From positions 8,643,648 through 8,707,647 of the forward strand of contig NC_080045.1 of assembly GCF_012489685.1 (NCBI RefSeq): a stretch of 64,000 nt of DNA. The letters run 5' to 3'. The position numbers and the translations under genes are program-made. This stretch comes from Lotus japonicus. Lineage: Eukaryota; Streptophyta; Magnoliopsida; Fabales; Fabaceae. Positions 1 through 64,000 of this stretch are shown one piece after another; the stretch's first letter is position 1; each line of letters opens with the position of its first letter. Under the pieces are notes generated by a model. That model did no database searches and had not been told where the DNA came from. It saw only the letters and a list, made by a program, of their open reading frames with translations.

Positions 1-200
1 TTCAACATTTACAATAAATGACACAAATTTTTGAAAATTCTAGTTTGACTTCAAAATTACGTGTAAAAACCGAGTATACCAGGTAAAAAAAAAAGGTGCA
101 TCGGTGTATCACCCATTTTTTAATGGACACCAGAGACTCCACTGTCACTACATTTTTTAAAGAGCTATATATATTCACACCAATTTCATTTTCACTCTCC

Positions 201-205
<5 letters not shown>

Positions 206-249
<44 letters not shown>
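206..249. repeat. (AT)n microsatellite
   Basis: About 22 uninterrupted AT dinucleotides. The short ORF read across it (tyrosine/isoleucine alternation) is an artefact of the repeat. The following 280 bases (250-528) are AG-rich and AT-rich with no gene visible. Confidence 0.95.
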
Positions 250-250
<1 letters not shown>

Positions 251-528
251 CTGAATCATTTCAATAATCACTTATATTACGCTTTGTTTAGTAGAGAAAT
301 AGAGAGAAGAAAAAGTAGAGAAGAGAGAAGATAATAGAGAGAAATAAGTGAGAAATATAGTAGATTTACAGGTTTTTTCGTATGATAAAAAGAGAAGAGA
401 GATATAAAGGAGAGAGTGTTACTTACTTTATTCAAAAATAATTATTTCTATTATAAAACACTTTTTGGCAGTCAGAATGTGATTACTGACAATCCCAAAC
501 TTCCAACAAAGTGCAATCTGGGTTTAAA

Positions 529-2352
529 ATAATTATTGGCTTAATACATCAGAAGGCCCCTAGAATTGTAAAGGGAATCAGTTCCAGGACTTGAAATTTT
601 TTTGCATCAAATTGGGTCCCTAAGATTTTTTTTTTTAATTCAATTGAGGCCAAAGTGTGTCAGACTTCAATTTTATCCTAGTCATCAATTCCACGTGGCT
701 TTTTTTTAATTAAAAAATTAATTTTTAATTCCAACTCATCTCATTTATTTAAGGAGAAAAATAAAAATAAAAATATTAAAAAATTACAATTTATTTAACT
801 TTGATCCTAATTATATCCTTAATCCTTATCTCCCTCCATCTCCATGGAATCAACAACAACAAATCCAGAAAAAAAAATCCTCAGAATCAACAATAAATCT
901 AACATCAACCACCATCTTCATCTTCATCCTCAAAGTTCAAACCACCAAAAACCTATTCCCTTTACCAAGCAATCAACCCCACAAAAAACAACTAAAAAAT
1001 CCAGAAATAAACCCAGAAACAACCACAAATTCAACATCACCCATCATCTTCATCTTCAACTCCAATCCACCAAAAATCTCTTCCCCTTACCCAAAAACCA
1101 ACCCCACAAACCTCTCACCCTCCTCCTACTGTTCTGGAACCCAAAAAGTCTACATCCCTGGGTATAACCCAGAAGCATTCTTCTTCACAATTTTGAATCC
1201 ACTTTTGCAATATATAAAGCCAGAAATCACACCCCAAACATAAACCCAGAAAATAGTTGAAGAACAAAAGGGGAAGAAGCTCGGAATTTTCAATCAGAAA
1301 ATGGGTCTTCATCTGGTGCTTTTGGGTATAATTTCTCCACCGCCACTCGATCTCCCCAAAACCGCCGCTCAATCTCCACCGTGCCGCCGCTCGATGTCGT
1401 CATAGTCGTCGTTGCAGAATATGCCGTCGTGGGCACAAGGAGGAGTCGTCGTACCCAAGCTCAACAGATATAATGGTTCCATAAGGCTTGAACAAATCAA
1501 GTAGGTGAGCAGCGTTGAAGCTTCTGGGAAGATTGCAAACATAGATTTCACGGTCCTCTAGGCCTCCTCTGAGGTGGTTGCTCCTCCTCGTTCTTGAAAA
1601 CGTCGTCGTTTTGTTGTTGAGAGATTTTTCTTTGTCAACCGCTTCTGGAATCGCTGAAGAAGATGAAATTTTGAATCTACCCACCCAAAATTTCATCTTC
1701 TTCAGCCAGCAACCAGCAAAACCGAAACCCACCCCAACCACCACACCCATCCCTTTCTTGCTGCCATTGCCAAACCCAAGCTCTCATTGCTACACTTTTG
1801 TCGTCTCCTTGCATCAATTAACCCGGATATGCTTCGATCTGGGCTGGATCTAGGTTGGTGAGGGGAGGCTGAGTTCGGATTTGCATGTGGATTGGGGGCA
1901 GTGGGGTTCAGGTTGTCTGTGTTTGTTGGGTGGGTGGGGGTGGGGAAGAAGAAGAAGAATGAGTTTCTCTCCTCAGTTAGGGTTCAATTTGGGGGAAGAT
2001 TGGGATTGAGTTTAATTTGGGGGTTAAAATGTTTTAATTAGGGATTGGTTATAAGGATTATTAAATTAGATTAGGTTAGATTATTATATTAGTTTATTAG
2101 TTAGATTATTAGATTGTTTAGTTAATGATTATTAGATTAGGTTTTTTATTAAGTTTTTAATTTTTTTTTTCTGATTAAAAATAATTTTTTTTATTTGATG
2201 ACTGGGATAAAATTGAAGGCTGGCATACTTTGGCCTTAATTGAATTAAATTTTTTTTCTAGGGATCCAATTTGATGCAAAATTTTTCTAGGCCATGGATT
2301 TGATTACCTTTACAATTACAGGAGTCTTTTGATGTATTAAACCATAATTATT
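529..2352. mobile_element. Mutator-like element with gene fragment (Pack-MULE), with target duplications
   Basis: The element proper is 538-2343. Its ends are imperfect inverted repeats of about 150 bp: the left end begins GGCTTAATACATCA and the right end reads back as GGTTTAATACATCA. The same 9 bases, ATAATTATT, lie directly outside both ends (529-537 and 2344-2352), as expected for Mutator-superfamily insertions. No transposase ORF is visible, so it is non-autonomous. The interior is unusually CT-rich (800-1900) and contains a recognisable RRM fragment on the minus strand. A His/Gln/Asn-rich + ORF at 844-1167 is low-complexity and is not called as a gene. Confidence 0.85.
1400..1750 (-). 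pseudogene. Captured fragment of a (chloroplast-type) RRM ribonucleoprotein gene
   Basis: A 116-residue minus-strand reading contains the start of an RNA-recognition motif at residues 67-98 (about 1552-1457). The RNP2-type segment is REIYVCNLPRSF, followed by LLDLFKPYGTIISVEL. This matches the beginning of an RRM as found in plant chloroplast ribonucleoproteins. The reading then diverges before RNP1, so only half a domain is present. The upstream part (Ser-rich, basic) could be the transit-peptide and linker portion of the parent gene. It lies inside the Mutator-like element, so it is most likely a captured, non-functional fragment. The parent locus is not in this window. Confidence 0.65.
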
Positions 2353-3780
2353 TGTAATATGAAATATTTGTTAGCTGTCTCATGTGAGTACTAAGCATCA
2401 CAAATCGCCAGTAAAATACGGAAAAATAATAAAAATAGGACCGGCCCATCTCCACAAAATGTGGTGGGTCCTTCTATTTTTTATGTGCTTTATTTCCTTC
2501 TTTTACTCACCAAACAAGAGATTCTTCATCTCCCCTGACCCCTAACAAACAAAACCTTACTTCTTTTTTTTTTATCCCTTTTTTTTGACACCTCATTTAC
2601 TTTTAAAAAAGAGAGCAAGTGAATGTTTTTTAAAACAAAGTGTAAAATGTGGAAACCAAAGAAAATGTTCACCTTCATTTTTAAAAAAGACTCCCAAGGG
2701 AATGGAATCCTGAATAGAGAAAGTCAGTGAGAAAATATTTTTTTTATGGAAAAATATGTCCAACTTTAACATTATCTTTTTCTTTTTAATCAATGTGGTC
2801 TTGACTTGACTAGAAGAGTTAGAATCAACACGTCATCCTTTTGATCATAGTCCTTAAATCCTATATTATATTAATTTGTGAGTACAGCGTGATGCAAGTG
2901 TTGGCTTTTTATAAAACAAATAATCATGTATTATTAGCTTTTGTTGGTTTAAGTAGTAACGAATTTGATTGGGTTGCTCAAGTAATAAGAGTTTATCTGA
3001 GTTTTATAAAACTTTAGTTGCAACTAGAAAAATAAGAATATTTTCTCTTGTTGGTATTTGACACTTTCTCTTTCAACAGTATTTGTAAACTGATCATTTT
3101 TTATAATGAAAGTTATTAAGACTCTTCTTCCCAACAAGATTGAAGATGACCTACTCAGAAATTTATGATTTATATATATTGAGAGAAAAATTGATGAAAA
3201 ATCATTATAAATATAATAACAGATAAATATAGTACTATAAATTTACGAAATTTTATATATAAATGAATTTTTAATATTTAAAATTTTATATGATGTTTAG
3301 TGACAATATTTTTTAGTTTTCTATTTCGAAAAAAAATCGTGGATATGCCCCATGAGTATATATAAAATGCTCATGTCATATAGTTTTTTTTTCTTTTTCT
3401 GGAGTTATTTAAATAACTCATCGTCCAATCATATTGAATATAAGCGGTTTAGAATATTTATATTTTATTTATTAATTTATTCATAAAAAATTATATTAGT
3501 CCAATTGAGTTGTGGGTATACCCATAAGAGGTCCCAAAATGATAGTTAAGTGATAAGAAATATGGGACATATGAGTTGGGTGAGGAGGTCCCCGAATAGT
3601 TATAGTGGTGAGAAATATTAGACATATGAGTCAATGATCAATTCTTGGAGGGTGTAATTTATAGTTCCGATGTATAAAAAAAAAACTCATATAAGTTATT
3701 TATACAATTTTTTTCCACAGATAATAATTAGGTGCTAAAAAAAATAGTGTGAAAATAACTTTAAAAGAAATTTATTTCCA
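2353..3780. other. Intergenic, no gene seen; small MITE remnant
   Basis: AT-rich sequence upstream of the first WRKY gene with frequent stops in all frames. Around 3407-3450 there is a stretch (TTAAATAACTCATC and TCCAATCATATTGA) resembling one arm of the palindromic MITE at 14877-15060. It is probably a truncated relative. Two imperfect copies of a 28-bp segment (AAATAT..GACATATGAGT) lie at about 3555-3635. Confidence 0.5.
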
Positions 3781-3784
3781 ATGC

Positions 3785-3984
3785 TTGACTTTCTTTCCCC
3801 TCCAGCACCCATATGATTAAAATGCATAAAAACAAAATAAAGTATCAAAATCGGAAAATCCATCCACACTATATAATTGATGACGAAACTTGGATGACGA
3901 ATTTTGATGACTAGGAACTTTTCCTGTCATTTCCTGCAACTTTCCTTCTCTCGCAACTATATATTTCTACACCCACTTTTGACA
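3785..3984 (+). promoter_or_regulatory. Promoter of first WRKY gene: W-boxes, as-1-like repeat, TATA box
   Basis: W-box cores TTGACT (3785-3790) and TTGACA (3979-3984) flank two TGACG motifs 14 bp apart (3881-3885 and 3895-3899). This resembles the as-1 element bound by TGA bZIP factors, whose classical spacing is 12 bp. A TATATAT box lies at 3958-3964, 62 bases before the ATG. Salicylate and defence induction with WRKY cross-regulation would fit known behaviour of group IIa WRKY genes. That link is inference from motifs only. Confidence 0.5.
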
Positions 3985-4025
3985 GCTCAACCAGTTTAAT
4001 TAATTCACTCTCAGCAGAACTTGCA

Positions 4026-5476
4026 ATGGAATCAACATGCATAGATACTTCACTCAATCTTAACGTTGTTCCTTCTCTGAACATGGTTCGTATACATAAA
4101 TAAATAATCTTCTCTTTTTTCTAAGTTCCTTAATTTCTAACTCTAAATTTGGAATTTTTGTGACCAGGATGAGTTTTTGGTTGAAGAGTTGCATCGTCTA
4201 AGTTGTGAGAATAAGAGGCTGAGTGAGAGTCTGACCCACATGTGGGAGAACTATGAGGCTATGCAAAATCAGTTGAGCCAATTGGTGAACAAAAAAATTG
4301 AACACCAAACACAACAATCACGGAAGAGAAAAGCTGAGTTTGAAAGTTGCATCAATAATACTGAGTGCAGCACCAATATTACAGAGGAGGAGTCAGTAAT
4401 CAAAAGGACCAGTGATACCATGAATATGATCACCTTGCCCAAGGTTTCCAAGGTTCTTGTGAAGACAGAAGCATCTAATACTAGCTTAGTAAGTTTCCTA
4501 ATTTCAAGTTTCTTGCAAGTAATTAGCTTGTAGTTTTGATGCATATATAAATTTATGATGAAAATCTTGAGACACATTTGCTGTCCCACCAAATGGGTTG
4601 GTTATAAACTTACAATGATAATTTTTAATAGACATGACAAAATGAGAAAAATGGGACATGAAATGAGGGGCAAATGATATTTGATCCATAAATTTAGCAT
4701 TGTGAAAGAGGGATGAAAATCTTGTGTTCCTAAAGACATACCAAAATATTATTGGTGCTGAGTTTTATAGCTGTTATTTTAAGTAAACTGTGAAGCTTAA
4801 TTTCAAGTACTTACTGAAAATTCTGAATATGATTTTGGGCATATAGTACGTGATGGATGGATATCAATGGAGGAAGTATGGTCAGAAAGTCACAAGAGAT
4901 AACCCCTCACCTAGAGCCTACTTCAAATGCTCCTATGCCCCAAGCTGCCCAGTGAAGAAAAAGGTAAATTCCTTCATAATTGGATCACGAATATTTTGAT
5001 ACTTATAGCATGTTTGGTTCAACTTATTCTCTTTTTTCAGAATCAATTCTGTTATCCAGGAGCTACTCATCACAGCTTCTCTCTAGAATTGATTCTGACT
5101 TTAGAACCAATTGTCATATCTTGATCCCTTCTATCATTATTCATTGCCATACATCAATTAGGTGCAGAAAAGCTTAGATGACCCTACCATACTGGTTGCA
5201 ACGTATGAAGGAGAGCACAACCATGGTCATCAGCAGCTAGCTAAAATTCCATTGGTGTCAAGGCAAAGTGAAGAAGGCCCTATGGGGTCAGTTCATGTTT
5301 CCTCACCTACATCCATTATTGACAAGGTCGACAATGTTCAAAAGTCATCATCTATTCGGCAGTTTCTGGTTCAACAAATGGCTACTTCTTTGACAAGGGA
5401 TCCCAATTTCACAGCAGCACTTGCCACTGCCATTTCAGGGAGAATTCTTGACCAGACTTCTATGCCCAAATGGTGA
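4026..5476 (+). CDS. WRKY transcription factor, group IIa (WRKY40-like)
   Basis: Four exons, all phase 0 with GT/AG borders: 4026-4085, 4168-4488, 4847-4963 and 5162-5476 (TGA). They encode 270 residues. The product is a nuclear DNA-binding protein recognising W-boxes (TTGAC). Residues 1-20 contain TSLNLNV, the DTSLDL-type motif seen at the N terminus of AtWRKY18/40/60. Residues about 25-60 form a leucine-zipper coiled coil ([15 protein letters not shown]). A basic stretch (SRKRK) follows. The WRKY domain runs across exons 3-4 with WRKYGQK and a C-X5-C-X23-H-X-H zinc finger (CSYAPSC to HNH). The exon break lies after VKKK, as in groups IIa and IIb. One oddity is VMDGYQW, where VKDGYQW is usual. 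The start was chosen because it gives the family N terminus 62 bases after a TATA box. Group IIa members regulate defence responses, which is family knowledge. Confidence 0.95.
5006..5124. mobile_element. Short MITE in WRKY intron 3
   Basis: This stretch begins TAGCATGTTTGG and contains AGAATCAATTCTG and AGAATTGATTCTGAC. It shares that terminus and internal motifs with the complete element at 20191-20317. The right terminus (AAACATGCTA) is not visible here, so the copy is probably truncated. It sits within the 198-bp intron between exons 3 and 4. Confidence 0.55.
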
Positions 5477-5982
5477 ATTAACACATGAACTGTGTTATTT
5501 TACTCTGTTCATTTACAGAGGCTGCAAAGTCAAGTAGCGAGAGGAATGTATATACTAAAAAATTAAAGGGAAAAGAACAAGTTGAAATTCTGTTCCTCTT
5601 AGTGTGCAGCAGCCCAAGCTAAATATCGGATTTTTCTTTAAGAAATAAAGTTGTACATTTATTTTTCCCTTCACATCCATTTTGTTTGGGTGTTGAATTA
5701 GCGAACCTTATAGAGTGGACATTAAAGATGGTACCTAGAAGGTACTCTGACACTCAAATTGGTCAGGCACGGACAGAATTAGAATTAGGGTAGAATAAGT
5801 GTGTAGCTGAGAGATGTCTCATGTTTACGTATACATATGTTGGGTTGTTCTAATCTCGTAGAGAATTATCTAGCAATATGATATGATAATAGATATATCT
5901 AGTACCTAGTCATATTAAATTAAATGTTACCAAATTCGTAATCTTTATTCTCTTCAATTGGGCCAATTTGTTAGACTTATAA
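5477..5982. other. 3' flank of WRKY gene
   Basis: Likely 3' UTR and intergenic DNA. An AATAAA signal lies at about 5644-5649 in a T-rich context. No other gene is seen. Confidence 0.5.
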
Positions 5983-6479
5983 GGGGGCGTTTGTTTCACG
6001 GATTGGAAAAGGATATCCGGGAATGTTGTTCCCGGGAAAATTATGATGGGAATGCTATTCCCAGGCATCTTTAAAAAATCTGTTTGGTTCACAAAATCAA
6101 TTCTCTGGAATCTTTTCCAATATTCCTGGGTATAATTACAATATATGTTTGGTTCAAAATGTATATACCTGGGAATAGATAGTAAAATTCTTAAAATACC
6201 CTTCGCGGTAAAAGACATGGGTAGTGGGTAGTTGGTAGTGGGTAGTGGCAATTCAGAGATTTCACACCAAAAATCTCATTCCCTTCTATTCAGGATTCAA
6301 CTTACCCACCTCTCCATCATGAGAATGAGAAATGCTTCTGGATGGGCATATGACTTACCCAGAAATGAAAGATACCCGGGAATATTTTTTTCAAATCTGC
6401 TACCAAACACTGGAATGTAGATTCCAGCCAAAACATTCCCGGGAATCATTTTCCAATACGTGAAACAAACGCCCCCTAA
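5980..6479. mobile_element. PIF/Harbinger-type MITE with TAA target duplication
   Basis: The element is 5983-6476 (494 bp). Its ends are GGGGGCGTTTGTTTCACG and the inverted CGTGAAACAAACGCCCCC. The triplet TAA flanks both sides (5980-5982 and 6477-6479), the target-site size and sequence of Harbinger/Tourist elements. The inner parts are also palindromic around CCCGGGAAT motifs. There is no transposase, and the short ORFs inside are not real. Confidence 0.8.
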
Positions 6480-6550
6480 TATTTCGTAACAGTTGCCCCC
6501 CAAGTTTGAGTGTCCGAGGCATGAGGATTTTTGGAGTAACAAGCTCTGAT

Positions 6551-8165
6551 TTAGGTAGCGTTTGGTAGACAGGTGTGAAGGGAATGGAACAGGACACATG
6601 GGTTCCGTTCTGTGTTTGTCGTGTTTTAAAGATAGAACGGAACGGGACAAAAGGCTCCAGGAACGGGACACTTTTGTTCCCTGAAAAAGGGTGGAACGGA
6701 AGGGAACGAAACAGAACACTCTCTTAAAACTTTTGCAAGTTCAAAAATACCCCTAATTTATATTTGAAATTTTATGTATCTAAACAGTTTAAAATCACTT
6801 ATAAAATTAAAAGCACTTATTATATTTGTAGACAAAGTTAAATATAAATCTACTTTTTCAAAAAAATCACTTAAAATAAAATCAATTATTTTTTTCAAAA
6901 GTAAAATCACTTTTTGTAAGCAATGATAAACGAGCCAATTAGAGTGCGTTTGATTCAACTTATTTTGAAAAAAAATCACTTTTTTAATCAAAAAATCACT
7001 TTTAAAATAAAAAAAATCACTTTTTTAATCAAATATCACATTTTGTGTTTGTTTAAGCTGAAGTTGAAAACAGATTATTTGAAACAGTTACTTTAGCTTA
7101 TCATGAAAACCTATGATGATAGATGAGAGGAGATAAAAAAAGTGATTTTAATTAGAGTAATCAAACACGAATCAACTTAATTAAAATAAAATCAAATATT
7201 TTTTCAAAAGTAAAATCACTTTTTGTAAGCAATGATAAACGAGCCAATTAGAGTGCGTTTGATTCAACTTATTTTAAAAAAAAATCACTTTTTTAATCAA
7301 AAAATCACTTTTAAAATAAAAAAAATCACTTTTTTAATCAAATATCACATTTTGTGTTTGTTTAAGCTGAAGTTGAAAACAGATTATTTGAAACAGTTAC
7401 TTTAGCTTATCATGAAAACCTATGATGATAGATGAGAGGAGATAAAAAAAGTGATTTTAATTAGAGTAATCAAACACGAATCAACTTAATTAAAATAAAA
7501 TCAAATATTTTTTCAAAAGTAAAATCAGTTTTTGTAAGCAATGATAAACGAGCCAATTAGAATGCGTTTAATTCAACTTATTTTTGAAAAATCACTTTTA
7601 ATCAAAAAAATCACTTTTTGTGTTTGTTTCAGCTGAAGCTGATAACAAATTATTTGAAACAGTTACTTTAGCTTATAATGAAAATCTATGATGATAGATG
7701 AGGGGAGATAAAAAAAAGTGATTTTAATTAAAGTAGTCGAACACGAATCAACTTATGTTTTTCACAAAATCTCTTAAAAAAATTATAGTTAAAATTCAAT
7801 ATTTTTAATCTAAATAAACGCACTTAAAATAGCTTAAATAGATAATTATGTTTCTGCTTTTTTCAATATCACACTGAAACAATTAAACAATATATAAGTG
7901 ATTATTTTAAAGAAATAAGTGATTATTTCATGAAGCAAGCAATAACAAACAGTTTCTATGCAAAATGTTCAATTGAGTTCAATTTGTTTTCCTCAATCAA
8001 ATATTAAACATGCAGGGTTATATATGTAATTAAAATCATTGTTCTGTTCTATTGACTTGGAGTTACCAAACACAGCGCATAGAACATTATTGTCCTGTTC
8101 CATCCTGTTCTGTTCCGTTCCGTTCTGTTCTGTTCTGTCCTATTCCGTCACCAAACGCTAGCTTA
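6551..8165. mobile_element. Non-autonomous TIR element (Harbinger-like?) with internal triplication
   Basis: The element proper is 6554-8162. Terminal inverted repeats are GGTAGCGTTTGGT at the left and ACCAAACGCTAGC at the right. TTA flanks both ends (6551-6553 and 8163-8165). Just inside the ends are CTGTTCC/GGAACAG-rich arms that are also inverted relative to each other. No transposase is visible. The interior carries three tandem copies of a 309-bp unit, listed separately. The superfamily assignment rests on a 3-bp duplication only. Confidence 0.55.
6880..7765. repeat. Three tandem copies of a 309-bp unit
   Basis: The landmark CAATGATAAACGAGCCAATT starts at 6921, 7230 and 7539, exactly 309 bases apart each time. 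Copies 1 and 2 are nearly identical; copy 3 is more diverged and slightly shorter at its end. Each unit has inverted ends of its own (GTGCGTTTGATTCAACTT near the start, ATCAAACACGAATCAACTT near the end). A unit may therefore itself be a MITE that was tandemly multiplied. Confidence 0.85.
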
Positions 8166-9359
8166 GTCTCTTTGGCCCGAGGCAACAAAGACTGCTTGGT
8201 ATGTCCTCTTGTGGTATACTTGCGAACCAGGGTGAAGGTAAAAGCTTTCTAAGGCATGTGTCCAAGATAGATAATGGTAATTCAAGCTTGTGGTATATGT
8301 TTATGAATGGACGCATCGTTCGAGGTTCTTTGGATACAGAAATGTCTCGTCTTATCAAAGTATGATAGGTAAGATAGGTGGCAGTTACGCGTGTTTCTTC
8401 AATTTATGTGAATTGATTCGCTGCAGTTATTAAAAAGTTAAATAATGATGAATCGCGGGGTATAAAAAATCGTCATTGCCCCTCTCTTAGGAGCTGAAAA
8501 TCATCATTTCCCCTTGATTTAAATTTTAAAGCCTTTAAATGTGGAAGGAGAGTTTTGGCCTTCTATGTATTATTGCACTTGCTAATTTTCCATGTTTTAA
8601 ACTCGCTGCTTTCCGTTGCACACACGCAACGTTCCCTTCAAGATTGTCAACCCTTTTTTAAATTTTGTAAGTTCTTTAACTATTTTAATATCCCTCTTTC
8701 TTCGACCGTGTTTACATGTTAGGACATAGTAAAGGTTGAAACTTTGTGTCGTTACCTTGATGGTTACTCCACAGGTAGAGCCATGAGTTAGTGGTGTTGG
8801 TATCTCTTCCCTCCGTCGTGTGCAGGTGGGATAGCTTGAGGTTATGGATCGGAGCTATTAGTATCGTGTATGTAAGGTAAAGTCATGATCTTTATTCTCA
8901 TTATCTATCCACAACCTACTGCTAAAAAATGAGATTTAGCGTCGGGTATTACAACCACTATTAAAAGCAATTCTATTTTACTTTTCAAGTAGCGGTGGTT
9001 ATAAGTAATATATGATGACAATTAGAGAGGTCATTAACATTTTGCATTTGATGTCTATTTTTCTTGTATGGGTGTTCATAACCAATCAAATCATGAAATA
9101 CAAATTGAAAAATCGATTAAAAAAATCAATAGCCAATTTAAACGATGTGTTCACTTCTCCTGTGTTTAAGTAATAACTTTTGTCTTAATTTGGATCACTT
9201 TAGGCATTACTGAATTAATATAACGCTGACATAGAATTATGTAAATAGTGTTTCTTTAAGAAACTGAAATTCAATACAATCCAAACCGATAAAATTTGGA
9301 TCATATTGGTTTGAATTTTTAAAAAACAAAAACAACTGAATGATGCAATAACAAGAAGG
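8166..9359. other. Intergenic, no gene seen
   Basis: AT-rich sequence without a supportable ORF, motif or terminal repeat. Confidence 0.6.
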
Positions 9360-9364
9360 AAGAG

Positions 9365-9684
9365 TGGACTGGGCGAGACCCTAGGGTCCCTCGCCCAGGC
9401 GAGCCAACCCGGGGCGATGCGCGAGCCAGGGAGTTGGGCTTTTTCCTGGGAGGCCCAGCTGGCTCATTAGGAGAAGTTAAGGGTGCCAAGCCCAAACCCC
9501 GAATGTATAAATAGGGAGCGGTTACCAATTGTAAGGGACTCTTAGCCCATTTGAGAAATAACAAGATTGAAATTCAGTTACTTTCTCTCTCTAAGCGGTT
9601 ACGCTCTTACTCTCTCTAGATTCTCACATCACGATCCTTTCACTCTAGGTACCGTACCTCATCTCTATGTTCTTGGATAGAACA
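9365..9684 (+). repeat. 5' LTR of gypsy element
   Basis: 320 bp, TGGACTGG...ATAGAACA. A TATAAATA box lies at about 9505-9512. Relative to the 3' LTR it carries an extra segment of about 50 bp (about 9400-9460), plus scattered substitutions, so the insertion is not recent. Confidence 0.9.
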
Positions 9685-9704
9685 TTTGGCGCCGTCTGTG
9701 GGGA
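9685..9704 (+). promoter_or_regulatory. Primer-binding site of gypsy element
   Basis: TTTGGCGCCGTCTGTGGGGA follows the 5' LTR directly. The core TGGCGCCGTCTGTGGG is a common PBS of plant gypsy elements. Confidence 0.8.
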
Positions 9705-9827
9705 ACGGTAGATTTTGATTCCCGGATCACGTAGATTGTGATTTGATCAAGAGAAATCTGATTTTCTGTGCAATTTTACTTCGACTTTTGGATTTTCGGT
9801 GAAGCTCTAGTCATCCAACAGAACTTG

Positions 9828-10627
9828 ATGGAATCACGTCGTCGACGTCGAAGCGAAGAGCTAGAGCAGGGACGCGGCTCACCACCGCGCCGCGTAAGAA
9901 AGAGGTTGCGTCGTGAAGAGGAGCACCGCGCACGAGGTATTGACCTCAGGCTGCAAAACAATTGTCTGCAAGAAGAGTTGGAGTATTATCGCCTCAAGCA
10001 GTGGGGCGAAGAAGTGAGGGGAGCCAAGGCCGCTGAGAAGGTCGAGCCATTCTCAGCGGCAGTGAGGGAGGTGGCTGTGCCGGATGATATGAGGAGTCTT
10101 AAGTTAGCGACATACAACGGACAAACGGATCCAAAGGATCATCTGCTTTATTTCAACGTGAAGATGGCAACAAGCGCGGCTTCCGATGCGGTCAAGTGCA
10201 GGATGTTTCCATCCACGTTTAAGAGTGCGGTAACGGCTTGGTTTAAAGCTCTGCAAGAGGATCTATAGCAAAGTTCTGCGACTTATCATCGCAATTCCTT
10301 ACTCAGTTCTCTGCAAGCAAGATTGAGCCGGTGACAGTTGCAGATCTGTATGACATTCGACAGACGGAACGAGAAACTTTGAAGCAATATGTAAAGCGGT
10401 ACAGTGATGTGTCTAAGAAGATCGAGGAGTCAGAGCCTCAGACATGCGTGCGCGCCTTCGAAAACGGATTGCTGCCGGGAAAGCTAAACAGCAAGATGAG
10501 TCGAAAGCCGGCGCGCTCGATGACAGAAGCTCGCGCCCAGGAGAGTGCATACATCCTAGAAGAGGAGGACGACGCATTCAAGAAGAAACGTGTAAGGGCG
10601 GGAAAAAATAAGCAGCCGGAGGGATGA
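9828..10627 (+). pseudogene. gag of gypsy element, frameshifted
   Basis: From ATG 9828 an Arg-rich N terminus leads into the retrotransposon gag domain (TYNGQTDPKDHLLYFNVKM, then MFPSTFKSAVTAWFKAL). A stop at 10266-10268 ends the frame. The gag domain continues in another frame (10331-10627) with TVADLYDIRQTERETLKQYV and a C-terminal Lys-rich end, so one frameshift has broken it. The intact gag would form the virus-like particle of the retrotransposon. No complete product is expected from this copy. Confidence 0.85.
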
Positions 10628-10760
10628 GTCGCTAACGAGAAAATGGAAATGGAAAAAGGAGGCAAATGGAACACGAGAAAAGGACGTCGAGCGTTTCCCC
10701 CCTCGCCGGACAAACAGCCCTCGCTGGCGTGGAAGGCCAAAGAGATGCTCGAATGAAGAA

Positions 10761-11708
10761 TTGGCAAAGCTGCTCCAGGAGGCAGAGGTGACGAAAGTGG
10801 TCAAGAGCATAAGAGATGGAAATGGTTCGCAGCGAGAGGTGGAGGTCCGGACAAAATGGTGCGAATATCACCACTTGGAAGGCCATGACACCAGTACTTG
10901 TTTCGCGCTGAAAGGCAAGGTAGGAAGGCTGATTAGGGCGAGGCAAGCGCAAGCAACAGACCGTGAATCAGATAAGGACCATCGGGGCGTTCGTCGGCGA
11001 GCACCAGCGTCAGATAAGAGGCGAGCAAAGGTGGCGACAGAGAAAGGGGCTGAAGAAACTTTTAACAGCAATGCCAAGATGTCAGTCGAAACGATCAACA
11101 CAATCGCAGGAGGTTTTGACAAGGGTGGCAGTAGGTCCACGGCGAGACTGAGGCGCAAGGGGGCTGTAGCATCGGTGCAAGAGTATCCAGCCCCGTTTGG
11201 CTGTAAACACCCAAATATAGTGATTTCGGCGGCGGATTTTGAAGGGATTAGGACGCACAAGGACGATCCAGTGGTAGTAATGGTGAGAATCAATGGCTTT
11301 AACGTGCAAAGAGTGCTTTTGGACCAAGGTAGTTCCGCATACATTTACAGAGATGCGTTTGATAAGTTGGGGTTGGCAGACAAGGATTTAAGACCGTACA
11401 CGGGGGTCCTAGTAGGATTCTCTAGAAAGCAGGTCCAGGTGCGCGACTATGTAGATTTGTTTACGGTTTTTGAGGTCGACGAAAGCGCTGAGCTTCTACG
11501 CGTAAGGTATTTGGTCTTGCAGGTTGCGGCGGCGTACAACGTCATCATAGGGCGGAACACATTGAATCGTCTCTGCGCGGTGATTTCAACGGCCCACCTG
11601 GCAGTAAAATACCCCCTGATTTGCGGTAAAGTTGGTAAAATCGAAGTAGACCAGCAAAGGGCGAGAGAATGCTACAGCAACTGCCTTAATTTGTACGGTA
11701 AGAAATGA
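10761..11708 (+). pseudogene. gypsy zinc-binding and aspartic protease region
   Basis: This 315-codon open stretch has a Cys/His cluster (WCEYHHLEGHDTSTCFALK), a usual gag/pol boundary feature of plant gypsy elements. It then has a retropepsin core VLLDQGSSAYIYRDAF and a second half ending YNVIIGRNTLNRLCAVIST. DQGSSA in place of DTG is normal in this group. It ends at TGA 11706-11708, where a working element would continue into reverse transcriptase. It is open, but it lies in a defective element and is not joined to an intact gag. Confidence 0.8.
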
Positions 11709-11798
11709 GTTAATGACGGGCACAGGTGTCATGAGATTAAAGTCGAAAAGGGGGAACGGGAACAGCTAGTTGCACAGGGTCAAAACGCCGAGGGACAG

Positions 11799-12359
11799 TT
11801 GGTCGGCGGGAACATAAGAGGATCAAGGAAAAATCGAAGTCGGGACAAGGAAAGCCGAGAGGCGGGACATAATGGACAACATACTCCCATCGTTGACGAG
11901 AGGCGTTGGGAGAACTGTGATATGGACGCATCCAGCAAGGGTGTGCTGGCGATTGAGCTCAGGCTTACCGCCGAGCAGGAAGGGTGCTTGGATAGATTGG
12001 TAGAGGACAAGGTGGACCTCTTTAGCTGGGAGCAAGACGAGGCAGCGCTCCGAAGGTTGAATACACTTAACAGGCCAGTACAGTTGGCGGGAAAGAAGAA
12101 TCAAAGGGCGAGCAGGGAGGCTGGCCCAGATCAGAGTAACTGGAAGATGGAGGAAGAAGGGGGACAGTCGCGTGGCCGCCGGGATAAGAAAAGGAATAAT
12201 ATGAAGTACAAGAGCCCAGCAGAAGCCGCTGATATGGGGCCGAAAGAGACGAACCAGCACGTCGGGCGAGAGAATGAGACCAAAAGACCTCATTTTTTCC
12301 ATATGGTCGCCGGGAAGTACGAGGAGCTGGAAGATAGGATGTTCGGTGTGGTGCCCTGA
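11799..12359 (+). pseudogene. Residual pol linker upstream of lost reverse transcriptase
   Basis: The segment LRLTAEQEGCLDRLVEDKVDLFSWEQDEA resembles in part the linker found just before reverse transcriptase in plant gypsy polyproteins (AEQEGCLDRLVEDKVDLFSW). No YxDD motif or other RT motif follows. The remainder is low-complexity, charged sequence. This marks the left edge of the deletion that removed RT, RNase H and integrase. Confidence 0.5.
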
Positions 12360-13004
12360 TCAGACGAGCCGGCGATAGAACAAGGGTGTGGCGAGGAAGC
12401 TGAGGAACTATGGTAAAAATAAAGATGTGCTATTTTTCTCCACCACGGGAGTTTTTTAACGAGGCATCCCTCGAATGTAAAAACTTTTCACAAGTCAAAT
12501 ATACAAGGATATTCTCAGCAATACTCCTAACCTTCAACTAAATAGAGACGGCAGCCTGGTGGGAAAAATTCCCTGAAGGTGGCGATCTCAACACGACCTT
12601 GATGTCTGGGGATCACCCCAGAAAGTCCGGCGCTGACCGTAGCCACCCGTTGGCGACGTGTGCGGATAAGCTTCTTATCCCAAGAACCTCCCCGAAATAT
12701 GGGCGAGTCAAGTCTCCCTAAAATGCGGGCGAACATTTTAACTAGGCCAAGCCTTAGGCAACCCACATGGTCATTGGGCCCCAAGCAATCATAAGTCCCC
12801 GTCTAATAAGGTTGGTGGGGCCACATCTAATCTTACGGGAAAAGGGTGTGAACAAAGCCTCGGTCAAAGACTGAGCAAAAGACCTAGTTACACTTAGCAC
12901 ACTCTCAAAATCATTCACGCGAAACTCAGACTCAAGTACTGGAGCTATGGGCGAAAGGGCGGCGTAATATGGCGAATCGCCGAAATCGCATGTTTATGCA
13001 TAAA

Positions 13005-13084
13005 TTCGTTCATTCATTCATAAGTTCGTTCATTCATTCATAAGTTCATTCATTCATTCGTACGTTCATTCATTCATTCATTAA
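13005..13084. repeat. 20-bp minisatellite, four units
   Basis: Four adjacent 20-bp units, variants of TTCGTTCATTCATTCATAAG. The units themselves contain TTCA quadruplet repeats. It lies within the gypsy element between the pol remnant and the antisense ORFs. Confidence 0.9.
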
Positions 13085-13125
13085 GGACAGGCGTAGTTTT
13101 ATTCATTAAAACTAATAAAGTACAT

Positions 13126-13527
13126 TTAAAACGGAGGGTTCATCCTCATTACATGATACCGATCTAGCACCACTGCTAGCTGCCTATCTAAGATTCGCCT
13201 CTGAAATATCAGTTGTGCCATCTCATTCTTGCACTCTTCTTTTCGCTCCTCTGTATCGTTCTCACGGAGCTCCAATTCCCATTCCCAACCACCAATTTGT
13301 CTGGTGATTTCAGCCTCCTCTTGAAGAAGCCCGCCTAGCTCCTCCACATACGCTAGAAAGATGCGAATGGCCGCATCCAGAATTGGGTTCAACTCCATCG
13401 CCAGCAATTGACAGACTAATTGATGGATGTGGCCCACGGATGTCCTCCGGTAGTACAAGGCGGCATACAGATTCTGCTCGAAGGCTCTTTCCCTCAGTTC
13501 GTTCAGAGCTCTCTCATAGTTTGCCAT
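13126..13527 (-). CDS. Antisense ORF in gypsy element, coiled-coil protein of unknown function
   Basis: This is an uninterrupted 133-codon ORF opposite to gag/pol. It starts MANYERALNELRERAFEQN and is rich in Glu, Leu and Arg throughout (for example QEEAEITRQIGGWEWELEL), predicting mostly helical or coiled-coil structure. No known domain is recognised. Antisense ORFs between pol and the 3' LTR are known in Tat-lineage elements such as Grande and Retand. The position agrees, which is why I list it, but expression and function are unknown. An intact frame in an otherwise broken element is noteworthy. It could be one exon of a gene that also uses the antisense ORF at 13933-14187. Confidence 0.45.
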   Translation of the reverse strand: MANYERALNELRERAFEQNLYAALYYRRTSVGHIHQLVCQLLAMELNPILDAAIRIFLAYVEELGGLLQEEAEITRQIGGWEWELELRENDTEERKEECKNEMAQLIFQRRILDRQLAVVLDRYHVMRMNPPF

Positions 13528-13932
13528 AGATGATTCTCTTCAAGTTTGTTCCTCTCCCTAAAATAACCCTGTTATGTATATTCGCGGAACGCTTACTAGC
13601 ATTTAAACGATGAAACACCTTCCCGAGACTCCGTTACCGAGGTCGTCTTTGAATGCCTTAAATCCACTTGGCTAGTGGTAAACGATGGTCCTCTGATTAG
13701 CATTAAAGGATGTGGTGTTTCGGGAACGAAAGTCAAGAATTCGCAGGTCGGTTGACCCGCTCATTTCAGGCCAGGTCACCAGGGCTCATGAGGAACATGA
13801 CTCCAACGGAGAGAGGCGAGAGCCCGAACATTGTTAAAAAAAAAGGAAAAGAGCTCAGGATCTTCATTAAAAAAGGACAGGAAAATTAATTGTTATTACA
13901 CAACAAATTTAAGGGTCATTAACATTTTTACT

Positions 13933-14187
13933 TTACTCTACATCTTCTTCGTCCAGGAAACGCTCGGTGACGAAGCCCGGAGTATCGTCGGGGCCGACAA
14001 GTCCAGCAGGAGTCACCTTTTTGAACGCTCCCATTTGGCTCAGGTCAATTCGAGGATGGAGGTGTTGAACTTGAGTTTTGACAAGGAAGAAGCCACGCAC
14101 ACGTTCGAAGACGGCCGCAGCAGCGGCATCTGACCTCACCTTCTCTTCTAAGGCCTTCGCGTCAAACCACCATGACCCCTGACGCAT
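13933..14187 (-). CDS. Second antisense ORF in gypsy element, partial
   Basis: An 84-codon minus-strand ORF near the 3' LTR. It contains VRGFFLVKTQVQHLHPRIDL and ends with an acidic tail (RFLDEEDVE). I do not recognise the domain with confidence. The tail and position recall the putative plant transposon protein encoded next to the 3' LTR in Athila, Tat and Ogre elements, but the match is too short to name. It lies upstream (in its own direction) of the antisense ORF at 13126-13527. Confidence 0.35.
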   Translation of the reverse strand: MRQGSWWFDAKALEEKVRSDAAAAAVFERVRGFFLVKTQVQHLHPRIDLSQMGAFKKVTPAGLVGPDDTPGFVTERFLDEEDVE

Positions 14188-14452
14188 GCATAACCACAGC
14201 TGGGCGGGAAGACCAAGTGTGGGTGATGGCCGTCGCCGCTAGCCAACTTGTGGACTCGTGGGATCAAAGGAGTTCGCCGGGAAAGTCAAAAAACTAGTCT
14301 TAGATTCTGGTTACCAAGTCATGTTGGCAATTATGTTAAGTTGTTAGGTTTTGGCTCTAGGTAATTTACTCATGGTTGTCACCTTGTATTTGCTTTTTCT
14401 TTAAAAGACACACTCAGCTCTCATGCTTCGAGCTCGGTGTCTTGTGGACTTG

Positions 14453-14720
14453 TGGACTGGGCGAGACCCTAGGGTCCTCGCCCAGGCGTGCCAACTGGCT
14501 CATTAGGAGAAGTTAAGAGCGCCAAGCCCAAACCCCGAATGTATAAATAGGGAGCGGTTGCCAATTGTAAGGGACTCTTAGCTCATTTGAGAAATAACAA
14601 GATTGAAATTCAGTTACTTTCTCTCTCTAAGCGGTTACACTCTTACTCTATCTAGATTCTCACATCACGATCCTTTCACTCTAGGTACCGTACCTCATCT
14701 CTATGTTTTTTGATAGAACA
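14453..14720 (+). repeat. 3' LTR of gypsy element
   Basis: 268 bp. It is homologous to 9365-9684 over its whole length except for the missing segment of about 50 bp near the left end. It is followed directly by the AAGAG target duplication. Confidence 0.9.
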
Positions 14721-14876
14721 AAGAGAATGAATTTAATGATTTTTCCCTATAAAATCGAATTAATCCAAACTAGGAACATCCTGAGTTGTGATATATTTAC
14801 ACTCTTATTTCTTTTATAATTCATTTTCACTTTTTTTCTTTTTTTTTTCTTTATTCATTTTCTATCACATTAATAG

Positions 14877-15060
14877 GGGTTGTCTAAATGACCCATGATA
14901 AAGTTTGAGTTAAATAACTCATCATCTAATCACATTGGAGATAAATGAGTTGGAAATAAATTAATAAATAAAATATATAAATTTCAACTCACTTATCTCC
15001 AATGTAACTGGATAATGAGTTATTTAACTTAAACTTTATCATGGGTTATTTAGACGACCC
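14877..15060. mobile_element. Palindromic MITE
   Basis: Inverted repeats of about 75 bp occupy nearly the whole element: the left arm starts GGGTTGTCTAAATGACCC and the right arm reads back as GGGTCGTCTAAATAACCC. The arms include AAATAACTCATCAT and CACATTGGAGATAA and meet in a short AT-rich loop. The target duplication is not clear. A partial relative lies at about 3407-3450. A transcript would fold into a hairpin. Confidence 0.8.
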
Positions 15061-15750
15061 ACGTTAATATTATATTAATCATTTCTCTTTCTTTTTCTAC
15101 AATTTTACTAGGATGGATGTGGATTTAGAATGTGTATCCAACCTTTTCCGGAACACCCTTATTGTGATGCAGTGAATTATGTACACGACTATATATGAAG
15201 TCATTGTCATATAGTGGGAACGACACCGGTCTCAACACCATTAGTGATTCACGACTCTCGTATTATCATCGCTTAAAACGAAAAGGCTTGTGCCACGATG
15301 ACATCATCTCCATTACGTAAGGGAACTAGAAACCAAAGGCACGTCGATCGCGCGAGACAGTACTGTTCAAAGTGATTAATATTCTTGTTATATATCCCAT
15401 CACTCTGGAATTTTCTATCACATGGAGTTGAATTGAACAATTTAATCAGAACTAGAAAGAACTACACTGGTCCACACCTCATTTTCCATGAGATGCGGAT
15501 AGGAACTACAAAGGAGAGCAAAACGCTAGTACTACACATATAGGTTAAGGAAAATCACTTATTCACACTTTCCCAGCACAACCTAATTGAGAGATAGAAA
15601 AAAAGAGATAGTTAAGAAATATAATGATTGATGCGATAGAAAAAGATGATAAATAGAATAAAAAAAAAACAAGTGAAAGGTAAATTGAAGAAAAAATAAA
15701 ATGTAAATGTATCATTGTTGATAGTTGGATTGATTTTCAATCTCTAATTT
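15061..15750. other. Upstream region of second WRKY gene, no gene seen
   Basis: No supportable ORF. Several ACGT-containing and TGAC-containing motifs occur, but not in an arrangement I would call specific. Confidence 0.5.
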
Positions 15751-15752
15751 TA

Positions 15753-15806
15753 TTGACCCTCCAACAATTACACTCTTAGAGTAATTTTCTTAAATATATA
15801 AATAGA
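15753..15806 (+). promoter_or_regulatory. Core promoter of second WRKY gene
   Basis: A W-box TTGACC (15753-15758) lies 40 bases before a good TATA box TATATAAATAG (15796-15806). The ATG is at 15942, giving a 5' leader of roughly 100 bases. A W-box so close to the TATA box suggests control by WRKY factors, possibly its own neighbour (inference). Confidence 0.55.
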
Positions 15807-15941
15807 GGTGCTCCATTTAATTTATACTATTTGTTATTAGGCGCCTTGTTATTATTAGCTCATCGTCCTTTCAATTCATAAAATAAGAGAAACTCTTTCA
15901 CCTGGAATTGGAGGTCGTTCAAGTTCAACCTATCCATCATA

Positions 15942-18900
15942 ATGGATGAAAAGGTAACTAACTGAGTACCTCTGCTATACTTCTTATTCTTGTTTCTTTA
16001 TACCCAAACATACATGTGACTGCATATATTCTCAAGGGAAAAAAAGTAGATATACAAAAACTCTTTCTGAACAAACAATTTTTTCTTTGTTTATGTTAAT
16101 AGGAGAGGTATTAGAGGAAAACTTCTTATTGTGATAGATGAGATATGTGAATCTTGGACACCACCTGCACCTATCGTTTGCAGCTGAGCGGAAGGTTCTG
16201 ATTGATATCAATTAATAAGAACTTGAGAGAACTATATCACGAAATATGGCGGTTGTAATTGGAGAGCCCAAAATGTATAAAGTATAAATCACAAACTAGA
16301 ATCTCATATTTTCATTATGAGACTCAAGTCTCGTACCTTGCAGTTGGTCCTAACGTAGGATGAAAGCATTATGAAGCTAATTGTAAAAGCTTAATTATAA
16401 CATTAATCTTTATCTGATCAGGAGGAAACTCTTCAAGCAAAGCTACAACAAGTGAGGGAGGAGAACAATGCTCTAAGACTGATGCTTGAGGTTCTGAGCA
16501 GCAAGTGCAGAAAGCTTGAGTCCCAACTTGAAGAGATCAACAAGAACGAACAGAAGGGTATCAGTTCATATCAAATTGAGTCTCTGTCTAACCATGTTTC
16601 TAGCAAGAGAGCAAGGCTAGAATTTCCCACAGTCAAAAAGCCATTGGAAATCTTCTTCAGAACCCTCCCCAATGATGACACTTTGGTAAGCAATTTAGCT
16701 GTTAGGGTTCCAAATATTGGGCATCGTTGACTTGTAAGTATGGTCTACTTTATTTCTATATTTTAGTTTAACCGTCTATCTTTTATTATAAATAAGAGCT
16801 CTCTCATCAGGGTGGTATTATTATTGAGTTTTTCTTTTTAAGTTGGAAGTATTTTTTTGTAAAGAAGGAAATCAATCTTTGTGTCTTTTATTTTTCTCAT
16901 TTAATATCAGTCTTTTATCCTAAAATTACACTTTCGTCCCCTATCTTTTGTTGTTTGCTTATTTGGGTTTTCCCAGCCCTAACATTAGGATCATCCTTAT
17001 TTTCATTAATTAAAATTACTTAATTATGTTCAAATTCAACTATGAAGATTCTAATAACACTTTTCCTTTGATAATTTAGTTAATTAAAGATGGATATCAG
17101 TGGAGGAAGTATGGGCAGAAGGTTACCAAAGACAATGGTTCTCCTCGAGCTTACTTTAGGTGCTCCATGGCTCCCACTTGCCCAGCCAAAAAGAAGGTAT
17201 ACTATACAAATATGTCCTACATTCTATTATTTATTTTCTCTGAAGCAATAAAGATGATTTTAAGTGATTAAGATGATTTATTAATGTAGGAACAAGTTTA
17301 AAACCATGTATGGATCATGATCATCTAAAAGGAAACGTGTCATCTGATAATGTTATGTTAAAATCTTGTATGAATCACTCTACTGATATCTATTAAATAG
17401 TTAGAACTCTATAATATGTATGTATGAAGTCCGAGATAAGATGAATTTTCACATGAAAATAAATTTACTTAAACATATCATTTTCAGTCACAAATTTTCA
17501 CAGTTGGCAATTCTGAGACTAATCATTCACAATCCTCTGACAACATAAAAGTAGTAGCAGGCCGGTATATATGTTTGATCGAATCCTTAACTACTTACTT
17601 AAAAAGACAAGTGTTGATCCACTTACGTTAGTCCACTTGTTTAAACTTATTAGATTTGATAGACTTACTTATTTAAGTAAATATAAGTAATACAATATTA
17701 TTATTAGTATTACAATTATATTAAGTTTTCAGCATAAAGTATTCAAATCATATGATCTATTACTATTGTACAAAAAAAAATATGATCTATTACTAACAAG
17801 TTACTAGTCTAGTGGCAGATAACTAAAACTCTTATAAGAAGAGATAAGTTTAAAATCTAAGAAAGTTATTTGTTAGAAGAGATTAAACAGACATTAGTCA
17901 TACCCCTCAAACAAGGTGAGGACACCCAAGACAAAAAAAAAATCACATGATCTATTAAAAGCTTATGTTCTTTGATGTACTAACTATTTGAGCCTATAAA
18001 ATTATGGATTAAATTTCTATACACTGACTGTATAAAGAATTTTATACATACATCTAATCATATCTATTTATTTTTCTTTTTAAATATAATTGAATGACAA
18101 TGTCAATACATTATAATTAAATTCTAAGATTATTTACTATAAGTTTGTATAAAAGTTGGCAAGCACTAATACTGTGGTTCTCCCTGAAACAATAAATCAT
18201 AAATCATGTATCAATATTAAACAAACATACCCTAATTACCAGTAAGATGTTGGTGATAAGCAATTTAGACATATGTAAGAATGAGAGTACAAGTTTGAAT
18301 TTTGGGAAAACATTTGCTGAAAGGGACATGTAACCACGTCACGAACGAGTGACGACATCGCTCAAGTAAAAAAAAAAAAAAACCTTAGCGATAAAATTAT
18401 GACTCATTTATAAGTCTTAGTATAAAATAAACTTTCAAAACCATGTTAAGCTTTTAAAAAGACTAGACCATAGCGAATTATTGAATCTAATTTAAAATGA
18501 CCTACTGTATAGCAGAAAGCGAAATCACAAGTCTTTTTCTTTTTGACAAAGAAATCATAAGTCTTCGAAGTGCAATTTTGATTGGATTATTGTAACAGCA
18601 ATAGATTAGAAGCCCCTAAAAAAACAACCACTTCTACCTTTTCAAATAACATAAGTTAAAATAAGCTTTCATACTATTTATGTCGTGTCATATAGCATAT
18701 GACCTATTAAGATTAAAAAAAAAAAAAACCCATGTCATATCCATTTCTTTATGATGATTAAGTAATGCTGCCTTATTATATGGTTTTGAATTATTTTCTT
18801 TTTTTGGTGTGTTTTGATGAATTGTGGTCCAATAGACTCTAACCTTAACTGAAATTACTCATTTAGGTGCAAAGATGCACACATGATAGGTCTATCCTTG

Positions 18901-19262
18901 CTGCAACTTATGATGGAGAGCACAACCATAGTGCCCTTGATGACTCATTCAGACCATCTTCATCCACACCAAAAGGCTCATCAATAGCTAATAATTTATC
19001 TCCAACAATTATACCATATGATAAAGAAGCTATGAACAATGTCTTTGCTATTTCTGATTGGGCTCAAACAAATGCTAGACTCTATGAGGATGTCATTCCA
19101 CAGCATGTCCATGGCAGCAACATCAAAATTGAAGATTATATAAGTTCTGTGATCAAAGATCCTGATTTCACTACTGCATTAGCGGAAGCAGTTGCCCACA
19201 TTATCACAGGTCAACATAAGCGACAAAGTCTAAATCTCAATTTGGATATTCCAAAAGAGTGA
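15942..19262 (+). CDS. WRKY transcription factor, group IIa, with C-terminal EAR motif
   Basis: Four phase-0 exons: 15942-15953 (only 12 nt, MDEK), 16422-16685, 17080-17196 and 18867-19262. They encode 262 residues. Introns are long (468, 394 and 1670 bp). Residues about 5-45 form a leucine-zipper coiled coil ([19 protein letters not shown]). A basic SKRAR follows. The WRKY domain has WRKYGQK and a C-X5-C-X23-H-X-H finger (CSMAPTC to HNH). Exon 3 is 117 nt, exactly as in the gene at 4026-5476, so the two are tandem paralogues. The family N-terminal TSLDL-type motif is absent. Instead the C terminus has [11 protein letters not shown], an LxLxL (EAR) repression motif. The first exon is unusually short; no upstream in-frame ATG was found close by, but an alternative first exon cannot be excluded. 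A repressor-type defence regulator is inferred. Confidence 0.93.
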
Positions 19263-20190
19263 AATGAAGGGGGTTTCTCTTTGTACCCCCATTTTTTCCC
19301 ACTATACCACCACAGATAACTTTCGGAAAGAAATTAATTTCCAGAAATGATTCGCTTCCGGAAAATAATTCCTGGATGCATGTGTTGGTGCAGTGAGAGA
19401 AAAATGGGGTTTCACCACCCCACAATCTCAATGCCCATATGCAAGTAAAGCGTAAAGAGATTGAATTTTACGTACTTAAATAGCAGTCAAATTGCAATGA
19501 AGATGAATTATAGACCAGTGAGTAGTAGACTTTTAGCACTGTAAAGTGAGCAAATTTTCCTTAGTTTGTATTCAATGCATAATGTAGGATTGAGAAGATA
19601 TGTGGTGGTTAGTTTGCAGTTTTCACAATTTTTTACTTTTGGTTATGGCTCAAAGAGTTCAATAACTATGAACTGTCAATCTAAAAATGTTTTACAGAGA
19701 CACTCAATCAGCATTCACTATTTTGCCACGTCATAAATGAATTAAAATAAGAAAATACTAAAAATGAAACATAGCGAGATATGATTGGATGTCTATGTAA
19801 AACTCTTTGCAGTTTGCACTGTAGATGACAAAATCAGATAAAAGGGGGTGACTTATGAAAATGAATAACTTGTACTCTAAACAATACCTTCATATTTACA
19901 AAGCATTTGCTTTCATCAGTGCATGTAGCACAAGGTTGTTAACTGAAAACTTTCAGCATTGGCTACTCTAATTAGTGTTCTCAAGTTAAAACAAAACTTA
20001 AATACTACTCTATCTTAAGTGGAAAAAATATATATCATTAGATCTGCATTTACATCGCTATCGCTGAGTACAAAAAAATTTGGAGCAATACTAAATCAAA
20101 TTAGTTGTATCCCCAAAAATACTTGACCATGCCTCATCGAAGTGAACACCATAGAACTGCTTTTCTGCAGGACATGAATAAATTGAGAAT
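19263..20190. other. Convergent intergenic region
   Basis: The 3' flanks of the second WRKY gene (+) and the formin (-) share this stretch. No ORF is supported. Confidence 0.5.
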
Positions 20191-20317
20191 TAGCATGTTT
20201 GGAAATTCGCCTGCAATTGATTCTAAAGTCAAAATTAATTCTCGGAAGAAACTTTAGTGAATAGCTTCTTGGTGCCAGAATTGATTCTGACAAAAAGTAA
20301 CTTGATGAAACATGCTA
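20191..20317. mobile_element. Short MITE
   Basis: 127 bp with inverted ends TAGCATGTTTGG / AAACATGCTA and internal GATTCT motifs. A related copy lies at 5006-5124. It lies just downstream of the formin stop codon and could be in its 3' UTR. Confidence 0.6.
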
Positions 20318-20603
20318 GGAATGAATGTAAACTAATAATTCACGAGTATGTCGTGTGTAGATCTCATCATAAAAGTTTTGAAAAGAATTACTGCTTAAAA
20401 TGAATTCTCCTCACCTCATCATATGCCAGCAGCATGACACTTCTTGCAATAGATAACTTATCTTTGGGTCATCATCAAAGTCAATGCTGCAAACAACAAA
20501 AGATTGATTTTGCAGTTGTGGAAAGTGTTCTCTTCAGCCAACTAGATGGCAACTTTATCAGGGTGGAACTTCTTTTTAGCAGCTTGAGGCCTGGAAAAAT
20601 AAT

Positions 20604-23600
20604 CTACTTAATGCTCCTACTCTTGATGGGAGTCCTTATCAAATGTTCAGACTCCTTAGAACCTAGCTTCAACTTCTCTTTTTCTGCTGCTTCCTTCTCT
20701 GCTTTCTTTTTTTCATATTCAATCTGCTTGCGGTTTTCATCGTGTGCTCGGACGAACATCCTCACAAAGTTGAGTAATGTCGATACAACTATGGAGAATA
20801 AAAAAAACGCACAAAGGTCGCAATGGTTACCCTAATGTGAAACAGTGAAACAATGCTTTTCTTTTTACATAATAATTACATTGTCTCCAGCATTTTCCTA
20901 TTGACAGAAATAGCTTACAGAAAACTTAGGAAGATTTTAAACTTATAAAAAAAAGCACTTTGGTTTCTCTAAGTGGCTATTTTGAGAGATGGTCATACAT
21001 TACTGTAGTATTAGGATTTGAAATATTATATGATTTTGAAAATGAGATTATGTTTACAGTTTTTCTGAACTTGTAAACTAAAAAAATATAGTGTGTAAAC
21101 AACTAACAACATTGTATTGGAGGCAAAACCAGTAAAGGATTAAATGGGACAAAGGAATGATGACATAGACTGATTTAAAATAGGAATTTACCCTGCTCAA
21201 ATGGGCAACGTGCCGGATCTTCTCCGAAGTATAGAGTCAACGCATCTGCATTTCTACCCTGGTACACATCCAGAATAAGAATTTTAGACACATCTAGTCA
21301 TGGAACTCGCCATTTTAAGTACAAAGGTATCATTAAAAGGAAAGAACTAAATCCATACCACATTGGCATAAAGTTGAGCCAAACATCTCACTTCAGCTTC
21401 GGCATCGTGAAGGAATTCCTTCAGAATCTGAACATTACCAAGTTGAGAAAAAAAAACATTTTAAGTTAAACATTTTATCACCATTAAAATGTACAGGAAA
21501 AGAAGTTTATAATTAAATAAGTTTCTTGTTGGGAAGACAGCGGAGCCCTAATACAGAATACCCTGCACCAATGAGCCAACATTGCAGACCACCAGGAGAA
21601 CTGGATACTACCTCTCTACCGAAATTCTTAAGGCATTGGGTATATGAGTCACATTTCTTACATTGACTTCAACTAGTCAATTCTCAACTAATGTGGGACT
21701 TCAAAATCACATTTGAATTTCCGACATTGCAGTTAACCTAAAATAAGGTTAACTATGCCTCTGGAATTCTTCACAGTTAAATATTAAGGCAAATTTAGCT
21801 ATCTGTAATTTCATATTCTTATTCAAAAAATGATGTGTATTTAATTTACCTTTTGCTAACACCATGTTAAGCATGGCAAGATTGATATTGATGTTTGCAG
21901 CTTGCATAGTGCACAAGCCAAGCTTCTATAATAATATATTAATCCAAATTCATCTGAATTCAGAAGTTTGAATTAGTTTAATCTGATTGAAGAATTAGGT
22001 GACCTGCTATATGTTGTACCTGGCAGAAGTTATCTGACACAGGCCCGTCATTCTCTGAGGCAGTCAATTCCTGAACTACTTTCTCTAGTCCTTTATCAAT
22101 TGCTGTCATTTCCTCTGCCAAATATTTCAATTGTATCTGCATGGATCATTCAGTTTATAACTCATTAAACTTCAAAATCCAAATTGGACGAACTGAAACT
22201 ATTTGATATAACAGTTGAATAAACGTAGTTACCTTTGTTGAAGCCTCCAAACTCACTAGGTCTTTGGGGAAGTCTAAAAGTTCTGGAAGCTTATCAGCAA
22301 GAACCTACAACTTGTAAATCATCATAACAATAACTATCTGACTAATTTCACAGGATGGTGCTATGCCAAAAAATTGTTAACTGGTATAGTAAAACACATT
22401 TGGACTCGAAAATTCACCGATAGACTTCCAAAGAGTAAGATTTTGTAGAAGAACCATACATTTGCTGTTGGATCTCTCAAAAAGTAATTAAATAGAGCCA
22501 CATTTTATTCTTTCCATCAACTCGTAAATAATCTTGATCATGTTACACTCAGAGTCATTTATTGTTCTTCTTTTCCTTTCAACAGAAAAGCTCAAGCTAT
22601 ATAAATATTCTTAAAATTACATTAGGTTATTTGCAAATCAAGCAATTTGAGAATCATTATCCAGCTACTGAGACAATTGTCAAAAGCAGAAGTACCCTAA
22701 TTTAACCCCTGGAGGTTTACTATAGCCGTTGGATATTCCTGAAGTTGTTTGGGACAATTTTTTGATGGACTTCATCACGGGACTGCCCAAATATCAAAAC
22801 TTCGAAGCAATTATGGTGGTGGTCGATCCATTATCCAAGTAGCCATTTTATATTATTAAAACATCCTTACACTGCTAAAACAGTAGCAGAGTTGTTTACT
22901 AAAGAGGTGGTTAGGTTGCATGGGATACCCAAGTCTATCGTTAGTGACAGGGATCCTGTTTTTATGAGCAATTTCTGGCGAGAGCTCTTTAAACTACAAG
23001 GTACCAAGCTGAAAATGAGTTCGGCATACCACCCAGAAACTGATGGGCAGACCGAGGTGATTAATAGGTGTTTAGAAACCTATTTACGGTGTTTTGCAGT
23101 GGAACAACCAAAGCAATGGGCAGATTGGGTGCATTAGGCTGAACTATGGTATAACACCACTCATCATGTTTCTATTCGTACCACACCTTTTGAGGGGTCT
23201 ATGGCCGCAAGCCTCCTACTTTAATGCGATTTGTTCCTGGTGAAGTCCGAGTAGAGGCAGTTGCTCGTGAGCTAATGGATAGTGATGAGGCTCTAAAACA
23301 GCTTAAGTGCCTTCTGACAAAGTTCCAAGAACAGATGAAGAGGTAATGCTAACAAACATCGCAGAGAGGTAGACTTTGAAGTTGGCGACCTGGTTTTTGT
23401 AAAATTGAGACCCCATAGACAGCAATCTGTAGCTAAAAGGGTGGATCAGAAATTATCTCCTAGATACTATGGACCTTTCCCTATTACTCGCAAAATAGGA
23501 AATGCGGCCTATTGACTACAACTCCCTGCAGAATCTAGAATTCATTCCACTTTTCATGTTTCACAGCTCAAGAAGTCAATTGGTAATAAAGCGGTCAACC

Positions 23601-26600
23601 CTACTTTGCCCGCATGCATGGCTATAGATGATCAAGAGGTTCCTGAGGCAGTATTAGCAAGGAAAAAGAAGATTAAACAGGGAGAGGAGATTTCTATGAT
23701 CTTAATTCAATGGAAGGGAAAGTCAACTGAAGAAGCCACTTAGGAGGACGAATTCACAATTCAGAAGTTAGGGTAACTCCAATGAAGTGTCCATGCCCAG
23801 GTGGAAGTTATTTTGTAATTGTGCAGCCAATTTGGCTTGGGCTCTCGATTCTAGGAATTGATAGTGTTTCTTTTACTGTTTCGTCATTTTCCATTTATGT
23901 ACTAAAAGAACTCCATTGTTCTGCTGGATTTCTCTTCACTATTAAATATACATTTCCTTTTTACTCTAATTTGAGTCAAGTCTCCATCACAGACATACTA
24001 GAAATATGCCAAGGAAGTCCTAGAATAAACTATAAATTACACCAGAAACCTTAATACATACTGATTTTTGTCAATCAATTCAGATGCATCCATATAACAG
24101 TAGGAAATGAAGATGCTTTTCTAAAAACAAAATTTTACATTTGATTTGTACATAGAAGAGAAACTAAACTTCTTGTGCAGAAATAATTCTACTGGAGTTT
24201 AAGGATAATGGGTGTTTACCTTACAAAGATAATGCATGAGAGTCATCTTGTTGTTTCGGGCACGTGTATCAGTGAGTTTAAGGAGACTATCCAACCGGAA
24301 CCCAACAGCAGAACCTTTAGTCATCACATAAACTAACGAGTAAGAAAGCAATCAAGACTACAAAGTGCAGTTTTCCAATAAAACTTTTATTCATCCAAAG
24401 AAAAAAGGTAGATGTGAAAAACTAATCACAGAATGCTAAAGTATAAACATGCTTTGTGATGGTGAAATGGTGTTAGGGTAACTCCAATGAAGTGTCCATG
24501 CTTGAATTTTAATTTTTTTCTAGGTTAAGCATCTATGGGCACAGTGAATGCTAAAGATTTTACTCACCTCTTGCAGTTCCATGATTCAAAGCATTACCCA
24601 GTGAAAGAATGGTCTGCATGATTCTTTTCAACTTGACTGAGTTCCTGATCTGATACACATAATGATGAAAGCTGAAGAGAAAAGGGTATTTCATTTGGGA
24701 AATAGCATATTTAAAAGAAAAGTACATGACTTACCTCTTCAGATGTAGAATTTACAATACTCAGGTCCCTTCTGAGATCTGCAACCTACATATATAGCAA
24801 AGTGCACCGGGGAAGCTAAATTTTGAAGAGTAAGAAAACAGAAATATTTAATAACCAAAAGCATTGCATGGCTCTCTTCTGACCTGGGTGCAGAATTGCA
24901 TCTTAAAAGAGAAAACCCTTAGCTTGTTTTCCACTCTTGGCACTTTCATTAATTCTAAGAAGAACTATCACAAAATGTAAAAGCAAATAAGAATAAGTAA
25001 AAAAAGAGCAATTTCAAAGGTCATTTGCAAAATTGTACACAGCAAGTTGACCATGTTAGAGAGCTTCACCTCCAATTTAATTGGTATCACAAAATTAATC
25101 ACTAGGAATAAATTTATAAACAGGTTTACATAGAAAAAGCTTGACCGATCTAGTCATATGATTCCAACTGAATAATTTTTTATTCGCGCAGTTGATGCCA
25201 GACCATAATAAGTTCTTTTAGAGGAGGAGAAAAGGAGTTAAATAGAAAAAACAGTTACAAACAGTAAAATTCCATTCACCTGTTCACACTTTCCCAAGTT
25301 GTCCGTATCTCCTTTATAGTTCTGCATATAAATTGTAAAGTATGACAATAGCATAAATAAATATAGATTGTTGCAAAGCTATTGTTGCTTCCCCATATAC
25401 AGGAAGTTCTGGTTGATGAAGAAAAAAAGATTTGATACCTTGAGCATTTCTATCTCTTCTTTGGTTGGACAGAACTTTATGAGGTTCTCAACTTGATCAA
25501 CCTGTAATATTGAATCGTCCAGTGCAAGCACAGCACTCTGAAAGACAATGGTGTAAAGCACGTGAAACAATAACTACTTAATGGTGCATTTCTGTCATTG
25601 GAGAAATGTCTTTCGGACTAATTGAATCTTTTAAAATTTGGGATACTAGGTTAACTAAACACAGATCAGTGCATTCAAATTTCAAATATGAAATTATATG
25701 ACTTCAAAAACGCATCACAAGAAGCATTCATTAACAACTAATAAATGAGCTTTCTGAACAAAGGCCCTGCAAGATGAGCATGATATGGGTTTTTATTACT
25801 ACATGCATTGGAGAAGAAAATGGAGCTCTTTGCTGGCTCTTAGAGTTAATAAATAAGAATGTGATATAAACTGGATCAAATTAAACAGAAAGAAATGAAT
25901 CTTTATCACTAATCAAAATGTTACTCCTGCACCAAAGTAGCACAGAGTAGGAGGAAGATGAACACTGAACAAAATGTTACAAACTCACCAATATTCGAGA
26001 GACCAGTACTCTCCCTCTCAGTCCCTCTTCCCATATATGGGCAACATGCCTTATTGATTAAGCCAACTAACTAACTGCAATTCTATCAACTACATCTATT
26101 AATCAAAATATACCTAATATAACAATTGTTGGACTCAATATTCAAATAACGATATATGCAATTTTATAATTAATGTGACATTATATCTTATGTGGCCCTT
26201 TTAAAATGTAAAATTAACGCAAGCAGAATTTACAAAATATATTTATTTGAAATACTTAATCTATTTATTTTCATTTTTCAAGTTGTTAATATAATCACCA
26301 ATTTAGGTACAATCTAGCTATAAGGAATATCTCACCATTAAATCAGGCAACGGGATTTTGACTTTTGTGAGCATGATCTCACAGTTATACGCCCGCCTGA
26401 GCTCAATCTGCAAGATGACATGAATCTTCTATCAAGAGCTCAAATTCTATATGAAGTTCTGGCATGAATTTAACTATGAAACTTGGGTCTTAATGAAAGG
26501 CGTGAGACACAAGAGTCTGGAGACTAAACGAAACTTAGAAAGGTGGATCAATACCAACCAGGCTACTAGATAAAAAGAAAACAAAATCATAGTGAGAGAA

Positions 26601-29600
26601 AAGCAGTGAAAACAACGGTGGATTAAAATGGAATGTAGTTATTTAAAACAGTCAATTTCTAATAATTTTCTTCCCAAATTCAACACCTTCTGATATAAGA
26701 GTCTATTTAAAGAACATTAGTGGATAAAGGACTTCTTTTGGACCTTTTGAGACAAAAAATAAAGATGAAAAGCCACCTAGTTCCTTAGTAACATTGGAAA
26801 TTAGTTAATATCTGAAGTGATTGGTTGGACAGGTAATAATGAAAAGAAAAGGCACATACCAATTGAACTTTGTCAGCTTTTTGCCCAGAGACACGGCGAT
26901 TTGATTTTCCTCCTTTCTCAGAATTTGGAGCAACTGCAGCAAAATATGTCTCAAGTTCTGACATGTCAAACTCTGGAGCCCTAACACCAAAGATTTAAAA
27001 TAGATAAATAAATATTAACTAGAAATTCATATAAGCTAAGATTTCATAAGTCAGAAAAGTCTTAACACAACTCATACCTAGAAGCTTCATCAAGTTTCTG
27101 TGTCTCAGCCCATAAGCTACCTTGCATGGCCCTTGTTAATTTTAACCAATGATAAGGTTTCAGATTGTTCCTTTTAGTTTGAGTCTGAATTTTTGGATTA
27201 GGTCGCAACAAGCCACGTCCCTTTGCACCAAAGAGAGCACCAGAAGGTGGTCCAGGAATCGGAGGCACATTTCCATTTCCAGCACCAGTATGAAGCTGCA
27301 GTGGGGGTGCGCCAGATTTTGATAATCCGTTCGCAGGTGCGGCAGGAGGCGGGGGCACAGGCGGAGGATTTGTCGGGTTCCTAGACAGAGAGTTTTGGGA
27401 TGCAGAAGCAGGAGGAGGAGGTGGTGGTGGTGGTGACACTATTGATGTAGGAGTAGAACCAGGTGTTGTGCCCGAATGTCTAGGAGGTGGAGGTGGGGGA
27501 GGAGGGCCAGACATAGAAGGAGGAGGAGGAGGAGGTATTGAAGATGATGAAGTCTTCCCTGTAGAAGATGGAGCAGGAGGAGGAGGGGGAGGTATTGAAG
27601 ATGATGAAGTCTGCCTTGTAGAAGATGGAGAAGGAGGAGGAAGAGGTATTGAAGATGATGAAGTTTGTCCTGTAGGATATGGAGGAAGAGGAGGTGTTAA
27701 AGATGAATTCTGTCCACTAAAGGATGGAGGAGGTGGAGGTGGTGGGGTAGGAGGGCCTTTAAATGTATCTTTGCCAGTGGAAGGAGATGTTTCCGGAAGG
27801 GGAGAGGGTGGTGGATGGGATAAATGTGAGCTCTTCATGGCAGAAGATGGAGAAGAAAGTGCTGGGGTTGGAGGAGTAGGCATTGAAAGAGAGCTTTGGA
27901 TAGCATCAAAAGGAAGGGCTGGTGGAGGAAGAGGAGGAGGCATGACCAATGATTTCTGACCGTTATCATCCATTTTATTTTCGGAGTGCTTTGTAACAAC
28001 AGATTGTGCCAATTCTGAATTAGGCTCACATTTAGAAGGAGGAGCAGAAGCAAGGGGTTTAAAAGTCTTCTCCACTGAAGCAAGAGCATCCCCTGAAGAT
28101 TTTACTGGTAAAGATGGAAGAAGTGCTGGTGATGAAGCTGGGCAAACACTTGTGGAACTAGGCTCTATAGATTTTGACTCTTTTGAGTCTGAGGGAGGCA
28201 AAGTCGAAGCTGGAGATACTGTCATTGCATGAGTGACTTCTTTAATATCGGTCGGTGTATGATCCTGCAACACAGATGTAATTCCAAGAGCTGATGGTGC
28301 ACTATGATATCTTGAGATAGCAACAGGTGACCCTTGCAAGGAGTTAGAATAAGAAGCAGGAGCAGATCTATTAGCTTGATGCAGCCGTGGAGAAATTATT
28401 TTAGATTGGGTGGGGAGCTTAAGAGAAACCTGTAATTCTTTAGGTTCAAACTTCTTTTTAATTGCATCAGTGGACGATTCAAGTAAGGGACTATTTTGTT
28501 TCCTCTGAACTGTGGGTGTGGGCCTCTTGGTATCACTTTCTGACAACACCACTGATTCTGATTGTCCATTCATTTTTTTCATTGAATTTACATCCGTGGA
28601 TGGTTGAATTAAGGGTATAGACTGTTTCTCCTGAGCAATAGATGGAGGACACTTGGTATCATTTTCCACCGATGTCTTTGATTCTAATGATTCAATCTGC
28701 ATTTTGGAAGAATTTGAATCTGTTGAGAGTCCAGATGTGGGGATATGTTGTTTACCCTGACCCGTGGGTGCAAGAGTCTTGATATTATTTTCTGGTGAAG
28801 CCTTTGATTCTGAAGGTTCTTTATTCTTTTCCTTTGTAGCATCCCTAGAGGATTCAATTGAGAACTGAGGGAGCTTACTCTGAACTGCAGAAATTGGACT
28901 TCCAACATCAATTTCAGGAAGTGTCTTCAGTTCAGAGTTGAGTTCTTTATCACTTTGCAACAATGCCTCCGAGCCTAATGATCCAATCTCTGTTTCCTTT
29001 GATCCTAACTGTCCAATCTTATTTTTAATTGAACTTGCATTGTTGGATTGCTCAAGTAAGTGAGTAGATTGTTTTCCCTGAGACTCAGAAGCAGGAAACA
29101 CGGTGTCATTTTCCAACATTGCCTTTGATGCTAGTGGTACAATATCCTTTTCCTCATATTCCAGTGATCCAATCTTCTTTTTCACTGAATTTGGATCTAT
29201 AGATGGTTCAATTAAGGGGATAGATTGTTTCTCCTGAACCATTGAAGTAGGAAATTTGGTATCATTTTCAAATGATTGTTTTGATTCTAATGATTCATTC
29301 TCCTTTTTAGCAGAACCCGAATCTCTTGAGAGCCCAGATGTAGGAATAGGTTGATCCCCCTGACTTAGAGATGCAAGAGTCTTGTTGTCGTTTTCTGACA
29401 ATGCCTTTGATTCTAATGGTTGTATCTTCTTTTCCATAGGGGCATCCCTAGATAATTCCAATGAGGACTCAGAAAGATTCTTCTGAATCGCAGAAGGCAG
29501 ATTCATCGTATCATTCTGTGTCTTTGAATCAAATTTAAATCTTCCAGACAATGACTCCTTTAGCAAGCTACTTGTTGGAGAAGAAACCCCACTGTCCAAT

Positions 29601-32600
29601 TTTTCAAGGAGGATATTGGACGCCGTGATCTGTTGGAGCATACTTGCTACCTCTGTCTTCGAATCTAGCCAGTCAACGTTGCTGAAAATTTCCTTAACCT
29701 TAGCAAATGCTTCAACAGGTAGGCCTTCTTTCTCCTCAATACGAGGCAGGTCGATTGAAATAACAGAAGATGAAGCTTCCATTTCTGAGAAAAGAACCTT
29801 CAACCAGAAACACAGCATATACTCCATAAATATTAAGTTGGTTCTATGGCTTATCATAAATTATCAAAAACAGGAGAGGAAGAGAGAGATAAATACCTCT
29901 ACTCTAAAGTTTTTAGGGAACTGATCTTTAGCATTCCATAACATATCAATTTCATCACGGTTAAGCATCAAAATATTTGATCTTATGAATGCCGTATTGA
30001 ACATCACCCGAAACATCATTTGTTCACGTTCCAAATCACTGTCCAAACTAATACACTCCAGAACAACATCTCCTTGAACATGACAATGGATGTCAATCTT
30101 AACCAGTTCACATTCATCCTGTAACAAATATGAAACAAAAAATACATAGATTAAGGGAAATGGAGGAAACAACAAATCCTTATTGAAAAACCTTGTATCG
30201 GCAGGATCTTAACATTGAAAGAGGAAGAAAAAATTATGCATCTTTTTGGTTTTAATTGCATTCATCATTGCAACCTGATCACATTCTGGGTGGTATATAG
30301 AAGAAACAACTGTAGGAACTGCAGTTTACCTATTTTATGTTTATTTTTACAAATTGTATTTTTGCAAATCATAAGATCCTCACTAGATCAATTAATACAA
30401 ATATATCTTAAGTTTCAGAGAGAATTTTTACGTTTGATCCATATAACGGAATGGTATAACAAAACATGATTGCAAAATAACTGGTGTAACTCGCAGTCTA
30501 GTTTAGATTTGTAAACAACGGAGAAAAATATTTCTCCTCAGCCATTATCCTTTAAAGCGCTATTGGCTGTCTTCCATTCAGTTCATAAGCAAAGATGGTC
30601 CATTTCCTGCTCAAATCATTCCTCATCAGATCCCATCAAAATCACCACTGTCCAACCCCTCCCCATTTCACATGATATATAAAACATCAAAAAAATAATC
30701 CTGCTCTACTAATTAAGTATAGTTCTAGTTTTATTTAAATAATTTTGGGTAATCATTGACTTCAAACATCATGTTAACTTTACAACAAAAATTTCCTTAT
30801 TTTAAGAAACACAAAAGAAATGACATTTAGCTGGATTATTATTATATGTACTGATATATATTCTATTCATGTCTGGATGCATGTAACCACTATACACTAA
30901 TTGAATAAAAGATCTATGTTTGATAATTGATATAAAAATACAAATAATGGAAGGAACATTTCAATACAAGTAGCAAGAATAAAACAAAGGGAGACAAGTA
31001 TGCTGTCTAGAATCATAATCCAGCTTCAATTGAAAAAAATAGTGCAAATAAAAACGAGTAAGAGGAATCAAGTACCACCTGCTTGTAATGCCGAACAAGT
31101 TTGCTCCTTTTTGGAGTTGAAAAGAGAACTTTGGGAGTCCTATCAGCAGGAATAAAAGGGTCCTGTCCATATATTCTAAATATAGGACGGCAGCCCCCAT
31201 TTCCATCCATATTAGGAATGAGTCTTATAATCACGCAGTCCAATGTAAGTGCTCTATCAAGAGGAGGCCATTCTGAACCAACATTTCTTCTTGATATGTA
31301 CTGTAGATACCTAAATTGTGAAGGTAATGGATTCAACGGCGACATCAACTGCAAAAGTTCCCGAGGAGCTTGCTTGTATATCATGTCAAGTGTTTTCTGC
31401 TCTCCAGTAAATAGCTTTCTGTATATCAAGAATGCAGCTAGCATAAATGCTAAAACTGGCCACCCGCCTCGTTCACAATGCATCAAGACAATGTTTTGCT
31501 GCCCAAGTTGAAGCCAACTTTCTCCTGATCTCAAGAAATGGTGGATCATCTCCATGGTAAGTAACGGGCAACCTTCATATTGTCGAGGATAGTCCATCAC
31601 AGTCATATCATAGTCGCACAAAATGTTTGATATCTGGCTTTGGTTTTCTCCCTCCCGCATGTTGAACACCATTAATGAAGCATCAGGGAAGTGATCACGA
31701 AGTTGCCTAATTATACCCCCTATATACACTTTGTATTCATCTTCGTCCATAACATCCGTGGTAAAGCAGTAATCAAAGACTGCACGTGCAACAACAAAAT
31801 AAATCACAATCGAATATACATGAAGTAAAGATTTCTTAAGAATTAATGAATAGAGCCAAGTAGTATGACATGCCACATGTGTAAACAGAGCAGTAAGTGT
31901 CTAAAAATCAAAAGGCCCAAATAAAGATATTATAGTCAAGTTGTAAGAATAGCACAAGTTCAGTCACTAGCCCCCCAACAATAATCAATGGACACTGCAA
32001 CAACAAGAAGAGAAGTTTTATCCACTAAGTGAGGTCAGCTATATGAATCACACTACGCCAATGAGCTTGGTCCAAAACTAGATTTTGAGAGATATTATTG
32101 ATAATAAGGTCATCTTCCCATGTTCGTTTTGCTCTTTCTCTACCTCTTTTCACATGACTAAAGACCATGTTACCAACTCTTCTCACCAGTGCCTCCAAAG
32201 GTGTTCTTTGTACATGTCCATACCACCTTAACCTGTTTTCCGTCAGCTTCTCCTCGATAAACGTCACCCCAATTTATACTCTTATACACTCTTATCCTGT
32301 TAAGTGTAATCATTAATGGACAATGTTTCACAATAATTTATTCAGAATAGACTGCATAGAGAAAATGTATACCTTCCTATCAATGGAGAAGCTCAGTGTT
32401 TCACACAACACAAGCCCTATATAGGTTCTTTCCATTAGATTTATCTTCCTCCACCCCACAAAAGTATTTGCTTAAACAACTAGCATTTAGCCTATAATAA
32501 CTGCATACTCTACAATGAAAGGTGTAAAAAATTTATACAACTCACACTATTATTGGGAAAAACTCGTGTGAGTAGCTTCTAAGTTTTATAATTGATGAGG

Positions 32601-33257
32601 ACAAAGAAGTTGATCCTAACATGCTAGAAGCAAATATTACTTAACATAATAAAATGTGCCAAGTTATATCACCACACGTGTAAACAAAGCAGCAAGTGTC
32701 TACAAATCAAAAGGCCCAAATCGAGATATTATAAAGTCATGAAGCAAAAATAGCACAGGTTTTCAGTCACTAGCTCCCAACATCAATGGAGAATGTATCA
32801 CAATTGATTTATTAAGAATGACTGCACAAAGAAAGTCCATACCTATCTATGGAGAAAATTAGCTTAGTGTTTCACACAAACCCTATATAGGTTCTTCCCA
32901 TTAATTTTACCTTCCTTCACCCCCACAAAAAAATATTTGTCTAAAAGAGAAAACATCTGTTCAGCTCAGTGGCAAACAAGATGACAATAGCCTCTTGAAC
33001 AACTAGCATGTATACTACAATAACTCCCATTATTCACTCCAAGTCTGCAAAATATGCTAAACATAACACAACCCACCAATACAAAATGCATAAAGATGCA
33101 ATTTTTGCACACAATAGAAGCCAAAATTAATCATTCACTCCCTCCACAAGAACTCCAAGAAGAATGAGCCTAGAGAAAACATACCATAAACCCTTTCAGT
33201 AATTTCTAGAAGCCCATCAGGGGGCTTCTTATAGAAGAACTTGCGGAACAATGCCAT
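20604..33257 (-). CDS. Class II formin (PTEN-like, C2, FH1, FH2), 17 exons
   Basis: Exons in transcript order: 33257-33185, 31779-31079, 30118-29897, 29797-27078, 26980-26860, 26407-26336, 25537-25439, 25321-25280, 24964-24884, 24785-24735, 24649-24568, 24314-24220, 22304-22233, 22136-22020, 21427-21359, 21258-21192, 20788-20604. All have GT/AG borders with consistent phases, giving about 1622 residues. It starts [20 protein letters not shown], the standard class II N terminus. Residues about 25-330 are the PTEN-like and C2 region, which anchors plant class II formins to membranes. The signature reads HCERGGWP, lacking the final Arg of HCxxGxxR, so phosphatase activity is not expected. A Ser/Lys-rich linker with tandem repeats (about 445-780) leads to a proline-rich FH1 that binds profilin-actin. 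A complete FH2 (from LKPYHWLKL to LRRLxx-type end at [14 protein letters not shown]) nucleates and elongates actin filaments. [10 protein letters not shown] is as in other class II formins. Confidence 0.97.
22690..23775 (+). pseudogene. Chromovirus (Ty3/gypsy) integrase-chromodomain remnant in a formin intron
   Basis: The reading starts within an integrase core ([16 protein letters not shown]), continues with [17 protein letters not shown] and [20 protein letters not shown], then has the C-terminal region ([17 protein letters not shown]). It ends with a chromodomain-like [14 protein letters not shown] near 23700-23750. Several stops and frameshifts break it. No LTR is seen at either side. It lies antisense to the formin, inside the 1915-bp intron 22305-24219, and does not disturb the splice sites. 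Confidence 0.9.
28440..29450 (-). repeat. Coding tandem repeats in the formin linker
   Basis: The linker of the formin (in exon 4) consists of about seven to eight imperfect repeats of roughly 42 residues. The pattern is LESK-x-x-x-ENDTK, then Q-x-KQSIPL, then S-x-D-x-x-S-x-KK. Two adjacent repeats near 29250-29450 resemble two others near 28620-28800 as a pair, so a two-unit block was probably duplicated. Confidence 0.8.
31880..32820. repeat. Direct duplication within formin intron 1
   Basis: About 120 bases at about 31885-31995 (including AAAAGGCCCAAAT and TCAGTCACTAGC) recur with changes at about 32690-32800. The following stretches (ATAGGTTCTT, CACCCCACAAAA) also recur (32400-32470 and 32885-32935). 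An old duplication of part of the intron of about 800 bp is the simplest reading; the LINE fragment lies between the copies. Confidence 0.6.
32025..32267 (-). pseudogene. LINE reverse transcriptase C-terminal fragment
   Basis: The 80-codon minus-strand reading contains [37 protein letters not shown] and [12 protein letters not shown], the typical C-terminal end of plant LINE-type RT proteins. It lies in intron 1 of the formin, in the same orientation. It is truncated at its upstream side. Confidence 0.85.
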
Positions 33258-34480
33258 TGTCTAGAAGATCCAAGAGAGACACCCTGGCATGTAGGGCACC
33301 TAATAATGCACTAATTCAACCCACATTGCATCCAAGCTCAGAAATTAGGATCCCAGAAAGAAACCCCACCAAATGGGAAATAATCAATGAATTGCAATAA
33401 TCATGATGGCATTGGCGTTGAAGGGAGTGTGTGTTCAGGAAACAACAGAGGCATGGAATTTTGCTGGGTCTTTAAGAAACACTTTCAGGGTATGGTCCAT
33501 GTCTTCACATGCACACTTAACCAATCTGATGGAAAGAGAAAGAGAAAGAGAAGGGGAAGGAAACTTAGCTTTCAATCAAAAAAGACAAAGTGGGTGAGGG
33601 TGGTGATCTCAATCCACATTCATAGATGAGGTAGTTGATGTTAGAGTTTCAAAAGAAGAACAATTTGGATCCGAGGTTTCTTTTCTCTCTCTCTGTAACG
33701 CAATCTGAGTCTTTTTGTTTTGTGGTGATGATGATGATGATGATGTTTCTTTTGTTTTTATTTTTTATTTTTATTTTATTTTTCTCTCACTCATGTCATG
33801 CGTTCATTCCGACAAAGGACAAGGACAAAAAACAACTTAGGATAAAATCCGTACTATGTTTGTGACCACGTGGGTGTCTTCCAATTTAAATAATTATAAT
33901 ATTGACATAATCCATTCCAATGTTTAAGTTAATCAAATCAAATCAAACAGATTCAGAAATTATGGTTTACTTTATTCTCCTCATTCCCTTTTCATTCTCT
34001 CTAGTTCCATTCCAATGTACTATTTGGTTGCGGGTTAATTGGGGTACACTCAAATAGTAAAGATACTTTGAAAAATATTTTTTTCTTTTTTCTTTTTCTA
34101 ATTATATTTTTTTAGGGGCTAATTATATCACATCATATATTATTTTATCATTTTATCATTTATCTCTCATTTCTTCATATTTCTCTTTAGTAATCTACAC
34201 TCTTTGAATGTTAGTCTATGTCATCTAAGTGTTTAACAATCTTTATTCCACTTTTATTTCCAAAGATGTTTTTTTTAGTATAGACCCATAAAATCTGAAT
34301 CTTCCTCAATAACGATGTTAGTGTTTATTGGCAGCAATTAATCATTCTCATCCTTCATTTGAGAAGTGGGTTGGATTGTAAAAAAAAGTGTTGGATAACA
34401 CATTGTGACTTGTTTTACATTGGTCAAGCAAAGTTGGATTGTGAAAAAAATATGAATTACTACACGCCCACTTGAAAAGG
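33258..34480. other. Formin 5' leader and promoter region
   Basis: Upstream of the formin ATG (minus strand). It contains CT/GA-rich runs (for example around 33530-33560 and 33680) and an ATG/GAT triplet repeat at about 33727-33744, as often found in plant 5' leaders. No other gene is seen. The exact transcription start cannot be fixed. Confidence 0.4.
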
Positions 34481-35060
34481 TACACACTCACATCCTGATC
34501 GGGGGACCGACCAAGACTACCCAGGAAGGGGTAGGAAGATAGAGGAGCAGTGGAGCGGTGGAGTGAGAAGAGCGAGGGGGAATACACCAGTGACTGGGAC
34601 GGCAGGTGGTGGAGTCCGAATGTCGTTAATGAGCAGGAAGGGGATCCTACAAAGGCATTCTGATGCCTAAGTTAGTTCAGGAGCTTTAGGGCGAAAAACC
34701 TCTAGAATGAGTCTTTTATACCTGGCCGAGGAGTTAGCGTAGCCCCAGGTAATGTCATGAATGCCTAGGTCCTAAGGGATTTGCCACCGTTAGATCTCTT
34801 TGAGGCTTCTGCTGCATGTAGAGATCCAAGGGTCAAGGGTTCCTAAGTAGTTAGACCTCGAGTCTCGCTCCTAGCCTTCTATGGCTGGGGTTTAGGGTCA
34901 GTGATGGGATGGCTGAGGTGATTTTCACCCTACTCCCAACTGGCCATAATCGCCCCGGACGTGATCGATTCACTACACGTCTCGTTTAGCGTGATCGTCT
35001 CGGATCGCTGGACGGGAGGGTGTGGTCAGTCTCACTGTCTCACAGAACACACCCAAATTG
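34480..35060. other. GC-richer island, probable transposon remnant
   Basis: The base composition changes sharply from the AT-rich surroundings (GATCGGGGGACCGACC and later CGTGATCGTCTCGGATCGC). There is no long ORF. It looks like part of an old LTR or similar element, but I see no termini, so the class is not assigned. Confidence 0.35.
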
Positions 35061-35898
35061 AATCAATGATGTCTACCTAGACACTTGCATCAAGAGCTCT
35101 CACCTTCAACTCAGGTCACCAATACATAAAAGGTAGGTCAGACCACATTATTGTCTCATACCATATAAGCTATCTAGGAGATGGACATTCCAAGTATCCC
35201 CATGCCTTAGATACTCAAAATACATTAGCTCACTTAGAAAAAGTCATACACAATAAGGATAATACATCATGATTACTAATTAAGGAAACATCAAACGTTA
35301 TAAAATGTATCTGTAATATAATCGTATCATATTTTCACACGATTCTTTCTAATTTTATAACAATCGTATATGTATATACACGTAAAAGGCTGAACCATAT
35401 AGATTTTTCTCAGGTACTCCTTCATTCTACCTCAACCACATAGATTTTTCAAAAGCCTCAAAATATTCAATTTTCAATTTTTTTTATTTTTGACACACGC
35501 ATAAAAATATACATAAAGTTATTATTTTTTGAAAAATAATTTTTTACTTAACCAAGTAACAAGAGAAAGAGACCAACTATTCTACATTACATTACATTCT
35601 GGCGCCATCATTGGAGCTTTGCACCTACACGGTATCCATAACGTCACCTGCTTTGCACCTCCATTAGATCGATAATTAGCATCTGAACCAACAGTTTCAA
35701 TGGAAGTTCAACAACTTTGAATTATATTGATTTGATTGGGCACACCGCAACCGGGGCGGGTCATTTTTTCGATTGCCTGTAACGTGCTTGATAAAATGCC
35801 TGAGCGAAACACCGTTTCGTTATTATTGCCACTGGGTATTTGTTGACATTTAGGAGTTGTTTTACTTGGAAGGTGAATTCTAGTTGTCTCATTTTAGC
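35061..35898. other. Upstream region of the 422-residue gene
   Basis: AT-rich, no ORF. It presumably holds the promoter and 5' leader of the gene starting at 35899; no clear TATA box close to the ATG. Confidence 0.4.
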
Positions 35899-37167
35899 AT
35901 GCCACTAGTTATGGCTTGTAGGTTTTGGAAGCTGCTTTACAATGGAGTCCATTTCAGAACAAACAGAACTGACCCATTTTATCTGAACTCAATGCTTTGT
36001 CACACTTCACAAGATGTTCCTAACTTGCAGTGGTATCAGAACGAGTTTCCGAAGATTAAAAAGTTGGCCCATTTGCTAGCTAATGTGGATTCAGTTAATG
36101 GAAGACTCGTTGATATGAATAGTAATTCGACCATTTTTAGCGACCAAGTTGAGGATGAAATGTGTACCTTCAAGTCTCTTGTCCGTGTGTTTGTTGGTTC
36201 TCCGTCTGTTCAGCGAAAAATTAAACATGCTTTGGCCACCTCCACCACAAATACTCAACATGATTCATTTACTCCTTTTAGCGAAGCAGTTGAAAGACAC
36301 GCTATGGTGGTTGATTCACTGACCAAAGTGGGCAACTTTCTCAATGTTTCTGCTCAGCAGAGGAAAGTGGTTCGCTTTAAAGTGGCCCAACAGGTTACCC
36401 AGCACCATATATGGACTGGTGTGCTTAAAGGAACTCTCAATAATTTTGCTGCTGATTTGGACTGTTTTGATTCTCAGGGCTTAAATGAAGGTACTATATT
36501 GGGTAAGCAAATTGTTCATAGCTGCTTGAAGCTTCTGACTGAAACTGCCATTTGCTCTGACATTGACTCTTCTTCATGGATGAAGCTTTCACCTTCTAAA
36601 ACTATTAGTTCTTCTGATTCCCAGAAATGGGAAGATGTTCTTATGATGTTCAATGATCTTATTGAATGCTGCAAAAGTGAAACAAAATTAAAGTTGCATG
36701 TGGCTAAGGCTGAGGCCATGAAGGAGGGGCTTTTCCAAATCAAAGATATTTTAATTGATAACAGTATTGGTTACAAGGAAGTCAGGCATCAAGAACACCT
36801 AGTGCAGAAGAAGCTTTCCAAAACATTGGGTCACTCATCTCGTTGCTTATTCACGCTATTACAGTATTACCTCTATGGAAGAGTTACTGATGTTGAAGTA
36901 GATATGCGTGGTGGGATTTATGGAAGTGGAAAGGACAACAGGTTTTGTTTGTTTATGGGAAGAATTTTGACATCGGATAGTGAGAAGATGGTTGGGCGGG
37001 GTGTGAAGCAGTTGGATCGGGTACTAGGGCTTTTCAAATTTGTATGGGAAACGGCTGGAATGAAAGGGCATTTAGATTTGCAGGGCCATCTGTGGTGTGT
37101 AGGAGCAGAAAATAGAATGCTTAGGTATAGAGGAAACATGTATTTCGTGCATGGCATTTGCCTTTGA
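35899..37167 (+). CDS. Conserved-looking plant protein of unknown function, intronless
   Basis: One open frame of 422 residues from ATG 35899 (an alternative start at ATG 35911, MACRFWKLLYNGV, is possible) to TGA 37165-37167. I do not recognise the family. Codon use and composition are those of a real gene. The first about 35 residues are basic and poor in acids (MACRFWKLLYNGVHFRTNR), compatible with an organellar targeting peptide, but this is weak. The middle is helical, with Lys/Glu-rich segments such as KLKLHVAKAEAMKEGLFQIK. The C-terminal part (DMRGGIYGSGKDNRFCLFMG, then HLWCVGAENRMLRYRG) looks like a compact beta-rich domain. There are no transmembrane segments and no transposon features. 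The gene is divergent from the formin (2.6 kb apart). Confidence 0.8.
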   Translation: MPLVMACRFWKLLYNGVHFRTNRTDPFYLNSMLCHTSQDVPNLQWYQNEFPKIKKLAHLLANVDSVNGRLVDMNSNSTIFSDQVEDEMCTFKSLVRVFVGSPSVQRKIKHALATSTTNTQHDSFTPFSEAVERHAMVVDSLTKVGNFLNVSAQQRKVVRFKVAQQVTQHHIWTGVLKGTLNNFAADLDCFDSQGLNEGTILGKQIVHSCLKLLTETAICSDIDSSSWMKLSPSKTISSSDSQKWEDVLMMFNDLIECCKSETKLKLHVAKAEAMKEGLFQIKDILIDNSIGYKEVRHQEHLVQKKLSKTLGHSSRCLFTLLQYYLYGRVTDVEVDMRGGIYGSGKDNRFCLFMGRILTSDSEKMVGRGVKQLDRVLGLFKFVWETAGMKGHLDLQGHLWCVGAENRMLRYRGNMYFVHGICL

Positions 37168-39298
37168 TCAGAGATTGTATGACAATATCATTTAATTATA
37201 TTCTACTTTGCTGATCTGTCATCAGTTAGTGGTTGCCAACGGAAACTCAGATTCAAGATCTGTTGCGGTGCTTCATTTGATATTGGTTTGTTTTCAAGAA
37301 TCAATGTAATTTCACCAGGTTTTACAGGAAACTAGCTAGCAAATATGTGGGTGTTTGAATAAATGGGATAATGTGAAATTCAAAAAAGAAATTACTGGCA
37401 ATAGAAGAAATAGGAATTATACAGTTTGTGTGATTCTTCTCTTGTTATTGTTGACAGTAAAATAAAATTTCAACTTCGAATTATCCGATGTTACAATTTC
37501 ATTGACTATCCACCTTGGGGTAATTTTATTGTTAAATTTTGAGATGATGACTAGCTCAAAAGTGGAGAGTGCTGATCTGCTAAAGCATTCAACCTGTGTG
37601 AGTTTTTTATTACTTTTACACAATTTAAATACGCTTCTGCACTATGCTTTCTTATGTTTCTAATGTAGATGATTGAGTTTAAATGCTCTGCTTCATTCTG
37701 GAATCTTTGTTTTGGTCATATTTATGGATTCATTGAGAGCCAGGAAATGCCATTTACAGTCCTTAGCAACCCCATGTAGTATCTTAGTTTCTTTCCATTT
37801 GAATGTCTTCAATAACAATTTTTTTATGAACCTATGCAACATATTGTCATTGGTGGATCTGGTGCTTCAAAGAGAAAATGCTAAGCTCAAACCATAAACA
37901 ATATTTGCTATTGATAGCTTTGAGTTAATTAGCTATGTGTTTGACTGTTATTGATGGCTCCTAATATTTAATCTCTTGTTCATTCACAATTTGCTGTGAA
38001 CTATATGCTATAGAAAATTTCCTCCAGAGTTTACATCATGTTTGAACTGAAGGTTCATCTAGGAACTAGGAAGTGCTTAACCAAAATGTTCTTTCTAAAT
38101 GGCTTGTTCATAGGTTTATCATTATCTGGTAGGTGCTGGACAAGACAACAAGTCAGCCATTGCATGCATGCTCCTATAAATCATTATATAATCAGAATTC
38201 TATAATAAGAGCTTCAGAACATTAATAATATATTTTTCCCTGAAAATGAGCTTTCTCTCTCATTTTCTCTCACTCACTTATACCCTAGAACTTCCTTAGG
38301 GGGTAAATCCCTCATTCTGCTATAGCCTTTCTGGAGTCAGCCACTCCACATTGTCGTTGGGAGTGACAAGTATGGAATGCATAAATTTGATGTCATGGCC
38401 TTCCCACTATAATGTTTTCAAGTTGGTTTCTTCACATGAGAATACAGGATTGGCATCTATGCTTGCTATGTACTATTTTCCACATTGTATTTTTAGTCAT
38501 AAAGCTTATTTAAACTCTTGGCAGTTCAGGAATGTTGAGTTTATCTCTAGGAGAATATTTCATCTAAGCTGGCATTGATCAGGATCTTCACTCTGATGGT
38601 AGAATGAGATTGACTTATTGCCGAACTTATTGCCCAAGCTGGCATCTACATGAATTTGCACTTGTCTGGTTATTGTCATGTATACACCCCCACATGTTTT
38701 CTCTTTGCTTTAAGTAGTTTCAATTGTTCAACACAAGTTGACTCAGTTGATAAGTTGATAATGACAAACTATTTCTCATTAAAAGGTTGTGTGTTCGGTT
38801 CAGCGGTTGATGTGAAGGTTGTGTTGGTGGATAATAGATAAGTACTTATGTAAGCAACCTATGATTATGGAGACATGCTTTGATTGATGGTTCATGGTGG
38901 TGACCGGAGCAAAATCCATCTATACTCTTATTCATAAAAAATAAGATTCATCTTTGCTGAGAGAGAAAAAGTGCATAGGAGGACAGATTGATGCGAATTT
39001 GAACAAGAGGCGCGCAAGATTTCATGTAATAGTTCTACTATGTTGTTGGCGATCAATTGATAAAATTGTTATTTTCATCTGATTTTAGGATATGAATTGA
39101 GAAGATTTCAGATGAGATTTTTTCTTTAATTTACTATAATGTAATGACACATTTGGCTTCTTTTTTTTAATATGCATGTTGTTCAAATAAATAAATAAAT
39201 AATAGTCAGCTATCGATTTTGATATTTTATTGACCACAAAAATCATTGGGAGAACGAAGTGTAACCAGAATGTGGAGAATGCGTGTGTTAAAATGTGA
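37168..39298. other. Intergenic with dispersed repeat and SINE-like stretch
   Basis: No gene is supported. About 37755-37985 is clearly similar to 48667-48905 inside the Helitron (shared blocks GGTGGATCTGGTGCTT, AAACAATATTTGCTATTGAT and TGATGGCTCC). About 38735-38930 has a tRNA-like pair of blocks (ACTCAGTTGATAAG, then GTGTGTTCGGTTC) and may be a degraded + strand SINE. Confidence 0.5.
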
Positions 39299-40960
39299 AG
39301 AATACTGGGAGGCGTTTAACATGGACCAGTTTTTTCTGGTCCATGGTTGCACCACTTGCTTTTTGACCTGCTATTGCAGGTTTCCCGATTTTTAAATAAA
39401 AATAAAAATACATATTTATTAATTACAATAATTAATTTGTGATAATTTTAATTAAGTTAATTAAAACCTAATTCTCCCTAATCTCTCCTCTCTTCTCTCT
39501 CCTCTTCATCTTCTACCTCCCAATTTCTGAAATCAAAACCTCTCCCCATTCTCATTTTCGTTGTTCTTCCTCATCATCATCACTCTGTTCTTCTTCTCCT
39601 TCTTCTTCCCTTATATTGTTGCTTCCTCTGTCTAAGACCAGCCTCCAAACCAAGCACATCTCCTATCCATGACCCATCAATCCTCCAAACCAATAACTGA
39701 AACCTCCATCTTCTTCTCATCTTCTTCATGTTCACCCATCGTCCTCCTCCTCCATCTTCTTCTTCCCTCCACATTTCCCCTTCATCTCAACAAATTAATA
39801 ACTGAAACCTAGAAACCCAACACCAGAAAACCCAGAAACAAAGCCACAATATTTTCATCTTACCCAGTTGGTGCTGTATGAGTTTTTAGCAAGTCATTCA
39901 AAGTCTGTGATGTAAAATTAATTTGCTTCCCGCAAACATGAGTTTTTCCGTGGCTCACCTTTTCTTTATGTTTGGGGCTTTGGGCATATTTGCATAAAGT
40001 TCATGGGTAACTTACTCATCATAAGGTTTCGGTTAATCATTGCACAAGCACTTCCATCCCCTTCTAACAATCTCATTATAACTTCTGGAAATTCTTATTC
40101 TGTAATTATTAGTTTCTACTCATGGAGCACTGTCCTCTCTTCAATTTTGCTATAGTGACATACCTGTTAGAGCATCAAACCCCCACAACCAAATAACAAA
40201 CCCAAAATTTTGCTCCTCACAAAACAACCTGTTAGAGCATCAAACCCCCACAACCACTAAACAAAATCAAGAACACCAAAATGAAAATAAAAATAACAAA
40301 CTCACTCCCAACCCAGAATCCCCACCACCACCCAGATTTCACTCCCAACCCAGAACCACCACCACCACCAACCCAGAACTCCTCACAAACCCCAGATCCA
40401 AACCACCACCCAGAACCCACTCCCAATCCATGCCACCACCAGCCCAAAACCCCCCTCAAACCCAGATCCAAACCTCAAACCCATAACTCATACAAAATCG
40501 ATGGAAAAGAAGAGAAGAAGAAGGTGGGTCGTGATTGAAGTCTCAACCCAGGAGATGCAATCGGATCTGGAAAAAATTTCGAAGGCACCAAATCTTGTGG
40601 TTTCCCTTCTCAACTTTTTTTGAAATTTTCCGATTTCACCTTCACCCAACCACCTTAGAGAAGATCCACGACCCAAAGCTTTTCTCTTTCGATTTTGTGG
40701 TGGTGGTGGTGGCGGCGTGGTTGTAGTGCGGCGGTCGGATTTAGGGTTGTGGGTGGTAGTGGTTGTTGGGTGGGAGGAAGAAAAGAAGAAGATGAAAATA
40801 TTTAATTTGACCTAATTCAATTAACCTAATAATTAATTAAAGATTAATAAAATATGTTTTTTGATTTTTTTAAAAAAAACTTGTTATTGTGGGTCAAAAG
40901 GGGGTGGTGCAACTTTGCACCACACAAAAGTGGTCCATAATAAATTTTTCCAGAATACTG
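39299..40960. mobile_element. Mutator-like element with 9-bp target duplication
   Basis: The element proper is 39308-40951 (1644 bp). AGAATACTG lies directly outside both ends (39299-39307 and 40952-40960). Inverted ends share TTTAxxATGGACCA and extend about 65 bp inward (TTGCACCAC, TTTTTGACC). No transposase is visible. The interior has CT-rich stretches (39474-39800) and proline-codon-rich DNA (40310-40490), similar in style to the element at 538-2343. Gene-like pieces are probably captured but I could not identify a parent. Confidence 0.8.
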
Positions 40961-41262
40961 ACCCTTATTTATTTACGGGCTCCACTTTGACTTTCAAACA
41001 ATGGCAACTGCCAAAGACTTTTAGGTGAAGGAATTAACAAACATGATTCAATTGCTTCAATGTCTTTCACAATTCTACAATAATTAAATTAATGTAATGA
41101 TTCGAATTTCAATTCTTACTAGCGTTTTTGTCTCGTGCACACGACGAATATTGATTTAATTATTTAGGCACGTAATAATGAATTGACGATCTCTAAAAAA
41201 TGAGCATTCAACCAAACAAAATCACAATGCATATCACACAACTTGCAAAATTTGACAAACAC

Positions 41263-41316
<54 letters not shown>

Positions 41317-41735
41317 CCTAAATACTTTTGAAATTGTGAAAAACATACTTAAATTAGATGAAAAATTGTTACCGAGAGTTGCCAAAAAGGTAAGAGCTAT
41401 GAGATATAAGGGTTGAAGGGCAATGAAGAGTTAGCAAAAATTATTAGTTTTTACATGAATTATTTTTTATGTAAAATGTTTTTCCCCGTGAAAGTTTTTA
41501 CCTTGTGATCTAAATATAAGTATATAGTATTCATTTAAGAAAAATGTTTTAAAATCTGACTGAATATTTGGCCTCAATTACTACTATTTAGTACTAATTT
41601 TAAATTTCAAACTCAAATTACAATTTTTCTTTTACAATTTCTAAAAAAGGAATCGCATTAACTTAAATTTAATATTGACTTCTTAATCTATGAGATGATT
41701 CTATAAATTATATTTATTTCTTAAAAAAGTAAAAG
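40961..41735. other. Intergenic with (AT)n microsatellite
   Basis: An AT dinucleotide run lies at 41266-41313. The rest is AT-rich without an ORF. Confidence 0.7.
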
Positions 41736-42527
41736 AAACTCAATTAATTATCTATATACTTTAGAAAAGAAGAACTTTGTGAGACCCACTTAAATGAGTT
41801 GACATTTCATGGTTCACTCTCACCCATCCCCCTCATTAGCTGACAAGTGTCAATCTTTAATTCATTATGATCAATTTATTGCAAGCTCATTTTTCCTTAA
41901 TCTTGGTATTCAGGCCCATCATTGACAACATATTGGTTGATCATTAAATATCTCATTAATAACTGATTTTCTTTTATTTTCCCGTCCATTAGTGCTTAAA
42001 TTTAGTTAATTAGAAGAAAAAAATTAAACTCTTAATTAATGCAGACAAAAGTCATCCCCTTATTGACTACCTATGAAATAATCATTCAAATTATAAATTA
42101 ATGTGTTTAAAAACGATTTTGCTGGCAAGATTCAAATTCAAATTTTATTAACTTTTTCAACATGTCAATTCATATTTTGAAATATTAAATTGCTGATTAA
42201 TTTTTTTTTCTATACAGTCCATTTGTGCTGAAATTTAATTGTCGTTTTTTTTCAACTATTAATTAAGGGTGTAACAAAAGTCACACATCATCTTTTAGTA
42301 TGGAAAATCTTTCAAAATATCATTAATTGTTTCTTAATATGGTTATTCAGACATAAGGCATAAAAACGGAAATTTTCTCAAGATTTGATTTTTTTATGTG
42401 ATTAAAACCGTTTTTGGTGATCAGGATTTAAATTCAAAATTTATTAATTTGACAACCTTTCAATTCAAATTTTGGAATATTCTTTTTGAAGTAATATTCT
42501 CTTTCCTTTTTTCACCTGTAAACATCA

Positions 42528-42628
42528 TCTGGACTATTGTTGCAAAAGTGAATCGTTTATGGCTAAGTCCGAACTTATATGGTTCAAAGCTGCCTTTTTC
42601 GATGGACATGATTCTTATGGATGACAAG
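42528..42628 (+). pseudogene. RPA1-like OB-fold exon fragment, left arm
   Basis: The reading WTIVAKVNRLWLSPNLYGSK, then LPFSMDMILMDDK, ends at a GT donor (GACAAG|GTATAAC). It matches the first OB-fold region (DUF223 type) of plant replication protein A 70-kDa-like proteins, where an MDxK motif is typical. The 5' part of the exon with the ATG is missing. A 30-bp piece around TTCTTATGGATGACAAGG is duplicated directly behind it. Confidence 0.65.
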
Positions 42629-42892
42629 GTATAACATTTTTATATTCTTATGGATGACAAGGTATAACATTTTTATAGCATTTGACTTGAAAATATATTT
42701 TATAGCATTTTTATAGATTCCCACAGAAATTTATAAGGAACGATTATTATAAAAGGATTGAAGAAAACGACATGGTTCAGGGTTCTAATTCTTTAAAGAT
42801 TTCCACATAAATTTTAAATTTGATAGACATAACTTTTTTGTTCAAGATTGAAGTCGCGAACACTTTCCATTCCATCTATAAAAATGGTATAC

Positions 42893-43042
42893 CTTGTCAT
42901 CCATAAGAACCATGTCCATCGAGAATGACAGCTTCGAACCATATAAGCTCGGACTTAGCAATAAACGATTCACTTTTGTAACAATAGTCCAGTTCTCCTT
43001 GAAAGCATCGATTTTGGCGAGATCGTCGATTTTGACAGTCAT
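42893..43042 (-). pseudogene. RPA1-like OB-fold exon, right arm
   Basis: A 50-codon first exon is intact here: MTVKIDDLAKIDAFKENWTI, then VNRLLLSPSLYGSK and SMDMVLMDDK. It ends at a GT donor (GACAAG|GTATACC). This is the start of an RPA1-like (DUF223) protein. It is the inverted counterpart of the left-arm fragment with about a dozen changes. No further exons follow before the centre of the element, so no functional product is expected. Confidence 0.65.
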
Positions 43043-43875
43043 CAGAACAAAGGTTATTTCAAAGCTATTAGATGCTGGAAAATGGATGGAATGGTGAAGG
43101 TGAAGAATAACATAAGGGAGCATATATAGATGAGTCAGAATTAGAGTTAATAATGTCTACAGGTGAAAAAATGAAGAAGAATATTTCTCCAAAAAGAATA
43201 TTCCAAAATTTGAATTGAAAGGTTGTCAAAATTAATAAAATTTGAATTTGAATTTGAATCTTGACCACCAAAAACGGTTTTAATCACATAAAAAAATTAA
43301 ACCTTGAGAAAATTTTCGGTTTTAACTTATGTTACAACCTTAATTGATAGTTTAAAAAAAATAAATGACAATTAAATTTCAGCACTAATGGACGGTACAA
43401 AAAAATATTAATCAGCAATTTAACATTCTAAAATTTGAATTGACATGTTGAAAAAGTTAATTGAATTTGAATCATGACCAGCAAAATCGTTTTTAAACAC
43501 ATTAATTGACAATTTGAATGATTATTCCATAGGTAGTTAATGAGGAGGGATGACTTTTGTTACAATATTAATTGAGAGTTTAAAAGAATTAATTAACTAA
43601 ATTTAAGCAATAATGGACAAAAAATAAAATAAAATCAGTTATTAATGAGATTTATAATGAGCATTCAATAGGTTGTCAATGATGAGCCTCAATACCAAAA
43701 TTAAGGAAAAATGAGCTTGCAATAAATTGGTTAGAATGAATAAGAAATTGACACTTGTCAACTAATGGGGGTGGGTGGGTGAGAGTGAACCATGGAATGT
43801 CAACTCATGTAAGTGAGTCTCACAGTGATTTTCTTTTCTAAAGTATATAGATAGATGAATGTAAAAAACTCAATT

Positions 43876-44684
43876 CTCTACCACTTATATTTTCGAGATA
43901 TTAATGTGCTTTTGGAAAAATAGTTTAATGAGAAGCTTATTGAAATACGTTCGACAGAGGTTATGGATATCATACATATTTATTCATAAGTTTATATGCA
44001 ACTTGTGAAAATAAATTTAAAATAACTTATAAGTAAATCATAAGTTGTGGCCCAAATTAAAGTGGTCAACCGATGAACCTTCATTTTTAACCACAAGACA
44101 TATTATTATTGATGTTTTTTAATAATATATCTTGTGGTTAAAAATGACTATTTACCGATTAACTATTTTTAAAGTATTTATATTAGTTATTCAAACACTT
44201 GCATAAGTATTGAGACAATAAGATAATCCTAAATGAGTTCTTTCAAAGAGTACCTAAATAAATCCACATTTATATTCACTCATACTTTGGTTTGAACAAC
44301 AGTCTAGACTATAGTTGTATTAGTGTAGTGTCCACATCATATACTACGTGAGGCTTTTCACACCCTAAACGAAGTCAGTTTTGTCCATTGAAAATGTCAT
44401 ACAACCAGGCTCGCATCTACCCGATGAGCGTCTCGATTTTTACAGTTGAATCGGTTAAGGCTAGATCAAGTAGGTTCATTCAGATATAAACAATCAGAAG
44501 AATAAAAGAGCAAAACAAATCAAAGCATAAATGGAGGGAAGAGTGAGAAATAAATATAGAAATATCTATTCCAATTAAATAATCAAACATATATGATACA
44601 TAAATGAGAAAGATACAAAAGAACAAAACAGAAAAAGAGTTGAGAGTAAGAAATAAGAGAAAATTGAAGACTTGGACTCATTAT
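43876..44684. other. Intergenic, no gene seen
   Basis: AT-rich. A short inverted pair (about 44085-44150, AACCACAAGACATATTATTA and its complement) is visible. Confidence 0.5.
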
Positions 44685-44986
44685 GGGCCTGTTTGATAAC
44701 TGTTTCCAAAACAGTTTTCAGTTTTTAAAAACTGAAAACTTGTTTGGTAAGACCTGTTTTCAAAAACAGTTTTTGAAAACAGTTCTCATTTTCAGTTTTT
44801 AAAACTAAAAAACCAAAACAGGTAAAAGATGTTTTCAGTTTCAGTTTTTAGTTTTCAGATATCATTTTTCTAAATGTTCGAAAACATGTCATTAAAACTG
44901 TTTTCTTCTTCTGAAAACTGTTTTTAAGAATTGTTTCTGAAAACTGTTTTAAAAACTGAAAACTAAAACTGCTATCAAACAGGCCC
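44685..44986. mobile_element. MITE with GGGCCTGTTTGATA ends
   Basis: 302 bp, ends GGGCCTGTTTGATAACTG and the inverse TATCAAACAGGCCC. The interior is built from repeated AAACAGTTTTCAG-like motifs and would fold on itself. The terminal type suggests the hAT superfamily, but no clear 8-bp duplication is seen. Confidence 0.7.
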
Positions 44987-45925
44987 ATAGTCGTATAGCC
45001 GCTGCGATTTTTCGGTTCTATGGTGCGGTTTCTCGCATTTCAAGTCCCAGTGGAGCAGATTGGAGTTGAGGATGCGATTTTGAGCAGATCCACCAGAGGT
45101 TATTCGAACTTGATGATGAGGAAGCATGTAACTGAGGTACAACAACGAAGGGCGAACTCGTTTATTATGCGAATTGAAGCCATAGGTGAGAGGTGAAACT
45201 TTCAAATCTGGACAAGAGAGGAGAAAGAGAGGTAGTGGTGGGGTCTGTTGCGACGAGGGGAAGAGAGGAGAGAAGCAATGGTGGTGGTGGTGGCCCGTGG
45301 GATTCATTGTGACGAGAGGAAGAGAGGAGAATTGGGATAGTGGGGATGGCTCGTGGGGTCTGTGGCGATAACAAGAAGAGATGAGAAGTGGTGGCTAGGT
45401 CTTGGAGGAGAGATGTGAGAATAGAAGGTTGTGGTGGTGGGGTTTGCAAGTAAGGTTTGTAGTGAGAAGTTGAAGATGTGGTTGGTGGCTAAGTTTGTAG
45501 TGAGAGACTGAAGGTCAGGGTAGTGGGATAATGAGAGTATTTATAAGCAAGGTAATCAAACTCGAGAGTTTAGGTAAACTCATGGGGGGGGGGGTTACCG
45601 CATGCAAAAAATACATAAAAAAACACTATAATGGTGATGAACACGCACTAACAACTTTAAAAATGAACCAAATCACCAACAATAGTGATAAGAGCAAGTT
45701 CAAACCATAAATAAAATTACCAATAAGTTTAAGTTCATACATAAAAGCACTAAATAATCCAAATTTAAGGTTTCACAAGTCAAAAACTCATAATAAAACA
45801 TTAAACAAAAGCCATAAATGATAAATCCAAGTGAAAAGTTGCAGAAGGAATTCAGGATAAATTTATAAATTGATAAATAATACCAAATACATGAATCAGG
45901 CATAGAGATCAGGATATGCTAGTGT
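44987..45925. other. Purine-rich region without a supported gene
   Basis: 45185-45470 is rich in GAGAGG and GGTGG motifs with internal repeats (GACGAGAGGAAGAGAGGAGA). The proline/serine-rich reverse readings are composition artefacts. A run of nine G lies at about 45585-45593. Confidence 0.5.
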
Positions 45926-46470
45926 CGCAACCGGTGTTGCGGCGAAAAATAATATAAAATAACATAGAGCCGCCACCAATTTATTTACGGAAATTGGAAC
46001 TCTCAAAATATATTTAAACTAATCTGCGATTAGATATCTGAATTCGGGAGTCACTTACATGTGGGGAAGGTTTTAGCACCCCACGATGTCCGTTTAGAAA
46101 AACGGTACCTCTAATTAATTGTGCGAAATCTAATAACTTTAAACCTACTTATATCGTACCAAAAAAAGAAGATTTCATATATTATTTTTTATATGTTTTT
46201 AATTAAATAAAATAAAAGATTATTTATTGATTGGACCCGACAAGCTTTTGAGGCTTGCGCCTATGTATCCCCCGATGTGTAGTGGGGTCTTCAAAGCCCT
46301 GTAGTTCTGAAAATATTTTTAGGTTGGTTTGTGTTTTTTAATTTAGAAAAAAAGTTGTATATTTTATATTAACATATTTTAATTTTTCCATGAAAATTAT
46401 ATATTTTAAATTGGTGGGTGTTTTAATTATTTTATGAAAAAAATCTTAGTTTATTAATTTTTATATCTAT
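45926..46470 (+). mobile_element. Ogre-like (Ty3/gypsy) remnant
   Basis: The features are GTCGCAACCGG, GAGCCGCCACCAATTTATTT, GGGAGTCACTTACATGTGGGG, GAAGGTTTTAGCACCCC and, further on, TATGTATCCCCCGATGTG with CCCTGTAGTTC. They occur in the order known from the LTR and leader region of Ogre/Tat elements of legumes. The remnant is incomplete: no ORF and no matching second LTR in the window. The Helitron begins at its right edge. Confidence 0.6.
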
Positions 46471-46689
46471 CTATCTATACTATATATAAAAGCAAAGTTT
46501 CTGCAGCAATAAGGGTAAAACTGTACTTTTAGAAATTATTGCACATGAACTGGATTTTCTCTATGGGTAATTCAGTAAATCTAAATATCATTTGTTAGGG
46601 ACTAAATCTTGACCGTCCGTAGCTTTTAATCTAGGCGGTCAGATTTGTGTCTGACTTTTCTTATTCTTTTCCAGTTGGTACAGGTTCGT

Positions 46690-46873
46690 GTTCACTCCCA
46701 CATTCACCATTTTTGCAGATTGAAGCGGGTTCAGTGGTAGCATCCAAGGGGGACGCAGCTGTGCGGAATGGATTGTGAGGTGAGGGTTCTGAGAATGCCA
46801 TTCGATAGGATCTTCCACCATGTGAGCGACCTCTTTTTCTCCCTTCTTCGCCGCGACTCATCTTTGATCAGGT
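46690..46873 (+). pseudogene. Possible captured first exon in the Helitron
   Basis: A reading from an ATG at about 46768 (MDCEVRVLRMPFDRIFHHVS, then DLFFSLLRRDSSLIR) ends at a good GT donor (ATCAG|GTAAGAATG). It is GC-richer than the surroundings and is followed by typical intron-like T-rich DNA. I do not recognise the parent gene. Confidence 0.3.
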
Positions 46874-48666
46874 AAGAATGTTTATTTTTCTGCATTCTTT
46901 CTTTCGCATAGCACCGTCCGCAATTTCATTCCCTAATATCGATCTTTGTGCTCATTTCAGCTTCGAATTATTTACATCTTGAATTAGGTACTTCGATCTC
47001 TCTCTCTCCTTATTTCAGAATTGAATTAGGTATCTCTCTGTTGTTTCAATTCCTTCGCCTTTTTATTTGCTCATTTCGGTACCGAGTCTAATAGGTCTGA
47101 ATATGTATCAGGGGTTGTGAATGTGATTTCTCTCTGGCCGCTAAAATAAAGCTGATCTGAGGATGCAGGGTGGCGGCATGGAGAATAGGACAATTCTGAG
47201 GTTGGGTCGTAATAACCTTCATTCTATAAATTAGTTTACTTTAAATGTAGTATATTGAAGTTCTTGAAAGATGGCTAAAATTAAGTTGATGCATCTGTGT
47301 TGATGGTGAAGGAACGATTAAGTAGAATCAGCCAAGGCTGATGGGCTCAATGCAGTGGCTAGGGTTGGAATCCCAGATGAACATCGGGGAATCCTTTGTG
47401 ATCTTCATTGGAGGGGCGGTTGTCGGAGTTCGCAGCTGTTGCGCGCCCAGCTGCATGAAGGAGTTGGATTCGAGGGGATCTGCGGCTCTTCCGACAGCAT
47501 AGTGGATGTTCAAATATGGTGGAAATAACGACGGCTTCTTGGTGCGACTCAAAGGTGTCTTGCTCTAGCTGTGCTTGCGTTTCTTCTAATTTTCCCATAA
47601 TTGTTTAATTGTTGTCTCGATTTTCATCTTATTCTTTCTTAAATTCATTCATCATTCTTATGCATACTGGAGAAGCAAATCCTGCCATCTCTCTTATCAG
47701 TCATTACATACTATTCAAATAATTCAATCACTTTAGATCTTAGTGTACGTTTCTTTCTTTTATTTAGATTTCGCTATTTCAGGTATTGTCCTCTAATTAT
47801 CTCACTGCTGCTAGATGCTATCGATCCAAGGTAACATGTATGACTTCGCAAAATTTACTTATTACTCTATACATAACTAAAAACATGAAACGAAATAGTT
47901 GTCAGTGATTTCTCATTGTTTATGCAGGAAGTTTCCTCAGGCAAAGAGATCGATGGTAAAAACAGCGAGGTATTGTTTGGATTTTTTGTGACGACATTGA
48001 TCAGATACAATATCCAAGTTAAGTGCTTTTTGTGCATCAGCTTGATTTTTTCCCACATCTATGTCTCTATCTCTCTCTGTTGTTTTTATTTTTTAGATGT
48101 GTAGGTTGGTACTAAATGATATCCTTGGGAAGTTTTTAATTTTCATTTCTCTCATAATTTAGTGATAATAGTTTTCCTGTTTCATATCTCTCATTGTTGA
48201 GCAGACCTGCAGAATGCTAAGATAGTTTTCCATTTGATAGATTTATGCAACTATCTCATAAATCTGGAAGATGGTATTTGGGGCTTAAAGAGAAAGATGC
48301 AGAACTTATGTCTTTATGCTCCATTGTGATTTGGTTACGACCACCTATGAAATGTGTTTCACAAGAAGGATACGACTCTGTTTTTTCTTGCTAAACAATA
48401 AATGTTGTTTTTTGTTGTTGTTGTCATTTGCCTGTAAATTTAATTTAACACTTTTCTGTTTGGTTTCCGTCTTTGCTCACAGATTTTGGTGTTTAAAATT
48501 AGGGGAAATCCCTTCGGCTCCATGCCCAGAGGTAAGCTGTATTTTCCCTCTGATATTTCTATGTAAAATTTTATTTCAGTTTATTTTTCTAAACATCAAA
48601 TACACTGCTGTATTATGTTGGGATTTTTTAGAAAGAGAACTAGCAAGTAGTGAGTGTCAGAACTGT

Positions 48667-48905
48667 CCTTAGCAACCTCAGTCCTCATGTTTTTTCTAAG
48701 TTTCTTTCGATTTGAATGTCTTCACTCTTTAGCAAAATGAATTCAACTAATGAGCCTAGGTAACATGCTATAATGGTGGATCTGGTGCTTAGAAGACAAA
48801 ATGGTAAGCTCAAACCAAACAATATTTGCTATTGATATCTTTGTGTCAATTAGCACCGTGCTTGACTGCTCTTGATGGCTCCCCATATATAATCTCTTTT
48901 TAATT
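48667..48905 (+). repeat. Dispersed repeat copy in the Helitron
   Basis: Similar to 37755-37985 over about 230 bases with small indels. It was either picked up by the Helitron or belongs to a repeat family present at both places. Confidence 0.6.
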
Positions 48906-51009
48906 TCATTGAAATGTGAGGTTTACTCCTCTCTATCAGTCTTTTTTAGACAACACTGTTAATGGCTGATACAATTGGTCAAGAATACACATTCAGCATG
49001 TAGCGGTAGGACATATTGTCATTTACATGTAAATCATCATTAAAAAAATTTGTATGACACTTGCTCACAAAATGATCATTGGTACTAAACAGTTTATAAG
49101 TGTGTGTCCACCAGTTGAGATAATGTGAAATCACAATAATCCTAATTCTAAAGAAGAGTTTCGCTCAATTTTTACCTCAAAGTGAGTGCTAAAGCGTTAG
49201 CTCTGGTGCCAACGGGTAGTCACTTGAGATTCTTCTTAGAGATGTGGTAAGTGGTAACCTTGATGAAGTGCAAATATTTTAATTTGCTGCAGAATTAACT
49301 TCTCTTCATTTGCAGGCACTGGACCTGATACGTGGCAAATTTGATGCTGATGGATTCTGCCTTAGAGGGTCACTTTTCAAAAGATGATGGAACTGAGTTG
49401 GTTCGAAACTTCTCTATCAGTCTTACATTTTGTGCTCCAGAACAATTTTTGCCCCATCACTTTTTGTTGAAGTTTTTTTTTTTGTTACGCCACAATGTTG
49501 AAGTTTCGTGGCTGCCAAAAATTAAGCTTATTGACAATTTTGGTCACACAAAGATTGCAAAAGTTTTAGTGGATTGTAAGAGAACAACAAAGGAACAATT
49601 CCTGGGGCGGGGATGGGGGAAAAACTATTTGCTTTTGGTTTAGGGGTGGGTAATGCTCATGAACTTCATGTGAGGGTCATTAAGGCCCCATGAGTTAGTG
49701 TTTGAATCTTTCATACATTGATGCTTTAATTTATTTTTTATATATATTTTTTTGATTGATTACCATTTGGATTTTGGATTTTAGAAATGATATTGGTACT
49801 AATATAGACATGGAACTTTTGGTCCAGGTTGTACCCTATGCCTTTCCATTGTCATTTTGTGGTTCTATATTAATATTCCACTATCTTAAAATTCTCATTC
49901 CACCGATAAAAAATAAGTTTTGCAAGTTTTTTTGAGTAGATATAAATGAAAGTGTTCTTGAAAATAAAGAAAAATATTGGAAAGTTGGATAATTCTTTAA
50001 ATGCTATAAGGGTAAAAATGAAGAAAAAAAAATTAATGTTGCATAGATATTGTAAAGTGACTTATATTTTGAGTAAAAAAACCCACAAAAAGTGACATAA
50101 TATGGGACGGTGGAGTAACTTTTTATTAATTGTTTATAAATGGTGTTTTCCTTTGTAACAAAAAAAAAATTGTTTATAAATGGTCACTATTAAAAAAATT
50201 ATTGTTTCGCAAGATATTAACTCCAAAAATTAAATTACAAGGATTAATTTTATGTTAAAAGTAAATTCTAATTTAATTTATTTTAATTTGAAAATATATT
50301 TAATTTAAAAGCAAATACATAGATTATTGATGATATAAATTGTAAACTAAATAATTATTTATAAGTATATAGATTATTTTTCATATAAAAATGAATGTAT
50401 ATATTATTATGATTTAAAAATATATAGGCTATTTAATTTATTTTTCGGGGAGTAATCTCTCTTTTATTTATCATGTGATGGATCTTCCTCAAGCACTAGA
50501 AGCACACCTTCTTTCTATGATCAAATAACTACCCATCTCTTCATACGTTATTTTAGTTCATATGAGTTACGAATTCCACGGGACACAATTAATTAGTTTT
50601 AACTTAAGGAATTATTAACTAACTAATATTAATTCATAAAAATTAAAGGTGATAAATTTAACATTAAATATGATGGTAATGCCAAAAACAACTTTTTCAC
50701 TAACCCTTTTCCATACAACTAGATAAATTAATAACAATGCTCTTCCAAAAATATTCACTTCACATAATCTCTTTTGAGCTCTTTGCATATTGCATTATGC
50801 AAGTAGCTAGCTAAGTCAAAGGCTGAAACTCTTTTAAGTCACTTTTCAAGTATGTATTCCCACATGTTTGATATTGATGTAGTATCTTAGAATGTCTATA
50901 TGTGCTAGAATTTGCTCCTCCACTTTCTAATGATATTCTTTTTGGAAATTATGACACCCTAAATGATATCCACACATCGGAGTTTTTAAACACAATAAAA
51001 TAAACTCTT

Positions 51010-51270
51010 CATGTTTTCCGAGTGATGCTTTTAAGAAACATCGACCAATCAGATGGATTGTACAATGGTACACATCTGAATATTACTCGAATGGTGACAT
51101 ATGTTTTGGAAGGAAATGTTACATCTAGAACAAATGCCGAAAAAAAAGTGTCCATACCAAGATTAATATTAACCCCGTCAGATAGGAGAATACCTTTCAA
51201 ATTTCAAAGGAGACAATTTCCTAGACCACTCTCTTTTGCCATGACAATAAACAAAAGTCAAGGAAAATGA
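51010..51270 (+). pseudogene. Helitron helicase C-terminal fragment
   Basis: The reading VMLLRNIDQSDGLYNGTHLN-like start, then VSIPRLILTPSDRRIPFKFQ, RRQFPRPLSFAMTINKSQGK is the C-terminal part of the Pif1-type helicase in plant Helitrons. It ends at TGA right after KSQGK, where functional proteins continue. Only this last piece is kept. Confidence 0.85.
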
Positions 51271-51774
51271 TAGTATATAAAAAGGGTGGGGTTATATTTG
51301 CCAAAACTGGTGTTTTCACATGGCCAGTTATATGTAACATTTTCTAGAGTCACGCACTGTAAAAGATTAAAAATCCTTATCTCGCAATGTCAAATGAAGG
51401 TGATATTTTTACAAAAAAATGTGCAATACATGCTCTCTGTTTTATTCTAATTGAAATAGTTCCAATTGCCAAAAAAAAAAACAACGTCTATTCTTATCAC
51501 ATACACGTTACTTCAATTCCATGTAATAAACTATTCAATAGATTTATAAAAATTATATTAATCTAGCATTTAAACCAATAAGTACAAAAGATAAAATAAA
51601 AAATAAAAACAAACATTCAGTAAAAAAAACATGAAAATCTAAGAATTCATAGTCTAAAATAAATTTTTATCTTTTAATTAACAAAATATCTTTAAAAAAA
51701 TACAAATTTAACAAAAAAAACACACAAAAGCCAAAAATGAATATCCCGTGCATCGCACGGGTAAAAAGTACTAG

Positions 51775-53540
51775 TTTCATATATTTTCCGTGAACTAATC
51801 GACCTCAACATTTCATAAGAAATTTTTCTATTATTTGTTGGCATGTAACGTAGAGATCAGCATTAAATGATGATTATAATTTTATTCTTTTATAATCTAA
51901 ATAAATCTATAAATCATAAAGAACCATTTTGATATTTTTCAGTTTTGTCCTTTTAGATGATCAAGATATGATAGTATATTTAGGATTTAACCGAGAACTA
52001 TATTAAATCAGTTCAAGAAATGCTATACAAACCAATTGAATATCATAACCCAAAATATAGATAACAAATCAAATCAAAAGGTGATAAAGGAAAAGAACCC
52101 TGACCTGTTGGCAAACTGAACGTGATCTTGTACCAAAAAAAAAACTGAACGTGATCTTTCTTCTTGATGAAATAATACAATTGTCTCATGGCTGGTACTA
52201 CACTTGGCCTCTCCATGAAATAAACCCATGTGCTTCCCAGCCTCTTTCTCTACCTAAGAACGAATGAAGTTGCTTCATAGTGCAGGTCGGAGGGATATGC
52301 GTAAAAGAGAGAAAATGAAGGGATATATAGTGGACATGGTGGTCTTGGATGGGTGAAGAAGAAGAAATGCGATGAGCATTTTAAAAATGACTTGGGGAAG
52401 TGTAACTACGGAGAATGAAGGTGGACTTGGAGCATGGTAAATATAACGGAGCTTGATTGTGAAGGAGTGAAATTGCGGTGGTTGACAAAACAATGGAAGA
52501 AATGGGAGTTGGGGTGGCTCCTCTATTTATAATTGTTTACATAGGGTTTGGTCCCTCCAACCTCCATTTGATTTACCCAAGATTTCATTCCTCAATTCCT
52601 AAAATAATTGACATATTCTAATCATTCCTTGGAATCATTCCTCAATATTTTTGAAGAAGATCAAACATTTAACTAAGAAAATCTCCTAATTAAGTTTAAA
52701 ACCTCTAATTTTATTATTATTATTATTATTGGAATTAATTAATAATTATTATAATTTCTGAAATTATTTAATCAATTGATATTATTATAATTTTGAGTGT
52801 AAATTATTGAATTATTAAAATATTAATCAATCTATAAGACCTTCAAATTATTGAATAAGTTATTACGAAATAAGTATATTATTATGAGAATATATGAATT
52901 GGTTGATCTTTGTCTGTTATCTGTTTTCCGTAAATGGATTTCTTTGATTTAATTACTGTTGTCATGATTATGAGAATGTGTGTATAACATGTATACATAG
53001 TAATGTCTCATAGGACAACACCACCTTGTTGTTATTGTTGTCGGAAAACAGCATAAGTCTTATTTTTGTAGTTAGTCGTCAGTAAGAAATAGACTTAGGG
53101 TAATTATTTAATTTATCTTATCAGTCATTATAAATAAAAATAAAATGGTAATAATATGAATAATTTCGTGGTTTTCAAAATTAATGACTAGGAGAGAGAA
53201 AAGTGGGTTAAAAGCCTAATTTGGAGCTGTTTAAGGGATTTTTTTCATAAAAATTGATTAAACCTTTTAAAAAATTGAAAAGGTAGTACAATATATTCAA
53301 ATAAAATTAAGATTAGGTCTGAGGTGACTCAAAAAGTAATTATTTTATTAAAAAAATTATTTTCTTAAATAATTCGTAATTGTTTAATTTAATGATATTA
53401 AGGTAATTTAAGGACTATATCATTAACATAAGAAAAATTTGAAATTTGGGTTGGTAAAAATAGTAGATAATATATGAAGATAACCAAAATCATCTTGGAG
53501 TGGAAAATTGGTTAAATGTTGTTGTTGGAAAGTTAATGGA
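51775..53540. other. Intergenic, no gene seen
   Basis: AT-rich. A 17-bp direct duplication (ACTGAACGTGATCTT) around 52117 and 52145 flanks a poly-A stretch. The minus ORF at 52275-52493 has no recognisable feature. Confidence 0.5.
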
Positions 53541-53544
53541 ATTA

Positions 53545-53672
53545 ACCTTGTTGTTGGTTGTTGTTGATTAAGGGGATGGACCTTAATATTGTTGTGGGTT
53601 GTTTGATTAAGGGGATAGACCTTAATCTCGTTGTTAGTTGTTGTTTGATTAAGGGGATGAGCCTTAATCTTA
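53545..53672. repeat. Minisatellite of about 42 bp, three units
   Basis: Three consecutive variants of GATTAAGGGGATGGACCTTAAT, each preceded by a GTTGTTGGTTG-type stretch. They lie inside a T/G-rich segment that is probably part of an old LTR. Confidence 0.7.
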
Positions 53673-53819
53673 TTGGTGATATTCTGATATCTTATCTTTA
53701 ATTTGTAGATATGTTGTTATTTTGTTTTAGTATTTGAATATGTTGTGATTTGTTAAAAATTGAAGATATGCTGTTAGTAGATTAAATTTTGAAGATAAGG
53801 TTAATTTGTTAAGGTGGTT

Positions 53820-54561
53820 GCTCATTCAAATTTCGAACTCATGTGAGTTTGAAATTCGAATTGGGATAGTTGTTTGTTGTTGATTGTTTTTCGGAGCTAA
53901 CCCTTAATGTTTGCTACTTGTCTATGTGGGCGCTTAACGCTTTAGTTGATGGGTCGTAAGTGGTGAAGTTTGAATTTCTTGACGACAAGGAGTCGATGAC
54001 AAAGCTTTGGAACGACGTAGAAGGAGGGCTTGCAAAGCGGACATTTTTGAATAATTGTTATCTTTAAGCTTGAATTTTAATCTCCCCGAACGTCGATATT
54101 TTGTTGGAGTTGAACTGCGCTAGCGGTTTTAATTAGGGTTTATTTATTTGGAGTTGAACTGCGCTAGCGGTTTCAATTTGAAATACTATTGTTCGAATGA
54201 TGATTTAAAAATCAAGGATAGGTTTTTGAAAAAGTTGATTAAGATAATTAAATGGATTTTTGAACTTATGGATAATTGAACCAATTGTTTTGGAAATGAT
54301 TTGAAAATATTATTGAAAACCCCATTTGAGTTCGAGTAAAAGTTCGGGTTGTTTTGTCTAAGGCAATAAGGGTTTTTAGGCAAGAAAGACTTTTAATGAG
54401 GCATTGTGTCGGCCAGCTTACTTGGGAACTTCGCGGGCCATTTCTTGGGTGTTGATGGGCCTTTGTTTCGAAATGTCACCCTTTAAAGAAAAAAACCCGA
54501 ATTAGTCCCCATATTTGGTTGGTTACTAATGTGATCCCCGATTTAGAAATTTGGGCGTTAC
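53820..54561. other. Probable LTR remnant of a Ty3/gypsy element
   Basis: It includes a duplicated 27-bp motif (GAGTTGAACTGCGCTAGCGG at 54107 and 54151, period 44). The right end resembles that of plant chromovirus LTRs (CCCCGATTTAGAAATTTGGG, then CGTTACA). No second LTR or target duplication was found, so it is listed as a remnant only. Confidence 0.35.
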
Positions 54562-55229
54562 AGGATCCTAAACCGCAATTGACCGGTCCAAACCACCAGA
54601 ACCCAGTCCTTTTCACCCGCAAGACCCATTTTCTGGTCCACCCAACCCGATTTCACATTTTGGCTCGGTTTTGACAAGTCTAGTTCGGGTCGGTGAACCT
54701 TGGACAACCCTACTACAATATATTGATTATGAAGTGCGTACTTTTGGCTTAGAAGACCTAAACTACAAGCTTGGAGTAAAACAATTATGATTGTCATGAT
54801 TGACATAGTATAATATCTTAACAGGTAAAGTTTGTATTTCAAAATGATAACATCTTAAAATCAATTGTAAAAGACTTTGTAAACACGTACTTAAAAATAT
54901 TTTGGTACATTCATAGTTATTTTTTCTTACCTCTCAATTTCACATATTTTAGGTGTAAATGGGTCTTAAGGTAACATTATTCCTATTTAAAACCTTATTA
55001 AAATACTCCCTCCGTTTCAAAACTATTGTAGTTTTAGTTTTTTCACAAAGTTTAAGAGTTCATTAATTAATGTTATAATTTGACTGAAACACCCTTATTT
55101 AATATGAGTTATATGAAAGAGAGAGAATGAAAATAATTGGTCAACTAATTGGTGAGAATTGTGATTGGTGGAAATAAGAGGTGATACTTGGGAGATACAA
55201 TATTAAATGAGGGCATGAGTGGAAGATAA

Positions 55230-55446
55230 TGTTAGAAATCACATGGATTTCTTCAATGGGATCCCAAACATAGCAAAAGGGAGAATAGGAAAATTGATTC
55301 CAATATTCATTCATTATTAAAATTGATTATGGAAAAATACAATGAGTATGCTATTTATAGCATAATTGCCTAACTAACTATTAACTATCTACAATGTGGT
55401 CCTCATACTATCCCTACTCACTAAATGTGATCCTTGTATTTTAATA
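55230..55446 (-). repeat. 3' LTR of the non-autonomous element
   Basis: 217 bp, on the minus strand TATTAAAATACAAGG to TTTCTAACA. Contains TATTTATAGC/GCTATAAATA around 55350, a possible TATA box of the LTR promoter on the minus strand. Confidence 0.9.
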
Positions 55447-55572
55447 TCCTCCCGCAAGCTGGAAGTAGTATTTAGTAGTACATCCAGCTTGAAAATAGAA
55501 CTAAACAAAAAATGTAATGATGAAAATCAAATTCAGTATATAAGCAGTAGCAATCTTCATAGTCCGCAGCTC

Positions 55573-57513
55573 TCAAGTCTCAATCCATATCATGTACTCA
55601 TAAACTGGCAGCCTTCTCTTATCCTCTAAACAGAACTCATTCGGCATAACAAACATAATGCTTGATCCATCTTGAACCTTGGTTCCAGAGAGGAAAAATT
55701 GATTATGGGAAGTTACCATCACTGGTTCACTCTCATCATTAAGAAACTCTGCAGTATTAATACACTGCTGCAGTAGTTGTTGAACTATTTGCTTTATTGC
55801 TTCCAAGTACTGATCATGCAAATACTCAAGTAAGCACTTGATGAACAATGTGGCAGCAGCAACAAAAACAAGTGGAATTGAGTTGCCAAACCATAAGAAA
55901 ACATGAGCAATCACTGCATCAAAAGGCCCTGCCCCAGAAGATCTCTGCCTCCAGATAAGAGCATTTAGCACAAAGAATACTTCAGATGAAATAGCAAGAA
56001 ATATGGATGTTGTCTTGAGAGTGATTTCCTTCCATTTTATTCCCTTGAACATCTTATAAAGACATAATGAAAAATATCCAGCATAGAATTCAGATATCAT
56101 CAATTCAATCTCCTTCTCAGCAGTGTTAGCAATGGAGTAAAATGAATCAGTTCTGAAATAAGGAGACATAGGCACTTCTAATGAAAACTTGACATCTTCA
56201 ACACATAAAAAATTATCTCCTACATTCACAATCAACAATCTCAAGAGCCCAAGTTCTTCTCTGCAACTGTTACAACAGACAAGCACCAATACATCCTGAT
56301 ATATGCTCAAATTTGAAGCACAACCTATTTGTTTATCAAATGACTCAAGCTGAACTTGCTCCAAACTGCTTAATGAGCATCTATCAATCATTGGTGCATT
56401 TACACAAACACCTTGTGTGCAGCTCCTGAATCCACCAGGATCAAGTAAAATTGACTTAGAAGAATCTCCTATCATTGTGTCATTTTCACAAACAGCTTGT
56501 GGACAACACCAAAAACCATCAATCTCAAGCAACAAGTTCGAACCATTCATCCAATTAAAGGAGAAATCCCATAATCCCAGCCAAGACAATTGAAATTCTT
56601 TGATTGAAAGAAGGATTTGAGTTACCTTTGTGACACAACTTTCTCCAAAAGACTGATCGATGATGTGAGGAACATCAATTTGTTGAGTAACAGAATTCTT
56701 CATGAGACATGGAGAATAGGAAGATGAATCTGCTCCAAGATTAATCACAGCCTCACTAAAATTTCCAAAAGCATAAGCATTGGTGGCTGGTTTCCATGCC
56801 AGAAATTGAACATTCTGATCAGCACAGAACGAAAGACGCGAAATAAGGGAAGATGCTACACCAAGATCAATGGTCGACACTGAATCAGAAGCAATGGCTT
56901 CTTCCACGAGAGAAATTGATGAAGCGGAAGCTTCAAGAATTTTCTCAGGCACAGTTTCAACCATGGCTGAATCAGAGAAGGACGAAGAACCATAATTGGA
57001 AGTTGTAGTAGCATCGCGAGTGGACGATGAACCCAGCAATGAAGAAGAAACGAAGAAACCCTTGCTGATAGTGCCAAAAACGAACGGCTCAATCGCCGGT
57101 TTCCACGCCGGAATCTTGATTTCTCGATCGGCGAAGAAAGAAACAGGAAAATGATCAAGAATCTTCTCAGAAATCGTTTCATCTATGGCAGAATCAAAGC
57201 ACGCAGAGGAAAGAGGAACTGGAGCATGCAAGACAGAATCCTCATCTTCAACCTTCACGAATGATTCTTGCACCATGAGAGAATCAGAAGCCATGACCAT
57301 CGAATCAGAGAACGATGAAGGAGAAGATGAAACTACAGCAATGTCTCCAAAATCAGTGACCAAATCAGAGAAATTGAAGGAAGATAATCTCGCAGTGGTG
57401 CTGCGGCGGCAGCGCTTGAAGCCACGTCGAGCAGGTCGGAGGAAGCGCTCGTAACTCGGCGACGGCAGCGGCGGCGGAAGAGGCGGTGAGCTCCATTGGA
57501 GCTCTGATACCAT
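55573..57513 (-). CDS. 646-residue ORF carried by the LTR element, unknown function
   Basis: The ORF starts at the ATG formed by the last LTR base and the first PBS bases (MVSEL is the translated PBS) and runs without interruption to 55573. An in-frame ATG 28 codons upstream, in the LTR (57597), would give 674 residues. Residues 6-16 are proline-rich (SSPPLPPPLPSPS). A basic segment follows (RPARRGFKRCRRS). The first half is Ser-rich and acidic, with an internal repeat around AWKPAIEPFVFG and AWKPATNAYAFG. The second half has Cys-rich stretches and two hydrophobic segments, about residues 501-521 (IFLAISSEVFFVLNALIW) and 532-562 (IPLVFVAAATLFIKCLL), possibly membrane-spanning. There is no similarity to gag, pol or env that I can recognise. 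It could be a captured, spliced host cDNA or a lineage-specific element protein. Confidence 0.75.
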   Translation of the reverse strand: MVSELQWSSPPLPPPLPSPSYERFLRPARRGFKRCRRSTTARLSSFNFSDLVTDFGDIAVVSSSPSSFSDSMVMASDSLMVQESFVKVEDEDSVLHAPVPLSSACFDSAIDETISEKILDHFPVSFFADREIKIPAWKPAIEPFVFGTISKGFFVSSSLLGSSSTRDATTTSNYGSSSFSDSAMVETVPEKILEASASSISLVEEAIASDSVSTIDLGVASSLISRLSFCADQNVQFLAWKPATNAYAFGNFSEAVINLGADSSSYSPCLMKNSVTQQIDVPHIIDQSFGESCVTKVTQILLSIKEFQLSWLGLWDFSFNWMNGSNLLLEIDGFWCCPQAVCENDTMIGDSSKSILLDPGGFRSCTQGVCVNAPMIDRCSLSSLEQVQLESFDKQIGCASNLSIYQDVLVLVCCNSCREELGLLRLLIVNVGDNFLCVEDVKFSLEVPMSPYFRTDSFYSIANTAEKEIELMISEFYAGYFSLCLYKMFKGIKWKEITLKTTSIFLAISSEVFFVLNALIWRQRSSGAGPFDAVIAHVFLWFGNSIPLVFVAAATLFIKCLLEYLHDQYLEAIKQIVQQLLQQCINTAEFLNDESEPVMVTSHNQFFLSGTKVQDGSSIMFVMPNEFCLEDKRRLPVYEYMIWIET

Positions 57514-57842
57514 GTTAGAAATCACATGGATTTCTTCAATGGGATCCCAAACATAGCAAAAGGGAGAATAGGAAAATTGATTCCAATATTCATTCATTAT
57601 TAAAATTGATTATGGAAAAATACAATGAGTATGCTATTTATAGCATAATTGCCTAACTAACTATTAACTATCTACAATGTGGTCCTCATACTATCCCTAC
57701 TCACTAAATGTGATCCTTGTATTTTAATAAAAATACAATGAGTATGCTATTTATAGCATAATTGCCTAACTAACTATTAACTATCTACAATGTGGTCCTC
57801 ATACTATCCCTACTCACTAAATGTGATCCTTGTATTTTAATA
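57513..57842 (-). repeat. 5' LTR with a 113-bp tandem duplication
   Basis: 57513-57729 equals the 217-bp left LTR. 57730-57842 is a second copy of the outer (U3-side) 113 bp (AAAATACAATGAGTATGC to TTGTATTTTAATA). The duplication doubles the region with the putative TATA box (GCTATAAATA on minus). Confidence 0.92.
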
Positions 57843-57939
57843 GATAACGAGATAAAATACTTTGGATATGTAAAACAACAATGATTTTGGAACAAAACAA
57901 AAAAGTTAAAACTACAATAGTTTTGGAACGGAGGGAGTA

Positions 57940-58499
57940 CTCTTTATGGAGGTAATGCAGTGGCAGATTTTTTTATTTTCTATCTTTGGTATAGGTTTTC
58001 TTAAAATATCTTGAATAGTTCATGTATGTTGTGCACCTTGCTTAAAGAAATTTAGAACAACCGAATTATTTAAATAGGTTTGACTTTTTATTAGATCATA
58101 AGAGCCAGAGTTAGAACTTCACATGACTTTTTGATTCATTATCAACTTTCTTTGGGCGTTAGTTGGCTCTTGGTTGAAATTTACAGGTGCACTTTGTAAC
58201 AAAGCTGGTAGAACGGAAAGTAAGCACTTCTAAACTATCGAGTAGGATGTCAGTAATACACTGTGAAAATCAATAGAGGCTCACTCCTAAATAGGAGTGT
58301 CATGTCCACCTTATTTTTTAGGCGCTAGCTTATGCTCTCTTTTTTATTTTCCCCATACCCAAAATAAAACCTTACCTTGAACTTTCGTCGTTTTAATTTA
58401 TTCACACATAACTTTTTCTCTTAACTCATTTTTCACTTATTTTCTGGTTTTAAACACAATACTGAGTGTTATACCTTTTTTTATAGACAAATGTTAGTT
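57940..58499. other. Intergenic, no gene seen
   Basis: AT-rich, no supported ORF or repeat end. Confidence 0.5.
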
Positions 58500-58610
58500 G
58501 CTAGTAATGTTAGTAAATTAGTCATCTTCGAGGTTCGAACTTTGGACTCTTCACCATTCATCCTACCAAACCCTTATATCTCTAACTCTTACCACTTGAG
58601 CTATCCTTTA
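58500..58610 (-). mobile_element. tRNA-derived SINE (head region)
   Basis: On the minus strand: GGATAGCTCAAGTGGTAAGAG (A-box type) followed about 50 bases later by AGTTCGAACCTCG (B-box). This is the internal RNA polymerase III promoter layout of plant SINEs. It is not a tRNA gene, because no cloverleaf can be made of it. A further degraded A-box-like piece (TAGCTCAAGTGGTAAGAAT on minus) lies at about 59195-59215. Confidence 0.65.
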
Positions 58611-59688
58611 AGAGACTAAGCATTATCCCTAATATTATCCTTACATTTTTCTCTTTTCAATTTAAATCTTTTTTGAAAGATATTTAAATCTTTTTTTTTT
58701 GGTCAAAAAGATATTTAAATCTCTCACAAGTTATGTGTGAAAATGGGCTATGATGTCATCATCAAACATAAAAAAAGGGCTACGAAGCAAACTTTTTCAG
58801 TTTTTTCCCGAAACTACAACGGCAAATTAGTAAGGTGGGCCTAATCTAGGCATTCTTAAGAGTTAAGAAGGGGTGTTCGATGTGGGATCCACACGGTTGT
58901 CTTGAGGCAGCGGCAAGTTCCAATTTGGAAGGAAGAATGCCAAACAAGTCCCGACTCACGCAAACAGCCAACACCACTTTTCTGCTTTATTCCCTTCCCC
59001 ACTAATCAAGCCTCCTCATGTCATGTTAGTGCTCTAATCTTCTATTATTTTAAGACTAGTTCTCTAGCAACACACAATTTTAATCATATACTCCAACACA
59101 TATAAATATTATTTTATATATTAGAAAAATAAATTGCACACCTTTAAAAATTAATTTCTGCACCTTCCTCAGTTAACCTCATATATTTTCGAATTCTTAC
59201 CACTTGAGCTACCATTCAGGAACCAACACATATAAATATTGTGATTGATTTACTTTTTGAAAAATAAACTAATTTTCCATTTTTTAAAAGTATTAATTTT
59301 TTAAAATAAATCAATCACGATGAGTATGTTGGAGTGTATTTATGTTGCGCCGTGTAGCTTGCATTATTTGGTATCTCAATTATAAGAGTGCTCCCTCCCC
59401 TTCCCCCATTCATTCCCCTTCCTCTCTCATTTGGGAAAAATCTCAATAGTTAGCCTCCAACAAAGCAAACACCCATTCCCATCTTCCATTCCACACCTAA
59501 AAACTCCTTGCCTCTTAATTGCAATTTACTAAAAGGTATTTTTTCTCTCTTCCATCATTTGACTTTCTCTATGTAGCAATTTCTCTTTGGTTTGGGAGTT
59601 CAAACATAGTTGATAAATTCCACAATATGATATATAAATATATGGTTGGCTGAATTGACTTACTCTTTCAACTCTTGTCTCTTCGTGC
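58611..59688. other. Upstream region of chorismate mutase gene
   Basis: No ORF is supported. It contains the degraded SINE piece mentioned for 58500-58610 and an inverted A/T-rich stretch around 59240-59310. Confidence 0.5.
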
Positions 59689-59697
59689 TATATATAA
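59689..59697 (+). promoter_or_regulatory. TATA box of chorismate mutase gene 1
   Basis: TATATATAA, 94 bases before the ATG. The same position is kept in the duplicate (TATATAA at 63787-63793). Confidence 0.7.
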
Positions 59698-59790
59698 TGC
59701 ATATCCTATGATCCTTTCATTATCACAATCATAGTAATCATAACTGTAATTTTGTTGTTATTGTTCTTTTGGGTTTGATTGATTGATACC

Positions 59791-62595
59791 ATGATGATTC
59801 GATTTCAGTTGCTGGTGGTTCTTGTGTTGGTAATTTCTACTGTCAGATACAGAATGGCCCAAGCAGAATCGAATCCTGGAAATGTGTACACGCTGGAGTC
59901 TGTGAGGAAGGGTCTGGTTAGGCAAGAAGATACCATTGTTTATGGCCTCATTGATAGAGCTAGGTTCCCTTTGAATTCTCATACCTATGAGGAAAACTAC
60001 TCTAAAATCCCGGGTTTTTGTGGCTCGTTGGTCGAATTTGTTGTTCAGAACACTGAGGCCGTTCAAGCTAAGGTAAATAACTACTGCTATTAGTCTATAC
60101 ATTTTCATAGCTTGTTTTGATTTGGGTTGCCAAGTCATGTTATTTTAATATTGTGTGGTGTTTATTCTTAAGCAAAATCTCGGGTTTGAGTGTCTTGTCT
60201 TGTGTAAGGAAAAAAATCTCCGCCGCGAGAGCTAGTCCCACAAGGATCTGGCCTCCCATTGAGATAACTGTGTTACATAAAAATAAAAATTGTGGTATTT
60301 GCCTTGTCCCCTGGGTTTTACACTGCGGTTGAGCAGCGGTCCTTAACATTGTGGATAAGTTGTATGCATTTGTGGGAGCTCGAAAAACCTTAATATTGTT
60401 GTTGCTAACTGCAATTTTGAAACCATATCTGCAACTTCAATGTCAGGGACTGCACATTTGTGTCTTGTTTTAAATGAATTGGGCAGATTATTAAGATTAA
60501 GGGTGTAAAATGGATATGAAAAGGAGGGATGTTATCAAATATGCTGATTGGTAATTTAGCTAACAATCTAGCTTCACATACTTCTGAGTAATAAATACAC
60601 ATTGGGAATATTGGATTTTGTTTGTTTTTAAAAGGAAGTTTGAGGTGGAGTAAAAGGCGATATTCTAAGCCCTTTGCAAAATGCATAACTTGTTCTGACT
60701 CTTAGGCTCTTGGGTGTTGAAATGAGGGCTAACTTTGATAAGGTGGAGCACATACTAATTTAATGACATGAGATGGAACTTCTCTGCAACATTTGCAAGG
60801 TTCAGTTCATAATTTTGTGCTTCTGTTATTACTTACTGACCAAGTTTCTTCACCTGGGGTAAATGGATTCATCCAATCAAACATGTATTATATCTCTGCT
60901 AATCGCAATGAGTGGTTCTTATCTGCTATGTGTCGTGTTATTGCATTTGAAAAAATGTTTAATAAAAATAATATGGTATATTACAGGCTGGAAGGTACCA
61001 AAACCCTGAAGAAAATGCCTTCTTCCCAGAACATTTTCCATTATCAATTGTGCCATCGTACCCCTTCACACAGGTAGCTCACCAAGACTCAACAACGACT
61101 TCCAATTTCCATAGTTCATGTAACTTACAATAAAAATGATTAGTTCTATCATTCATCCTTCTTTAGATTTTGCATCCTGGAGCCGCTTCGATTAACATAA
61201 ACAAGTCCATTTGGAAAAAGTACTTTGATGAGTTGCTTCCAATTTTGGTTGCTTCGGGTGATGATGGCAACTATGCACAAACTGCAGCTAGCGATCTTTC
61301 ATTATTGCAGGTATGTTTTTTTTTCCTGAAACTTCATTTGGGAGTATGGTTATGGATGAATTTAGGTAGAGAAATCTTTACAAACAATAACCAATTTAAA
61401 TTTTGTCAAAATCAGTCTTCAGTTATCATTTGTCAATGTATTTTAGTGCAACTCATGTGAGATTTTTTAACAGTGGCCTAGAGGCTAAAAACTAGTGTTG
61501 ATTCTGATTTATGCAAATCATCTTGTAAAATATCTGCAGGCCATCTCCAGAAGGATTCATTATGGAAAGTTTGTAGCTGAGGTGAAATTCAGGGAATCTC
61601 CTCAAGATTACGAGCCTTTAATACGAGCTAAGGTAAATATTTGTGCAGATTGCTAAGTGTTAGCAAATTTAGGTCGTTTGGAAAAGCTTATTTGAGTTTA
61701 TCTTATAGCATAAGTGATATGTAAGTGTTTGAGAGAGCTTATGGAAATACTTTATGGCCTACATATAAGCTATTTGAGCTTATTTTCATAAGCTGTTTAG
61801 ATTAGCTTGAGCAAGTGTTTTTGCCTAGCTACCTATAACATAGTTTGAGCTTTTCTCAATAAGCTTCTCATATTAGGTCACGATTAAGTCCTTATGCGTA
61901 AGGACTTATTTCCATAAGCTCTTTATTAACTTGGTTACTCAAACTTGCTAAGTTCCATAATAAATATCTGTTTTTACAACACAATTCATTTGGTATACAT
62001 TATCATCAAGATAATATACCATGATTTAATGGTTAGATTACTTGTCTTCAAACTTATACCTGATATCACATGCATTTGGGTAAACAACTTAATTAAGTGT
62101 TTATAGCAATAACTAGTTATCGCATAAGCGCTTATTCATAAACTTATTGATATGTTAGGTAAACATACATGCTTTTTCATAAACTAATATGAGCAGCTTA
62201 TCAATAGGTCATAAGTTATTTATGTAAGTTCTCTCAAACATTTACATAAGTGTTTATGCTACAAGGCAAACTCAAATAAGCTCTTACAAACAGGCACAAT
62301 CTTAAATGTTTTTATGCAAATGGAGCTCACATCTATAATGGTACCCTCTTGGATTTTGCAGGACAGAGAAGGGTTGATGAAATTATTGACATTTGAGAGT
62401 GTTGAAGAGATGGTGAGAAAGAGAGTTGAAAAGAAGGCCATGGTGTTCGGGCAGGACGTAGGCCTAAACGGTGATGATGAAAAGAAAGTAAAACGCAAGT
62501 TTGATCCATCAGTGGCTTCTCGCTCGTATCAGAAGTGGATAATACCTCTCACCAAGGAGGTTCAGGTTGAGTACCTCTTGCGCCGTCTAGATTGA
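59791..62595 (+). CDS. Chorismate mutase (AroQ, plant CM2-like) with N-terminal signal-peptide-like segment
   Basis: Five phase-0 exons: 59791-60072, 60987-61073, 61167-61310, 61540-61632 and 62362-62595. They encode 279 residues. The enzyme converts chorismate to prephenate, the entry step to phenylalanine and tyrosine. Family hallmarks are all present: LVRQEDTIVYGLIDRARFPL, GRYQNPEENAFFPEHFP, GDDGNYAQTAASDLSLLQ, SRRIHYGKFVAEVKFRESPQ and the C terminus VEYLLRRLD. Known plant CM2 is cytosolic and about 265 residues. Here a hydrophobic segment precedes the domain (MMIRFQLLVVLVLVISTV, then RYRMAQA|ES), fitting a secretory signal with an Ala-x-Ala cleavage site. An internal Met (MAQAES) could start a cytosolic form. 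Intron 4 carries a MITE. A tandem duplicate starts 4107 bases downstream. Confidence 0.95.
61673..62296. mobile_element. MITE in chorismate mutase intron 4
   Basis: Inverted ends: GTCGTTTGGAAAAGCTTATT at the left and, reading back from the right, GTGCCTGTTTGTAAGAGCTT; both continue ATTTGAGTTT. The interior consists of many AAGCT/AGCTTAT motifs. It occupies most of the 729-bp intron and leaves both splice sites intact. Confidence 0.7.
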
Positions 62596-62624
62596 GACCG
62601 TCTCAATGCAATTAGGAAGAAAAA

Positions 62625-63050
62625 AAGGAACATGATGTTCTGTTCAAATGCATAAGCTCTTATGTGATCCTAGAACACAGGAATATGATATCCTTGTTCA
62701 AATGCATAGGTTCTTATTTATTGCCAATTCTTACAAGAAAGAAATATCATGTCTTTGTTCAAATGCATAAGCTTTTATGTGATCCTTTTTTGCCAATCTC
62801 TTAAGGTGTTTGGAAAATTAAACTAAAATGTCGTTAATCACATACTGTGCAAGTTTAAGAGGGTAGCTGCTGGCTTGGAAACTCGTGTATGAACCCAAAT
62901 TTAAACATGCAGTTAGAAGAAAGGAACATGATGTCCTTGTTCTATTGCATAGACTCTTATGTAATCACTAATCAGTGATTGCTAATTTCTTAGAAGAAAG
63001 GAATATGATATCCTTGTTCAAATTGATAAGCGCTTATGTCATCCATTATT
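62625..63050. repeat. Irregular tandem repeats behind the chorismate mutase gene
   Basis: About five variants of GGAATATGATATCCTTGTTC followed by AAATGCATAAGCTCTTATGT lie at about 62628, 62690, 62743, 62922 and 63000. They start within the 3' UTR. Spacing is uneven because other sequence separates some of the copies. Confidence 0.75.
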
Positions 63051-63109
63051 TAATTTCAGTTACTTCTAAGTTTGAAGTAAGGAATATTTTTTGTTACATC
63101 GGAAAGTTA

Positions 63110-63200
63110 AATTGCATTAGCCACGAATCGATCTCTGGACTTCCCCTGCCCAACCCATATGTCCCCAGCTCCTACCACCTGAGCTATCCTACGGGGACTT
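63110..63200 (-). mobile_element. SINE (Au-like), head region
   Basis: On the minus strand: GTAGGATAGCTCAGGTGGTA (A-box), then GGGGACATATGGGTTGGGCA and, further on, GAGATCGATTCGTGG (B-box). This is the pattern of plant tRNA-derived SINEs such as Au. It is not a functional tRNA. Confidence 0.7.
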
Positions 63201-63786
63201 AGAAGTAAGGATTTTTTTTTGAACCAGAAGTAAGGAATATGATGACAAAATAACATACTTTTTTTATTTAAAATCAATTACCTACATTGAATAATGTCAT
63301 TAAATTCTACCAAAAAAAAGATTAAACTTAAAAAGCTAATTTGAAATTTAAGCTAGAGTTTATATCATTTGCATGAGATCATAAGTTCAAATTTACAATT
63401 TTATGCTTAAGTAATTCAAACATGTTTAAACATAGTGTTTTTTATGTCCTTTAATGTAATTTTATATGAAAATAAAAGGACTTTTATGATTTTATACTCA
63501 AACAGTTTAAAATTATTTTTTAAGTGAAAAGCATTGATTATATTTGTAAACAAACATAGACAACTTTTGCTTTTAAAAAAATCACTTTAAATTAAAATAG
63601 TTTTTTATTCAAACGTAAAATTACTTTTTTTAAGCAGAAACAAACAAGCCCTAATTTTGATATTTTTTTTTTAAATTGGATTATCAACTAACTTTTGGCG
63701 CTGTCTAATGTTTGATGAGCAATATGATAAAATTAATATATGGTTGGCTGAATTAACTTACCCTTTCAACTCTTGTCTCTTCATGC
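63201..63786. other. Intergenic between the two chorismate mutase copies
   Basis: AT-rich without an ORF. From about 63735 on it matches the promoter of the first copy (from about 59640), so the duplication covers promoter and gene. Confidence 0.7.
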
Positions 63787-63897
63787 TATATAATGCATAT
63801 CCTATGATCCTTTCATAGTTTCATTATAACAATCATAGTAATCCTCATAACCATAATTTTGTTGTTATTGTTCTTTTGGGTTTGATTGATTGACACC

Positions 63898-64000
63898 ATG
63901 ATGATTCGATTTCCGTTCCTGGTGGTTCTTGTGTTGGTCATTTCTACTGTCAGGTACAGAATGGCCAAAGCAGAATCGAATGATGTGTATACCCTGGAGT
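63898..64000 (+). CDS. Chorismate mutase gene 2 (tandem duplicate), 5' part only
   Basis: From ATG 63898 the reading MMIRFPFLVVLVLVISTVRY, then RMAKAESNDVYTLE is cut by the window end. Compared with copy 1 (59791) it has Pro-Phe for Gln-Leu at residues 6-7, Lys for Gln at residue 24, and lacks three codons (a 9-base deletion at the mature N terminus, NPGN against ND). The hydrophobic signal-like segment and the Ala-x-Ala site are kept. The promoter, with TATA box 63787-63793, is also duplicated. Whether the remainder is intact cannot be seen. Confidence 0.93.
   Translation, partial: MMIRFPFLVVLVLVISTVRYRMAKAESNDVYTLE

Follow-up and report, generated by a model that had tools for sequence, protein, structure and literature searches.

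Positions 55230-57842 of the 64-kb Lotus japonicus window (the whole stretch of DNA analysed, 64,000 nucleotides) are occupied by a young LTR element on the minus strand, whose single long reading frame joins an orphan N-terminal part to a captured fragment of a host gene. The element probably represents a non-autonomous, gene-capturing LTR family that is mobilised in trans and whose frame is kept open for translation or RNA stability. A copia-type partner would probably supply the mobilisation. Translation is predicted to begin at the first AUG, in the LTR behind a TATA box, and to read through the primer binding site (PBS) as in Ty1. The 5' part shared by the family would encode an orphan protein in which a WKP-containing repeat occurs twice, and the 3' part would be a module open to exchange, which in this copy carries a captured TM9SF/EMP70 fragment. 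New combinations may arise when element RNAs recombine in the course of reverse transcription. Maintenance would chiefly concern openness to near the 3' LTR and the exact protein less so, and the copies that spread may be those whose RNA is translated over almost its full length, which would for example let it escape nonsense-mediated decay.

Element structure and insertion site

The features of the element and its surroundings are as follows.

55004..55229, no strand: left MITE part (terminal inverted repeat 55004-55043)
55225..55229, no strand: target site duplication GATAA, left copy; empty site recovered elsewhere
55230..55446, minus: 3' LTR, TA...CA ends, from LTR alignment
55447..55455, minus: polypurine-tract-like GCGGGAGGA, adjoining the 3' LTR, by eye
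55573..57597, minus: full reading frame from the LTR ATG (MNEYWNQ...), 674 codons plus stop
55846..56087, minus: captured TM9SF/EMP70 host-gene fragment, 242 nt at 83% identity with host gene L045
56746..56832, minus: WKP-containing repeat 2, residues 228-256 from the junction Met
57055..57141, minus: WKP-containing repeat 1, residues 125-153 from the junction Met
57501..57512, minus: PBS TGGTATCAGAGC, abutting the LTR with no gap
57513..57842, minus: 5' LTR, from LTR alignment
57634..57642, minus: TATA box TATAAATAG, within the LTR and 45 nt upstream of the first ATG
57843..57847, no strand: target site duplication GATAA, right copy; empty site recovered elsewhere
57848..57941, no strand: right MITE part (terminal inverted repeat 57900-57939)

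Both LTRs are 100% identical across 218 aligned nt. The identity described in the first-pass annotation stands for 57513-57729 of the 5' LTR, which equals the 3' LTR, but in the 5' LTR the outer 113 nt are in addition duplicated in tandem (57730-57842). The PBS, which we take to be of the initiator-tRNA-Met type, and the purine tract were found where they had been placed; the 64 kb contain one exact PBS site and one with a single mismatch, whereas 0.19 sites with no more than one mismatch would be expected. Two LTRs, a PBS, a polypurine tract (by eye) and a short target duplication characterise the element as an LTR retrotransposon.

The GATAA duplication directly flanks the element on both sides, as originally proposed, and the insertion has split a MITE that is common in the genome in its empty form. 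A 320-nt query made of the two flanks around one GATAA is matched at 93-97% identity over 316-320 nt by at least 40 other places; among 1261 first-look candidates, 40 were scored. One further match extends over 298 nt. These empty-site matches prove the element borders independently.

A chimeric frame with captured host fragments

Reading of the sequence confirmed an intact 646-codon frame whose ATG straddles the LTR/PBS junction. The 32 codons above the junction are also open in this frame, and the first ATG downstream of the TATA box lies in the LTR, in frame and 84 nt upstream of the junction, which makes the junction ATG (57511-57513) codon 29 of the 674-codon frame. Because an in-frame LTR ATG comes earlier in 23 of 23 family junctions read, the junction ATG was rejected as a special start, and the earlier view that the ORF begins at the junction has to be given up. 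Nor is this ATG noteworthy in itself, as an LTR ending in CA joined to a PBS starting with TGG always creates one. Yeast Ty1 is a known case of a coding frame that runs across the PBS; the available text of PMC5454406 gives it a 5' UTR at 1-53 and a PBS at 95-104 inside the GAG frame. In Ty1 and, on its predicted RNA, in the Lotus element, the AUG lies in the portion of the RNA that comes from the LTR, and the frame crosses the PBS. Ty1 encodes Gag and Pol, whereas the frame of the Lotus element is not recognisably gag.

Profile searches with the complete ORF, with parts of it and with other frames returned no gag, protease, integrase or RT match, and no gag/pol match in four other family ORFs. 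No phage-type family matched at E 0.1, and no relative of the ORF was confirmed in viral contigs. A solved-structure search with the ORF gave no relative at E up to 1, a second gave one match (E 1.1) that was taken as chance, and single-sequence structure prediction reached a mean pLDDT of 31.4. Together with the identical LTRs, the gag/pol results uphold the description as a young non-gag/pol LTR element. A divergent gag/pol ORF, or a decayed autonomous copia element, would agree with the PBS, the 5-bp duplications and the LTR layout, but it is highly improbable in view of the missing gag, protease, integrase and RT matches and of the host exon pieces held by two modules.

Over residues 472-555 the ORF has a Pfam EMP70 match (E = 1.5e-16), spanning profile positions 305-388 of 517 only; the ORF is not the full-length nine-TM protein that defines EMP70/TM9SF membership. 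The fragment has the same frame and strand as in host gene L045, and it contains the hydrophobic segments of the ORF, for which the first-pass annotation knew no matching family. A sister 3' module holds a fragment of a HECT/HUWE1-like E3 gene (L092; 72.6% over 401 nt). In Pfam this piece gives a weak match (E 0.031) and a longer piece none at 0.1, and its HECT identity was settled by PDB chains. Both captured pieces match inside one open stretch of their respective host genes, and the HECT piece starts a few nt from an exon start, without the preceding intron.

With pieces of an EMP70 gene and a HECT E3 gene between its LTRs, the family is of the gene-capturing (Pack-type or Bs1-like) kind. 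Bs1 of maize, as described in the available text of PMC13317346, likewise holds host gene pieces in one chimeric frame, the hybrid ORF of an LTR element. Its sources are given there as H+-ATPase, xylan endohydrolase and glucanase instead of EMP70 and HECT E3, and what sets the Lotus family apart from that account is its 31 loci, three exchangeable 3' modules and orphan repeat N-terminus.

Family copies, modules and related elements

The genome search counted 31 family loci, which rules out a single-copy artefact. An uninterrupted junction frame of 518-696 aa occurs in 13 of the 24 copies read, so that the many ORF-sharing copies to which the first-pass annotation had looked for support do exist. 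It had also named a divergent gag/pol, a single copy or gag-bearing members as contrary outcomes, and none of these was seen. Counted from the LTR ATG, the single frame of the open copies measures 546-724 aa, one of these copies being open from the junction ATG only. One further member (L087) lies outside the 31-locus list. A 5-bp duplication at TATTA...CTAACA borders was found in 17 of the 24 copies, the distance from LTR start to LTR start is 2.2-2.8 kb in most pairs, and K between paired LTRs is 0-0.0152 in 20 of 21 cases and 0.043 in one.

The N-terminal part common to the family is the orphan that carries the WKP-containing repeat. The 3' modules are of three exchangeable types, with a TM9SF/EMP70 fragment, a HECT-ligase fragment or no known source. 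Two mosaic copies resemble one subfamily at 98.0-98.6% over 1.3 kb and then another at 93-95.5%. Such mosaics show module swapping, which may have come about through template switching. Three of the 13 open copies (C1_60501873, C1_87513364 and C3_21943688) have a shortened 3' end relative to their nearest relatives. C1_60501873 has a 546-aa frame, yet 532 nt separate its stop from the 3' LTR, a layout that fits decay escape poorly.

The WKP-containing repeat also occurs, at 46% over 69 aa, in a second Lotus LTR family, L071, which has a 957-aa ORF. The LTRs of the two families have no significant similarity (best 14 nt, E 0.04), and an integrase C-terminal domain, SH3_Tf2-1, is recognised in L071 (E = 2.1e-15). 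It is tentatively possible that the repeat is a portable module, passed between two families with dissimilar LTRs, placed behind an LTR start codon and joined in a frame-preserving manner to exchangeable host pieces. In that case the elements would give rise to a family of modular proteins of their own, or else, at the RNA level, selection would target how long the open frame is and not the protein.

No autonomous partner was present among 20 further LTR/PBS sites read, 19 of which belong to another LTR family and one (L087) to this family. A 7.4-kb LTR pair on C6 was rejected as partner because a LINE-like insertion lies between its PBS and ORF (by eye). In a 6.35-kb pair on C1, the ORF contains tandem repeats and other DNA. 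The PBS and the 5-bp duplication give only a hint of a Ty1/copia lineage, and the gag and pol genes of an autonomous Ty1/copia element found no match in the ORFs profiled. LARDs have a long non-coding internal region, and that of the present element is short and mostly coding. TRIMs, which are miniature and are defined in the available text of PMC4717578 as without coding capacity, differ from this 2.6-kb element with its 674-aa frame and from the open copies of its family. Gene-fragment TRIMs such as GmaRetroS15 of soybean likewise have short LTRs, 5-bp duplications and captured exon pieces in that account, which gives gene-carrying TRIMs a total of 1,172-1,449 bp, well below the distance between LTR starts in the Lotus family. 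The additional ORFs of plant LTR elements, as far as they are covered in the available text of PMC7264820, resemble the Lotus frame in being common to most copies and without a host source, but they mostly lie between pol and the 3' LTR of gag/pol elements, unlike the Lotus frame.

Openness, lesions and amino-acid constraint

As judged from the sequences, openness is preserved across diverged subfamilies and lesions are nearly all private. Subfamilies are still open although their N-terminal parts have diverged by a dS of roughly 0.1 to 0.38, and simulated neutral drift over 335 codons, with 130-200 substitutions, produces a mean of 4-8 stop mutations. When five open copies are compared in pairs, 57 of 61 gaps have a length divisible by 3, gap and stop counts being biased towards openness because the 13 open copies were picked for being open. 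When 30 stops or frame breaks were mapped to common columns, in a list that includes jumps from insertions or a neighbouring element (C1_54489575, C2_31438674 and C3_21943688), three pairs coincided. One is the same 1-nt N-terminal insertion in C3_35698570 and C5_19905400, either because a broken copy moved or because the change arose twice; the second consists of two different indel sets, and the third lies in non-homologous modules, which leaves 28 of the 30 calls not found shared. Two of the seven loci outside the 24 read (C4:50441381 and C3:64629923) are 99.7% identical over 315 nt, with two TGA listed in each, and may share their lesions.

Plain gene capture without selection, in which the elements are too young for inherited open host-exon frames to have decayed, appears unlikely and was already disfavoured. 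It would accord with the small LTR divergence in all but one of the pairs, with the lesion common to two loci, and with gene capture by LTR elements being well known (PMC4717578 and PMC13317346, in their available text). The captured EMP70 fragment also evolves almost neutrally, with an omega of 0.79 after capture versus 0.065-0.12 between L045 and near paralogs (unsaturated comparisons). However, although the insertions are young, the lineages are old, and neither the open frames of the diverged subfamilies nor the largely unshared lesions fit this account.

Selection on the ORF, as suggested in the first-pass annotation, is supported in part, with regard to openness, whereas amino-acid constraint, on the available alignments, is weak in recent comparisons and stronger for the repeat in deep ones. 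That the frame encodes a working element protein, accessory or a gag substitute, which aids its own RNA through a functional N-terminal repeat while the 3' modules are passengers, is rather doubtful. In its favour, the N-terminal part is common to all 13 open copies, and its repeat recurs in the second LTR family despite the dissimilar LTRs. The repeat units have mostly third-position excess, with omega 0.13-0.50 where dS is unsaturated, and deep pairs have an omega of 0.44-0.54, which at kappa 2 is below the mean of 0.85 from stop-purged neutral runs and at kappa 4-6 less clearly so, the transition/transversion ratio behind the neutral runs being rough (112 vs 91 changes at pooled four-fold sites). 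In contrast, differences are nearly even over codon positions (p > 0.07 in 10 of 10 pairs), and intermediate pairs (omega 0.60-0.72) are within the neutral range or on its border. Omega in young pairs scatters from 0.11 to 3.2 on few changes and, for residues 1-300, is above 1 in three young EMP70-group pairs and below 1 in four others, again on few changes. Long insertions and deletions also occur inside the N-terminal part, no gag-like family matches it, and the deep constraint could stem from a lost host gene. A tree-based count gave 0.55 for internal and 0.87 for terminal branches and was not used as support; mosaics moreover break its single-tree assumption. The amino-acid constraint of the deep pairs and of the WKP repeat goes beyond what openness alone explains.

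Gene capture by LTR elements is often seen as incidental, and one family here keeps a long chimeric frame open across subfamilies that have diverged and exchanged modules. Young open and broken copies stand side by side in one genome, which allows a direct test of whether translation or the protein drives spread. The same setting makes it possible to ask whether such frames lead to new genes.

Borders of the element and its surroundings

Three features of the window are listed here, the last two recognised by eye.

55230-57842, minus strand: LTR element bounded by GATAA duplications
27062-29860 and 31013-31900, minus strand: formin-like plant gene with proline-rich and phosphatase-like frames
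9762-12359, plus strand: gag- and protease-like frames of a putative Ty3-type element

The two LTRs of the element show no differences across 218 aligned nt, the outer 113 nt are present in an extra tandem copy within the 5' LTR, and the PBS TGGTATCAGAGC directly abuts the LTR. The LTR termini are TA...CA in place of TG...CA. The element is inserted inside a MITE with inverted ends of 40 nt. Joined with a single GATAA, its flanks form 320 nt. Of 1261 first-look candidates for this joined sequence, 40 were scored, giving at least 40 places in the genome with 93-97% identity across 316-320 nt and one further match across 298 nt. These MITE matches represent the natural empty site, and the borders are therefore exact to the base. 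The MITE itself (window 55004-55229 and 57848-57941; about 320 nt, CTCCCTCCGTTTCAAAAC-type ends) is very abundant, as the number of candidates indicates. The genome (G000) contains 75 exact sites of GATTTCTAACATGGTATCAGAGC; a second abundant LTR family has the last LTR bases and the PBS in common with the present family, and its post-PBS sequence resembles TGGTCTGATCCAAGCCATGACTTCC.

Copies of the family and the start of the frame

A search with the window ORF returns at least 100 matches (68 of 107 candidates scored), and those listed comprise 31 family loci, 7 loci of another LTR family, 5 host EMP70 genes and 4 short relics. One additional member, L087, lies outside this list. Among the 24 family loci read as sequence (25 merged stretches, one being the other LTR family), 13 have a frame that, counted from the LTR/PBS junction, runs unbroken for 518-696 aa. 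Three of these open copies (C1_60501873, C1_87513364 and C3_21943688, named by contig and start position) are shortened near the 3' end relative to their nearest relatives, and a further copy, C2_56979215, is interrupted solely by a stop at codon 3. LTR divergence, calculated for 21 loci with some pairs incomplete because the DNA read ends within them, amounts to K 0-0.0152 in 20 and 0.043 in one. A 5-bp duplication at TATTA...CTAACA borders is present in 17 of 24 loci; several candidate borders were tried per locus, and a few could be chance. Two copies carry large insertions: that at C6:24637723-24648360 is split between PBS and ORF by about 5 kb, LINE-like by reading, with reverse-transcriptase-like open frames on the opposite strand, and L070 (G000:C1:54493607-54497900) has a several-kb insertion with a tandem-repeat array in its ORF.

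The window frame spans 678 codons from stop to stop. An LTR ending in CA followed by a PBS beginning with TGG always yields an ATG at the junction, and this ATG had been proposed as the start. At all 23 junctions located by script among the 24 loci (none in C5_19905400), the first ATG past the TATA box is in frame and lies 84 nt upstream of the junction, at 40-48 nt downstream of where the TATA box starts. The frame thus likely begins within the LTR, with the junction ATG a later in-frame codon (codon 29 from the LTR ATG in the window element). In C1_59247769, a stop within the LTR segment leaves the junction ATG as the start. The arrangement resembles Ty1, in which the GAG start codon resides within the LTR-derived leader, the PBS (nt 95-104) falls inside the GAG frame, and Gag provided in trans is reported to stabilise a Ty1 RNA whose translation is blocked by a premature stop (PMC5454406, the last point citing another paper).

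Host-derived pieces, module exchange and the N-terminal repeat

Residues 472-555 of the window ORF match EMP70, as does L016. The best host gene for this piece is the TM9SF/EMP70 gene L045 on C6 (83% identity, 242 nt), relative to which dS is 0.31, dN 0.24 and omega 0.79. Unsaturated comparisons of L045 with its near paralogs give omega 0.065-0.12, and those with the distant L039-L041, some of them saturated, 0.22-0.35. The piece was thus taken up in frame and has since evolved nearly without constraint. The relic L093 (G000:C1:124017500-124019000), which contains the EMP70 piece and the preceding stretch (82% identity with the window ORF, 422 nt), would be either an old family copy or an intermediate stage of this capture. 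The second 3' module (e.g., C2_30970707, C3_55030775 and C3_21943688) includes a piece of L092, which PDB matches (best E 1.4e-35) identify as a HUWE1/TOM1-like HECT ligase gene, its match to Pfam HECT being only weak. This piece retains 54% protein and 72.6% DNA identity across 401 nt (omega 0.66), and its match begins just a few nt away from where an exon starts, which hints at, but does not prove, capture through spliced RNA. For the third module (C1_52601515 and relatives), the only non-family match among 21 of 21 candidates scored is a relic with stops, C5:10838555.

Recombination between packaged RNAs is a known route to mosaic elements, and the mosaic copies of this family may have arisen in this way. 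C3_21943688 is 98.6% identical to C1_52601515 along 1351 nt including the LTR, after which 710 nt are 95.5% identical to C2_30970707; C2_56979215 makes the same switch (98.0% along 1303 nt, then 92.9% along 1373 nt), so a single event may account for both. Between C1_51863334 and the window copy, identity reaches 95-100% in the 3' half but is mostly 78-88% in the middle, with one 100-column bin at 38% that is probably misaligned.

Profile searches return no Pfam match for the N-terminal part, in which two units of the form SFFADREIKIPAWKPAIEPFVFGT occur. A search with residues 121-260 gives 67 candidates, all of them scored; they are family loci, 7 loci of the other LTR family or 3 short single matches, one of which (L094) is an old-looking relic on examination; no host gene was recognised among them. 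The other LTR family with this WKP-containing repeat comprises L071 1-3155 (G000:C1:110064800-110069800) and six further loci. A motif search places two repeat units in the 957-aa frame of L071, which also carries an integrase C-terminal SH3 domain (SH3_Tf2-1); the best match between its LTRs and those of the present family is 14 nt (E 0.04). Several copies score near-identically, so this family probably amplified recently. Repeat units, whether set against one another or against those of the other family, display high or saturated dS, dN of 0.2-0.5 and mostly a third-position excess. The repeat has therefore been constrained at the protein level, in the past or to this day, perhaps in a host gene since lost.

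Host-exon capture by LTR elements is already known, being described for Bs1 (PMC13317346), for TRIMs (PMC4717578) and, on the scale of whole genomes, for rice and sorghum (PMC3726574), and additional ORFs in gag/pol elements have been reviewed (PMC7264820). Searches of the openly accessible literature turned up no description of the present family.

Evidence for and against selection on the frame, and a proposed mode of spread

Simulated neutral drift over 335 codons yields a mean of 4-8 stops by 130-200 substitutions; against this expectation, 13 copies are open despite lineages up to dS 0.38 apart, which counts for selected openness. Stops and frame breaks of all 24 loci, mapped to common columns, amount to 30 calls in 13 loci, which do not include the LINE-interrupted copy; three of the calls are jumps due to insertions or to an adjacent element. 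In three cases, lesions of two different loci fall within three columns: C3_35698570 and C5_19905400 share an identical 1-nt insertion, those of C4_31806853 and C6_30010246 are different indels, and the remaining pair sits in non-homologous modules. With one pair truly shared, most but not all lesions are private. The stop at first suspected in both C6_30010246 and C2:15892 is not shared. The two copies whose frame is broken by the shared insertion (G000:C3:35698570-35703508 and G000:C5:19905400-19908924) each have a second PBS-like junction preceded by no usual LTR end, and possibly represent a broken subfamily that still moved. Of 61 gaps between five open copies, 57 have a length divisible by 3, which is partly expected because the copies were chosen for openness.

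The encoded protein may itself be selected; the first-pass annotation suggested an ORF either under selection or recently captured. In each of 10 pairs, differences are spread almost evenly over the codon positions (p ranging from 0.077 to 0.91). Six intermediate pairs have omega 0.60-0.72, values that lie inside the neutral range or on its margin. For the four deepest pairs omega is 0.44-0.54; at kappa 2 this falls under the lower 2.5% bound of the longer neutral runs, whereas at kappa 4-6 some of it lies inside. Young pairs, on few changes, give omega >1 in three and <1 in four. Together these values argue against strong protein constraint.

Under the proposed mechanism, a partner element would supply all proteins, and the family RNA would carry the PBS, PPT and LTR signals. 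The best-spreading copies would be those with a frame open to near the 3' LTR, which, judging from general plant biology, may escape the decay that affects RNAs whose 3' UTR is long. Distances from stop to 3' LTR, covering 12 of the 13 open copies (C3_21943688 left out), are 126-272 nt in eight of nine copies measured and 532 nt in one, and about 155-220 nt in three more from LTR and frame coordinates. Partner proteins acting in trans, combined with the spread of open-frame copies, would be the simplest account of the family.
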